Shown here piece by piece: positions 1-44,796 of a stretch of 44,796 nucleotides of DNA. Under the pieces are notes generated by a model that was not told where the DNA came from, did not search any database, and worked only from the letters and a program-made list of their open reading frames with translations. The position numbers and the translations under genes were made by a program. This DNA comes from Thermoplasmata archaeon. GTDB lineage: Archaea; Thermoplasmatota; Thermoplasmata; Lutacidiplasmatales; UBA184. The first letter of the stretch is position 1; each line of letters begins with the position of its first letter. The DNA lies in assembly GCA_030041075.1 (NCBI GenBank), contig JASHOP010000022.1, positions 1-44,796 on the forward strand, written 5' to 3'.

Positions 1-141
1 GACCTGCCACTTCCAGAGGGCGTACCGGCTGACCCGGAACGCTCGGGCGACCTTCGCGACCGGAGTGCCCTGACGGAGGAGGCGGAGCGCGGCGCGCTTG
101 ACGTCGGCGGAGGCGGTGCGGTGCCCCCGGGTTCGGCCCAC
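1..141 (-). CDS. Partial transposase, N-terminal helix-turn-helix
   Basis: Only the first 47 codons lie in the window; the gene runs off the left edge. The minus strand reads from a GTG at 141 into a basic segment ending in SRYALWKWQV, with a helix-turn-helix of the kind found at the N-terminus of IS630/IS3-like transposases (pattern VKRAALRLLRQGTPVAKVARAF, here described from two adjacent helices). The frame has a stop just upstream of the GTG, and a TATA-like TTAA box sits about 25 nt upstream, which supports this start. No catalytic domain is visible, so whether the gene is intact cannot be judged. It could also be a stand-alone DNA-binding protein. Confidence 0.55.
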   Translation of the reverse strand, partial: MGRTRGHRTASADVKRAALRLLRQGTPVAKVARAFRVSRYALWKWQV

Positions 142-160
142 AAAGGGTCGTGGTCGAGGC

Positions 161-170
161 TAGTTAAGTA
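161..170 (-). promoter_or_regulatory. TATA-like box for the partial transposase
   Basis: TAGTTAAGTA, centred about 25 nt upstream of the GTG at 141. This is the spacing expected for a leaderless archaeal transcript. The rest of 142-432 shows no gene. Confidence 0.4.
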
Positions 171-432
171 GATTTCCTTCGACCAGTGTCATTAGGAGCG
201 GCAAGCCCACTTCGCGACCGGGCTGGGACATGGCTTCGTACTGGGCGGCGTTACAAGTCGAGGTTCAGCGTAGACACGGATCGGCATAGATTCGCCCTCC
301 CTCTGATCGTGGACTGAAGGCTCTCAAGTCGAATCGACCTTGGCCATCAGACAACATGGAAACATCGAGGACGGTCACAGGATCGTACGCCGTCAGCTTC
401 ATTTCACCGGCGGACTAGGAAACGGACAACCC

Positions 433-1128
433 ATGAGACTCAGCGTAAAGTACGCTCTCGTTGCGGGTGTTCTCGCGGCCGTTGTCCTTGCCATAGTCGC
501 ACTGGTAGCACTACCGCTGTTCACCTACGTTGCCTCGATTTCTGCGGTGGTCGTCTCAGTCTTGTCCGTCTACGCAACGGTCCAAGACATCCCCGTGCTC
601 TCCTTCAAGGACATCAGGCCGAGGGGCGACCGGTTGTCAGTCATGATTGGCAATGCTCCGGATGCTGGCAAGGCGATAGGGTGCCAAGGGAAGGTGGATA
701 TCGAGTGTGGACAGGAGGACATTCTCGCCCTTGACAGTCACACCGCGGGTTTACCGGTATTCCTATACCGAGACAACGCTCCGCCCGGCGGGATCCGATC
801 CGGCTCGGTGGTATGGGAGAGGCATCCGAATCCGGATCGCATCGATATTGATCCAGACGACGATGAGAGTTTGGCTATCGCTCGTGTGGCGCGGCTGCCA
901 GAACCCGTTTTTGTGATCTTCTCTGAACAGGGCGATGCAACTACCCAAGGGGGCCTCGCTCCGCTTACTAGGGGGAGGGCCCTCCTACGTGCTAGAGATG
1001 CCCCGTATCGAGTCACTGTGCGCGTCGGAGCGTCTAATCTGCCGCGACGCATCAGGACAACGTTCCTGCTTTCGCTCGATAGCCAATCAGGGAGTTTCAG
1101 GGTTCAGCCTGCCCCTCCCGACCCGTGA
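433..1128 (+). CDS. Membrane-anchored protein of unknown function
   Basis: A 231-residue protein not recognised as a known family. Residues 1-50 are strongly hydrophobic, with two closely spaced segments (around 5-28 and 30-50), so it is probably anchored by an N-terminal membrane hairpin. The remaining roughly 180 residues are soluble, with alternating beta-type stretches and a basic C-terminus. The frame is open from a TTG at 340, but the 31 extra residues look non-coding, so the ATG at 433 just before the membrane segment is preferred. It lies alone, convergent with the JAB-E1 gene, inside the lower-GC island. It might be an accessory of the neighbouring conjugation system, but nothing in the sequence proves that. 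Confidence 0.55.
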   Translation: MRLSVKYALVAGVLAAVVLAIVALVALPLFTYVASISAVVVSVLSVYATVQDIPVLSFKDIRPRGDRLSVMIGNAPDAGKAIGCQGKVDIECGQEDILALDSHTAGLPVFLYRDNAPPGGIRSGSVVWERHPNPDRIDIDPDDDESLAIARVARLPEPVFVIFSEQGDATTQGGLAPLTRGRALLRARDAPYRVTVRVGASNLPRRIRTTFLLSLDSQSGSFRVQPAPPDP

Positions 1129-1263
1129 GTTTGCAACCCTACGAGGCATCGAGTCACCGCGACCCCGGGGCGTGACCGAAGACCACCCTTCTCTCTGCAG
1201 CCTGTCGACTTGTCGAAACCCGTCGGGGTGTGACTGAAAGGCTGACATAGTACACTCCTCCGC

Positions 1264-2655
1264 CTAGTGTGCGGCGGCCATTCTCGCGACTTCTGCTTTG
1301 TCGCCGACAGCCCTGAGTGAACAGGTGAAGCAGTCGGCGTCAGCGGAGACGGTCCGTTTCGTAGCGCTCTGGAATGGGGACGCGAGCGAACTGAGGTAGT
1401 AGACGCAGAGGCCCTCGCAAGGACGCAACCCTGTCACGCCGAGCATGAACTCACTCACAGCCATGGAAGAGATGGTACCATTGAGTGAGACGACGGATGG
1501 CTTGGGTAAGTCCCAGCCAGATGCATACCCACGCTTTCTGGCCTCTTGCTGGGCCGTTGGCGAGCTCAGGAAGTACTCGGCCTCTTTCCGGTCGATCTCC
1601 CCCATGCAGTTCAGACATGGTCCGTCAGGCGTTACGAGCGCGACTCTTCCTCCGGCGGAATCGAACCTGCCCCCGGGCGCATCGATACCAGAGGCTAGGT
1701 CGAAGTACGTTAGGTTGTAGGCTTTAGCCACTCGGTTGAGGACTAGGCGAGCTCCATCGTTGTCAAGGCACCCGAAGACGACATCCGCGTCGTTGAGGGC
1801 GTCTACCGCTGCCGATCCAGGAAGCTTCTGGGGCACCGAATGAACCTCGGCGGCTTGTCGGCGCCTGATAGTCTTCACGAGTCGCGCCGCCACCGCCACC
1901 TTCGGCTTTCCTAGGTCGGAGTGGCTAGCGCCGACACATCGGTTCAGATTCGTTCGGACGATCTTGTCGTTGTCTACAAGGATGAACTTCTTTACGCCCA
2001 GGTGCGCCAACTGTTGGGCTACGTGGAGACCGAGGCCTCCTAATCCGACGATGGCAACGGTGACCTGGCCAATCCGCCTCTGACCCTCCACGCCGAAAAG
2101 AAGGATCTGTCGTTGGGCTACCTCCTTCTCAGTGGTACTCACTGGTTCCTGCAATCGGGAAGACGTGGGAAAGATGATTCGGGGGGAAACATCGGAGATG
2201 ACCATTCGATCAACGCGCTCGCTGCGGGCGGGAGCTCTCCACCACCACGCATCGATACTGTCTTCTCCCCAGACAAGGGCGGCGTAAGGACGACCGCCCA
2301 TGGCATCGAGCATGTATGTCGAGAATTCCTTCAACCCCTCCCGGTCGATCGAGGAGAAGGATGTGCCGCTCCCTCTCCCTCTGTGATTGTGATTCTCCAC
2401 AACCGCCCAGCCGCCCCTTTTGGCGCGGTTAATCACGGCCAGAAGGGCTTCCAGCTTGATGTCACGCGGGCTATCCCAGTCGGATTCGAGGTCGTCCTTG
2501 GAAATCGGGATGAACTCCCTCAGGGCAAACCTTGTGACGCCTCTAGTGCGGATAAGTCCGGCCAGGAAGAAACCAAAGTTCTCACCGACTCCACCCAGAA
2601 GGTGCGCTCTCGCATCTCGCCAGATAGATCCGGGGGCCGAGATAATCGCCCTCAA
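1264..2655 (-). CDS. JAB/JAMM peptidase-E1 (ThiF) fusion of a ubiquitin-like conjugation system
   Basis: 463 residues, two enzymes in one chain. The N-terminal JAB-like isopeptidase (about 1-150) carries a JAMM signature: E25 in GVGENFGFF, H89 and H91 in ENHNH, and S101/D104 in FSSID. Such domains trim or remove ubiquitin-like modifiers. The C-terminal E1/ThiF domain (about 175-450) has the nucleotide loop GLGGLG at 204-209, D228/D230, N238-R239, K250-K252 and D298, the full adenylation set. A zinc ribbon is formed by C347/C350 and C442/C445. No cysteine stands at the obvious thioester position, although C413 and C417 are near the end. It starts at TTG 2655, overlapping the E2 stop by 4 nt, so it is the last gene of the Ubl-E2-E1 operon. 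Substrate and biological role are unknown; related bacterial cassettes are linked to antiviral defence. Confidence 0.9.
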   Translation of the reverse strand: MRAIISAPGSIWRDARAHLLGGVGENFGFFLAGLIRTRGVTRFALREFIPISKDDLESDWDSPRDIKLEALLAVINRAKRGGWAVVENHNHRGRGSGTSFSSIDREGLKEFSTYMLDAMGGRPYAALVWGEDSIDAWWWRAPARSERVDRMVISDVSPRIIFPTSSRLQEPVSTTEKEVAQRQILLFGVEGQRRIGQVTVAIVGLGGLGLHVAQQLAHLGVKKFILVDNDKIVRTNLNRCVGASHSDLGKPKVAVAARLVKTIRRRQAAEVHSVPQKLPGSAAVDALNDADVVFGCLDNDGARLVLNRVAKAYNLTYFDLASGIDAPGGRFDSAGGRVALVTPDGPCLNCMGEIDRKEAEYFLSSPTAQQEARKRGYASGWDLPKPSVVSLNGTISSMAVSEFMLGVTGLRPCEGLCVYYLSSLASPFQSATKRTVSADADCFTCSLRAVGDKAEVARMAAAH

Positions 2656-3041
2656 TTCGCCTCGGATAGCCGCCGCTCGACCTCTCGCATGACCGCCAGG
2701 AGGTTGGACCCCTCCTTCGCGTCACTCTTGGGGGCCCAACCATTGTCGATATGCCAGGAGAACGTATCCCAGCTCTGACCCTGGTAGGAGAACGACCCCG
2801 GAGTCATGCTCCCCGGGAGGCCACCACCCTGGAGACGCAGTCCCGCGGGCACGTAGAAGTTGTCGGGCGCGGTCTCTGGATACGCTCCTGGAAGGACGAG
2901 CAGCACGTCGGTCTCGGTTCGAGTCCACCCCCCGGCCAGAGGAACGGAGTGGATGATCACCCATTCGTACTGAGTACCGCAGTCCACTCGAGGGTACTTC
3001 TTCCTCAGTAGCTCCACCTCTGCAAGACGTCGGTCGAGCAC
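2652..3041 (-). CDS. E2/UBC-fold protein, prokaryotic E2 family E type
   Basis: 129 residues. The pattern of a central PGAYPETAPDNFYVP strand-loop, then a GxSWDTFSWH motif around 88-97, a conserved W at 102 and a final helix resembles the Prok-E2_E family that accompanies multi-ubiquitin genes. That assignment is from recalled family features. The only cysteine is C21, near the N-terminus, so the usual central catalytic cysteine of E2 enzymes is absent. The protein is either a non-catalytic E2 fold or uses another nucleophile; several Ser/Thr lie at 78-97. It starts at GTG 3041, 3 nt after the Ubl stop, and overlaps the E1 start, indicating translation as a unit with both. Confidence 0.8.
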   Translation of the reverse strand: MLDRRLAEVELLRKKYPRVDCGTQYEWVIIHSVPLAGGWTRTETDVLLVLPGAYPETAPDNFYVPAGLRLQGGGLPGSMTPGSFSYQGQSWDTFSWHIDNGWAPKSDAKEGSNLLAVMREVERRLSEAN

Positions 3042-3044
3042 ACG

Positions 3045-3299
3045 TCAACCTCGCTTGAACCGAGGCGGCTTCTTGAACCGCTTTCCTCCTTCGACGTTGC
3101 AGTCGTCGTCCGGCTTCAGACTCTTTTCCGTCCCGTCTTCCTCTACCTCGACCAGGCCCTGAGAGCGGTCGATTCCGGCGACGGACATTATCTCCGAAGC
3201 CTTGAGAACCGGTTTCTCGCTCGGGTAGGTCTTCCCGTCCACGATGTACTCGTAGACCTGTCTTTCGCTTGGCACGATCTGCGGCGCTCCTGTCGCCAT
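3045..3299 (-). CDS. Ubiquitin-like modifier (single multi-ubiquitin-type domain)
   Basis: 84 residues. Residues 13-80 show the layout of the multi-ubiquitin domain: an initial YEYIVDGKTYP strand pair, a helix SEIMSVAGI, then EVEEDG and a late strand ending RFKKPPRFKRG. The protein stops directly on Gly84, so a conjugation-ready C-terminal glycine exists without processing, unlike many multi-ubiquitin proteins that carry several domains or a tail. It is predicted to be adenylated at this glycine by the E1 encoded two genes downstream and cleaved by its JAB domain. First gene of the operon, with a TATA-like box about 25 nt upstream of ATG 3299. There are no lysine-rich tags or signal peptide; cytoplasmic. 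Confidence 0.82.
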   Translation of the reverse strand: MATGAPQIVPSERQVYEYIVDGKTYPSEKPVLKASEIMSVAGIDRSQGLVEVEEDGTEKSLKPDDDCNVEGGKRFKKPPRFKRG

Positions 3300-3320
3300 C
3301 GGGTTTACGGGCTACCTCGG

Positions 3321-3327
3321 CTAAGTC
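3321..3327 (-). promoter_or_regulatory. TATA-like box of the Ubl-E2-E1 operon
   Basis: GACTTAG on the minus strand, centred about 25 nt upstream of the Ubl ATG. It would give an almost leaderless transcript for the three-gene operon. Confidence 0.4.
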
Positions 3328-3429
3328 GATTTCTCGGATCGAGGACTGACACCGACCGGGCTTACGAGATGCAACGGCCAACAAGACTGTGCGATTGGTG
3401 TCCGTGCGTGAGACAACAAACGCTCTTCC

Positions 3430-4251
3430 GTGGCCTCGACCTCCCCTTCCGGCGTGGGAGGAGACGTCGAACAGAACGAATTCTCTCAGTTGAAGACACT
3501 GCTAGAGAAGATTGGCCTCCTGCCCTCAGATGAGGCTGCCGTCTATGCTGAGGCCGTCCGCAAAGGGTCGGTAACTACAAGCGACGCGGGTCGTGTCGCC
3601 CACCAAGACCGGAGTAAGGCTGGCACGACGCTTCGACACTTGGCCGAGAAAGGGTTCCTGCGCGAACGCGTCCGGGAGTCGACCACCAGAGGAGGTCGAG
3701 GGCACGGTGATGTTTACTCCGTTCTTCCCCCTAAGGAAGCTCTAAAGGACAAACTCGAGGCTACCGAGGACCTTCGTGCGCTCGCAGACAGACTCGACCA
3801 GCACCTCGAGCTGCTCGCGGCCGAGGGTGAGCAAGACGAAGACGTCTGGAGGTTACACCCCTCGGCCCTCGCGCCAACTATCATCGCCGCAATCGGGGCG
3901 GCTGCGGCAGGGATCGAGGTGGTGTCTAACGACTGCAGCTGGATCGATCGCCCCGATGTCCTCTCAGCACTGGGGAATGCCAGGAGGCGTGGGCTCCGTG
4001 TCACAGTGTACGCGTCCGCGCTACGCGCCACCGACAAAGGTCGGCTTCGCTCGCATGGGCTCACAGTGAAGTCGATCGAGGGAAGAACCCAACCATTTCT
4101 ACTAGTCGACCGGAGGGTCCTGTTTATTCCGATACGAATGGGTTCAATAACGACGGATTACGGTGCGTTGCAGACTGCGAACAGGTACATGGTCGACAAT
4201 CAGTCCGCGTTTGTCGACAGGGTGAGCGATGGGAGGCGAGTAGGAAAGTGA
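3430..4251 (+). CDS. TrmB-like transcriptional regulator
   Basis: 273 residues starting at GTG 3430. Residues about 18-75 form a winged helix-turn-helix (LGLLPSDEAAVYAEAVR followed by a recognition helix and GFLRERV wing), then a helix around 95-120 that would form a dimer coiled coil. Residues 135-270 look like the PLD-like sensor domain of archaeal TrmB proteins (strand-helix repeats such as IEVVSNDCSW and GLRVTVYASAL). TrmB proteins control genes in response to small ligands. It is transcribed divergently from the Ubl operon, 130 nt apart, so it is well placed to control that operon and itself. The stop overlaps the next gene by one nucleotide. No ligand can be named. Confidence 0.75.
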   Translation: MASTSPSGVGGDVEQNEFSQLKTLLEKIGLLPSDEAAVYAEAVRKGSVTTSDAGRVAHQDRSKAGTTLRHLAEKGFLRERVRESTTRGGRGHGDVYSVLPPKEALKDKLEATEDLRALADRLDQHLELLAAEGEQDEDVWRLHPSALAPTIIAAIGAAAAGIEVVSNDCSWIDRPDVLSALGNARRRGLRVTVYASALRATDKGRLRSHGLTVKSIEGRTQPFLLVDRRVLFIPIRMGSITTDYGALQTANRYMVDNQSAFVDRVSDGRRVGK

Positions 4252-4706
4252 TGGAAAAATATGTGGTGCCACTGATGATTGTCGAGGAGATGGGGACCGT
4301 CGTTGGAAAGACTCGACTCCAAAAGATCGCCTGTATCGTCGAGGCGAGGGCGCAGGAGACCCATGCGTTTTCTTCTGGCCTTCAGTTTACTCTCCACCTT
4401 CACGGTCCATTCAGTCGGGAGCTTGCCTCGCTGGTGGACGGGTGGGTCCGGGACGGCGTTCTAGAGGAGAAGCTGAACTACACGCCGATGGGTCATCCAC
4501 AATACTCGTACTACCTCAGCGACGAGGGAAGCGAAACGCTCCGGCGGATGCTCGCCGAGGTCCGCGATCCAGAGAGGCTAAGATCAGTCATTCACGATGT
4601 ACTCGAGGGATCCGGATGGCTCCCGCTTCCGGACCTGGTAAAGCAGGCGTATGCGGCACACGCCACCTTGTCGGAAGTGGGGAAGCATTCGAGTCAGACG
4701 CCCTGA
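4251..4706 (+). CDS. YwgA-like protein of unknown function
   Basis: 151 residues from ATG 4251; a GTG at 4248 is equally possible. The segments KTRLQKIACIVEA, LHGPFSRELASLVDGWVRDG and SYYLSDEGSETLRRML match the layout of YwgA-type and related SocA/Panacea-like winged-helix proteins, which are often paired with regulators or toxin-antitoxin-like loci. The match is by eye and at the level of fold rather than function. It is translationally coupled to the TrmB-like gene (TGATG overlap), so the two probably act together. No catalytic motif or membrane segment is visible. Confidence 0.6.
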   Translation: MEKYVVPLMIVEEMGTVVGKTRLQKIACIVEARAQETHAFSSGLQFTLHLHGPFSRELASLVDGWVRDGVLEEKLNYTPMGHPQYSYYLSDEGSETLRRMLAEVRDPERLRSVIHDVLEGSGWLPLPDLVKQAYAAHATLSEVGKHSSQTP

Positions 4707-5018
4707 GCTAGGACGTTACTCGGCCTATCGAGCGTACCCCGACGCGGTTCGCCGCCGGATGATCGGGGGTGCTTAAGGGGAGGGTTCAGTCACGGTATCG
4801 ACCCGTCGGCTTGCCACTGGTGATGGTCTCACAGGTGAGCCGGCTTTGGCTAATCTTGGGTAATCGACAGGGGGTCACGCTTAGGGGCATACGGTGTGCG
4901 GAAGACCCTCGAGAGTTCGATGACGTGGCCAGGGGGTGTCTTTCGCGCCCCACGGCGGATCACTCAGCTGGCAGTCCACCGCTAGAGGGTGCCCGCGGGT
5001 TAAGTGAGTCACATCAAC
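4707..5018. other. Gene-free stretch between convergent operons
   Basis: About 310 nt between the ends of two convergent gene groups. A TTAAG box near 4773 and several short GC-rich repeats occur, but no reading frame with convincing composition, no tRNA fold and no strong hairpin were found. Confidence 0.5.
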
Positions 5019-5372
5019 CTAGTGAACGAGAATCTCGTAGAGGAGTCCAATGGCCCCGTTCGACTTCAAGCGCTCTGTGAGGACAACTTTGCTGATGTAA
5101 ATGTGCTTGTCAAGTTCATTCCTAAGGTAGAGCGCGACCGCGAACATCGCCCCGAGTACAGCTGTGATCGATAGGAACCCGTACAAGGCTCCGACCCCCT
5201 GTCCCACCGTCTTGGAATTCTCTAGGTACGTGACGACCGTGCCCACTAGTGCCACAACGGGTCCAATCGAAGTTACTATCAGTTGAAGCCAAGTCCTCAA
5301 GCTATCTGCGCGGTCGGCGAAGAACTTCAGCCAGTCCTGTGGTTGAATTCCCGTCAAATTTCCCCTACGCAC
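5019..5372 (-). CDS. Small membrane protein, unknown
   Basis: 117 residues with two predicted membrane spans (about 28-48, LIVTSIGPVVALVGTVV, and 60-82, ALYGFLSITAVLGAMFAVALY), a charged N-terminal helix and a basic C-terminal tail. No family recognised. Its start overlaps the upstream membrane-protein gene by 8 nt, so both are translated together. It sits at the end of a three-gene minus-strand cassette in the island, between the regulator pair and the restriction-modification genes. Small two-span proteins in such places are sometimes membrane-disrupting effectors, but this is only a contextual guess. Confidence 0.6.
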   Translation of the reverse strand: MRRGNLTGIQPQDWLKFFADRADSLRTWLQLIVTSIGPVVALVGTVVTYLENSKTVGQGVGALYGFLSITAVLGAMFAVALYLRNELDKHIYISKVVLTERLKSNGAIGLLYEILVH

Positions 5373-5916
5373 GAGATTGGCTATTGGCCTTCGACGCCGG
5401 GGTGGGGGCTACTTGGCTGTCCACCGAAACTGATGGACTTACCTCGACCCTGTCTGGTTGCTGCTTGAGTAGTGTGAGAAGGTTTGTGGTCAGTCGCGTC
5501 CTGGAACGGGTGACTGCCTGCCAGAAGTAGGTTGCCGAAATCGAGACAGCTATGACTCCGACGATTCCACCCAGGATGACCATCCCCGGCCAGCCCTGCA
5601 GAGTTTGGGATAGGCTACGCCCCACAACGAGGAAACCTACGACGACCGAGATCGCGACTACGGCCACAAGCGCGACGATCCGATACACCCACGCGCGGCG
5701 GTCGAGCCTTGGAGAGAACTCCGTGAGCAGTCCGATGAGAGCAGCCTCCTCCGGATTGGGAAGTTTGCTCTGGTCAATGAAGTGCAGGTCGCCGCCGGGG
5801 TCAACGAAGTAGTAGAGGTCGCTACCGTCGACTTTCACGCTACCTATGGTCCCCGGTTTAGCCGCAGGGATGGAAGTAGACCTTTCGTTCACCTGCCCGG
5901 GTCCAGATACTGGCAA
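5365..5916 (-). CDS. Two-span membrane protein, unknown
   Basis: 183 residues. The first 75 are soluble and contain a small beta-type module (VKVDGSDLYYFVDPGGDLHFIDQ). Two membrane spans follow, at about 78-104 (WVYRIVALVAVVAISVVVGF) and 110-135 (GMVILGGIVGVIAVSIS), and then a Ser/Pro-rich cytoplasmic tail. No known family is recognised. It begins 12 nt after the 74-residue gene and overlaps the next membrane gene by 8 nt. The soluble N-terminal module could be a sensor for the membrane part; that is inference. Confidence 0.6.
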   Translation of the reverse strand: MPVSGPGQVNERSTSIPAAKPGTIGSVKVDGSDLYYFVDPGGDLHFIDQSKLPNPEEAALIGLLTEFSPRLDRRAWVYRIVALVAVVAISVVVGFLVVGRSLSQTLQGWPGMVILGGIVGVIAVSISATYFWQAVTRSRTRLTTNLLTLLKQQPDRVEVSPSVSVDSQVAPTPASKANSQSRA

Positions 5917-5928
5917 GTGCTCAGTGTC

Positions 5929-6153
5929 TCAGGCAGTCTCGAGGGTGAAGCTGCCATCTCCGTTCTTTACCAGCTTGAATCGCTTCCTCTGAGCGGTCCC
6001 GGCACTCGCCTCGAACTGAGCAGAGTCGCCGGCCTGCATCTGATGGCTGCGAACGACAATAGTCGACGCAACTGAAGACTCTACGGGCTCCACCAAGCGG
6101 GGTTCTACCGGTCCCCCAAGAATCTGTCTGCGATGTCTGTCTGGCGACGCCAT
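5929..6153 (-). CDS. Small soluble protein, first gene of the membrane cassette
   Basis: 74 residues; no family recognised. The N-terminus is basic and proline-rich, the C-terminal half (IVVRSHQMQAGDSAQFEAS, then FKLVKNGDGSFTLETA) looks like a short beta-hairpin module. The frame is open further upstream, but the ATG at 6153 is chosen because a clear TATA box is centred 29 nt before it. It is followed after 12 nt by the two membrane-protein genes and probably forms one transcript with them. Confidence 0.5.
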   Translation of the reverse strand: MASPDRHRRQILGGPVEPRLVEPVESSVASTIVVRSHQMQAGDSAQFEASAGTAQRKRFKLVKNGDGSFTLETA

Positions 6154-6177
6154 GATCGCGATCGAAAGAGGGCAGTC

Positions 6178-6186
6178 ATCTATATG
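6178..6186 (-). promoter_or_regulatory. TATA box of the membrane cassette
   Basis: CATATAGAT on the minus strand, centred 29 nt upstream of the ATG at 6153, the strongest TATA match in the island. It decides the start codon of the 74-residue gene. Confidence 0.55.
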
Positions 6187-6960
6187 TCGCCTCCCTTCAG
6201 CCGTCCCTCTCTGAAGTCCCAGTCCGAACCGGAGTCTGTATGACTTCGACAGGCAACTCGGGGGGGACACCGAAGTTTGCAGTCAAACACTCGAAATCCA
6301 CAGGCAAAGGTCCAAGACGTTGCTGGGAATCAGGGTTAGTCAGTCCGGTTCGAGCCGCAACTCTGCGAAGGGGGACCACGTGGTCACCCCAACCGAATCC
6401 CACTCAGGCAGGACGCGGGATCGGATCGATGTCAAACATGCCACAGGTATATCGAGCGCGTTGACCCCTGGACTGTGGAACTGACACTTACCTCCGCCAT
6501 TCTCCACGAGAGGGGTCTCTCACGCTCGAGGGAACGGTCCGCCTAAGCTAATCAGGCCCCGAGTGGGTGCGCATGGGATCGCACCCGCGGTTTGTTGGTT
6601 GCGCGGTCGCGCGTGCGGAGCTCGTGCAGCGGTGGCAGAGTTACAGTCAATTGTGGAGGCTTCGAGGCAGCTCGGGCCCACGAGCGGCTACCTCGCCGGA
6701 GTCGGCAAAGGAGGCCCTGCGGCCCGAGCTGAGGAAGCTAAGGGACTAGCCTCACCGACAGCGGATCGGACGGCGATGAGCCCGCATGAACCTCCGGCGC
6801 CTTCTCGCGCCTCGAGTGGGGTGACTCGAGGTGCGTGGAAATCCTCTTCGTCATCGACCATGGGCTTGATGCCGTCATAGGTCACCCTCCTTCCGGACGC
6901 TCAAGCTTATTCACAGGGAGTTGGTCAGTCGCGGCGCGAGGAACCAGAGTGAACCCGGCT
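6187..6960. other. Long intergenic stretch upstream of the methyltransferase
   Basis: About 770 nt without a convincing gene. It holds a perfect 12-bp palindrome GACCACGTGGTC at 6374-6385, a 7-bp stem-loop at 6565-6586 (GGGTGCG, 8-nt loop, CGCACCC), and a 12-bp stem-loop at 6806-6835. A 68-codon minus-strand frame (6403-6197, GTG start) has unclear coding character. Confidence 0.5.
6806..6835. promoter_or_regulatory. Stem-loop upstream of the methyltransferase
   Basis: CGCGCCTCGAGT, six-nucleotide loop, ACTCGAGGTGCG: a 12-bp inverted repeat with one imperfect pair, about 125 nt before the methyltransferase start. Candidate operator or transcript end; function not shown. Confidence 0.35.
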
Positions 6961-7929
6961 ATGGACGCGCACCAGGCTCAGCTCGAGCCGGAAGAGGGTA
7001 AGGGTCGTCTCAGGGCTCAGAGGAGGAATCGACAACTTACGCTGAGCGGAGAGGTCGCGAAGAAGGCTCGCCCAGATCCACGTAACCGGCTAAACGAGCT
7101 CTCGAACACTGAATGGATGTACTTTACCCGCAGCGTGTGGTTCACCTCCTTCCCCAGAGAGTACGGCTTCGAGATTCGGGGGAAGCACGGGGGGAACAAG
7201 CCACCATCGCTGCTCAAGCAAATCATCGAGTTCTTCACCAAACCCGGGGAGACGGTCCTCGACCCAATGTCTGGAGTCGGCGGGACCTTGATCGGGGCAG
7301 CTCTTTGTGACCGCAGGGCAGTTGGAATCGAAATCAACGACGCCTGGACTGATGGCTACAGACAGGTTTGCAGGAAGGAGCACATCCAGGCTCAGGAAGT
7401 AATCACGGGAGACTGCTTAGAGACACTGGCCAAGATGAGGTCGCACTTCGACCTTGTAGTCATTGACCCACCATACCGCGAGTCAACCTTCAACCCGAAT
7501 GTCTCTGGAGTTCGTAAGCAAGCCATCGCGAACGGCGAGCGGATGACTAGCCTCACGGAGAGCTTCTCCCGAGACAAGCGCGACTTCGGCAACAGCCCAT
7601 CCTACGAGGTGTACCAACTCAGGCTCAAGCAGTTGTTTGCTGAGTGTTATCGAGTGCTAAAGGAGGGGCGTTACCTTCTCGTCTTCTCCAAGGATGAGTT
7701 CAGGGAAGGGGCTTTCTTTGAACTGTCGTCAGAGATCGCGAGCCTTGCGGTCCAGGCTGGATTCAGGTGGGTGGGAAAGATAACCTGGTATCAGGCGGGG
7801 GCCCCGCTGAGACCCTACGGCCTGCCGTTCACCTACGTTCCGAATTTCATCGACCAGAAGATTCTCGTCCTGAAGAAAGGAAACGGCGATGGGGCGTCGA
7901 GTAATGGATCTCAACGGTCTCACCGTTAA
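6961..7929 (+). CDS. DNA methyltransferase (N4/N6 type), probable modification enzyme
   Basis: 322 residues from ATG 6961. Motif I (AdoMet binding) is DPMSGVGGT at 101-109, followed by an acidic strand end VGIEIN; the catalytic motif IV is IDPPY at 168-172, typical of exocyclic-amino adenine N6 or cytosine N4 methylation. Motif I precedes motif IV closely, with target-recognition sequence likely in the C-terminal half. A frame extension upstream to 6835 adds residues unlike the family. The 3' end overlaps the oppositely transcribed HNH nuclease gene by 83 nt, so the two probably form a type II restriction-modification pair, the methylase protecting host DNA. The recognition sequence cannot be inferred. 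It could alternatively be a stand-alone methylase. Confidence 0.85.
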   Translation: MDAHQAQLEPEEGKGRLRAQRRNRQLTLSGEVAKKARPDPRNRLNELSNTEWMYFTRSVWFTSFPREYGFEIRGKHGGNKPPSLLKQIIEFFTKPGETVLDPMSGVGGTLIGAALCDRRAVGIEINDAWTDGYRQVCRKEHIQAQEVITGDCLETLAKMRSHFDLVVIDPPYRESTFNPNVSGVRKQAIANGERMTSLTESFSRDKRDFGNSPSYEVYQLRLKQLFAECYRVLKEGRYLLVFSKDEFREGAFFELSSEIASLAVQAGFRWVGKITWYQAGAPLRPYGLPFTYVPNFIDQKILVLKKGNGDGASSNGSQRSHR

Positions 7930-8947
7930 TCATCACGTACTGACGATAGCCTGCAGGGGGTAGATGCCGCACTTCCGCGTAGTGCATCTTCCGGTGGCAG
8001 TTCGCGCAGAGGATTACGATGTTGGAAAGACGGTCTGCTCCACGCTTTCCAAGCGGCACGACATGGTGGCTCTCCGAGTAGTTTTCCCCATCCCGCTTCT
8101 TAAAGGTTGAACGGCAGATTTGGCATCTCCCTCCATAGAGTCTTTTGAGACGGTCTGATAGTAGGACATTGCGCTTGACCAAAGTCACAACGGCATGTGC
8201 GTGTACGGGCACACCTGAACCGAGATCGTCGGCGAGGTCATCTATGGCGCGGTCTTGATCCTCCGAACGGCTCCGTATCTCATGCCGAACCCGCGCTTTG
8301 AGGGTCCGGCTTCCAGTCCCCCGAGAGCCGGAGTAGCGAACCACCACCTCCGACGGGGTGTCGGCCCCAGATAGTGGAACCACGCCGCACAACTGGGCCA
8401 TCTGCAGAACGCTGGGCACCCGGTTGAACGCGGCTTCGTCAATCCCGAACTCTCCACCGTACTCGCGGTAGAAGGTATCGTCATGTCGTACTTCTGGGTT
8501 CGGCCGGCTCGCGAGGAATATTCGGAAATTGACCAACGAAGGCGAGTCGAGGAGAATCCGGCTAACCTCTTCGTAAACCTGGGGACGACTCTCTAGGGTC
8601 CTCCGAATTGACCGTATTGCAGCTGGACCGCTTCCCTCAGGGAAGCTGACCCTGAATCTGCGGAGCAACTGAAAGAGGCGTTCGCCAGGCCCGGTGAGGT
8701 TCAGCTTCTCCGACGCGGTGACCGGACCGTACGGAAACGGTAACCTGGACTCTACGAGCCCCAAGCCGACCATGAAACAGACTGTCCAATGATCGAGATT
8801 CCGAGGATCATTCGGACCTCTTACAAGTGTGTCATAGTCGCCGGCCTTCAATCGGCGCACATAGTTCAACACCCTTCCGGGCGGGGCCGGGCCAGATACC
8901 AAGAACTTGGGTGGAAAGGGCCGAACGTAGCTCAAGCGCCTTGGCAT
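7847..8947 (-). CDS. HNH endonuclease, probable restriction enzyme
   Basis: 366 residues. The C-terminal HNH domain has C285/C288 (CQIC), the catalytic SHHVVPL histidine pair near 304-305, N319 and CANCHRKMH at 324-332, forming the beta-beta-alpha-metal site with a zinc knuckle. The first 270 residues are helical and unrecognised and may carry DNA recognition. The gene runs against the methyltransferase with an 83-nt tail-to-tail overlap, which argues for a restriction-modification pair in which this is the DNA-cutting partner. Specificity unknown. HNH proteins may also be homing or general defence nucleases, so the restriction role is inference from context. Confidence 0.8.
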   Translation of the reverse strand: MPRRLSYVRPFPPKFLVSGPAPPGRVLNYVRRLKAGDYDTLVRGPNDPRNLDHWTVCFMVGLGLVESRLPFPYGPVTASEKLNLTGPGERLFQLLRRFRVSFPEGSGPAAIRSIRRTLESRPQVYEEVSRILLDSPSLVNFRIFLASRPNPEVRHDDTFYREYGGEFGIDEAAFNRVPSVLQMAQLCGVVPLSGADTPSEVVVRYSGSRGTGSRTLKARVRHEIRSRSEDQDRAIDDLADDLGSGVPVHAHAVVTLVKRNVLLSDRLKRLYGGRCQICRSTFKKRDGENYSESHHVVPLGKRGADRLSNIVILCANCHRKMHYAEVRHLPPAGYRQYVMINGETVEIHYSTPHRRFLSSGRESSGR

Positions 8948-9072
8948 CGCTTGCTGCTCCCTCAGTAGGGCACGAACTTGTCTGTGAGCTTGACTGTTTC
9001 GTGCCGCTCTTCGGTCGCCTCCTCACTAAGCACACTGTGGATCTAGAAGGGTGCGGGGGTCGCTTGCGAAGT

Positions 9073-9342
9073 CTATCTCGAACCCACCCTCGCCCTGCTT
9101 CCTCTTAGCCGGTCCCCGAGCGGGTGGTCCCTCTTCCAGCGATCTACTTTCTCGAGCACTGCTTCGCGGACAAAGTCCCCCAGTCGATCGTAGTGATCAT
9201 CCGCATCGATGATCCGCACCAAATCCTCGTAGTACCCCCGCTCGATGCGGGCAGCCACCGACACCTTCGGCAGGACCTTCTTCTTCGGTCTCGGCAGGGG
9301 CGCTTGCGTCACGGATGTAACGTCAGTGTGCGGTTGACCCAT
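9073..9342 (-). CDS. Ribbon-helix-helix DNA-binding protein
   Basis: 89 residues. After a proline-rich N-terminus, residues about 25-68 fit the ribbon-helix-helix fold: a strand (LPKVSVAARI), helix A (ERGYYEDLVRIIDA) and helix B (RLGDFVREAVLEKVDRWKR). Such proteins bind operators as dimers and often control integrases or antitoxin operons. It is divergent from the tyrosine recombinase, and two palindromes lie in the 106-nt spacer, at 9364-9379 and 9428-9441, so autoregulation together with recombinase control is likely but unproven. Confidence 0.65.
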   Translation of the reverse strand: MGQPHTDVTSVTQAPLPRPKKKVLPKVSVAARIERGYYEDLVRIIDADDHYDRLGDFVREAVLEKVDRWKRDHPLGDRLRGSRARVGSR

Positions 9343-9363
9343 ATAGTTTGTGACATTTCGTTA

Positions 9364-9379
9364 CGTTCGGTAGCGAACG
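9364..9379. promoter_or_regulatory. Palindromic operator candidate in the divergent spacer
   Basis: CGTTCG, GTAG, CGAACG: a perfect 6-bp inverted repeat just upstream of the ribbon-helix-helix gene. A plausible target for that repressor. Confidence 0.4.
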
Positions 9380-9427
9380 AATGCGATGCACGCTCATCCT
9401 GACCCTGCGAGCGCCGGGCCGGCTTCC

Positions 9428-9441
9428 TTGGAGGCCTCCAA
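9428..9441. promoter_or_regulatory. Perfect 14-bp palindrome at the recombinase start
   Basis: TTGGAGGCCTCCAA ends 7 nt before the recombinase ATG and contains a GGAGG that could double as a ribosome-binding site. Occupancy by a repressor would block translation or transcription of the recombinase. Confidence 0.4.
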
Positions 9442-9448
9442 ATAGTCC

Positions 9449-10432
9449 ATGATGGCTGAGGAGCCTCCGAGGGAGGAACCTACCTTGCCCACCGTGGCAA
9501 GGAGGTGGGGAGAGCTCGTAGAGCGATATGTGGAGAAGAGGAGCCAAGAGAGCCTGTCGGCCCATCACGTCCTGGAGCTGCGCAGGGTCCTCAGGAAGAC
9601 CGGCCGCGAGCTTGAGGGGGCCGGCCTTGCGTGCCTGCCGGCGAACTTCGGAGACGCTCAGCTGGACTTTCTGCTGAACGGGCCATGGCGACCTGCTACC
9701 GAGAGTCAGACCGGTTTGGCACCGATCAGCCGTCGATACGTCGTCTGCATCCTGAACGGCTTCCTGAAGGATGCGGGCAACCTAATCGTCGAGCGGCGCC
9801 GCCTTCGGTTCCCGCGGTCAGGCGTTCGCCCCTTGCTCGCCTTGACGCCGGACGAAGCCTCGCGACTGCTCGACGTGGCCGCCACCCGGGGGATCGTCAC
9901 CCACTCCGTGGTCGCGTTCGAGCTGCTGATGGGTCTCCGTCGGAGCGAGGTGCGCCGCATCACCGTCGCCGACCTTGGCGAGCGGTTCCTGAGGGTGCAT
10001 GGCAAGGGACGGGCGGGCGGCAAGGTCCGTATGGTCCCCTACCACCCCGAGATCCTTCGGCTGCTGCCGTCCCTTCTGGGGCACCGAAGGCAGGTCATGC
10101 AGGGCTACCTGGGCCCCGACCCGGGGTATCTGTTCGCCCGGCGGACCTCGAGCGGCCTAGCGGTGTGGTCCCGGAGCTGGCTGGACGAGCGGATCATGGG
10201 GCCGGCCTTCGAGGCCGCGTCCGTCCGTCGGGCCTGGAACCTGCACCACGCGCTCCGCCGGACCTGTGGCCGGACGATGTGGAAGAACGGGGTGCCGATC
10301 GAAACGGTCAGCAAGATCCACGGCCACGCCGACGTGAGGATGACGATGCGCTACCTCGCCATCGACCAGGACGACATGGCTCAGGCGATGGAGGTCCTCG
10401 GGCGGGTGCTCCCGGGGGCCCGGGTCGCCTAG
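9449..10432 (+). CDS. Tyrosine recombinase (integrase)
   Basis: 327 residues. An N-terminal SAM-like DNA-binding domain (about 15-125) is followed by the catalytic domain with the family's residues visible: R in MGLRRSEV, the K/beta-hairpin stretch VHGKGRAGGKVRMVPY, H-x-x-R in HHALRRTCGR, H in IHGHADVRMT and the nucleophile Y in MRYLAI. It cuts and rejoins DNA at specific sites, usually integrating a mobile island or resolving dimers. It sits at the right edge of the lower-GC island, divergent from a ribbon-helix-helix gene and followed after 12 nt by a long inverted repeat, so it is the likely integrase of the island. Full length; ATG 9449 or 9452. Confidence 0.9.
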   Translation: MMAEEPPREEPTLPTVARRWGELVERYVEKRSQESLSAHHVLELRRVLRKTGRELEGAGLACLPANFGDAQLDFLLNGPWRPATESQTGLAPISRRYVVCILNGFLKDAGNLIVERRRLRFPRSGVRPLLALTPDEASRLLDVAATRGIVTHSVVAFELLMGLRRSEVRRITVADLGERFLRVHGKGRAGGKVRMVPYHPEILRLLPSLLGHRRQVMQGYLGPDPGYLFARRTSSGLAVWSRSWLDERIMGPAFEAASVRRAWNLHHALRRTCGRTMWKNGVPIETVSKIHGHADVRMTMRYLAIDQDDMAQAMEVLGRVLPGARVA

Positions 10433-10444
10433 GAGAAGGACGTG

Positions 10445-10533
10445 AGGGGGCCAAAACGGGCAGTTTCTCTGACGGGTGGGCCTCGAATCCGGCCGAGCCC
10501 ATCCGACAAGGATCCGGCCCGTTTTGGCCCCCT
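10445..10533. repeat. 89-nt foldback with 17-bp perfect inverted arms
   Basis: AGGGGGCCAAAACGGGC at 10445-10461 is the exact reverse complement of 10517-10533. Inside, 10471-10480 pairs with 10498-10507 (one mismatch, one G-T pair) and 10482-10485 with 10494-10497, leaving an 8-nt loop. It begins 12 nt after the integrase stop. Candidate attachment site, terminator or miniature transposable element. Confidence 0.7.
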
Positions 10534-10550
10534 GATCGCCCCGACCGCCT

Positions 10551-10622
10551 GCTCCGGCGACCACTCGGACCTCCCCAGGCTCGATCGGCTCTACGCTCTG
10601 CGTCTCGCCTCGGAACCTCTCC
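10551..10622. repeat. Dispersed 72-bp repeat, copy 1
   Basis: Ungapped match of 58 of 72 bases to 13919-13990 (copy 2). In the plus frame both copies would encode the shared segment ELPRLDRxYAxRL, with most differences at third positions, so it may be a remnant of a coding unit. Confidence 0.6.
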
Positions 10623-10656
10623 CCACCTCCGACCCAAGAGCCGAACGACTATGCCC

Positions 10657-10693
10657 AACCCTTTCCTGTGGGCCGGCACGAACCGGCCCGCCC
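10657..10693. repeat. Short hairpin repeat, copy 1
   Basis: CCTTTCCTGTG leads into a perfect stem GGGCCGG (10670-10676), loop CACGAA, CCGGCCC (10683-10689). A diverged copy with compensating changes lies at 12601-12642. Confidence 0.5.
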
Positions 10694-10997
10694 GTTGTTT
10701 TGGACTCCCATTCAGTGGGGCCATTGATCCAAGAGCACGCCACCCGGCCCACGTCGGCCTACCGCCGCCCTGATCCCAAGAGGCATCGTCGTCACCCGGG
10801 CTCGCGGCTAGCGCTCACCGTACGGTAGGCCATGCATCCGATCCTCCTCCCAACCCTTGCCGCCCCGTCCGTCCAGCCCGTTCCGTCCCGTCCCGGGTCC
10901 GGCCCGCGCGTACGACCGTCCCACCTGTCCGTCCCGGCCACGGCCGTCCGCGCTTGCCTCTGTTCCCTCCGTCAGAGGACCTTGGATCCCACTGCCC

Positions 10998-11098
10998 AAC
11001 CCGGGTTGAGTCCGGGTCCGCCAACCCGGGTTCCAACCCGGGTTCACGCCGAGGAAGACCCTGTGATCACAGCCAGTTAAGTCGTTCCAACCCGGGTT
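10998..11098. repeat. Four AACCCGGGTT palindromes
   Basis: Perfect 10-bp palindromes at 10998-11007, 11023-11032, 11035-11044 and 11089-11098, just left of the IS110 element. The gene-free stretch 10433-11170 otherwise holds only the repeats listed here. Candidate binding sites for a repeat-binding protein, replication protein or recombinase. Confidence 0.65.
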
Positions 11099-11180
11099 GG
11101 GCCCGTCTTAGCGGGGACGCTGGGCCCTTGCTATTCTCACCTAGGATCGGCGGGAAGCGAGAGTTCGTCTCGCACGAGGC

Positions 11181-11375
11181 GCCCACTCTTCCAAGAGTGG
11201 GCAGTCTGCGGCCGGCACTATGAGGCGGAGTCTTTGGCTTCGGTTGGATCCCTCTGCCCCGCGATGCTACTACCCGCCTTCCTAGCGCTTGAGCTGATGA
11301 GATGTGTCCTTCCGCCTGATGTCGGGTCGGAAGGACGATAGGTCGCGCCTCCGTTCGTCCCTTCGGAGGCGCTCC
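11181..11375 (+). ncRNA. Candidate bridge RNA of the IS110 element
   Basis: The left non-coding end is strongly structured. It holds a perfect 10-bp stem GCCCACTCTT/AAGAGTGGGC at 11181-11202, a 9-bp stem with 13-nt loop at 11306-11336, and a 9-bp stem with 10-nt loop at 11345-11372 ending 3 nt before the transposase ATG. The last stem contains GCGCCTC and GAGGCGC, matching 7 nt of the flanking direct repeat, as a guide might. Exact ends and loop assignments are not determined. Confidence 0.5.
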
Positions 11376-12404
11376 ATGGAGAGCCAGTTGTTTGTGGGAC
11401 TCGATGCGCACAAGAGCTCGATCGTCGTCACGGTCCTCGACCGCGAGGGGAAGCGGATCGACCAGACCCGTCTCGGATCGAGCGACGCCGAACTGAGGCA
11501 GTACCTTCGCGGGTTCCCCACCGCCGAGGTGGTCCTCGAGGCGTGCAACGTCTGGCAGCACGTCTACGATGCCGCGGTCTCGACCGGCGCCCGGGTGACC
11601 CTCGCCCACCCCTACAGGGTGCGGCTGATCAGCGAGGCGAGCTTGAAATCGGACAAGGTCGATTCCCTCGCCCTGGCGCAGCTGTTGCGCCTGAAGGCGG
11701 TCCCCGTGGCCTTCGCTCCGAACGAAGCGACCCGCGAGCTCCGCCAGATCGTCCGAGACCGGGCCTTCTATCGGGAGGAAGAGCAGTCGGTTCGGAACCA
11801 CATCTACTCGGTCCTGTTGCGGAAGGGAATCCCCTACGAGGAGGGAGTCCTCGGCCAGAAGAGGAAGCGCGAGGAGCTACGGTCGCTCGGACTCCCCGAG
11901 GTCGACCGGGGTCTGGAGATGTTGGCGCACTTCGACGCTACGACCGCCGAGCTGGACCGGAAGATCCACGAGGCGTTCCTCGCCTCGAAGGAGGCTCAGC
12001 TGTTGGAGTCGATCCCAGGCATTGGTGAGTACACCGCTGTCGGGTTGGTCGCCGAGCTCTGCCCCATCGACCGGTTCCCAAACGTCGAGAAGCTGTGCTC
12101 GTACGCGGGCCTAGTGCCGACGAACCACCAGTCCGGGGAGACCTCCTACCAGGGGCATCTGAAGACGGACAGCAACCACCTCGTGAAGTGGCTCCTGATC
12201 GAGGCGTCCTGGTCGCATCGCTACTGGGAGAAGGGGAGCGATGTGGCGAAGATTGCCAAACGGGTGAGCCGACGGCGAGGAAAGCAGAAGGGCAACGTCG
12301 CCGGGGCACACAAGCTCCTGAAGATCGTCTACGCGGTCCTCCGACGGGGGACGCCTTACACTCCGGAACGACCGAGCCCCGGCTTGAGTTCTGCGAAGTC
12401 GTAA
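11376..12404 (+). CDS. IS110-family transposase (DEDD recombinase)
   Basis: 342 residues. The N-terminal RuvC-like domain shows the DEDD set D10 (GLDAHKSS), E55 (VLEACN), D93 and D96 (KSDKVDSLALAQLL); a coiled-coil linker follows (about 125-205). The C-terminal Tnp IS116/IS110/IS902 domain has IPGIGEYTA (213-221) and the catalytic serine candidate S253 in HQSGETSYQG. IS110 recombinases move DNA under guidance of a bridge RNA encoded in their non-coding end. The frame continues upstream to 11304, but that part is the structured left end, so ATG 11376 is chosen. The gene appears intact. Confidence 0.93.
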   Translation: MESQLFVGLDAHKSSIVVTVLDREGKRIDQTRLGSSDAELRQYLRGFPTAEVVLEACNVWQHVYDAAVSTGARVTLAHPYRVRLISEASLKSDKVDSLALAQLLRLKAVPVAFAPNEATRELRQIVRDRAFYREEEQSVRNHIYSVLLRKGIPYEEGVLGQKRKREELRSLGLPEVDRGLEMLAHFDATTAELDRKIHEAFLASKEAQLLESIPGIGEYTAVGLVAELCPIDRFPNVEKLCSYAGLVPTNHQSGETSYQGHLKTDSNHLVKWLLIEASWSHRYWEKGSDVAKIAKRVSRRRGKQKGNVAGAHKLLKIVYAVLRRGTPYTPERPSPGLSSAKS

Positions 12405-12480
12405 GACGGTCGCGCTGAGTTGATTGGGGGAAGTCGGACCGGGGTCGGTGGCCGCGTAGTTCATCGTGCGCACGAGGCGC

Positions 12481-12860
12481 GGATAAGTGAATGCGGAGCC
12501 GACAGGAGCGGTAGGGTCAGCTCATGTGAGGCAGATTGCAGGTCGGCGGAAGGACCATGAGTGGACTCAGCGGCTATCGGGGGAACTTGACGGAGTACTG
12601 GAATCCTCTCCTGTGTGCGGGACTGGCCCGAACCGGTCCGCCGAGCAGACCTCAACCTGCCTCTCGTTCCAAGGGGTCCCGGGTGGGTTTCTCGGGGCCT
12701 TGGGGGCTGGTCCTCCACGAAGGTTGAGGATCCCAGCCTCCTGAAAACGTCGGGGAAGCTCCCACGGTCCCGCGCGGGACCTCCGGGTCGGCCCGGATCC
12801 TTCGATAGTCGCCGCGCGAACTCCGAGGATCTTTGCCCTCCGATCGACCCCGGCGTAGCC
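12481..12860. other. Gene-free stretch right of the IS element
   Basis: About 380 nt. It carries the second copy of the short hairpin repeat (12601-12642: stem GCGGGACTGG, loop CCCGAA, CCGGTCCGC) and no convincing reading frame. Confidence 0.5.
12601..12642. repeat. Short hairpin repeat, copy 2
   Basis: CCTCTCCTGTG followed by an imperfect stem (12617-12626 with 12633-12641) and the loop CCCGAA. It matches the copy at 10657-10693 in order and loop, with paired changes in the stem. Confidence 0.45.
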
Positions 12861-12869
12861 TATTTATAG
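12861..12869 (+). promoter_or_regulatory. TATA box of the SRPBCC-ArsR operon
   Basis: TATTTATAG, centred 36 nt before the ATG at 12901; a start site near 12892 is expected, within the palindrome. Confidence 0.6.
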
Positions 12870-12880
12870 CGATGCGGATT

Positions 12881-12900
12881 ACGCAACCCTGAGGTTGCGT
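12881..12900. promoter_or_regulatory. Operator-like palindrome abutting the start codon
   Basis: ACGCAACC, CTGA, GGTTGCGT: a perfect 8-bp inverted repeat directly before ATG 12901 and over the predicted transcription start. It is well placed for autorepression by the ArsR-family protein of this operon. Confidence 0.55.
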
Positions 12901-13386
12901 ATGGACGACGACCGGATCGAAAAGGCCGTCGACATTCGAGCCTCACGGACTCGGGTCTGGAAGGCGCTGACCGACTCGCAGGAGTTCGGGCGTTGGTTCG
13001 GCGCCCGGTTCGAAGGACCGTTCGTTGCGGGCGGGACGGTGCGGGGGGTGATCACCCCGAGCGAGCTTGCGAGCGCTGAGGATAGGGCGAACCACCCGTA
13101 TCTCGGTCGGCCGATGGTCCTTCATATCGAGCGGATGGAACCGCCCCGTCGGTTCAGCTATCGCTGGCATCCGCTTGAGGTCGCGGTGGATCCCGGGGCG
13201 ACGGCCGGTCCCTCCACGCTGGTCGAGTTCACGCTGGAGGAGACGAAGGACGGCACGCGGCTCACGGTAGTCGAGTCCGGGTTCGCCGCGATCCCCGCGG
13301 CGCACCGCGCGCCGGCGTACAAGAGCCACGAGGGCGGATGGAGCATCCAGGTCCAGCGGGTCCGCGTTCACATCGAGCAAGGGTAG
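12901..13386 (+). CDS. SRPBCC/AHSA1-domain protein
   Basis: 161 residues in a START-like helix-grip fold: the opening IEKAVDIRASRTRVWKALTD, then FGRWFGARFEGPF, GGTVRGVI, and the late strands PSTLVEFTLEETKDGTRLTVVESG are typical of the AHSA1/SRPBCC family, which binds hydrophobic ligands or acts as a cochaperone-like module. The ATG at 12901 follows a TATA box and a palindrome. The gene overlaps an ArsR-family regulator by 49 nt. SRPBCC-ArsR pairs are common in prokaryotes and usually form a self-controlled unit. The ligand is unknown. Confidence 0.85.
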   Translation: MDDDRIEKAVDIRASRTRVWKALTDSQEFGRWFGARFEGPFVAGGTVRGVITPSELASAEDRANHPYLGRPMVLHIERMEPPRRFSYRWHPLEVAVDPGATAGPSTLVEFTLEETKDGTRLTVVESGFAAIPAAHRAPAYKSHEGGWSIQVQRVRVHIEQG

Positions 13387-13718
13387 CCCCGGGCAGCTTC
13401 GCCGACGCCTCGCGCCCGGCACCGCTATTTGCCGCGCTGGGGGACCCTCATCGGCTTCGGATCGTGCGACGACTCTCGCAGCGGGGACCGCTGTCGATCG
13501 TGCGCCTCACGGAAGGCTCCGGGATCTCCCGACAGGCCATCAGCAAGCACCTCGGGATTCTCGAGCGGGCCGGGGTGCTCCGCAGCACCCGGCGCGGCCG
13601 GGAGCGACTCTTAGCGCTCGAGCCCCCTCGGCTTCAGGGTGCGCGTAGACTCCTGACCGAGGTATCGACGGAGTGGGATGCAGCGCTCGCTCGATTGCGC
13701 CGACTCGCGGAGGCGTGA
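13338..13718 (+). CDS. ArsR-family transcriptional repressor
   Basis: 126 residues. The winged helix-turn-helix covers about 27-95: LFAALGDPHRLRIVRRLSQ, the recognition helix SGISRQAISKHLGILERAG, and the wing VLRSTRRGRERLLAL. The metal-binding cysteines of ArsR/SmtB metal sensors are absent, so it probably senses something other than a metal, perhaps through its SRPBCC partner. No start codon occurs in frame between 13338 and the HTH, so the long overlap with the preceding gene appears real and implies translational coupling. It is likely to bind the palindrome at 12881-12900. Confidence 0.85.
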   Translation: MEHPGPAGPRSHRARVAPGSFADASRPAPLFAALGDPHRLRIVRRLSQRGPLSIVRLTEGSGISRQAISKHLGILERAGVLRSTRRGRERLLALEPPRLQGARRLLTEVSTEWDAALARLRRLAEA

Positions 13719-14021
13719 CGGTCGAGGTCGCTGGTCCGAGTGTGGGTCGGGCATCCACCCCCGATGCCCCCCTTCCCCGCGGAGGCGCCCGGGGAGTGGG
13801 ACCGGCCGACTAGCTCTTCGAGGGCCAGGCGGCGAGCGGGCGTCGTTTCGAGGCCCTAGGCTACTCCCGCCTTCGACAAGGACTCTGCCACGTTCCGCCT
13901 CCTGCCACCCCCGTGGCGGCTCCGGCGGTCACGCGGAACTCCCCCGGCTCGACCGTCCCTACGCCCCACGTCTCGGTTCGGAACCGCTCCGGCCCTGCAG
14001 GGATGACCGCGGCGTGAGGTC
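13719..14021. other. Gene-free stretch holding repeat copy 2
   Basis: About 300 nt between convergent genes. Apart from the 72-bp repeat at 13919-13990, nothing is recognised. Confidence 0.5.
13919..13990. repeat. Dispersed 72-bp repeat, copy 2
   Basis: Matches 10551-10622 at 58 of 72 positions without gaps. It lies outside any gene. Confidence 0.6.
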
Positions 14022-14489
14022 TCAGGAGCTGGTCTTCGTCCTGGCTCCGCGCAGCCAAGGAGTGTGAGTTACTCCTACCAGTAAGCCCTCCGGCGATAGG
14101 AGTCGTGTGACGGTCTGGCCCCACGGCTCCTTGCGACTCGCCACCAGCAGCTGATAACCGCGATCCCGGAGGGCCTGGGTCGCTCGGTCCACGTCCTGGA
14201 CGTCGAACTCGAGCCACGCCTGAGGGACGGGGAGCCGCTTCGGCCAAGTGGCCTTCCCGAAGCACGACTCGGCAGCCTGCGAGAGAGGCCACAGGGCGAA
14301 CGCCTTCGCCCCCTCGAGCCTATCGGTGTGAAGATAGTCGTTGGATTCCTCGAAGCGTATCGCGAGGGTCTCCGCGTAGAGTCGACGGCTGGCCGGGGGA
14401 TCCGGGACGATCGGGCCGAAACCTGCGATGAACAACACGCCCACGCCGGACCGGCGCTTCTTCCTGGCGGTCGGCTTCGTTCGCGCCAT
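14022..14489 (-). CDS. VOC-superfamily (glyoxalase-fold) protein
   Basis: 155 residues. After a basic N-terminal tail (RTKPTARKKRR), one pair of beta-alpha-beta-beta-beta modules is seen: FIAGFGPIVPDPPASRRLYAE, then AWLEFDVQDVDRATQALRDRG and a closing LLSPEGLLVGVTHTPW. This is the vicinal oxygen chelate fold of glyoxalases, dioxygenases and drug-binding proteins; the metal ligands are not clear enough to name a reaction. A TATA-like CATATGAG is centred 28 nt before the ATG. A stand-alone gene. Confidence 0.75.
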   Translation of the reverse strand: MARTKPTARKKRRSGVGVLFIAGFGPIVPDPPASRRLYAETLAIRFEESNDYLHTDRLEGAKAFALWPLSQAAESCFGKATWPKRLPVPQAWLEFDVQDVDRATQALRDRGYQLLVASRKEPWGQTVTRLLSPEGLLVGVTHTPWLRGARTKTSS

Positions 14490-14512
14490 AGCGACCCAGG
14501 AGACCGGCTCGA

Positions 14513-14520
14513 CTCATATG
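14513..14520 (-). promoter_or_regulatory. TATA-like box of the VOC gene
   Basis: CATATGAG on the minus strand, centred 28 nt before ATG 14489, giving a leaderless transcript. Confidence 0.5.
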
Positions 14521-14855
14521 TCCCGACCGGAGAGGGGTTGAAACGCCTAGACCACGCCGGAGGCTCATGGATCGCGGCGCTACGAACGCATGCGTCGACC
14601 ACGACAGGTTACGCGCAGACTCCGGGACCGGGTCGCTCCTTCCGCTCCCATCGGCGTCGAAGGCGGGGCGGGATGGACCCGACCGCGGTCCCGAGCGAGC
14701 GGACGACGTAGCCGCGGGCCGCCGGGTCGGGGTCGCTCTCGGATGCCGTGGACTCCGCCGATGCCCCGTATGGCGACGCGCGCTCTGAGGCTCTCCGTCT
14801 CTCGCGGAGGGCGTCAGGATTGTATGCCTGCCCCGGACTGGGAGAGCGTCACCTC

Positions 14856-15554
14856 ATGGACGGAGGGAAGACGCCGGGCAGCTCGAATCCCGGCCCGGCC
14901 GGCGGTTCCGCGGACCGCCTCGAGCCGGTCCCCGCTTCCGTCCAGGACCTCTGGGGGAACGGGCTGTGGCTGACGGCGTCGGGGCTCGCGATGCTGGCGC
15001 TCGGCGTCCTGCTGTTGCGGAGCGTCGGGCTTCCGTCCTCGGGCCGCGACCTCGGCTGGGGCCTCACGGTGCTCGCCGCCCTGTTGATCGGGTTCGGGGC
15101 GTTCGAGTTCCGGTCGACTCGGGTCTGGCAGTCCCGGCTCCGAGCCCGGGGGGTGGCGTGGGAGCCCGACCGGTCGATCGTACCGATCGTCCGGAGCTCC
15201 GTCTCGGTCCCGCTCGCCACCGGGGCCGCACTGGACGCCGCGTACCTGGCGCTGAAGAACTCCCGGGACCGAACGCAGGGCGTGGTCCGGTTCTCGGGAG
15301 TGAAGCGGACTCGGGACGGCGTCGTGGCATACACGGGCTCCTCGCTCGGGACGATCCTGATCCTGGGGCAGATCGCACCCCTGCCCACGACGATCCGGAT
15401 CGCGGCCGAGAGTCGGGGGGAAGCCACCGAGCTTGGGATCACGGTCTGGCCGTACTTTCGCCGATCGTCGCTCCCCCTCGCTCCCTCCGGCGAGGAGGTG
15501 GCCGGGCACGTCGTCGAGGCGATCGAGGCTCAGGTCGGCGATCCGCTCGGTTGA
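14856..15554 (+). CDS. Two-span membrane protein, unknown
   Basis: 232 residues. A flexible Gly/Pro/Ser-rich N-terminus (1-28) is followed by two membrane spans at about 37-57 (LWLTASGLAMLALGVLLLRSV) and 66-85 (GLTVLAALLIGFGAFEF). The C-terminal 140 residues are soluble, with a mixed alpha/beta pattern (SVSVPLATGAALDAAYLALKN, then TTIRIAAESRGEATELGITVW) suggesting a DUF of the bacterial PH or lipid-binding style, but no family is assigned with confidence. ATG 14856 is preferred over 14748 because the longer form adds an arginine-rich, non-conserved-looking stretch. Convergent with the proton ATPase. Confidence 0.6.
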   Translation: MDGGKTPGSSNPGPAGGSADRLEPVPASVQDLWGNGLWLTASGLAMLALGVLLLRSVGLPSSGRDLGWGLTVLAALLIGFGAFEFRSTRVWQSRLRARGVAWEPDRSIVPIVRSSVSVPLATGAALDAAYLALKNSRDRTQGVVRFSGVKRTRDGVVAYTGSSLGTILILGQIAPLPTTIRIAAESRGEATELGITVWPYFRRSSLPLAPSGEEVAGHVVEAIEAQVGDPLG

Positions 15555-15671
15555 CCGCGTCGCTCCGTGGCACGTGCTCTAGGTTCTCCGCTCCGGTCCT
15601 GGACCCTCGGCCGATCCCCCGAAGGCGGTCCGAGGTCCCACGGTGGTCCCGGTGCGATCCGGTGGGGGATC

Positions 15672-15689
15672 GGGCCGGGTCCCCGGCCC
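15672..15689. terminator. GC-rich hairpin between convergent genes
   Basis: GGGCCGGG, TC, CCCGGCCC: an 8-bp perfect inverted repeat in the spacer between the ends of two convergent genes. Could stop or stabilise transcripts; there is no T-rich run, so the role is uncertain. Confidence 0.3.
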
Positions 15690-15705
15690 GGTTCCTGCCG
15701 CCGGA

Positions 15706-18096
15706 TCACGGCGCTCGGGGCGGGCCCCCGGAGGCACCGGGGGTACGACCGATCCCCGGCGAGGCTGGTCCCGGGCGATCCCCAAAGGCCCCCGTCGCCC
15801 GGATGAACCCGACCTTGACCTGGTCGACCGCCAGCGCCATCGCGGCCACGGCCCCCAGCAAGAGCCCGACCAGCGACGCCGGGATCGAGTCCATCAGGGT
15901 CCCGGTCAGGGCGAGGACGGAGACGACGACGAGGTCCGCCGCGACCGCGACGAGGAGCGGGGTGCTGGGGCGCGAGGTCCAGCAGCGGTCCCGTTCCCGG
16001 ACCAGGAGGATCGTCGCCTGCGACGAGAACACGAGGTAGACGAAGAAGAACGTCTGGAGCGGGCCCGTCGCGAGGTGCGCCACCCGGGTCGCCCACCAGA
16101 GGAGGGAGAACGACAACGCGAGCCAGCTGCCCCCGACGACCGCCGCGACCGACGCGATCTCCCTCAGATCCCATCGATCCGGCGCCGCCGAGATCCGCGC
16201 CCGGTCGGTGCCGACCGACATCGACACGAAGTCGTTGGCGAACACCATCATCAGGATCAGGAACGGCGTGACCACGAAGAGGTCGAACGCGACGAACCCG
16301 ACCGTCAGCAGGGCGACCTGCTCGACGTTCTTCGAGACCTTGTTGAGCGTCCAGGTCAGCATCCGGCGGTAGACGCGGCGGCCTCCCTCGACCGCCCGCA
16401 CGAGGTCCGTGAGACCGGGCCGCGTCAGCACGAGCTTTGCGGACGCCCGCGCCACGTCGGTCGCGCCGACCACCGCGATCCCTACCTCCGCCTGCCGGAG
16501 CGCGGCGGCGTCGTTCACCCCGTCGCCCGTCATCCCCACGGTGTGGCCGTCCGCCTGCAGCTTCTCGACCAGCCGGAACTTGTCCTCGGGGTAGACGCCC
16601 GCGAACCCGTCGTAGGCGGAAGGGTCCTCGGCGAGGTTCGCGCGCCCGCCGAAACGCGTTCCCAGCCCGAGGCTCCGTGCGACGCTCCGCGCGGTCGACA
16701 CGGTGTCCCCGGTGAGCATCACGACGCGGACCCCCATGGCGCGCAGCGATCGGACCAGCTCGACCGCATCGGCTCGCGGAGGGTCGGCGAGGGCCAGGAG
16801 CCCTTCGACCTTCAGGTCGTGTTCCGGCCCCGCGGCGACCGCGAGGACCCGCGCCCCGGTGGCGGAGAGGCGGGCGACCTCGGGAGCGAGCTCCGGGCTC
16901 CGGGGACAGAGGGCCCCGATCACATCGGGGGAGCCGAGGAGCACCCGGACGGACCGCCCCCCGCGCTCGACGACCGCCTCGGAGCGCTTGAGCGCGGGAT
17001 CGAACGGGGTCAGGTGCGACCGCTCGAGGGGACGGACCTCCCGGCGGCGGGCCTCGGCGAGCACCGCCCGGTCGATCGTGTCCTCCGTCGACGCGTCGCA
17101 GGCCGCCGCGGCCAGGGCGAGCACGTCGATCTCCTCGGCTCCGTCCAGCGGGGCCACCGCCCCGATCGTCTCGCGCCCCTCGGTGAGCGTGCCCGTCTTG
17201 TCGACGCAAAGGAGGTTCATGGTCGCCGCATCCTGGACGGCCGTGAGGCCGGTGACCAGCACCCCTTCCTCGACCAGCCGCCGGGACTCGATCGCGTTGG
17301 CGATCGTGAACGTCGCCGGCATGGCGGCGGGCACCGAGGCGATGAGCAGGATCAGGACGAACGGGAGGACGACCGACAGCGGCACGCCCCGGAACGCCGC
17401 GACGCCGAGGACGGTGACCGCGAGGACGCTGTCGATCGTCACGAGATACCGCACCACTCGGAACAGCAGCTGCTCCATGTGGCTCGTGCCGCGGGCGTCT
17501 CGGACCATCTCGGCCGTCCGACCGAAGTAGGTACGAGGCCCGGTCGCGGTGACCTCTGCCGAGGCTTCGCCACGCCGGACGGTCGAGCTCGAGTACAGCT
17601 GCGCGCCCGATGCGCGCGACACCTCCGCGGACTCGCCGGTGATGCTCGACTGGTCGACCTCCACGGTCCCGTCGACGACCCGGCAGTCCGCCGGAACGAT
17701 GTCGCCCATGCGCAGGTGGATGCGGTCCCCGGGCACCAGCTCCCGAGCGGGGGCGGCGCTCCAGGCTCCGTCGCGCAGGACGCGTGCGGTCACCCGGAGG
17801 CGATGCCGCAGGAGCTGGAGCGCCTCCTGCGCGCGTCCCTCCTGGATCTGGGAGACCCCGGCATTGAACGCGAGGAGCGCCACGATGATCGCCGCGTCCG
17901 GGATCTCGTGGAGCACCAGCTCGAGCACCAGGGCGGCCTCGAGCATCCAGGCGACCGGTCCCCAGAACTTCCGGGCGAAGTGGAGCAACCGGTGGGGGGG
18001 TTCTTCCGGCACTTCGTTGGGCCCGTACGACTCGAGGCGGCGGCGCGCCTCGTCCGTCGTCAGACCACCCGACGGATCGCTCGTGCTCGCCTCCAT
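15706..18096 (-). CDS. P-type proton-exporting ATPase (P3A/PMA1 type)
   Basis: 796 residues. N-terminal GLTTDEARRRLESYGPNEVPEE is the cation-ATPase N domain; then the WGPVAWMLEAALVLELVL span typical of plasma-membrane H+-ATPases, the actuator TGES loop, the phosphorylation site DKTGTLT with D299, the hinge TGDGVNDAAAL, and a late six-span membrane domain with ANDFVSMSV in M6. It uses ATP to pump protons out of the cell, useful for pH control in acid. ATG 18096 is chosen because the 78 residues upstream in frame lack family similarity. Monocistronic. A cation other than H+ cannot be excluded, but the P3A pattern is good. Confidence 0.88.
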   Translation of the reverse strand: MEASTSDPSGGLTTDEARRRLESYGPNEVPEEPPHRLLHFARKFWGPVAWMLEAALVLELVLHEIPDAAIIVALLAFNAGVSQIQEGRAQEALQLLRHRLRVTARVLRDGAWSAAPARELVPGDRIHLRMGDIVPADCRVVDGTVEVDQSSITGESAEVSRASGAQLYSSSTVRRGEASAEVTATGPRTYFGRTAEMVRDARGTSHMEQLLFRVVRYLVTIDSVLAVTVLGVAAFRGVPLSVVLPFVLILLIASVPAAMPATFTIANAIESRRLVEEGVLVTGLTAVQDAATMNLLCVDKTGTLTEGRETIGAVAPLDGAEEIDVLALAAAACDASTEDTIDRAVLAEARRREVRPLERSHLTPFDPALKRSEAVVERGGRSVRVLLGSPDVIGALCPRSPELAPEVARLSATGARVLAVAAGPEHDLKVEGLLALADPPRADAVELVRSLRAMGVRVVMLTGDTVSTARSVARSLGLGTRFGGRANLAEDPSAYDGFAGVYPEDKFRLVEKLQADGHTVGMTGDGVNDAAALRQAEVGIAVVGATDVARASAKLVLTRPGLTDLVRAVEGGRRVYRRMLTWTLNKVSKNVEQVALLTVGFVAFDLFVVTPFLILMMVFANDFVSMSVGTDRARISAAPDRWDLREIASVAAVVGGSWLALSFSLLWWATRVAHLATGPLQTFFFVYLVFSSQATILLVRERDRCWTSRPSTPLLVAVAADLVVVSVLALTGTLMDSIPASLVGLLLGAVAAMALAVDQVKVGFIRATGAFGDRPGPASPGIGRTPGASGGPPRAP

Positions 18097-18524
18097 CCCG
18101 CGACCGGGTTCCCGCCCGCCCCGGAGCAGGAGGCCGGGGGCCTCATGGCGGCGCCGGGTAAGGTCCCTCGGCTGGATGACCCGACCTTCTATCGGGAAGG
18201 TCGACCTATCGTGGCCCGCGGCTCGGAAGGACTCCGGCTGAGCTACCTCCCCGGTCCTCGGGGCCAGGATCGGGCGTCGGTCGTCTCCGCGCCGATCCCG
18301 ACCGAGGTCGCCTAGCTCCGTCGAGCCCAAGTACGTTCCGGCCGGAGCGGGTCGCTCCGGGCGGCCCTGGGGCGGACGAGGGACTTCGGTTCGCCTTCTC
18401 CGACGCGGGTCGAGGGGGGACCGCGTGGGTGGCCGGTCGGACTACGGGGCCGCCTTTCAGGTCAATCCGGGCCCACTGCAGGTTCAAGTCAGCGGTTCTC
18501 GAGTCGTTTCGGGCGGAGGAACCG
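18097..18524. other. Spacer between divergent ATPase and EamA genes
   Basis: About 430 nt. It contains a perfect 7-bp stem-loop GACCTTC, TATCGG, GAAGGTC at 18183-18202 upstream of the ATPase. No gene or RNA fold is recognised in the rest. Confidence 0.45.
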
Positions 18525-19481
18525 ATGCGAGGCGATAGGTCGGGGCCGGGCTCGCCGGTCGGACGGCTGGCCCTCCTGGGGATCCTCTGGGGGATCACCT
18601 TCCCCGTAAGCCGCCTCGGGGTGGCCCGGGGATCGAACCCGTTCCTGCTCGTGGCGATCGACTTTGCCGTGGCCGCGGCGGTCTCGGCACCGATCGCCGC
18701 GGCCCGTCGCAGCCCGGTTCCGACGGGACGGGGGCTCGCCGAGTCCGCTGCCGTCGGGGCGCTGCTGATCGCGGGGATCAACCTCCCCTTGTTCTGGGGT
18801 GAGCGGTTCGCCACGGGGGGCGCCGCCTCGGTCGTCTACGCCGCCTCTCCCCTCGTGAGCCTGGGGTTCGCGACGCTGCTCCGGAGCGGGGAGCGGGTCG
18901 GTCGGCTGGGATTTTTCGCCCTGGGGCTCGGCCTCGCGGGCGTGTTCGTGCTCGCGCTCGCCGCGGGCGGGGCTGCGGTCTCCAACCCCGAAGGGCTCGG
19001 GGCGTTCGCGCTCGGGACGACCTGTCAGGGCGCGGGCGCGGTGCTGCTCGTCCGCCTGCGCCCGCGGGGCGAGGGGGCGTGGGGAGCGACGTTCCAGTTC
19101 GTGGGCGGCGGCGCGGCCTCCCTGATCGTCGTCGCCGCCATCGCGCCGCACGCTGCGATCGCATGGGGCGCGGCCGCGGTCGGTTCGATCGCGTACGTCG
19201 GCCTCGTCTCCATGGCCGCCGGCTACGCGCTCTACTTCGACCTCCTGCGGACCCACGGGGCGGTCGGCGCCAACCAGGTCACCTTCCTGAACCCGCCGGT
19301 GGCGCTCGCCGTCGGCGTCGTGGTGTTCGGGGAGCCGTTCGTGCCCGAGGAGCTGGCGGGGCTCGCCCTCATCCTCCTCGCCCTCGCCTTGCTCCAACTG
19401 CGGAGAGGCGGAACCTCCTCGGGCGCCACCCACCGGCCGACCCCGTCCGTCCCGGGCACCATGCCCGTGAACCGCGATTGA
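18525..19481 (+). CDS. EamA-family (DMT) transporter
   Basis: 318 residues with about ten hydrophobic spans in two five-span EamA halves; the first opens with GRLALLGILWGITFPVSRLGVARGSNPF and the second ends VTFLNPPVALAVGVVVFGEPF before a last span and a basic tail. EamA proteins export or import metabolites such as amino acids; the substrate here is unknown. A purine-rich GGAGGA lies 6-11 nt before ATG 18525, which favours this start over the upstream in-frame GTG-type codons. It precedes korDABC by 42 nt but korD has its own TATA box, so co-transcription is doubtful. Confidence 0.83.
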   Translation: MRGDRSGPGSPVGRLALLGILWGITFPVSRLGVARGSNPFLLVAIDFAVAAAVSAPIAAARRSPVPTGRGLAESAAVGALLIAGINLPLFWGERFATGGAASVVYAASPLVSLGFATLLRSGERVGRLGFFALGLGLAGVFVLALAAGGAAVSNPEGLGAFALGTTCQGAGAVLLVRLRPRGEGAWGATFQFVGGGAASLIVVAAIAPHAAIAWGAAAVGSIAYVGLVSMAAGYALYFDLLRTHGAVGANQVTFLNPPVALAVGVVVFGEPFVPEELAGLALILLALALLQLRRGGTSSGATHRPTPSVPGTMPVNRD

Positions 19482-19488
19482 CCGTCCG

Positions 19489-19495
19489 TTTATGA
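19489..19495 (+). promoter_or_regulatory. TATA-like box of korDABC
   Basis: TTTATGA, centred about 32 nt before ATG 19524, giving a very short leader. Confidence 0.5.
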
Positions 19496-19523
19496 GAGGG
19501 ACACGCCCCCTCGTCGTTCGCCG

Positions 19524-19778
19524 ATGACCCCGGACGCATCGCCGTCGCGACCCCGGTTCCACGTGGTGGTCGACGCGGAGCGCTGCAAGGGTTGCGAGCT
19601 GTGCGTCGTCGTCTGCCCGCCGAGGAACCTCTGCCTCGTCGCGTCGTTCAACCGGGGCGGCTACCATCCGGTCGAGTTCCGGTACCACGGCGAGCGGGGC
19701 GACTGCACCGGGTGCGGCCTCTGCTACTGGGTCTGCCCGGATTTCGCGATCGCCGAGGTCGGGAGGTCGAGCGCGTGA
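19524..19778 (+). CDS. korD: 2-oxoacid:ferredoxin oxidoreductase delta subunit (ferredoxin)
   Basis: 84 residues carrying two 4Fe-4S motifs: CKGCELCVVVCP and CTGCGLCYWVCP. In this enzyme class the delta subunit relays electrons from the thiamine site to soluble ferredoxin. It is the first of four genes that overlap each other by 4 nt, so the operon is strictly coupled. The spacing between the two motifs and the lack of extra domains fit KorD/VorD rather than a free ferredoxin. Confidence 0.9.
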   Translation: MTPDASPSRPRFHVVVDAERCKGCELCVVVCPPRNLCLVASFNRGGYHPVEFRYHGERGDCTGCGLCYWVCPDFAIAEVGRSSA

Positions 19779-20842
19779 CGGAGGAGCGGGCGTTCCTCAA
19801 GGGGAACGAGGCGCTCGCCTACGGGGCGCTCCGGACCGGCCTCAACGCCTACTTCGCGTATCCGATCACGCCGTCGAGCGAGATCCCCGAGACGCTGGCC
19901 GCCGAGTGGGGGCGCCCCGAGTACCCGGCGTTCAAGGTCTTCCTGCAGGCGGCGAGCGAGCTCGAGGCGATCAGCATGGTGATCGGCGCCGCGGCGACGG
20001 GAGCGAAGGCGATGACGGCGACCTCGGGGCCGGGCTTCAGCCTGAAGCAGGAGGGGCTCAGCTACGCCGCCGGCATGGAGCTCCCGATGCTCGTGGTCGA
20101 CGTGAACCGCGCCGGTCCCGGCCTCGGCAACCTCGGGCCGGAGCAGACCGACTACTTCCAGGCGACGCGGGGCGGCGGCCACGGCGGGTACCCCACGGTG
20201 GTCCTCGCCCCGGCGTCGGTCCCCGAGATGGCGTCGTTCCCGGCGCTCGGGTTCGACCTCGCCTTCCGCTACCGTACCCCGGTCGTCCTGCTCGCGGACG
20301 CGTTCCTCGGCCAGCTGAAGGAGGACCTGAGCTTCCCCGACGTCCCCGCGCCGACCTACGACGTCTCCTGGGCCGCCACGGGAGCGCGGGGCGACGAGCG
20401 GCACGTCCTGTCGTCCCTCAACCTCGAGCTCATGGATCAGAGCCGGCATTCCCACCACCTCCTCGACAAGCGGCTCCGGATCGCCGAGCAGGAGCCGCGG
20501 GCCGAGGAGGTCGACACGGACGACGCGGAGGTCGTCTTGGTCGCCTACGGGATCTGCGCCCGGCTCGCGCGACGGGCCGTCCGCCTCCTGCGGTCCCGGT
20601 CGGTCCGCGCCGGCCTCTTCCGGCCGATCACCCTCGCGCCGTTCCCGGCCCGGCGGCTCCGCGGTCTCCTCGAGGCGGGTCGGCGGAAGTTCCTCGTCGT
20701 CGAGCTCAACGCGGGCCAGATGGTCGAGGACGTCCGTCTCGCCGTGGAGGGAGGCGCCGAGGTCCGCTCGGTCGGCGAGATGGGAGGCCTCCTACCGAGT
20801 TCGCTCGATCTCGTGCGGGCCGGGGAGGCGATGGCGCGATGA
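19775..20842 (+). CDS. korA: 2-oxoacid:ferredoxin oxidoreductase alpha subunit
   Basis: 355 residues starting at GTG 19775, overlapping korD by 4 nt (GTGA). Early FLKGNEALAYGALRTGLNAYFAYPITPSSEIPE is the signature of the alpha subunit of 2-oxoglutarate or branched 2-oxoacid oxidoreductases; TATSGPGFSLKQEGLSYAAG and NRAGPGLGNLGPEQTDYFQ follow, and the C-terminal third is the transketolase-C-like domain. It binds the 2-oxoacid-CoA machinery together with the beta subunit and yields acyl-CoA, CO2 and reduced ferredoxin, reversibly. 2-oxoglutarate is the most likely substrate from the gene order, but 2-oxoisovalerate is possible. Confidence 0.9.
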   Translation: MTEERAFLKGNEALAYGALRTGLNAYFAYPITPSSEIPETLAAEWGRPEYPAFKVFLQAASELEAISMVIGAAATGAKAMTATSGPGFSLKQEGLSYAAGMELPMLVVDVNRAGPGLGNLGPEQTDYFQATRGGGHGGYPTVVLAPASVPEMASFPALGFDLAFRYRTPVVLLADAFLGQLKEDLSFPDVPAPTYDVSWAATGARGDERHVLSSLNLELMDQSRHSHHLLDKRLRIAEQEPRAEEVDTDDAEVVLVAYGICARLARRAVRLLRSRSVRAGLFRPITLAPFPARRLRGLLEAGRRKFLVVELNAGQMVEDVRLAVEGGAEVRSVGEMGGLLPSSLDLVRAGEAMAR

Positions 20843-21639
20843 CCGCCGCCGCCGAGGTCTACGCGCCGACGCTCGGGGCGCTCTCCGCGCTGACGGGGAA
20901 GGCGACCCACTACTGCGCGGGGTGCGAGCACGGGACGCTGACGCGCCTCATCGCGAAGGCGATCGACGAGCTCGGGATCCGCGAGCGCACCGTGATGGTC
21001 AGCAGCGTCGGATGCAGCGTGCTCGCCCACGAGTACCTGAACGTCGACGCGGTGCAGGCCCCCCACGGGCGGGCGCCGGCGGTGATGGCCGGGATCAAGC
21101 GCGTCCGCCCGGACCTGGTGACGTTCGCGGTGCAGGGGGACGGCGACGCCGTCTCGATCGGCCTACTCGAGCTCCTCAACGCCGCGAACCGGGGCGAGCC
21201 GATCACCGTCTTCCTCGTGAACAACGCGATCTACGGAATGACCGGGGGCCAGATGGCGCCGACGACCCCGTCCGGGATGGTGACGACCACCACGCCCGCA
21301 GGCCGCGACCCGGTCGCGACGGGACCCCCGATCGACGCCACGAAGCTCGTCGCGTCGTTCGAGCGGCCCGCCTACGTCAAGCGGGTGTTTCTGCCGATCC
21401 GGCCGACCCCGGCGGCCCGGGTCTACAACGCGCGCGGAGCGCTCGAGGGGGCGAGGAGCGTCCGGCATGCGTTCGAGGTCCAGGAGCGTGGGGGGTTCGC
21501 CTTCGTCGAGTTCGTGAGCACGTGCAGCGTGAACTGGAAGCTCGGCATCCTGGATGCGAAACGATACGCCGCCGAGGCCCTCGAGCCGCTGTTCCCAGCC
21601 GGGCTGGTCCGCGACCGGTTCGGGGTGGAGGGGCGGTGA
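20839..21639 (+). CDS. korB: 2-oxoacid:ferredoxin oxidoreductase beta subunit (TPP-binding)
   Basis: 266 residues, ATG 20839 overlapping korA by 4 nt. The cluster/entry motif HYCAGCEHGT lies near the start. The thiamine diphosphate and Mg2+ site is the long motif beginning GDGDAVSIG and ending VNNAIYGMTGGQ. These show the catalytic subunit that decarboxylates the 2-oxoacid on TPP. PTTP and TPPGRDP-like loops after the motif are usual for Kor/Vor enzymes. It functions as a heterotetramer with the alpha, gamma and delta subunits in the cytoplasm. Confidence 0.92.
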   Translation: MTAAAEVYAPTLGALSALTGKATHYCAGCEHGTLTRLIAKAIDELGIRERTVMVSSVGCSVLAHEYLNVDAVQAPHGRAPAVMAGIKRVRPDLVTFAVQGDGDAVSIGLLELLNAANRGEPITVFLVNNAIYGMTGGQMAPTTPSGMVTTTTPAGRDPVATGPPIDATKLVASFERPAYVKRVFLPIRPTPAARVYNARGALEGARSVRHAFEVQERGGFAFVEFVSTCSVNWKLGILDAKRYAAEALEPLFPAGLVRDRFGVEGR

Positions 21640-22223
21640 AGCGCGAGACGATCGTCGCGGGCCACGGGGGGCAGGGGATCCTCGAGTTCGCGAACTGGCT
21701 CGCGTACTTCCACCTCCGCCAGGGACGCCACGTCGCCTACACCCCGTCGTACGGCCCCGAGACCCGCGGCGGGAAGGTGAAGTGCTACGTCGTCGCCTCC
21801 GACGAGCCGATCGACTCGCCGATCGTCGAGGAGCCGGATCTCCTGATCGCGATGAACATCCCGGCGATGGACTGGGTTCCGCGGCTCAAGCCGGGGGGCA
21901 CGCTCCTCGTCAACAGCTCGCTCGTCCGGGACGGACCGGATCGGACCGACGTAGCGGTCGACCGCGTGCCGGCCGCCGAGCTCGCGTCGGCCCTCGCCCG
22001 CTACGTGCCGGAGGGCGGGCGCGACCCGTCGATCGCCGCGAACAGCGTGATGCTCGGCGCGGTGTTCGCCGCGTCCCACGAGGACCGGGAGCGGGCCCGG
22101 ACGGCGGTTAAGGCCGTGTTCCGGCATTTCCTCACGGACCGAAAGGCGGCCTACATCCCGCTCAACCTGCACGCGGTCGACGCAGGCTTCGAGCTCATCG
22201 CGGGACCCCCCGTGCCCGCGTAG
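21636..22223 (+). CDS. korC: 2-oxoacid:ferredoxin oxidoreductase gamma subunit
   Basis: 195 residues from GTG 21636, overlapping korB by 4 nt. The opening TIVAGHGGQGILEFANWLA and the YTPSYGPETRGGKVKCYVV stretch are signatures of the gamma subunit, which binds CoA at the interface with alpha. The delta-alpha-beta-gamma order of the operon is that of archaeal KorDABC. It ends 81 nt before the end of a convergent CBS-domain gene. Confidence 0.9.
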   Translation: MKRETIVAGHGGQGILEFANWLAYFHLRQGRHVAYTPSYGPETRGGKVKCYVVASDEPIDSPIVEEPDLLIAMNIPAMDWVPRLKPGGTLLVNSSLVRDGPDRTDVAVDRVPAAELASALARYVPEGGRDPSIAANSVMLGAVFAASHEDRERARTAVKAVFRHFLTDRKAAYIPLNLHAVDAGFELIAGPPVPA

Positions 22224-22304
22224 CCTTGGCGCCCCGGGTCTTCGAGCCACCGCGGAACGCCTCGGGTCGGTCGATCGCACCGTGGAGGGCAACCGGCCGC
22301 CGCT

Positions 22305-22868
22305 CTACACGTCCGCGTACGGGTCGTCGGACGCCCGCCGCCCGCTCCGGCCGGTCGGACCCGGCCGGAGGGCGCCCCGGCCCGGGCCGGGCGCGGCCCC
22401 CGCTACGGCCGCCACGACGTCCCGCCGGCTCACGATCCCGACGAGCGAGCCCGACGCGTCGACGACGGGGAGTCGGTGGACCCCCTCGCGCTCCATCCGC
22501 TCGGCGAGCTCGCGGACCGGGACCGTCGGACGGACGGTGACCGCGCGCGGGGTCATCAGGTCGGCGACCTGGCCCCGCTCGAGCCGACGCCGGCAGAGCT
22601 CGAGGAGCGTCGGACCCTTGGCCGGCGAGGAGTCGAGCAGCAGGTCGAGGAGGCCCCGGGGGCTCGCGACGCCCGCGGCCCGGTGGAGATCGCGCACGAG
22701 GTCCTTCTCGCTGAGGACCCCCGCGACCCTCCCGTCCGCCCCGACCACGGGGAGCCCCGAGACGTGGAACTCCCGCATCAGGCGGGCCGCCTCGATCAGC
22801 CGGGCCGCCGGTCGTATCGTCACCACGGAGCGGGTCATGATCTCCCCGACGGGTCGTGCGTCATCCAT
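22305..22868 (-). CDS. Two-CBS-domain protein
   Basis: 187 residues from ATG 22868. Two CBS motifs are clear: VGEIMTRSVVTIRPAARLIEAARLMREFHVSGLPVVG (about 6-45) with GVLSEKDLVRDL, and LMTPRAVTVRPTVPVRELAERMEREGVHRLPVVD (about 105-140) with GIVSRRDVV. CBS pairs bind adenine nucleotides and act as energy-state or ligand sensors. No effector domain is attached, so it may act on a partner protein. The C-terminus is basic and glycine-rich. An in-frame ATG 12 nt upstream is also possible. Confidence 0.88.
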   Translation of the reverse strand: MDDARPVGEIMTRSVVTIRPAARLIEAARLMREFHVSGLPVVGADGRVAGVLSEKDLVRDLHRAAGVASPRGLLDLLLDSSPAKGPTLLELCRRRLERGQVADLMTPRAVTVRPTVPVRELAERMEREGVHRLPVVDASGSLVGIVSRRDVVAAVAGAAPGPGRGALRPGPTGRSGRRASDDPYADV

Positions 22869-22937
22869 GATGCGTCCCACCCCGACGACGTCCCGAAGCG
22901 CGCGAGCACCCCGGTCGGGGGCGTCGTGTCGCGAGCC

Positions 22938-24617
22938 TCATGCCACGCCCTCCGGCCAACCGGAGGCGTCGGTCGCGATGCGGAGCGCCCGCGGCGCGCG
23001 CGGCAGCCCGGGCATCGTCTGGATGTCGCCGAGCAACGCGACCAGGTATCCGGCCCCGGCCGCCCGGACGAACCGGCGCACCCGTACCCGAAAGCCCCGG
23101 GGCCGTCCGAGCCTCTTCGGGTCGTCGCTGAGCGAGAGCGGGGTCTTCGCGAGGCAGACGGGCACGAGGTCGGCCTCCGGAAGCTCGCCCGACGTGAGCT
23201 GCTCCTCCGCCGTCGGATCGAGGTCGACCCCGTCGCCTCCGTACAGCTGCCGGACGACCGTCTCGAGCTTGGTGCGGAGCGGCTGGCGAGGGCGGTAGAT
23301 CGGCCGGGCGATCCGGCCCTCGCCCAGGGCTGCGACGACCGCCCGCGCCAGCTCGAGGCTCCCGGCGGAGCCTCGCGCGAACCCGGCCGACTCCTCGAGG
23401 CGGACGGACGCCTCCGCGAGACGGGATCGCACGGACGCGAGCTCCGGCGCCCTGTCGTCCGGGAACCGGTTCAGGGCGACGACCGGCGCGAGGCCGAACG
23501 CACGGAGGTTGGCGACGTGCTGGTCGAGGTTCTCGAGCCCCGGGGCGAGGTCGCGCGGGTCGGCCGTTCCCGCCGCGTGCGCGCGGAGCCCGGGGAGGCT
23601 CGCCACGAGGACCGCGGCGGACGGCTCGAGGTCCCCCGGCGGCGCGAACAGATCGACGAACTTCTCCGCCCCCAAGTCGGTGGCGAACCCGGCCTCCACC
23701 ACGACGACGTCCGCGAGCCGGCGCGCGATCTCGATCGACGCGACGGTCGTCGTGCCGTAGGAGAGGTTCCCGAACGGTCCGCCGTGCACGAGCACGGGGG
23801 TCCCCTCGGGGGTCTGCAGGAGGTTCGGCCGAACGGCGTGGCGGAGGAGGGCGGCCATCGCCCCGCCGGCTCCGAGGTCGCCCGCGGTCACGAACGTGCC
23901 CGCCCGGTCGCGCCCCACCTCGATGCGATCGAGGCGCTCGCGCAGCTCCGAGGGGCTCCGTACCAGCCCGAGGATCGCGGTGACCTCGGAGGCGGGCGTG
24001 ATGAGGAACGAGCTCCGGCGGGCCGGGCCGTTGCCGGGACCCTGCCCGATCTCGATCTGGCGGAGCGCGCGATCCTCGAGGTCGAGGGCGCGGGGCCAGT
24101 CGATCGACTCGGTGTCGAGGCCGAGCGGGTTACCGTGGTGCAGGTGATTGTCCACCAGCGAAGCGAGGAGGTTGTGCGCGTTCGTGACGGCGTCGAGATC
24201 CCCCGTGAGCCCGAGGTTCACCTCGGACGACGGCTCGACCGTCGCGCGACCTCCGCCGGCCCCGCCGCCCTTGATGCCGAACACCGGCCCGAGCGACGGC
24301 TGGCGAAGGCACGCGATCGCGCGCCGGCCCAGCCGATGCAACGCTGAGGCGAGCGATAGGGTGGTGACCGTCTTCCCCACGCCACCGCCCGTCGGGGTCA
24401 TCCCGGTGACGAGCACGATCTTCCCGAGCGCGCGCGACCCGTTCGCCGGTACCCGCCCCGCGTCGATCTTCGCGATCCAGCGTCCGTACGGTGACCAGGC
24501 GTCGGCGGGGAGGCCAAGGTCGCGGGCGATCCCCTCGATCGGCCGGAGTCCCCCGCGCCCGGCGTCTTCCTCTCCCGTTCGGGCTCGCCGCCCGACGGTC
24601 TCGGCCCGGTGGGACAT
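22938..24617 (-). CDS. fhs: Formate-tetrahydrofolate ligase
   Basis: 559 residues, the usual size. The P-loop region is TPTGGGVGKTVTT (family usually TPTPxGEGKTTT), followed by QPSLGPVFGIKGGGAGGG, the substrate loop EVNLGLTGDLDAVTNAHNLL, DNHLHHGN and VHGGPFGN. It makes 10-formyl-tetrahydrofolate from formate, ATP and tetrahydrofolate for one-carbon metabolism. A TATA-like ATAAG at about 24650 predicts transcription near 24622, so ATG 24617 is chosen over the ATG at 24632, which would lie before it. Divergent from the coiled-coil gene. No metF or folD is in the window. Confidence 0.93.
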   Translation of the reverse strand: MSHRAETVGRRARTGEEDAGRGGLRPIEGIARDLGLPADAWSPYGRWIAKIDAGRVPANGSRALGKIVLVTGMTPTGGGVGKTVTTLSLASALHRLGRRAIACLRQPSLGPVFGIKGGGAGGGRATVEPSSEVNLGLTGDLDAVTNAHNLLASLVDNHLHHGNPLGLDTESIDWPRALDLEDRALRQIEIGQGPGNGPARRSSFLITPASEVTAILGLVRSPSELRERLDRIEVGRDRAGTFVTAGDLGAGGAMAALLRHAVRPNLLQTPEGTPVLVHGGPFGNLSYGTTTVASIEIARRLADVVVVEAGFATDLGAEKFVDLFAPPGDLEPSAAVLVASLPGLRAHAAGTADPRDLAPGLENLDQHVANLRAFGLAPVVALNRFPDDRAPELASVRSRLAEASVRLEESAGFARGSAGSLELARAVVAALGEGRIARPIYRPRQPLRTKLETVVRQLYGGDGVDLDPTAEEQLTSGELPEADLVPVCLAKTPLSLSDDPKRLGRPRGFRVRVRRFVRAAGAGYLVALLGDIQTMPGLPRAPRALRIATDASGWPEGVA

Positions 24618-24644
24618 GGTCCTCGATCGCATCCGGGCCGTTCG

Positions 24645-24654
24645 GGCATAAGCC
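24645..24654 (-). promoter_or_regulatory. TATA-like box of fhs
   Basis: GGCTTATGCC on the minus strand, centred about 33 nt upstream of ATG 24617; it decides the fhs start. Confidence 0.5.
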
Positions 24655-24680
24655 GGCTGTCATCTCGGGTTGACCCCGCC

Positions 24681-24687
24681 GTTATCC
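24681..24687 (+). promoter_or_regulatory. TATA-like box of the coiled-coil gene
   Basis: GTTATCC, centred 27 nt before ATG 24711, back-to-back with the fhs promoter. Confidence 0.45.
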
Positions 24688-24710
24688 CTGAGGCCCGCGC
24701 TCTCGCAACC

Positions 24711-25502
24711 ATGTCCGGTCCCGCCGAGAGCCCGCTACCACGGTCCTGCCCGACCTCCCCCGCGGAGGAGCCGACCGGAGAACGCGCCCGACGGGCTCGG
24801 GCGACCCTCCGTAGGATCCTCCACCGCCCCCGGGCCCGCCCCGCCGCGCGAGAGCCCACGGCCGAGGAGCAGGAAGCTCGGGCGGCGACGACCGAGGCGC
24901 TCGGCGAGCTCCGCGAGGAGCTCGCGTTCGAGCGCCAGGAGGTGCTGGAACCGCTGCTCCATCGTCTCCAGGAGTTCGCCGAGCGTCTGGCGCACGAGGA
25001 GGAGATCCCCCCGCCCGCGTTCGAGGAGGGGCTCGATCTCTGGCAGGCGTACGTCGAGCGGCTGCATGACGCGCACATTCGTGCGATGGCGTCGGTCGGG
25101 GCCCGGAAGGGCGCCTCCGAGGGCGACGACTTGACCCTCGCCGAGCTCGAGCACGATCCGCCCCGGGCCCAGGCCCGGATCGGCGAGATCCGGGCGATGC
25201 TCGCCGGTTACGCGGAGGGATACCGGGTCTTCGGCGGCCTCATGAGCCCCGCGATCCGGGGCAACACCCTCTCGGAGCTCGCGTGGGAGAAGCTCGAGGA
25301 GGAGTTCCTGGGGATCCGAAACCCGCCGCCGCTCTCGGCCGCGGCTCGGGACCGGCTGCTCGGTTCGCTCGCGGCGACCCGTCGGACCGCGGAGGAGCTG
25401 CGGCGCCGGATCCAGGCGTTCCTCGAGCGCACGGCCCAGTTCGGAGCCGCCGGGCCCGTCACCGCGAGCGCGCCGGCGGCCGCGGCCCGCGCGTCGGCGT
25501 AG
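24711..25502 (+). CDS. Helical protein of unknown function
   Basis: 263 residues with no recognised family. A proline-rich start (1-50) is followed by long charged helices; the segment about 55-105 (EEQEARAATTEALGELREEL onward) and that around 210-245 have heptad-like patterns. A tyrosine/glycine stretch (MLAGYAEGYRVFGG) interrupts at about 165. It may be a structural or scaffold protein. No signal peptide, membrane span or catalytic motif is seen. It has its own TATA box, divergent from fhs, and stands 196 nt before the aminotransferase gene. Confidence 0.6.
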   Translation: MSGPAESPLPRSCPTSPAEEPTGERARRARATLRRILHRPRARPAAREPTAEEQEARAATTEALGELREELAFERQEVLEPLLHRLQEFAERLAHEEEIPPPAFEEGLDLWQAYVERLHDAHIRAMASVGARKGASEGDDLTLAELEHDPPRAQARIGEIRAMLAGYAEGYRVFGGLMSPAIRGNTLSELAWEKLEEEFLGIRNPPPLSAAARDRLLGSLAATRRTAEELRRRIQAFLERTAQFGAAGPVTASAPAAAARASA

Positions 25503-25666
25503 CCGCTCGGGCTGCCCCGCGCCCGCCGTCCCCCCTCATCCCGCGCCCAGCGACGCTGGCGTGCGCCAGCCCCCGGGATCGAACGAAGCGTCTCGCACGG
25601 GGGGAAGGGCCGGAGAGCCCGCGGCGGTGCCCGGCGGCAGACCGGGTCAAGCTCGGTTGACCCCGA

Positions 25667-25675
25667 GCTTAACTG
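25667..25675 (+). promoter_or_regulatory. TATA-like box of ilvE
   Basis: GCTTAACTG, centred 28 nt before ATG 25699; leaderless transcript predicted. Confidence 0.5.
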
Positions 25676-25698
25676 CGGGGCGACCGATCCTGGCCGCG

Positions 25699-26622
25699 AT
25701 GGCGCCGATCTCTCCGACGTCCCGGATCTGGATGGACGGACAGCTCGTCCCGTGGCCCGACGCCCGCATCCACGTCCTCACCCATGGGCTCCACTACGGG
25801 CTCGCGATCTTCGAGGGGATTCGCTGCCACCGGACCGCCCGGGGGACCGCGGTGTTCCGGCTCGCCGAGCATCTCGAGCGGTTCCTCGACAGCGCGAAGA
25901 TCTACGCGCTGCCCCTCCCGTACTCGGGGAAGGAGCTCGAGAAGGCGGTCGTCGAGCTCGTCCGGGCGAACGGCGCGCCCGAGGCGTATATCCGACCGAT
26001 CGCGTTCACGGGCTACGGGGAGATGGGACTCGACCCGACGGGGAGCCGCATCCAGGTGGCGATCGGGATGTGGCCGTGGGGAGCGTACCTGGGCGAGGAA
26101 GGAATGGCGCACGGCGTGCGGGCGACCGTCTCGAGTTGGACCCGGATCGATTCCCGGTCGCTCCCTCCGCAGGCGAAGTGCGCCGCGAACTACGCGAACG
26201 GCATCCTGGCCAAGCTGGAGGCGAGGGCGGCCGGCTACGACGAGGCCCTGCTCCTCAACACGGCGGGACTGGTCTCCGAGGGACCCGGGGAGAACGTCTT
26301 CCGCGTGCGCAACGGCGTCCTGAGCACGCCTCCGGCGAGCTCCGGGATCCTCCGGGGGGTCACGCGCGACACGGTCGTCCGGCTCGCCCGCGAGGACGGG
26401 ATCCCGTTCCAGGGTACGGGGTTCACGCGCGAAGAGCTGTTCACGGCGGACGAGCTGTTCTTCACGGGCACCGCGGCCGGCGTCACGCCGATCCGGGAGG
26501 TCGACGGGCGCGCGATCGGCACGGGAACCTATCCGATCGCGCGGCGACTCCAGGGACTCTACGACGACGCGGTGCGGGGCCGCCTGCCGCAGCACCGGTC
26601 GTGGCTGACGGAAGTGGCATGA
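25699..26622 (+). CDS. ilvE: Branched-chain-amino-acid aminotransferase
   Basis: 307 residues, a fold type IV PLP enzyme. ARIHVLTHGLHYGLAIFEGIR (22-42) is the entry motif; the PLP lysine is K160 in AKCAANYANG; SEGPGENVF (near 194) and FFTGTAAGVTPI follow. It transfers the amino group between glutamate and leucine, isoleucine or valine in amino-acid synthesis and breakdown. A TATA-like box gives a leaderless ATG at 25699. It precedes the hydrogenase operon by 50 nt and may be read through into it; the two have no obvious functional link except that 2-oxoacids made here are KorDABC-type substrates. Confidence 0.92.
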   Translation: MAPISPTSRIWMDGQLVPWPDARIHVLTHGLHYGLAIFEGIRCHRTARGTAVFRLAEHLERFLDSAKIYALPLPYSGKELEKAVVELVRANGAPEAYIRPIAFTGYGEMGLDPTGSRIQVAIGMWPWGAYLGEEGMAHGVRATVSSWTRIDSRSLPPQAKCAANYANGILAKLEARAAGYDEALLLNTAGLVSEGPGENVFRVRNGVLSTPPASSGILRGVTRDTVVRLAREDGIPFQGTGFTREELFTADELFFTGTAAGVTPIREVDGRAIGTGTYPIARRLQGLYDDAVRGRLPQHRSWLTEVA

Positions 26623-26672
26623 CCCGGCCGCGGAACCGTCCCCGGACCGACGCGGCGGCTCGCTGAGGCATC

Positions 26673-27827
26673 ATGCCCGACGTCGGGAGCCGGTGGATCC
26701 TCGCCCGCGCCGAGTTCCCGTCGCTCCTCGGGGCCCTCGCTCGGGCCGGCTACCGCGTCGTCGGACCCACCGTGCGCGACGGGGCGATCGTCTACGGGTC
26801 GATACGGTCGGTCGCGGACCTCCCCGAAGGATGGTCGGATCGCCAGGAGCCGGGCACCTATCGTCTCGAGCGGCGAGAGGACCGGGCCCTGTTCGGCTTC
26901 AACGTCGGGCCGCACAGCTGGAAGAAGTACCAGTTCCCGCCCCGCGAGCAGCTGTTCACGCTCCACCGCGACGGCTCCTCGACGTTCGAGGTCGCCCCCC
27001 CGCCCGGGGACGAACCGCCCACGGCGTACCTCGGGGTGAGGGCGTGCGAGATCGCGGCGCTTCGCATCCAGGACCGGGTCTTCGTCGGCGGCGCGGCGAT
27101 CGACGCGGGGTACGCTCGCCGCAAGAGCCGCCGTCTCGTCGTCGCCGTCCAGTGCGGGCAGGCGGGCGGGACCTGCTTCTGCGTTTCGATGGGGACGGGC
27201 CCTGCGGTCCGGGACGGGTTCGACCTCTCCCTCACGGAGCTGATCGACGCGGGACGCCACGAGTTCCTCGTCGAGGTCGGCTCACCGGAGGGCGCCCGGG
27301 TGCTCGAGGGCGTCCCGCTTCGGCCCGCCGACGCGTCGGACGTCCGCGCCGGGGAGGCCCGCGTGGCCCACGCGGCCAGCTCGATGGGCCGCACGATGGA
27401 GACCGAGGGGATCCACGACCTCCTGCTCGCGAACCTCGAGAGCCCGGCATGGGAGGACGTGGGGCGCCGATGCCTCGCCTGCACGAACTGCACGCTCGCC
27501 TGCCCCACGTGCTTCTGCCACTCGACCGAGGAGGTTCCCGATCTCTCCGCCGAGCACGTCGAGCGATGGCGGCGGTGGGACTCGTGCTTCAACCTCTCGT
27601 TCTCCGAGCTGCACGCCGGGAGCGTTCGGACGACCACCTCCGCGCGCTACCGCCAGTGGCTCACCCACAAGCTCGCGACGTGGTTCGACCAGTTCGGCAG
27701 CTCCGGGTGCGTCGGGTGCGGGCGCTGCATCACCTGGTGCCCGGTGGGGATCGACCTCACGGCGGAGGTGCGCGCGATCCGGTCGGCCGCGGCCCGGACC
27801 CGTTCGGGCTCGGGAGGCTCGCCGTGA
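26673..27827 (+). CDS. hyhB: NiFe hydrogenase (group 3b) beta subunit, iron-sulfur
   Basis: 384 residues. The first 230 resemble the sulfhydrogenase beta / anaerobic sulfite reductase A family, and two C-terminal 4Fe-4S motifs follow: CLACTNCTLACPTC (about 266-279) and CVGCGRCITWCP (near 350). It passes electrons between the hydrogenase small subunit and the flavin subunit HyhG. First of ten co-oriented genes; the stop overlaps the next start by 4 nt. With HyhG, S and L it makes a soluble NAD(P)-linked hydrogenase able to consume or produce H2; in archaea it may also reduce sulfur. Confidence 0.88.
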   Translation: MPDVGSRWILARAEFPSLLGALARAGYRVVGPTVRDGAIVYGSIRSVADLPEGWSDRQEPGTYRLERREDRALFGFNVGPHSWKKYQFPPREQLFTLHRDGSSTFEVAPPPGDEPPTAYLGVRACEIAALRIQDRVFVGGAAIDAGYARRKSRRLVVAVQCGQAGGTCFCVSMGTGPAVRDGFDLSLTELIDAGRHEFLVEVGSPEGARVLEGVPLRPADASDVRAGEARVAHAASSMGRTMETEGIHDLLLANLESPAWEDVGRRCLACTNCTLACPTCFCHSTEEVPDLSAEHVERWRRWDSCFNLSFSELHAGSVRTTTSARYRQWLTHKLATWFDQFGSSGCVGCGRCITWCPVGIDLTAEVRAIRSAAARTRSGSGGSP

Positions 27828-28294
27828 GCGCCCCCGTGCGTCCGATCACGGCGACGGAGCTCGGGGCCCACGAGTTCCTGAGCGGTCTCAGCGCCCGGTT
27901 CCTCCACGGGCTCGTCCCGGAGGCGGAGCGGCGCGAGCTCCCGGTCGGACACACGATCGCGCGGGCGGGCGATCCGGCCCGCGAGTTCTTCCTGATCGAG
28001 GTCGGCAAGGTCGCGCTCGAGATCGCCGCCCACGATCGCCCCCACCTCACCGTGCTCACGCTCGGCCCGGGGGAGGTGTTCGGGTGGTCGTGGCTGGTCG
28101 CGCCGCACCTGTGGCGCGTCGACGCGCGGGCGGTCAAGCCGACCCGGGTCCTCGTCGTGAGCGGGACCGCGCTGCGCCGGGCCCTCGACGCGCATCCGAC
28201 GGACGGCTACCGGTTCCTCCAGCGGCTGGTACCGATCCTCGCCCAGCGGCTCGACGCGACGCAGTTGCAGGTGTTCGATGTCTACCGCCCGTGA
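27824..28294 (+). CDS. Cyclic-nucleotide-binding-domain protein in the hydrogenase operon
   Basis: 156 residues from GTG 27824. Residues about 15-140 form one cNMP-binding beta-roll: GHTIARAGDPAREFFLIEVGKVALEI, then LTLGPGEVFGWSWLVAPHLWRVDARAV, which stands where the phosphate-binding cassette (GE-x-n-R-x-A) is found in CRP-type domains. No DNA-binding helix-turn-helix follows, so it is not a CRP regulator; it more probably docks on the hydrogenase. It lies between hyhB (4-nt overlap) and hyhG (17-nt overlap), so it is made in step with the enzyme subunits. Whether it binds cAMP or cGMP, or is degenerate, cannot be told. A class III cyclase is encoded 9 kb away. Confidence 0.82.
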   Translation: MSAPVRPITATELGAHEFLSGLSARFLHGLVPEAERRELPVGHTIARAGDPAREFFLIEVGKVALEIAAHDRPHLTVLTLGPGEVFGWSWLVAPHLWRVDARAVKPTRVLVVSGTALRRALDAHPTDGYRFLQRLVPILAQRLDATQLQVFDVYRP

Positions 28295-29153
28295 GCCCGA
28301 GGGACCGGTGGCGCCGTCGCCCGGCCACGGCTCGCCTCTCGAGCCCGCGCCGTTCACCGTGCGGGCCCGGGCCCAGGATACCCGGGACACCGTGACCCTG
28401 GCCCTCGCGCCGACCGGCGGGACCGGGGTTCGCCCGTTCCAGCCCGGCCAGTTCAACATGCTCTCGGTGCCGGGGCGGGGGGAGGTGGCGATCTCGATCA
28501 GCGGGGATCCCGGCCGCGCCGGGGAGTGGGTCCACACGGTCCGCTCCCTCGGACTCGCGACGCAGGCGCTCGCCGGCTCCGCGGTCGGCTCCCTCGTCGC
28601 CGTCCGCGGACCGTACGGCCGGGGCTGGCCGGTCGAGAGCGCCGGGGGCAAGGACGTCGTGATCGTCGCCGGCGGGGTGGGCCTGGCGCCGGTCCGCCCG
28701 TTGGTACTGGAGCTGCTGCGGCACCGGGACCGGATCGGCCGTCTCGAGGTGACCTACGGCGCCCGGACCCCCGAGGACCTGCTCTACGCCTCGGAGCTCG
28801 CCGAGTGGCGACGACGGACCGACGCGCGGTTCCAGGTGACCGTCGACGCGGCAGGTCGGGACTGGTACGGGGACGTCGGCGTCGTGACCCAGCGCATCCC
28901 CGACACGCGGTTCGACGGCCGGAACGCGATCGCCTACCTGTGCGGTCCGGAGATCATGATGCGCCTCACCGCCGAGGCGCTGGAGGCCCGCGGGCTCCCG
29001 CGCGAAGCGATCTGGGTGTCGCTCGAGCGCACGATGCAGTGCGGGGTCGGCCTGTGCGGGCACTGCCAGCTCGGTCCGTACCTGCTCTGCCGGGACGGGC
29101 CGGTGCTCCCGTACGGTGACCTCGCCCCGCTCCTCCGCATCCGGGGGCTGTAG
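28278..29153 (+). CDS. hyhG: NiFe hydrogenase (group 3b) gamma subunit, FAD/NAD(P)-binding
   Basis: 291 residues of the ferredoxin reductase type. The flavin site is [13 protein letters not shown] with VAISISGD, the NAD(P) site is [18 protein letters not shown], and a 2Fe-2S site is formed by the cysteines of [19 protein letters not shown] near the C-terminus. It exchanges electrons between NAD(P)H and the iron-sulfur chain of HyhB. Its start overlaps the cNMP-binding protein gene by 17 nt, and hyhS begins 1 nt after its stop. Some homologues serve as sulfide dehydrogenase or dihydroorotate dehydrogenase electron-transfer subunits, but the operon settles the role. Confidence 0.9.
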
Positions 29154-29154
29154 C

Positions 29155-29937
29155 ATGGCCGCCCGACCCCGGCTCGCCGTCTGGAAGTTCGCGTCGTGCG
29201 ACGGATGCCAGCTCTCGCTCCTCGACTGCGAGGACGCGCTCCTGAGCGTCGCGGGGGAGGTCGAGATCGCGAACTTCGTCGAGGCGTCCAGCGCCGTCTC
29301 TCCCGGCCCCTACGACCTGTCGCTCGTCGAGGGCTCCGTGACGACCCCCGACGATGCGCGCCGGATCCAGGAGGTCCGGGCCCAGTCCCGCTACCTCGTC
29401 ACGATCGGCGCCTGCGCCACCGCGGGCGGGATCCAGGCGCTGCGGAACTTTGGGGACGTCGAGGAGTTCCGCCGTACGGTCTACGCCCGCCCGGAGTACA
29501 TCGCGACGCTCGCCACCTCGACGGCGATCCGCGAGCACGTGCCCGTCGACTTCGAGCTCCGGGGATGCCCGATCAACAAGGCCCAGCTGCTCGAGGTCGT
29601 CGCGGCGTTCCTCCATCGACGCCGCCCGACCGTCCCGACCGGGAGCGTCTGCGCGGAGTGCAAGCGGCGGGGCGTCGTATGCGTCGTCGTGGCGCAGGGG
29701 ACGCCGTGCCTCGGGCCCGTGACCCAGGCCGGGTGCGGCGCGATCTGCCCCGCGTACCGCCGGGGGTGCTACGGGTGCTTCGGGCCGCACGACTCGCCGA
29801 ACCTGCCCGCCTGGACCCGCCGTCTCGGCGAGCTCGGCCTCGCGCCGGAGGCGATCGTGCGGGTGTACCGCACGTTCAACGCCGGCGCCCCGGCGTTCCG
29901 CGCGGCGGGCGACGCCGCTGCCCGCGAGGGGGCATGA
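29155..29937 (+). CDS. hyhS: NiFe hydrogenase (group 3b) small subunit
   Basis: 260 residues. The proximal cluster is bound by the early CDGC pair (C15, C18) with GACATAGG and RGCP further on; the C-terminal half adds CAEC, GVVC and the cluster-rich stretch [17 protein letters not shown]. These carry electrons from the NiFe site toward HyhB. No twin-arginine signal is present, so the enzyme is cytoplasmic. Its stop overlaps the large-subunit start by 4 nt. Confidence 0.92.
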
Positions 29938-31229
29938 CCGACCGGACGATCGCGGTCGACTACCTCGCCCGGGTCGAGGGCGAGGGATCGCTCCGGCTGC
30001 GCCTCGAGGGGGGGAAGGCGACGGAGGTCGAGCTGCGCATCTTCGAGCCGCCCCGGTTCTTCGAGGCCCTGCTCCGGGGGAGGTCGTACCTCGAGGCTCC
30101 CGACATCACCGCGCGGATCTGTGGGATCTGCCCGGTCGCCTACCAGATGAGCGCCTGCCACGCGATCGAGCGGGCGCTCGGCCTCCGCGTCGACGGCGCC
30201 CTCCGCGACCTCCGACGCCTCCTGTACTGCGGCGAGTGGATCGAGAGCCACGCCCTCCACATCTACCTCCTCCACGCGCCCGATTTCCTCGGCTACCCGG
30301 ACGCGATCCGGATGGCGAAGGACCATCGGGCGGCGGTCGAGACCGGCCTCGCGCTCAAGCGGGCCGGGAACGCGATCCTCGAGTTCCTAGGGGGGCGCGA
30401 GATCCACCCCGTCAACGTCCGCGTCGGCGGGTTCTACCGCGTCCCCGCCCGCGACGAGCTCGAGACGCTCCTCCCCACGCTCGAACCCGCCCTCGCGGCG
30501 GCGGAGAGCACCGTCCGCTTCGCCGCGGGACTCCCGTTCCCGGACGTCGAGGAGCCGTACGAGTTCGTGGCCCTGCGGCACCCCGACGAGTACCCGATGA
30601 ACGAGGGGGAGCTCGCGTCGAGCCGGGGGCTCGCCCTGCCCCAGGAGAGGTTCGAGGAGGCGTTCGAAGAGGTCCAGGTGCCGTACTCGCACGCCCTCCA
30701 GGCGCGGCGGCGCGGGGGCGGGACGTACCTGGTCGGACCCCTGGCCCGGTACGCGCTCAACCGGGGGCGGCTCCCCCCGCGCACCCGGTCGGTCGTGGAG
30801 TCGATCGGCCTCGAGCCGGAGGTCCGCAACCCGTACCGGAGCATCATCGTGCGCGCGGTCGAGGTGATGCTCGCCTGCGAGGAGGCGATCCGGCTGATCC
30901 GGGGGTACTCGCCCCCGGCCCGCGCGTTCGTCGAGCCTCCCTCGCCGTTTCCCGGAGGGGTCGGCGCCGCGGTGACCGAGGCTCCCCGCGGGATCCTCTT
31001 CCACCGGTACGGGATCGGGGGCGACGGCCGGATCCTCGAGGCGCGCATCGTCCCGCCGACCTCCCAGAACCAGGCCCGCATCGAGGAGGATCTGCGCCAC
31101 CTCGTCGACGCGCGGCCCGATCGCTCGGACGCGGAGCTGACGGACGCCTGCGAGCGGGCGGTCCGCAACCACGATCCGTGCATCTCCTGCGCGACCCACT
31201 TCCTCCGGCTGGAGGTCGAACGTGCCTGA
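29934..31229 (+). CDS. hyhL: NiFe hydrogenase (group 3b) large subunit
   Basis: 431 residues from ATG 29934. Four nickel-binding cysteines are present: RICGIC (C63, C66) and DPCISCATH (C416, C419) with H422. Nine residues follow H422, the usual C-terminal peptide removed by the maturation protease, whose gene follows with an 8-nt overlap. Together with HyhS it interconverts H2, protons and electrons. Motif spacing and the companion genes place it in group 3b (bidirectional, NAD(P)-linked), cytoplasmic. Confidence 0.93.
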
Positions 31230-31731
31230 CGCGGCGGAGCGCCCCCGAGCCCTCGTGATCGGCCTCGGAGCCGACGCCCGGTCGGACGACGGGATCGGCC
31301 TCGACGTCGCCCGCGCCCTCCGGCGGGATCCCGCGCTCGGAGCGGAGGTCGTCGAGTGCCCCGCCGACCTGTCCCGGCTCCTCGACCTCTGGTCGGGCCG
31401 TCCCCTCGTCGTCCTGGTGGACGCGCTGCGCTCCGGCGCGCCGCCGGGCACGATCGTCCGATGGGAGGGCGAGGAGACCGCCCACCTCCCTTCGGGACTC
31501 TCGGTCTCCACCCACGGCCTCTCGCTTCCGGACATGCTCCATCTCGCCGGCTTCCTGGGACGCCTGCCGCCTCGGCTCGTCGTCTTCGGCATCGAGACCC
31601 GCGAGGTCGGGATCGGGATGGTCCGTTCCCCCGAGGTCCGGGAGGCCGTGCCCGAGGTTTGCCGGGCGATCGCCCGCGAGCTCGGGCGAGACGCCGCCCC
31701 CGTCCGTCCGGAGGAGGCGGCCGATGCATGA
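31222..31731 (+). CDS. Hydrogenase maturation endopeptidase
   Basis: 169 residues from GTG 31222, HyaD/HycI family. The start [22 protein letters not shown] holds the first conserved acidic residue of the nickel-sensing site (D in SDDGIG), [10 protein letters not shown] the second, and [11 protein letters not shown] the histidine. It checks nickel insertion in HyhL and removes the nine-residue tail after H422. It overlaps hyhL by 8 nt and the HypA-like gene by 8 nt. A specific symbol is withheld since the naming follows the partner hydrogenase. Confidence 0.88.
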
Positions 31732-32020
31732 GGAGGCGCTGTTCCGGGACCTCCGGACGAAGATGATCGCGATCGCCGAAGTCGAGCGGGCGCCCCGCAT
31801 CGCCCGGGTCCGCCTCTGGGTGGGCGCGCTCGCGCACCTGAACGAGGTCCGTCTCCGCGACGCCTGGCCCGAGGTCGTCCGCGGGACTCCGGCGGAAGGC
31901 TCCCGGCTGGAGGTGGAGATGTCGGACGACCCGGAAGACCCCCGAGCGCAGGGGATCGTGCTCGCTTCCGTCGACGTCCCCCGCGAACGCTATCTCCTCG
32001 GCGACGGTGGAGGCGGCTAG
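31724..32020 (+). CDS. HypA-like protein lacking the zinc finger
   Basis: 98 residues. It begins [10 protein letters not shown], keeping the M-H-E nickel-binding start of HypA, and continues with the alpha/beta pattern RIARVRLWVGALAHLNEVRLRDAW, as in the first half of HypA. The second half should hold two CxxC pairs for structural zinc, but the protein contains no cysteine at all. HypA delivers nickel to the large subunit; this form might bind nickel through the N-terminus only, or act as an adaptor. Position between the protease gene and hypC fits a maturation role. Confidence 0.75.
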   Translation: MHEEALFRDLRTKMIAIAEVERAPRIARVRLWVGALAHLNEVRLRDAWPEVVRGTPAEGSRLEVEMSDDPEDPRAQGIVLASVDVPRERYLLGDGGGG

Positions 32021-32021
32021 G

Positions 32022-32264
32022 ATGTGCCTCGCGGTGCCGGGCCGAATCGCCCGGGTCGTCGTCGCGACCGACGGGAGCCGCTCGGCGGAGGTGGTGTTCC
32101 CGACGGCGCGCCGGACCGTGAGCCTCCTGTTCCTCCCCGAGGCCCGGGAGGGGGATCTGATCCTCGCCCAGGCGGGGTACGCGATGCGCCGCCTCTCGAC
32201 GGAGGAGGCGGCGGACGCGATCGCGGCGCTGACGGCCTCCGTCGCGGCCGAGGTCGCCCCGTGA
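32022..32264 (+). CDS. hypC: HypC-type hydrogenase maturation chaperone
   Basis: 80 residues starting MCLAVPGRIARVV, the HypC signature with the essential Cys2, followed by the small beta-barrel (GDLILAQAGYAMRRLSTEEA). HypC carries the Fe(CN)2CO unit with HypD and hands it to the large subunit. It follows the HypA-like gene by 1 nt and overlaps the next gene by 4 nt. hypB, hypD, hypE and hypF are not in the window and must lie elsewhere. Confidence 0.92.
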   Translation: MCLAVPGRIARVVVATDGSRSAEVVFPTARRTVSLLFLPEAREGDLILAQAGYAMRRLSTEEAADAIAALTASVAAEVAP

Positions 32265-33226
32265 CCGCCCCGGGCGCGAGCCCGCGGTGGGGACTTGGCC
32301 TCGGACTCGTGCTGGCGACCGCCGTCGTGAGCGGCGTCTCGACGTTCGTGAACTCGTACGCGGTCGGGAACACCAACTCGAACGGCTTCGTGACCGTCCG
32401 GAACCTCGCCGTGGTGGCGATGCTGGTGCCGATCGCCGTCGTGCTGGCGCGGCAGCGGCCGGCGTCCAACCCCCTGCGCCCGCAGGACTGGGGCCGCCTC
32501 GCGGTGATCGGCGTCGTCGGCGGATCGGTCCCGTTCCTCCTGTTCTTCCGGGGCCTCGAGCTCGCGACCGCGGCGGGCGGGGCGACGACCGCCTCGTTCC
32601 TCTACCGCACCCTGTTCCTGTTCGCGGCCGTCTTCTCGGTCGTGTTCCTCCGGGAGCGCCTCCATCCGGCGTTCGTCGCCGGCGCCGCCCTCCTCCTCGG
32701 GGGATGCTACCTCCTCCTGTCGATGACGACCGTCGTCTGGACCGACGGCAGCCTCTACGTCCTCGCGGCGACGGTCCTCTGGGCCGGGGAGTACACCGTC
32801 TCGAAGCGCGCCCTCGCCGACCTTCCCCCCGCGACCGTCGCGCTCGGCCGGATGGGGATCGGGGGCGCGATCCTCGTCGGCTACGTCACCGCCACCGCGC
32901 AGTGGGGGGCCGTCGCGGGATTCTCGACCGTCGAGTGGGGCTGGGTCGGGATCAGCGCGCTCCTGCTGACCGCCTTCGTCGCCACCTGGTACACGGGCCT
33001 CGCCCGGATCGACCTCGGGGTGGCGACCTCGGTCCTCGTCCTCGGGTACCCGGTGACCTGGCTCCTCGCCGTGACGGTGCGCGGCGCGACGGTCGACAAG
33101 GGGCCGCTCCTCGGGGTCCTCGCGATCGTCGCGGGGATCGCCGTGGTCGTGGGGATCGACCGGTACCGCACCGCGCTGGGGAGCGCTCGGGCGCGGTCCG
33201 CCGGTCCGCCCGGCTCGGGCGCGTAG
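32261..33226 (+). CDS. EamA-family (DMT) transporter in the hydrogenase operon
   Basis: 321 residues from GTG 32261, about ten membrane spans in two EamA repeats; the first half has SVPFLLFFRGLELATAAGGATTASFLYRTL and the second LLTAFVATWYTGLARIDLGVATSVLVLGYP. It would move a small metabolite across the cytoplasmic membrane; the substrate is not evident. It overlaps hypC by 4 nt, so it is co-translated with the hydrogenase genes, an unusual neighbour that may carry a metabolite or metal chelate used with the enzyme (inference). Confidence 0.82.
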   Translation: MTAPGASPRWGLGLGLVLATAVVSGVSTFVNSYAVGNTNSNGFVTVRNLAVVAMLVPIAVVLARQRPASNPLRPQDWGRLAVIGVVGGSVPFLLFFRGLELATAAGGATTASFLYRTLFLFAAVFSVVFLRERLHPAFVAGAALLLGGCYLLLSMTTVVWTDGSLYVLAATVLWAGEYTVSKRALADLPPATVALGRMGIGGAILVGYVTATAQWGAVAGFSTVEWGWVGISALLLTAFVATWYTGLARIDLGVATSVLVLGYPVTWLLAVTVRGATVDKGPLLGVLAIVAGIAVVVGIDRYRTALGSARARSAGPPGSGA

Positions 33227-33227
33227 G

Positions 33228-33962
33228 ATGGAAGGGTTCCAGCTGGCGGCCCGGTTCAGCCTGGCGACGAGCCGGCTCCAGTACTGCGGCCCCTCCGACG
33301 CCGAGTCGACGCTCTACCGGGCGATCGTCGAGGGCCGCGACCGCGAGGCGACCGAGGCGGCGCTGTCGAAGTTCGAGGCGCTCTACCCGTACCTCACGGC
33401 GATCGCCGACCGGCACGGGCTCCGGCCGTTCGACCGGGAGGTCGTGGAAGCGTACTGGATCGGGAACGCGCTGCTCGACGCGTTCGGCCGTCAGGAGTTC
33501 GCTCGGATACTCCGCGAGCTCGAGCGTCGCGGACTCCCCGCCTCGGTGGCCCGGGAGCGGGAGGCGAGCCTCCCCGAGAGCGCCCTGCCGCACCACCTGT
33601 TCCACGTGAGCTTCGTCGGGGCGGGCGCCGTCACGGGACACGTCGAGACGACCCTGCCGAACGTCGAGTCGTGCCGGCCCGCGCTCGCCGAGGTCCGGGC
33701 GATCGGTCGCGATCGCCTCGAGGTCCGCCAGTCGATCGTCGTCGTCCGGGCCGGCGCGCTCGCGCTGGGCGAACCCGGCTCTCGTTCGGTCGCGTACGAC
33801 CCGCACGTCCTCCCCGGCCTCGCCGTCGGGGACCGGATCGCGGTCCACTGGGGATGGGCGGCGACCCGGCTCGACCCCGACCAGGCGAGCGCCCTCGAAC
33901 GGTACACCGAGCGCTCGCTGAAGGCGGCGAACGCGGCCCCGCGCCCAGCCCCGTTGGGGTAG
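33228..33962 (+). CDS. Conserved-looking hypothetical, hydrogenase-operon tail (possibly DUF6390-like)
   Basis: 244 residues, one nucleotide after the EamA stop. Motifs include LQYCGPSDAE, FEALYPYLTAIADRHGLRPFDREVVEAYWIGNALLD, LPHHLFHVSFVGAGAVTGH and AVHWGWAATRLD. These recall a family (DUF6390) that I associate with hydrogenase loci, but I cannot verify the name here. The conserved Cys/His and the His-rich HHLFH could bind metal. Cytoplasmic, no membrane span. Its place at the end of the operon suggests a role in hydrogenase maturation or control; this is contextual only. Confidence 0.65.
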   Translation: MEGFQLAARFSLATSRLQYCGPSDAESTLYRAIVEGRDREATEAALSKFEALYPYLTAIADRHGLRPFDREVVEAYWIGNALLDAFGRQEFARILRELERRGLPASVAREREASLPESALPHHLFHVSFVGAGAVTGHVETTLPNVESCRPALAEVRAIGRDRLEVRQSIVVVRAGALALGEPGSRSVAYDPHVLPGLAVGDRIAVHWGWAATRLDPDQASALERYTERSLKAANAAPRPAPLG

Positions 33963-34018
33963 CGCGCCCGACGAGGACCGGGGCCGAGCCGTGCCCCGCG
34001 TCCGGCGTCGGCGGAGCG

Positions 34019-34363
34019 CTACGAGACCAGCTCCTGGAGGAGCGCCAGAAGCCGTTCCCGCTGGAGGGGCAGCGGGACGACCCGGGCGCCGCGCAGGCTC
34101 TGCAGCTCGGGGTCGCGCGCGCCGACGACCACGAGACGCGAGCCGCGCAGCTCGCCCCGCGCCCACCGGCGGGCGGTGAGACAGTACGCCTCGTTGCACG
34201 CCACGAGGACCACGGGCTCCTCGCCCGGGGTCCACGTCTCCGGCTCGCGCGGACCGAGATCCGAGACGAGCCGGCACGCGATCCCCTCGGAGAGCAGGAG
34301 GTCGGCGACCGAACGGCCCAGGCTCGGGGTCTCCCCCACGAGCACGACGGTGCGCGGGCTCAC
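34019..34363 (-). CDS. Degenerate receiver-like protein
   Basis: 114 residues from GTG 34363. The alternation of strands and helices (TVVLVGETPSLGRSVADLLLSEGIACRLVSD, then VVLVACNEAYC, RLVVVGA, and a last helix) follows the response-regulator receiver fold, but the acidic pair at the start is replaced by GE and the phospho-acceptor position falls in VACNEAY, with no aspartate. It probably cannot be phosphorylated. It is divergent from the histidine kinase gene with 116 nt between starts, so it may be a non-phosphorylated partner. A Rossmann-like unknown is the alternative. Confidence 0.5.
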   Translation of the reverse strand: MSPRTVVLVGETPSLGRSVADLLLSEGIACRLVSDLGPREPETWTPGEEPVVLVACNEAYCLTARRWARGELRGSRLVVVGARDPELQSLRGARVVPLPLQRERLLALLQELVS

Positions 34364-34479
34364 GGACCTCGCAGCGGATGCGGAGGGGATAGCCCGCCCG
34401 TCAGTTCCGCTCGACGAACCGTCGGCGCGCCGCCGAAGCCGACTTGAGCTCCCGGTCGATCGGCCGCGGGTACCGGACC

Positions 34480-35952
34480 GTGACGCGCGAACCGCTCGAC
34501 CCGGAGCTTGCCGCGAGCGCGCTCGAGGCGGCGCCGATGGCGGTCGCGGTGATCACGGCACCCGGGACGATCGCGTGGGCGAACCCCGCGTACTTCGCGG
34601 TGACCGGCCGCCCGACGGATCTCCTCGGCACCGACTTCCACACGATCCCCGAGACGGACGGCACCTGGTCCCCCGCGATCCGCGCGGCCGTCGACGCCGC
34701 GCTGGCGGACGGCGCCGCGTCCACGTTCCCCGCGGTGAAGGCGCGGTATCGGGAGCATCCGCACGGGGCCTACCTGGACGTCGACGTCCGGCCGTTACCC
34801 ACCCGCCCTGCCGAGCCGTCCCGGGCGCTGCTGGTGATCCGGGACGTCACCGACCGCGTGGCGTACCAGGAAGAGTCGACGGTGTTCCACGAGGCGTTCC
34901 GCTCGTCCACCAACGCGATGCAGCTGACGGACTCGGACGGGGTCATGCTCGACGTGAACCCCGCCTACGAGCGGGTCTACGGCTATTCGCGCGCCGAGTG
35001 CATCGGGCGGAAGCCGAACCTCGTGCGCAGCCGGGCGACCCCGAAGGAGGTGTACGAGGAGATGTGGCGCGCGCTGAAGGACCCGGACCGGGGCCACTGG
35101 TCCGGCGAGATACTGAACCGCGACCGGAAGGGGCGCGAGCGGCCGGTGATCCTGACGATCACCGCCATCCGGAACGCGCGCGGCGCGTTCACGCACTACC
35201 TCGGCGTCGCCGTCGACCTGTCGGAGCAGCGGAGCCGGGAGCTCCGGGCGGCCCACGCCGACCGGCTCGCGTCGGTCGGTCAGCTCGCGGCCGGCGTGGC
35301 CCACGAGATCAACACGCCGCTCGCGAACGTGATGCTCGTCGCGGAGAACCTCCGCCGCCGTTCCGAGGACCCGTGGGTCCTCCAGCGGCTCGACGCCCTG
35401 ACCGAGCAGGTCGACGTCGCCGCCCGGATCGTGCGCGGGCTCCTCGACTTCTCCCGGCGCGAGGAGCCCCACGCGACCGTGCTCGACCTCACCGAGGTCG
35501 CGAAGGAGGCGATCGAGTTCCTTAAGGGGAAGCAGTCGGAGAACGTCGAGGTCCGGGCGAGCTATCCGTCCGGTCCGGTCCCCGTCCTCGGGAACCGCGG
35601 CCAGCTCCGGCAGGTCCTGACGAACATCCTGAACAACGCGTACGACGCGATCGGGGGCACCGGGACGATCTGGGTCTCGGTCCGCCGCCAGGGGAGCCGC
35701 AGCGAGCTCGAGATCGTCGACAGCGGTCCCGGCATCGATCCGGCCGCGCTGCCCCAGATCTTCGAGCCGTTCTTCACGACCAAGCCCGAGGGTCGGGGCA
35801 CCGGCCTCGGCCTCGCGATCTGCCACGGGATCGTGCTCTCGCACCACGGGACGATCTCCGCGCGCAACGTCCCCGGGGCGGGCGCGGGTCTCCTCGTCAC
35901 GCTTCCGTGGCACGACGGGACGGCCGCGGATCCGTCCCCGGGGGCGACCTGA
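34480..35952 (+). CDS. PAS-PAS sensor histidine kinase
   Basis: 490 residues from GTG 34480; a TTG at 34444 is also open. Two PAS domains (about 15-125 and 135-255) are followed by a HisKA dimer domain with the phospho-acceptor H275 in GVAHEINTP, and a HATPase domain with the N box NNAYDAI, G1 DSGPGI and G2 GRGTGLGLAI. No membrane segment is seen, so it is a cytoplasmic sensor. The next gene is its likely response regulator; PAS domains may bind haem, flavin or a small molecule. Confidence 0.92.
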   Translation: MTREPLDPELAASALEAAPMAVAVITAPGTIAWANPAYFAVTGRPTDLLGTDFHTIPETDGTWSPAIRAAVDAALADGAASTFPAVKARYREHPHGAYLDVDVRPLPTRPAEPSRALLVIRDVTDRVAYQEESTVFHEAFRSSTNAMQLTDSDGVMLDVNPAYERVYGYSRAECIGRKPNLVRSRATPKEVYEEMWRALKDPDRGHWSGEILNRDRKGRERPVILTITAIRNARGAFTHYLGVAVDLSEQRSRELRAAHADRLASVGQLAAGVAHEINTPLANVMLVAENLRRRSEDPWVLQRLDALTEQVDVAARIVRGLLDFSRREEPHATVLDLTEVAKEAIEFLKGKQSENVEVRASYPSGPVPVLGNRGQLRQVLTNILNNAYDAIGGTGTIWVSVRRQGSRSELEIVDSGPGIDPAALPQIFEPFFTTKPEGRGTGLGLAICHGIVLSHHGTISARNVPGAGAGLLVTLPWHDGTAADPSPGAT

Positions 35953-36010
35953 CGTCCGCACACCCCACGCGCGGGTCCGGCGAACGAAACCGGTCGCCCG
36001 GCCGGCGAAG

Positions 36011-36019
36011 ACTCTAATC
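36011..36019 (+). promoter_or_regulatory. TATA-like box of the response regulator
   Basis: ACTCTAATC, centred 26 nt before GTG 36041, in the 88-nt spacer after the kinase gene; the regulator may thus be transcribed alone. Confidence 0.4.
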
Positions 36020-36040
36020 CCGGGCCCCCTTGGACGCCCC

Positions 36041-37087
36041 GTGCGGGTCCTCGTCGTCGACGACGACCGGATCTTCCGGGAGGAGCTCTCGGAGGCGCTC
36101 ACGGACGACCAGCACACGACCGTCGCGGCCCCGTCGGTGGCGAAGGCGCTCGACGCCCTCGCCCAGGAGGAGTTCGACGTCGTGCTCACGGACCTGAAGA
36201 TGCCCCGGCAGAGCGGGCTCGACCTCCTTCGCGAGGTCCGCTCGAAGTGGCCCCGCACCCTCGTGGTCGTCGTCACGGGGTACGCGACCGTGGAGACCGC
36301 GCTGGAGGCGATGAAGCTCGGCGCGTTCGACTACGTGCGGAAGCCGTTCCGGATCGAGCAGGTGCGGGAGACGCTGCGCCTGGTCGCGCAGGAACGCGAG
36401 TTCGACACCCCCGAGGGCACGCGACGCGACCCCGGGGCCGAGGCGAGGGCCCTCGCGGAGGGGGGACGCTACGAGGTGCTCTTCTTCGGCGAGGGGGGCG
36501 CGTCGCCGGGACCGCATCTGCACGTCGAGCGGATCGATCCGGCGAACCCGTACCTGATCGCGGAACGGGTCGAGTCGTTCGTCGCGCAGCACCCGAATGG
36601 CGCCGTCGTCCTCTCCGGTGTCGAGCGGCTGGTGGAGCGCCACCGCCTCGAGGACGTCGTCCAGATCCTCGACCGGCTCCGGTCCCGCCTCGAGCGACAC
36701 GGCCCGCTCCGCGTGGCGTTCAACCCCCGCCGCCTGACCCCGGAGGCGGCGGTCACCCTCGGGGGGGCCGTGTCGGCCCCCGAGATCCAGGCCACGCTCG
36801 AGGCGCTCGCGAACCCGATCCGGCGCAGGGTGCTCCTCCGCCTGGCCGAGGCGCCGGCGTCGTTCGGCGCGGCGATGGAGGCCGCCGGGGTCGACGACTC
36901 CCCAAAGTTCGCCTTCCACATGCGCAAGCTGGTGGAGGCGGGGCTCGTGCTGCACGACCGCGAGACATACCGGCTCACGACGCGCGGCGCCGCGGGCGCC
37001 CGGCTCGTCACCGAGGCGACGTTCCTCCCGCCGGCCGAGGCCGCCGCGAACCTCGCCTTTCCCGGCCGCCGGCCCGACGCGCGCTGA
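36041..37087 (+). CDS. Response regulator: receiver, DUF835, winged helix
   Basis: 348 residues from GTG 36041. The receiver (1-120) has the acidic start VDDD at 7-10, the phospho-acceptor D51 (VLTDLKMP), T79 and K101 (RKPF). The middle (about 145-240: LIAERVESFVAQHPNGAVVLSGVERLV then LRVAFNPRRL) resembles the archaeal DUF835 domain. The C-terminal winged helix (about 248-325: LEALANPIRRRVLLRLAEAP and FAFHMRKLVEAGLVLHD) is ArsR-like and should bind DNA. The likely partner is the adjacent kinase. Three domains joined this way are rare outside Archaea. Confidence 0.88.
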   Translation: MRVLVVDDDRIFREELSEALTDDQHTTVAAPSVAKALDALAQEEFDVVLTDLKMPRQSGLDLLREVRSKWPRTLVVVVTGYATVETALEAMKLGAFDYVRKPFRIEQVRETLRLVAQEREFDTPEGTRRDPGAEARALAEGGRYEVLFFGEGGASPGPHLHVERIDPANPYLIAERVESFVAQHPNGAVVLSGVERLVERHRLEDVVQILDRLRSRLERHGPLRVAFNPRRLTPEAAVTLGGAVSAPEIQATLEALANPIRRRVLLRLAEAPASFGAAMEAAGVDDSPKFAFHMRKLVEAGLVLHDRETYRLTTRGAAGARLVTEATFLPPAEAAANLAFPGRRPDAR

Positions 37088-37124
37088 GGGAGGGGCCGGG
37101 GGTCCCGGAGCGTCTCCGCGCTCC

Positions 37125-37138
37125 CCGCCTTCGGGCGG
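37125..37138. terminator. UUCG-capped hairpin between convergent genes
   Basis: CCGCC, TTCG, GGCGG in the 55-nt spacer between the ends of the response regulator and the cyclase genes. A stable tetraloop; role as a transcript end is uncertain. Confidence 0.3.
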
Positions 37139-37142
37139 CGGA

Positions 37143-39101
37143 TCAGCCCGGTGTGCCCCGATCCTGGCGCTGCCTCCTTAGGATATCCTGGATCCGCGGG
37201 TCGGCCCGGGCCGCCGCGTAGAGCGGAGAGTACAGGAGCTCGAGCAGCGGAAGGGCCCGGAGCCGGTACGCCTCCTCCATCGCCGCCACGAACGGGTCGA
37301 TCTCCCCGAGCGCGTAGTGCAGGAAGCCGATGAAGAACACGACCATCTCGCCCTGCTTCGACCGTTCCTCGAGCTGGCGGAGGTAGGTCCGGGCCGTCAA
37401 CGGGTCCCCCTGACGCGCGGCGAGCGTCCCCCGGGCCAGCCACGTCCACGCGCTGCTCGGTCGTATCCGTTCCATCTCGCGGACCGCCTCCTCGACCTTC
37501 GCGAGGTCTCCCTTGCCGAGGTAGTACTCCGCCAGGTGGGCATTCGTCCGGAACCGGACGTGGGACTTCGTGGCGTCCCAGAACGCCAACGCCTCGGCCT
37601 CCCGACCGGCGTAGGCCAGCGCCCGGCCGAGGAACGAGAGGACGTTGACGTCCTCCGGGTCCAGCTTCCGGGCGGCCTCGAGGAGGAGGATCGCCTCGCC
37701 GATCGCTCCCTCCCCCGCCGCGAGCTGCGCCAACCAGCGGTACGGGTCGGCGAGGCTCGGGTTCAGCTCCATCGCCCGGTGGGCCTCCCGCCGGCACTCG
37801 GCGAACCGGTCCGCCCCGAGGTGGAGGGCGGCCAGGGTGGAGTGCGCCTCGGCGATCGCATCGTTGATCGCGAGCGCCTGGCGGAGCTCGACGAGCGCCC
37901 GGTCCTCGGCGTTCCGGAACGGGGTCGATCCCTCGGTGGCGAGCCAGAGCAGCGTCTCGGCGACCCCGACCCGGGCGCGGGCGAAGCGGGGGTCCCGGGC
38001 GACGGCCTCCTCGAAGAACGCGAGCGCGGACCGGATCGACTCGATCGATCCTTTCTCGCCGAACCGCTGCCGGCCGTGGAGAAAGAGCGAGTACGCCTCC
38101 ATGTCCGACGTCTCCACGGGAGCGGGGGCGAGCGGCGGGCCCGGGGCGGAGCGGGCTCCCCGGACGTGGGCGGCGATCGAGCTCGCGATCTGGCCCGCGA
38201 TGTCGTCCTGGATCGCGAAGATGTCGTCGAACGGCCGGTCGTACCGCATCGACCAGATGTGCGCTTCCGACCGGACGTCCACCAGCTGGACGGAGATCCG
38301 GACCCGGTCCCCCGACTTGCGGACGCTGCCCTCGAGCGCCACCCCGACGTCCAGCTCCTCGCCGACCTCGCGGATCGACTTCGGAGAACCCTTGTAGCGC
38401 TGGACCGAGGTCCGCGAGATCACGCGGACCTGGGGGACCTGCGCGGTCCGCGCGATCAGCTCGTCGGTCAGGCCGTCCGCGAAGAACTCGTCGGCCGCCT
38501 CCGTGCTGAGGTTGGCGAGCGGCAGGACGGCGAGGCGGAGGTTCGGCGGTTCGGGGCTCGGGGAGGGGGCGCCCCCCGTCGACCGCGGGCCCCCGAGCCG
38601 CACGCGGTAGATCTCGACCGGCTCCTCCACGTTCTTGAGCGTGCGCAGACCGATCCTTTCGAAGAGGATCGGAAGCTTGTTCCGGACCTGCTCGTGGACG
38701 GAGCCCGAGAGGCAGATGCCGCCGGGCTCGGCGAGGGGCTCGACGCGCGAGGCGACGTTGACGGCGTCGCCGAGGATGTCTCCGTCCTCCTCGACGACGT
38801 CCCCGGAGTGGAGGCCGACCCGGAGCCGGAACTGCTCCGTCGGTCCGACCGACGCATTCCGGCCGGCGACCGCCCGCTGGATCTCGACGGCGCACTTGAC
38901 CGCCTCCACGGCGCTCGCGAACTCCACGAGGAAGCCGTCGCCGAGCGACTTGACCTCGTGCCCCCCGAACGAGGCGAAGAGGGGGCGGAGGAGCGCCTGG
39001 TGCTCCCGACGCACGCGCAGGGCGGTCTCCTCGTCGTGCTGGCCCAGTTTCGTGAACCCGACGAGATCGGTGAACATGATCGCGGCGAGCCGTCGCGTCA
39101 T
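37143..39101 (-). CDS. Class III nucleotide cyclase with TolB-like and TPR domains
   Basis: 652 residues. The cyclase domain (about 1-165) has both metal aspartates, D12 (FTDLVGFT) and D55 (SLGDGFLVEF), K51 and GDAVNVASR, fitting an adenylate cyclase; guanylate cannot be excluded. A TolB-like region follows (about 185-335: RLAVLPLANLSTEAADEFFADGL and GVALEGSVRKSG) and then tetratricopeptide repeats (about 360-630). It has no membrane anchor. Start at ATG 39101 is supported by GGCAAAAGC about 26 nt upstream. Such fusions are common in bacteria and less so in archaea, so transfer is possible. A cNMP-binding protein in the hydrogenase operon is a potential reader. Confidence 0.9.
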   Translation of the reverse strand: MTRRLAAIMFTDLVGFTKLGQHDEETALRVRREHQALLRPLFASFGGHEVKSLGDGFLVEFASAVEAVKCAVEIQRAVAGRNASVGPTEQFRLRVGLHSGDVVEEDGDILGDAVNVASRVEPLAEPGGICLSGSVHEQVRNKLPILFERIGLRTLKNVEEPVEIYRVRLGGPRSTGGAPSPSPEPPNLRLAVLPLANLSTEAADEFFADGLTDELIARTAQVPQVRVISRTSVQRYKGSPKSIREVGEELDVGVALEGSVRKSGDRVRISVQLVDVRSEAHIWSMRYDRPFDDIFAIQDDIAGQIASSIAAHVRGARSAPGPPLAPAPVETSDMEAYSLFLHGRQRFGEKGSIESIRSALAFFEEAVARDPRFARARVGVAETLLWLATEGSTPFRNAEDRALVELRQALAINDAIAEAHSTLAALHLGADRFAECRREAHRAMELNPSLADPYRWLAQLAAGEGAIGEAILLLEAARKLDPEDVNVLSFLGRALAYAGREAEALAFWDATKSHVRFRTNAHLAEYYLGKGDLAKVEEAVREMERIRPSSAWTWLARGTLAARQGDPLTARTYLRQLEERSKQGEMVVFFIGFLHYALGEIDPFVAAMEEAYRLRALPLLELLYSPLYAAARADPRIQDILRRQRQDRGTPG

Positions 39102-39311
39102 CGGCGAAAGGTCGGACGCAAGGGGGCTTTTGCCTTCGTCGGCCCGGCGCGACGACTCCGGGTCGGGGGCGAGTCCCGCCTCCGGGCGAGGTCTCGTGAT
39201 GGCGGGGCCCCCCCGGGGAGGAAAGAGCGAAAGCTCCGGGACCCGTGCGTCATGACGCGCGGGAGTCGCCGATCGACTGGGACCCGGTCGTCGGCGAGCT
39301 CGAGGACGGGC

Positions 39312-40073
39312 ATGCAGGTCCGAGGACTGGTCTGGGTGGGCACGCGGACCCGAGCGTTCGAGGCTACCCGGCGGTTCTTCGCCTCGACGCTGGAGCTTCC
39401 GGTCGGCAACGAGCGGCCCCACTTCGTCCGCTTCGACCTGCCGGACGGGGGCTCGATCGAGGCGTTCGACGCGGCCCACGACCCGTACACCCACTTTTCG
39501 ACCGGGCCGGTGCTGGGGTTCGAGGTCGCGGACTTCGATCGCGCCCGGGACGAGCTCGCATCGCGGGGCCACCCGCTCCTCCGGGACGTGGGAGGGGAGC
39601 GGGGGGATTACCGGTGGCAGCATTTCCGGGGCTTCGACGGTCTCGTCTTCGAGATCGTCGACTATCCGAGCCGGCCGCCGCCGAAGGCGCCCGCGGGGGC
39701 GCTGCGGATCGAGAAGCTCGTCTGGATGGGGGTCTCGACCCCCGACCTCACGGGAGCCGCCCGATTCTACCAGGAGACCCTCGGGCTTACCGTCGTGGAG
39801 GAGACGGCGGACCTCGTCGAATGCCGCCTTCCGGACGGCGGCTCGGTCGAGGCGTTCCGGCGGGGAGGCGCGATGGATCACGCCCACTTCCGGACCGGGC
39901 CGGTCCCGGGGTTCGGTGTTGCGTCGATCGACGAGGCGATGGCGACCCTGCGGGACCGGGGCGTCTCGCTCCTCGAGACCCGGCGCCGCGCGTGGGGTGG
40001 ATGGGCCCACTTTCGGGGCCCGGACGGATGCGTCTACGAGGTGAAGCAGAGCGCGCCGCCGGCTCGCCCGTGA
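39312..40073 (+). CDS. Double VOC (glyoxalase-fold) protein
   Basis: 253 residues made of two similar VOC modules. The first, about 1-122, holds LVWVGTRTRAFEATRRFFAS and ending GLVFEIVDYP; the second, about 130-250, holds LVWMGVSTPDLTGAARFYQE and ends GCVYEVKQ. Within each the DLPDGGSIEAF / RLPDGGSVEAF strand recurs, showing internal duplication. Each module has acidic and histidine residues that could bind a metal, but no particular reaction can be named. Stand-alone gene, divergent from the cyclase by 210 nt. Confidence 0.82.
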   Translation: MQVRGLVWVGTRTRAFEATRRFFASTLELPVGNERPHFVRFDLPDGGSIEAFDAAHDPYTHFSTGPVLGFEVADFDRARDELASRGHPLLRDVGGERGDYRWQHFRGFDGLVFEIVDYPSRPPPKAPAGALRIEKLVWMGVSTPDLTGAARFYQETLGLTVVEETADLVECRLPDGGSVEAFRRGGAMDHAHFRTGPVPGFGVASIDEAMATLRDRGVSLLETRRRAWGGWAHFRGPDGCVYEVKQSAPPARP

Positions 40074-40270
40074 CGGGTCCCGACCGGGCCGGCGCTCGAT
40101 CCGGAGCGTTCCGGGGGGTTTCGGTCGATCGATCCGGTCCCCCGCGGAGCCGTTCCCGGGCGATCGACGGGTCGCGGGTCCCGTCGTCCCGACACCCGGG
40201 GTGCCCGCCGATCGGTCCGGGCCCCGACCTGCCCTGGCCGACCGGAGTTAACGTCATCTCCTCCGCCCAC

Positions 40271-40278
40271 GCTTAAGG
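40271..40278 (+). promoter_or_regulatory. TATA-like box of the zinc-ribbon gene
   Basis: GCTTAAGG, centred 28 nt before ATG 40303; leaderless transcript predicted. Confidence 0.5.
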
Positions 40279-40302
40279 TGGGACGTCCGTCCCGAGGTTC
40301 CG

Positions 40303-41028
40303 ATGCCGAACTCCTGTCCCCGTTGCGGTGCCGAGGTCGTCCTGGTCGGCCGGGACGCGCGGGTGCTGAACGGCACGTGCACCGCGTGCAGCGGCACGTT
40401 CACGATCGTGGAGGAGACCGAATCCGCTCCGGACGGGGCGTTGGACTCCGCCGGTTCCGAGGGACGCGCCACGACCGCGTCCGCCGCGACGCTCCTCAAC
40501 TGCGCGGACTGCGGGAGTTCCCTGACGCTCCGGGCGACGTCCCGGGACCGCATCGAGGCCGTGTGCGCCCAGTGCCGGACCACGCTCACCTACGGGCTCG
40601 GGACCCCGCGCGAGCTGCCCGACCACGGACGCCGACCGGGAAGCTTCCGGTCGGGGGACGAGGGCCGTCGGCCGTTCTCGCCCGCCAACGCGAGGCCGTG
40701 CCGGGAGTGCGGGGGGCCGCTTCGATTCTCCACCGGCGCCGACGGGACCGTTTCGGGAGAGTGCGTGGCGTGCGGGAACCGGTTCACCCTGGGGCCGCGG
40801 CGCGACCCGGGCCCTCCCTCGCGGGGCCGATGGCAGAGCCGGGGCGACGAGTCGGGAGGCAGAGGCTTCTCCCGCTATCGCGCCGGGGGCCGGGGCGGGG
40901 GCGGCGAGCGGCGCGGCGCCCCTCGGTACGGGAGGGGCCCGCGAACGTACCGGCCCCGCTCCCGCCCGGACGGGGACGACGAGGCGCCCGAGGAGTCCCG
41001 GCGCCGGCGTCGGCACCGGGACGGGTGA
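40303..41028 (+). CDS. Three-zinc-ribbon protein with Arg/Gly-rich tail
   Basis: 241 residues. Three CxxC...CxxC zinc ribbons are visible: CPRC/CTAC (5-31), CADC/CAQC (about 68-90) and CREC/CVAC (about 132-156). From 160 on the chain is a low-complexity RGG-type tail (GGRGGGGERRGAPRYGRG) ending in an Arg/His stretch. Zinc ribbons with an RGG tail suggest RNA or single-stranded nucleic-acid binding, perhaps in translation or transcription. No family is assigned. It ends 55 nt before the end of the convergent thermopsin-like gene. Confidence 0.7.
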   Translation: MPNSCPRCGAEVVLVGRDARVLNGTCTACSGTFTIVEETESAPDGALDSAGSEGRATTASAATLLNCADCGSSLTLRATSRDRIEAVCAQCRTTLTYGLGTPRELPDHGRRPGSFRSGDEGRRPFSPANARPCRECGGPLRFSTGADGTVSGECVACGNRFTLGPRRDPGPPSRGRWQSRGDESGGRGFSRYRAGGRGGGGERRGAPRYGRGPRTYRPRSRPDGDDEAPEESRRRRRHRDG

Positions 41029-41082
41029 GCCTCCCCCGCCCGCGGCGCGGATCGGGCGCGCGCGCCCGCCGATCCAGGCCGG

Positions 41083-44000
41083 TCAGCCCGAGCGGCGTCG
41101 CAGGAGCACGACGACCGCGGCGACGATCACGATCAGCACCACGCCCACGACCACGTAGTCGAGGACCGGGACCCCGGGAGACGACGGCACGACCCCCGTG
41201 CCGTTGAACCCGATCGCGACGCTGACGTCGTTGCCCGCGACCGTCACGTACCCCTGCGTCAGGTTCGCGGTGTAACCCGGGATGCTCGGGACGGTGAACT
41301 CGTAGGTGCCGTTGGGGTTCGCGAAGACGAGCGATGCGGTCGGCGCCTGTTCGAGCGTCGTGTTGAGCTCCACCGACCACTTCGTGCCCGGCGGCAGGCC
41401 GGTCTCGGTGAACGTCACGTCGTAGGTGTACGGCTCCCACTCGAGGTTGAACGTCCGGTCGGCTCCCGAGACGGAGAACGTCGCCGAGTACGCCGCCGAG
41501 AGGCGATACCCCGCGACCGCGCCGACGGTATAGCTGTAGTCCGTCCCGTCCACCTCTTCGAAGACGATCGAGCCCGACCCCGGCACGGTCCGGTTCGTCT
41601 CGAGGACCCCGTTCACCGTCACGTTCCAGACCGTCCCCGAGGGCAGCCCGGACTCCTTGAACGTGACGTTGTAGAGCTTCTCGTAGGCGATCGGCACCGT
41701 CAGGTTCGCCCCCTGGACGAACGTCACCGTTCCCGCGGCGGGCGTCGCGAGGTAGTCCGGGGTCGGGATCACGGTGTAGCCGTGGGCCCCGGTCGGGAGG
41801 CTCCAGTCGGGGATGTACACGACCGGCCGGGAGCTCTCGTACGCGATCCCCAGGTACGAGAACCCCCAGACGTCGTTCGTCGGAAGGCCGGTCTCCTCGA
41901 ACCGGAGCCAGTACGGGACCGGCGCGTTGCGGGGGCTCGCGTCGCTGAACCCGTCGCCCACCGCGTACGCCCCGCTGGTGCGGTCGGACCAGTAGTTCTC
42001 CTCGAGGACGAAGAAGCCGGAGTCGTTCTCGGTGATCGACGCCTGGCGGTGGGCCGCGTCGAAGACGCCGTCCGTCGACGAGCCGTTGTTCGCGACGAAG
42101 TTGTTGTCGAGGATCGTCACCCCGGTGCCGTTCTCGATCACCAGCCCGTCGACCACCTCGTCCTCGAGCGTGCTCAGCTCCAGCGAGCTGCTCGTGAGCG
42201 AGCTGCTCGTGACGTTCACGAGATAGACCCCGACCTGCCCGCCGAACGCGAAGTCCTGCGAGATCACGACGCCGGTCGTGTTGTTGAGCGCCACCGAGTA
42301 GTTGCCGCCCCACGACGTCACGTCGCTCAGTCCCAGGTTGGTCGAGTTGTTCCCCAAGACCCCGAACGGGTAGTCGACGGAGTAGACCCCGGCCACCGTC
42401 ACGTTCGAGTCGTTGTCCAGCGCGACGACCGCGGTCGGGAAGAGCGAGCCGTTCGCCAGGTTCACGAAGAACAGCGGGGCGAGGGTGGTCTCGGTGCCGT
42501 TGATGTCGGCGACCCGGATGTGCGTCGAGTTCGCCAGGTACGCACCGACCGACCCTCCCGTCACGTTCGCCCAGGAGATCGTCCCCACGGTGGAGTTGGC
42601 GGCGATGACGGCGATCGACTGGTTCCGGGCCGTGAGGTTGGTCGCCGTCACGCCCGAGTCGAACCCGAACGAGGCGCCCACGCTGCCGCCGGTCGCGACG
42701 ACCCCCTCGACGAGCACCTCCTGGTCGTTGTTGAGGGCGATGCCCACGGCGCCACCGTTCGCCGCCACGCCCGACACGTTCGCGTACGTGGAGTTGGAGA
42801 GCGCGATCGCCGAGGTGCCCGTGCCGGTCGCGTTGAGGTCGTCCACTGTCAGCGAGCGGTCCCGGTCCAGCACCAGCTCCAGCCCCGGGCCGACCGAATC
42901 GAGCACGCTGGCCCCGTCGACCGTCACCTGGGTGGAGTTCGTCACGAAGCCGGCCGACCCGTCCGGACCGACCGAGAGGTTCGACACCGCGATCCGGCTC
43001 GTGTTGTTGATGGCGAGACCGAACGAGAGCCCGTCGACGTCGACCTCGTTCAGCGTGATCCCGGAGCCGTTGCTGAGGTCGATCCCGGTCACCGAGTCGG
43101 TGAGGGTGGCCCCCGTGACGACGAGCGACGTGAGATACCCTCCGACCAAGCCCTCGGCGTCGGACGCCGTGGTGAGCCCGTGGATCGTGAGGCCGCTGGC
43201 GTTGAACGCGAGCACGCCGATCGAACCCCCCGAAGCCGACACCGAGCTCAGGGTGGCCCCGGCCACGTACGACAGGTTCGCCGCCGTGGACGCGGTGAGG
43301 ACCCCGATCAGCGGCGCGCCGCCCGAGGCGGTGAGGGCGGAGGCCGTCACGGCCGAGGAGTTGACGACGGAGACCGCGGACGCCCCGAGCGTCGCGCTGA
43401 TGTGGGTGAACGTGAGCGACCGAGCATCGATCGCCACGGCGCCCGACGAGATCTCGCTGACGGTGATGTCCTCGGCCTCGCTGTCGTGCGTCCCGTAGAA
43501 CTCGATCGCCCCCGGAGGGTACCGCAGCTGGGTCTCCTGGGTGGCGTTGCCCTCGACGGTGACGTTCGACACCGAGAACGCCCCGGTCCCGTAGAAAAAG
43601 TAGTAGCCCTGCGTCCACCCGGGGATCGGCACCGTGGCGCCGCCGATCGGTCCCGCGCTGGTGGTGTAGGCGAACGAGGCCGCGGCCTGCTCGAAACCGT
43701 TCACGACCACCGAGACGTTGACCCACTCGGTCGCGAGGAGGACGAATGTGGGGAGATGGAAGTCGTTGAGCCGGAGGAAGGGGGCGGCGAGGTCCGCGGA
43801 GGAGGCGTTGATCCAGAGCTTCTTGGAGGATGCCGAGTAGCCGGTCTGGGCGACGCCGGCCCCGCCGAACGCCACCGCCTGCGCGTTGCCCATGAGGTAG
43901 ACCGGGGCGTCGACCTCGCTGAGGGCCGCGGGCAGCACGAGCTCCTGCGGGCCCGAGCTCGCGGTCACCGTGAGCCGGGCCGTGCCGTTCCCGTCCGCCC

Positions 44001-44796
44001 AGCCCTCGAAGACGTACGGGTTCCCGGTCGCGGCGGGCGGGAGGTACGCGACCATGACGCCGGTCGCATTGGTGGGCGCGTAGGAGAACTCGTCCGCGGC
44101 GAGGGACGAGCCGAGCGAGCTGTTGTAGGTCGCGAAGAGGAACCCGTAGTCGGGCGTCAGCGTCACCTCGATCCGCTGCGACCCGGCGGGCGCGGAGGGG
44201 GCGAACGAGGTGGTGCTCGTGTTCCAGAGTCCGTAGAGGAACGAGGGCCCCTGGTTCAGGTACGCCGTCGCGCCGACGTAGTACACGCCGACGCCGAGGC
44301 TCGTCTCCGCCGTGTCCGCGCCGAAGTCGTAGGCCGAGCGAACGCTCCGGTAGGCCCCCGCGGTCGAGTTCCACGCGTCGAGGGTCTCGGTGGCGTTGAG
44401 GGATAGGAAGTCCGCGTTGGCGCCGAGACCCGACCCGGCGACGACGAGCTCAGCGTCGTTCAGGAGGCCGTACGGGTTGTAGGCGTCCCCGTTCACCTGG
44501 AACTGGGGGGGGTGCGCCGGGGATGCGGTGCCGTTGAACACGACCTGATCGTAGCTGCCCGCCCGGACGAGACCCGAGCCGTTCGAGATCGAGTAGTTGA
44601 AGAACAGCTCCGGGTGGCCCCCGACGATCGAGACGTTGTTGAACAGCTCCAGGGTGAACGAGGGGCGGATCGCCATTGAGGGGCCGAGGTCGTAGTAGAA
44701 CGCCCCCGGGACGAGCGTCCCATGAGGATCGAGGAGCGTGGTCGAGTTCATCGTGGCGTTCGGGCCCGAGAAGTTCCAGACGTTGTCCTCGAACTG
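41083..44796 (-). CDS. Giant thermopsin-like, beta-helix surface protein (5' end outside window)
   Basis: At least 1237 residues; the frame is open to the right edge, so the N-terminus and any signal peptide are missing. The visible N-terminal part resembles the thermopsin (peptidase A5) domain: SIVGGHPELFFNYSISNG, GLLNDAELVVAGSG and SAYDFGADTAETSLGV. About 600 residues of short repeats rich in Asn, Ser, Thr and Val follow (VSVVNSS, GITLNEVDV and similar), fitting a right-handed parallel beta-helix of the NosD/PbH1 type, and then three to four repeats of the YxVTFxETGLPxGTxW kind. A C-terminal span (LDYVVVGVVLIVIVAAVVVLL) and RRR anchor it outside the cell. Many N-x-S/T sites suggest heavy glycosylation. 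Protease activity is inferred, not shown. Confidence 0.8.
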   Translation of the reverse strand, partial: QFEDNVWNFSGPNATMNSTTLLDPHGTLVPGAFYYDLGPSMAIRPSFTLELFNNVSIVGGHPELFFNYSISNGSGLVRAGSYDQVVFNGTASPAHPPQFQVNGDAYNPYGLLNDAELVVAGSGLGANADFLSLNATETLDAWNSTAGAYRSVRSAYDFGADTAETSLGVGVYYVGATAYLNQGPSFLYGLWNTSTTSFAPSAPAGSQRIEVTLTPDYGFLFATYNSSLGSSLAADEFSYAPTNATGVMVAYLPPAATGNPYVFEGWADGNGTARLTVTASSGPQELVLPAALSEVDAPVYLMGNAQAVAFGGAGVAQTGYSASSKKLWINASSADLAAPFLRLNDFHLPTFVLLATEWVNVSVVVNGFEQAAASFAYTTSAGPIGGATVPIPGWTQGYYFFYGTGAFSVSNVTVEGNATQETQLRYPPGAIEFYGTHDSEAEDITVSEISSGAVAIDARSLTFTHISATLGASAVSVVNSSAVTASALTASGGAPLIGVLTASTAANLSYVAGATLSSVSASGGSIGVLAFNASGLTIHGLTTASDAEGLVGGYLTSLVVTGATLTDSVTGIDLSNGSGITLNEVDVDGLSFGLAINNTSRIAVSNLSVGPDGSAGFVTNSTQVTVDGASVLDSVGPGLELVLDRDRSLTVDDLNATGTGTSAIALSNSTYANVSGVAANGGAVGIALNNDQEVLVEGVVATGGSVGASFGFDSGVTATNLTARNQSIAVIAANSTVGTISWANVTGGSVGAYLANSTHIRVADINGTETTLAPLFFVNLANGSLFPTAVVALDNDSNVTVAGVYSVDYPFGVLGNNSTNLGLSDVTSWGGNYSVALNNTTGVVISQDFAFGGQVGVYLVNVTSSSLTSSSLELSTLEDEVVDGLVIENGTGVTILDNNFVANNGSSTDGVFDAAHRQASITENDSGFFVLEENYWSDRTSGAYAVGDGFSDASPRNAPVPYWLRFEETGLPTNDVWGFSYLGIAYESSRPVVYIPDWSLPTGAHGYTVIPTPDYLATPAAGTVTFVQGANLTVPIAYEKLYNVTFKESGLPSGTVWNVTVNGVLETNRTVPGSGSIVFEEVDGTDYSYTVGAVAGYRLSAAYSATFSVSGADRTFNLEWEPYTYDVTFTETGLPPGTKWSVELNTTLEQAPTASLVFANPNGTYEFTVPSIPGYTANLTQGYVTVAGNDVSVAIGFNGTGVVPSSPGVPVLDYVVVGVVLIVIVAAVVVLLRRRSG

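Follow-up and report, generated by a model that had tools for sequence, protein, structure and literature searches.

The window analyzed here, a 44,796-nucleotide contig (JASHOP010000022.1) of a Thermoplasmata archaeon, carries a bacterial ubiquitination-like (Bub) operon of the kind that Iyer et al. (2006) listed as "type 6e". An earlier note on this DNA had proposed to compare its three proteins with known families and structures, and this comparison identified BubA, BubB, and BubCD from Citrobacter as their best solved relatives. Because these matches extend over sequence and fold, the operon can be assigned to the Bub family. It is a real and complete archaeal Bub operon that is apparently functional. 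The reading that we favor with good confidence is that of a horizontally acquired system in which an E1 would adenylate the ubiquitin-like protein (Ubl), an E2-fold protein would attach it, and a JAMM protease would remove it. The hand-over is probably cysteine-free, a TrmB-like regulator is probably in control, and the purpose may be a stress or antiviral response. The features of this region are as follows.

3045–3299, minus strand: BubA-like single-domain Ubl, 84 aa, ATG start, C-terminus KKPPRFKRG followed by the stop codon
2652–3041, minus strand: BubB-like E2-fold protein (Prok-E2_E), 129 aa, GTG start
1264–2655, minus strand: BubCD-like JAB-E1 chain, 463 aa, TTG start
3430–4251, plus strand: TrmB-like HTH protein, 273 aa (TrmB PF01978, 21 bits, E 3e-4, below cut-off)
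4248–4706, plus strand: 152-aa protein (weak match to PDC-M19A, 16 bits)
6835–7929: DNA methylase (from Pfam and PADLOC scans of the window genes)
7847–8947: HNH endonuclease
9449–10432: tyrosine recombinase (integrase)
11304–12404: RNA-guided transposase of the IS110 family (203.8 bits, exceeding its cut-off), on the margin of the low-GC island

The first three genes form one operon in the order Ubl, E2, JAB-E1. Rechecking the list of open reading frames reproduced exactly the positions, the strand, the 3-nt gap, and the 4-nt overlap that had been noted earlier. The gap separates Ubl from E2, and the overlap, TTGA, joins E2 to JAB-E1. Inspection by eye finds a Shine-Dalgarno-like GAGG 5′ of all three starts, that of the E2 gene lying inside the KRG codons of the Ubl.

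The earlier note had made its reading depend on a beta-grasp fold for the 84-residue protein, and structure prediction supports this fold. The AlphaFold2 model (pLDDT 80) is a beta-grasp, and its nine best PDB matches in Foldseek are all multi-ubiquitin or BubA proteins from Citrobacter and E. coli (E 3e-4 to 2e-3, probability 1.00). In a search of the PDB, a profile of three relatives matches Citrobacter BubA (9d59) with E 1.3e-7. The Pfam family Multi_ubiq (PF14452) scores the window Ubl at 18.4 bits, under the gathering cut-off of 24.5, and scores the Ubl of a Planctomycetota relative (locus L005) at 29.4 bits, above it. The operon is of the Multi_ubiq/Prok-E2_E type, as first proposed, with a Ubl that by itself stays under the Multi_ubiq cut-off.

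The window gene ends with KRG-stop, so that the Ubl has the free terminal glycine claimed for it and needs no C-terminal trimming. The Planctomycetota Ubl ends in the same way. In Terriglobia (locus L006) and in Ca. Tenderia, KRG continues straight into the E2 domain of a single chain. The Ubl of Mesorhizobium ends FG-stop, those of Bradyrhizobium and Deinococcus read FG-HGNH and FG-GGV, and two archaeal Ubls (genomes G226 and G339) carry a short tail past the glycine (G-PIQPSD and G-PINPS). The PDB chains for the fused Citrobacter product divide into BubA and BubB at residues 229/230, just past a glycine. In such systems, the job of the JAB domain is plausibly a maturing cut after glycine. 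Since the window Ubl is encoded with its mature terminal glycine and the JAMM site is intact all the same, we infer a deconjugating role for this JAB, for which the site is more likely kept than for maturation. The single Ubl does not set the window apart, as the earlier note had supposed. One-Ubl operons with the same three genes in the same order occur in bacteria that are among its closest relatives, including Bradyrhizobium, Deinococcus, and Mesorhizobium; the Planctomycetota locus has one Ubl and the same order, with JAB and E1 as two open reading frames. Two- and three-Ubl forms are found in Paracoccus, Synechocystis, Citrobacter, and others. Given these one-Ubl operons in several bacteria, the single Ubl is ordinary, and one to three Ubl domains had already been described by Iyer et al. 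(PMC1779556).

The third gene encodes a JAB/JAMM domain fused N-terminally to an E1. Its best PDB match is Citrobacter BubCD (9ea5, E 1.9e-21), ahead of ThiF, MoeB, and Uba1. The proposed E1 adenylation domain is confirmed by a Pfam ThiF score of 125 bits and by intact adenylation residues: G204, G209, N236, R239, K252, D298, and R303 are invariant across 19 JAB-E1 proteins. No JAB model of Pfam matches the N-terminal half at E 1, and the JAB assignment rests on an alignment of residues. This alignment recovers E25, H89, H91, and D104, the JAMM site as first described, and adds S101, which completes the signature. H89, S101, and D104 are invariant across the same 19 proteins, E25 is absent only where the annotated start shortens the protein, and H91 is altered only in DL31. 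The only well-conserved cysteines are C296, in a CxD motif, and the CxxC pairs C347/C350 and C442/C445, which Citrobacter and Pla86 lack. The four paired cysteines are likely zinc ligands, and C296 is probably not catalytic. Near residue 322, the Terriglobia JAB-E1 (L006:6001-7368) departs abruptly from its relatives, which would fit a frameshift or a misassembly; the E1 tree discussed below leaves this locus out because its E1 C-terminus looks frameshifted.

The second protein matches Prok-E2_E (PF14462) with 55.8 bits against a Pfam cut-off of 25. Its best PDB relative is Citrobacter BubB, with E 1e-4 from the single sequence and 1e-17 from a 10-row profile. The AlphaFold2 model (pLDDT 83) also finds BubB (9eae) as its best Foldseek match, with a TM score of 0.72. 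An E2-fold protein of the type that accompanies multi-ubiquitin genes, as suggested before, is therefore supported by family, sequence, and fold. However, this E2 has no catalytic cysteine. Its sole cysteine, C21, lies in the N-terminal region and is not conserved, and none of the columns in an alignment of 18 E2s holds a conserved cysteine (at most 3 of 18). Ser95, on the other hand, is found in 17 of these 18 proteins, which share a mean pairwise identity of 22%. The remaining one, from Haloarcula, contains an FS dipeptide nearby, and all haloarchaeal E2s that we read have an (F/Y/W)S dipeptide near the position of Ser95. The conserved motif reads S95-W-H...W102-A-P in the window and S-(W/R)-H...W-x-P across the family. 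The active site of canonical E2s reads C-L-D-I-L...W-S-P. Because the two motifs resemble each other, serine probably replaces cysteine; the comparison is one of motif likeness, as the PDB profile alignments to canonical E2s end before the active site. We therefore predict an E2 chemistry other than a cysteine thioester. Ye et al. 2026 reportedly describe non-thioester chemistry, on which our prediction does not draw. Iyer et al. interpreted the cysteine-less E2 as inactive (PMC1779556). A profile of Bub E2s also gave a weak match to gp128 of phage Phi92 (PDB 21vm chain C, E 0.008), which is either E2-like or a chance hit.

These observations bear on the idea that the operon is a miniature of the canonical pathway, with a cysteine thioester passed from E1 to E2 and on to lysine as in Bil or Caldiarchaeum. 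The functional parts are indeed the same (Ubl, E1, E2 fold, and JAMM protease), and canonical E2s are, after BubB, the nearest solved folds to the E2 model, though weakly so. But neither the unconserved C21 nor any other column of the E2 family offers the necessary cysteine, whereas BilB requires its Cys138 (PMC11354881). Caldiarchaeum also employs a RING E3 (PMC5654768), and no RING occurs in the window genes scanned. We consider a canonical cascade very improbable.

Under the Bub reading, the reaction would begin with the E1 half of BubCD, which would use ATP to adenylate the Ubl at its C-terminal glycine. The activated Ubl would then be handed to the E2-fold BubB, which would attach it to one or several target proteins. 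This hand-over would probably proceed without a cysteine thioester. Considering the Ser95 motif and the lack of well-conserved E1 cysteines beyond C296 and the four putative zinc ligands, we infer either an oxyester between Ubl and S95 or a direct transfer. The JAMM half of BubCD would take the Ubl off its targets again. The divergent TrmB-like regulator probably controls the operon, which may be used in a stress or antiviral response.

A related set of parts could also serve sulfur transfer. In a ThiS/MoaD-like pathway, the Ubl would be thiocarboxylated, and JAB would trim or release it. Combinations of JAB, E1, and Ubl are indeed found in sulfur pathways (PMC1779556), and models of ThiF and MoeB match the E1 domain, but with scores far under their cut-offs. 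Nearly all relatives that we read come with an E2 fold, as a gene or as a domain, and the scanned window genes include no rhodanese or metabolic genes nearby. We know of no sulfur pathway with an E2-fold gene, and ThiS and MoaD typically end in GG instead of the single glycine of the window Ubl; both points count against sulfur transfer, which we regard as highly unlikely.

The operon resides in a mobile, defense-like island. The GC content is about 0.56–0.63 over 1–10 kb compared to about 0.73 past 15 kb, which places the island about 13 points under the core. Together with the methylase, the HNH endonuclease, and the recombinase, this bears out the low-GC island beside restriction-modification genes and an integrase that the note had described. 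On the minus strand, positions 1–140 of the window resemble by eye a helix-turn-helix fragment of a transposase, and the island therefore probably extends past the contig end. No tRNA, a candidate attachment site, was found in the window. The two minus-strand ORFs at 5019–5916 (117 and 183 aa) overlap; they have no significant family match and resemble paired small membrane proteins.

The host is archaeal, as had been claimed. The genome encodes ribosomal protein S8e, which was found only in the archaeal controls. We considered that the contig might be bacterial DNA misbinned into this genome, since its E1 groups with bacteria and the GC of the island is under that of the rest of the contig. 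However, the same 44.8-kb contig contains a formate-THF ligase that shares up to 81% identity with those in sister genomes of the genus, as well as the TrmB-like regulator. The contamination of the bin is 0.36%, and Bub-type loci are present in two further genomes of the genus. Misbinning is therefore extremely unlikely.

A survey of related genomes, which the earlier note had suggested, found the three genes together wherever they occur, but with a sporadic distribution: of 103 genomes of the family, 2 have PF14462, and of 390 genomes of the phylum, 3 do. In one genome of the same genus (G028), the E2 domain is fused behind a probable Ubl; a search of this genome with PF14452 returned nothing, the Ubl being too diverged for the model or of another family. 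Further archaeal Bub-type loci are found in G039, of the same genus, and in G226 and G339, of the same class. JAB-E1 relatives also appear in twelve haloarchaeal plasmid records, and in all five plasmid loci that we read two small genes precede JAB-E1 in the same order. All five (L021, L022, L036, L037, and L038) come from haloarchaea in culture and read as unannotated three-gene Ubl/E2/JAB-E1 operons. Their E2s and Ubls fall below Pfam, and hhalign relates them to the others with 86% and 74% probability, respectively; from these alignments, we regard them as probable members of the Bub family. A plasmid search with the Ubl alone, a short and diverged query, gave no match. No JAB-E1 relative was found in viral contigs, and phage records contained only ThiF/MoeB-like partial matches to this chain.

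In the E1 tree, the window joins the rows from Planctomycetota and Tenderia with support of 100/100. The E1s of G039, G226, and G339 form with those of haloarchaea an all-archaeal clade (99/97). The long branch of G028 has no certain position. Forcing all archaea into one clade is rejected (p-AU 0.0018), suggesting that archaea most likely acquired Bub more than once. The window operon itself was most likely acquired from bacteria, a direction that we read from an unrooted tree. It is thus not "the" archaeal version of the pathway: this copy groups with bacteria, and a separate all-archaeal Bub lineage exists.

One might suspect that such an operon no longer has a function and is merely carried along, decayed or silent, by a mobile island. 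Consistent with this idea would be its sporadic occurrence in the family, its low GC, and its site at the end of the contig, on an island that also holds an integrase and an IS110 transposase. However, the three frames are intact and tightly coupled, each with its GAGG, and all JAMM and adenylation residues are kept at an identity of about 40% to the nearest E1. We therefore judge a silent passenger to be improbable.

The TrmB-like gene and the Bub operon diverge from a shared intergenic region of 130 bp. From this position, the TrmB-like protein is the likely controller of the operon. No close homologue of it was found in 102 genomes of the family. The gene at 4248–4706 overlaps the TrmB-like gene by 4 nt. 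By eye only, its product shares a motif, LQKI...HLHGPFS, with a protein of 177 aa that G028 encodes close to its Bub operon. The latter (L009:10712-11245) is followed by an HD-domain protein (PF01966), the pair spanning L009:10712-12765. In G028 and G039, the gene adjoining the Bub operon encodes a CARF-wHTH regulator (family HFX_2341/DUF6293); these regulators lie at L009:8784-10381 and L035:3875-6967 in the two sister genomes. The Planctomycetota locus contains an HTH gene and an IrrE-like peptidase gene that resemble CapH/CapP. Many bacterial Bub operons adjoin the DNA-damage-responsive regulators CapW, CapH+CapP, or CapK+CapS, and Bub has no demonstrated host protection against phage (PMC13373217). 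A defense or stress role of the window operon is plausible. We also offer, tentatively and as a possibility that we rather doubt, a broader picture: archaea may carry a diversified Bub branch of their own (the haloarchaeal plasmids and three relatives of this genome) next to separate bacterial acquisitions such as that of the window, with archaeal regulators that include the CARF-wHTH proteins. If these proteins sense a nucleotide or an infection signal, archaeal Bub may be a signal-induced and cysteine-free tagging defense.

Bub as such is known already. Its occurrence in several archaeal lineages is new to our knowledge, Gong 2025 and Ye 2026 lying outside the literature that we covered, and shows that this pathway reaches from bacteria into archaea. 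The three-gene, unfused form with a single Ubl would be simple to reconstitute. Since relatives reside on plasmids of haloarchaea that grow in culture, tractable archaeal hosts are at hand for studying its function, be it in stress or against viruses, and archaeal regulators join the list of possible Bub controllers.

Among known systems, the operon of Caldiarchaeum subterraneum is also an archaeal set of E1, E2, Ubl, and JAMM protease. It relies on catalytic cysteines, a RING E3, and an Rpn11-like protease (PMC5654768) and is a separate system; the window has no E2 active-site cysteine and no RING in the genes scanned. The antiphage system Bil (BilABCD) contains the same module of Ubl, E1, E2, and JAB. 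However, BilB depends on Cys138 and has a CEHH motif, BilA has two Ubl domains, and the E1 of Bil is encoded apart from its JAB (PMC11354881), whereas the E2 of the window is cysteine-less and its JAB and E1 are fused. The best PADLOC score for BilD in the window is 21.6 bits, PADLOC having no model for an E2 or Ubl of the window type. Type 6e agrees with the window in having a polyUbl or solo Ubl, a cysteine-less E2/RWD-like domain, and a JAB-E1 fusion; it was listed for bacteria only and includes a treble-clef-like protein Y that is not seen in the window (PMC1779556). In contrast to Citrobacter BubAB-BubCD (PDB 9d59, 9ea4, 9ea5, 9ea8, 9eae, and 9eav), the window operon belongs to an archaeon, encodes a single Ubl domain where Citrobacter has three, keeps Ubl and E2 as separate genes, and has no downstream gene for a DUF6527 protein or a phosphotransferase. 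Its divergent neighbor is TrmB-like instead of CapW, CapH/CapP, or CapK/CapS, controllers that are frequent near Bub operons but do not define them. The two operons share the three proteins and their gene order, the JAMM residues (the D104A mutation in Citrobacter even carries the same number as D104 of the window), the cysteine-less E2 with a conserved serine, and the terminal glycine of the Ubl.
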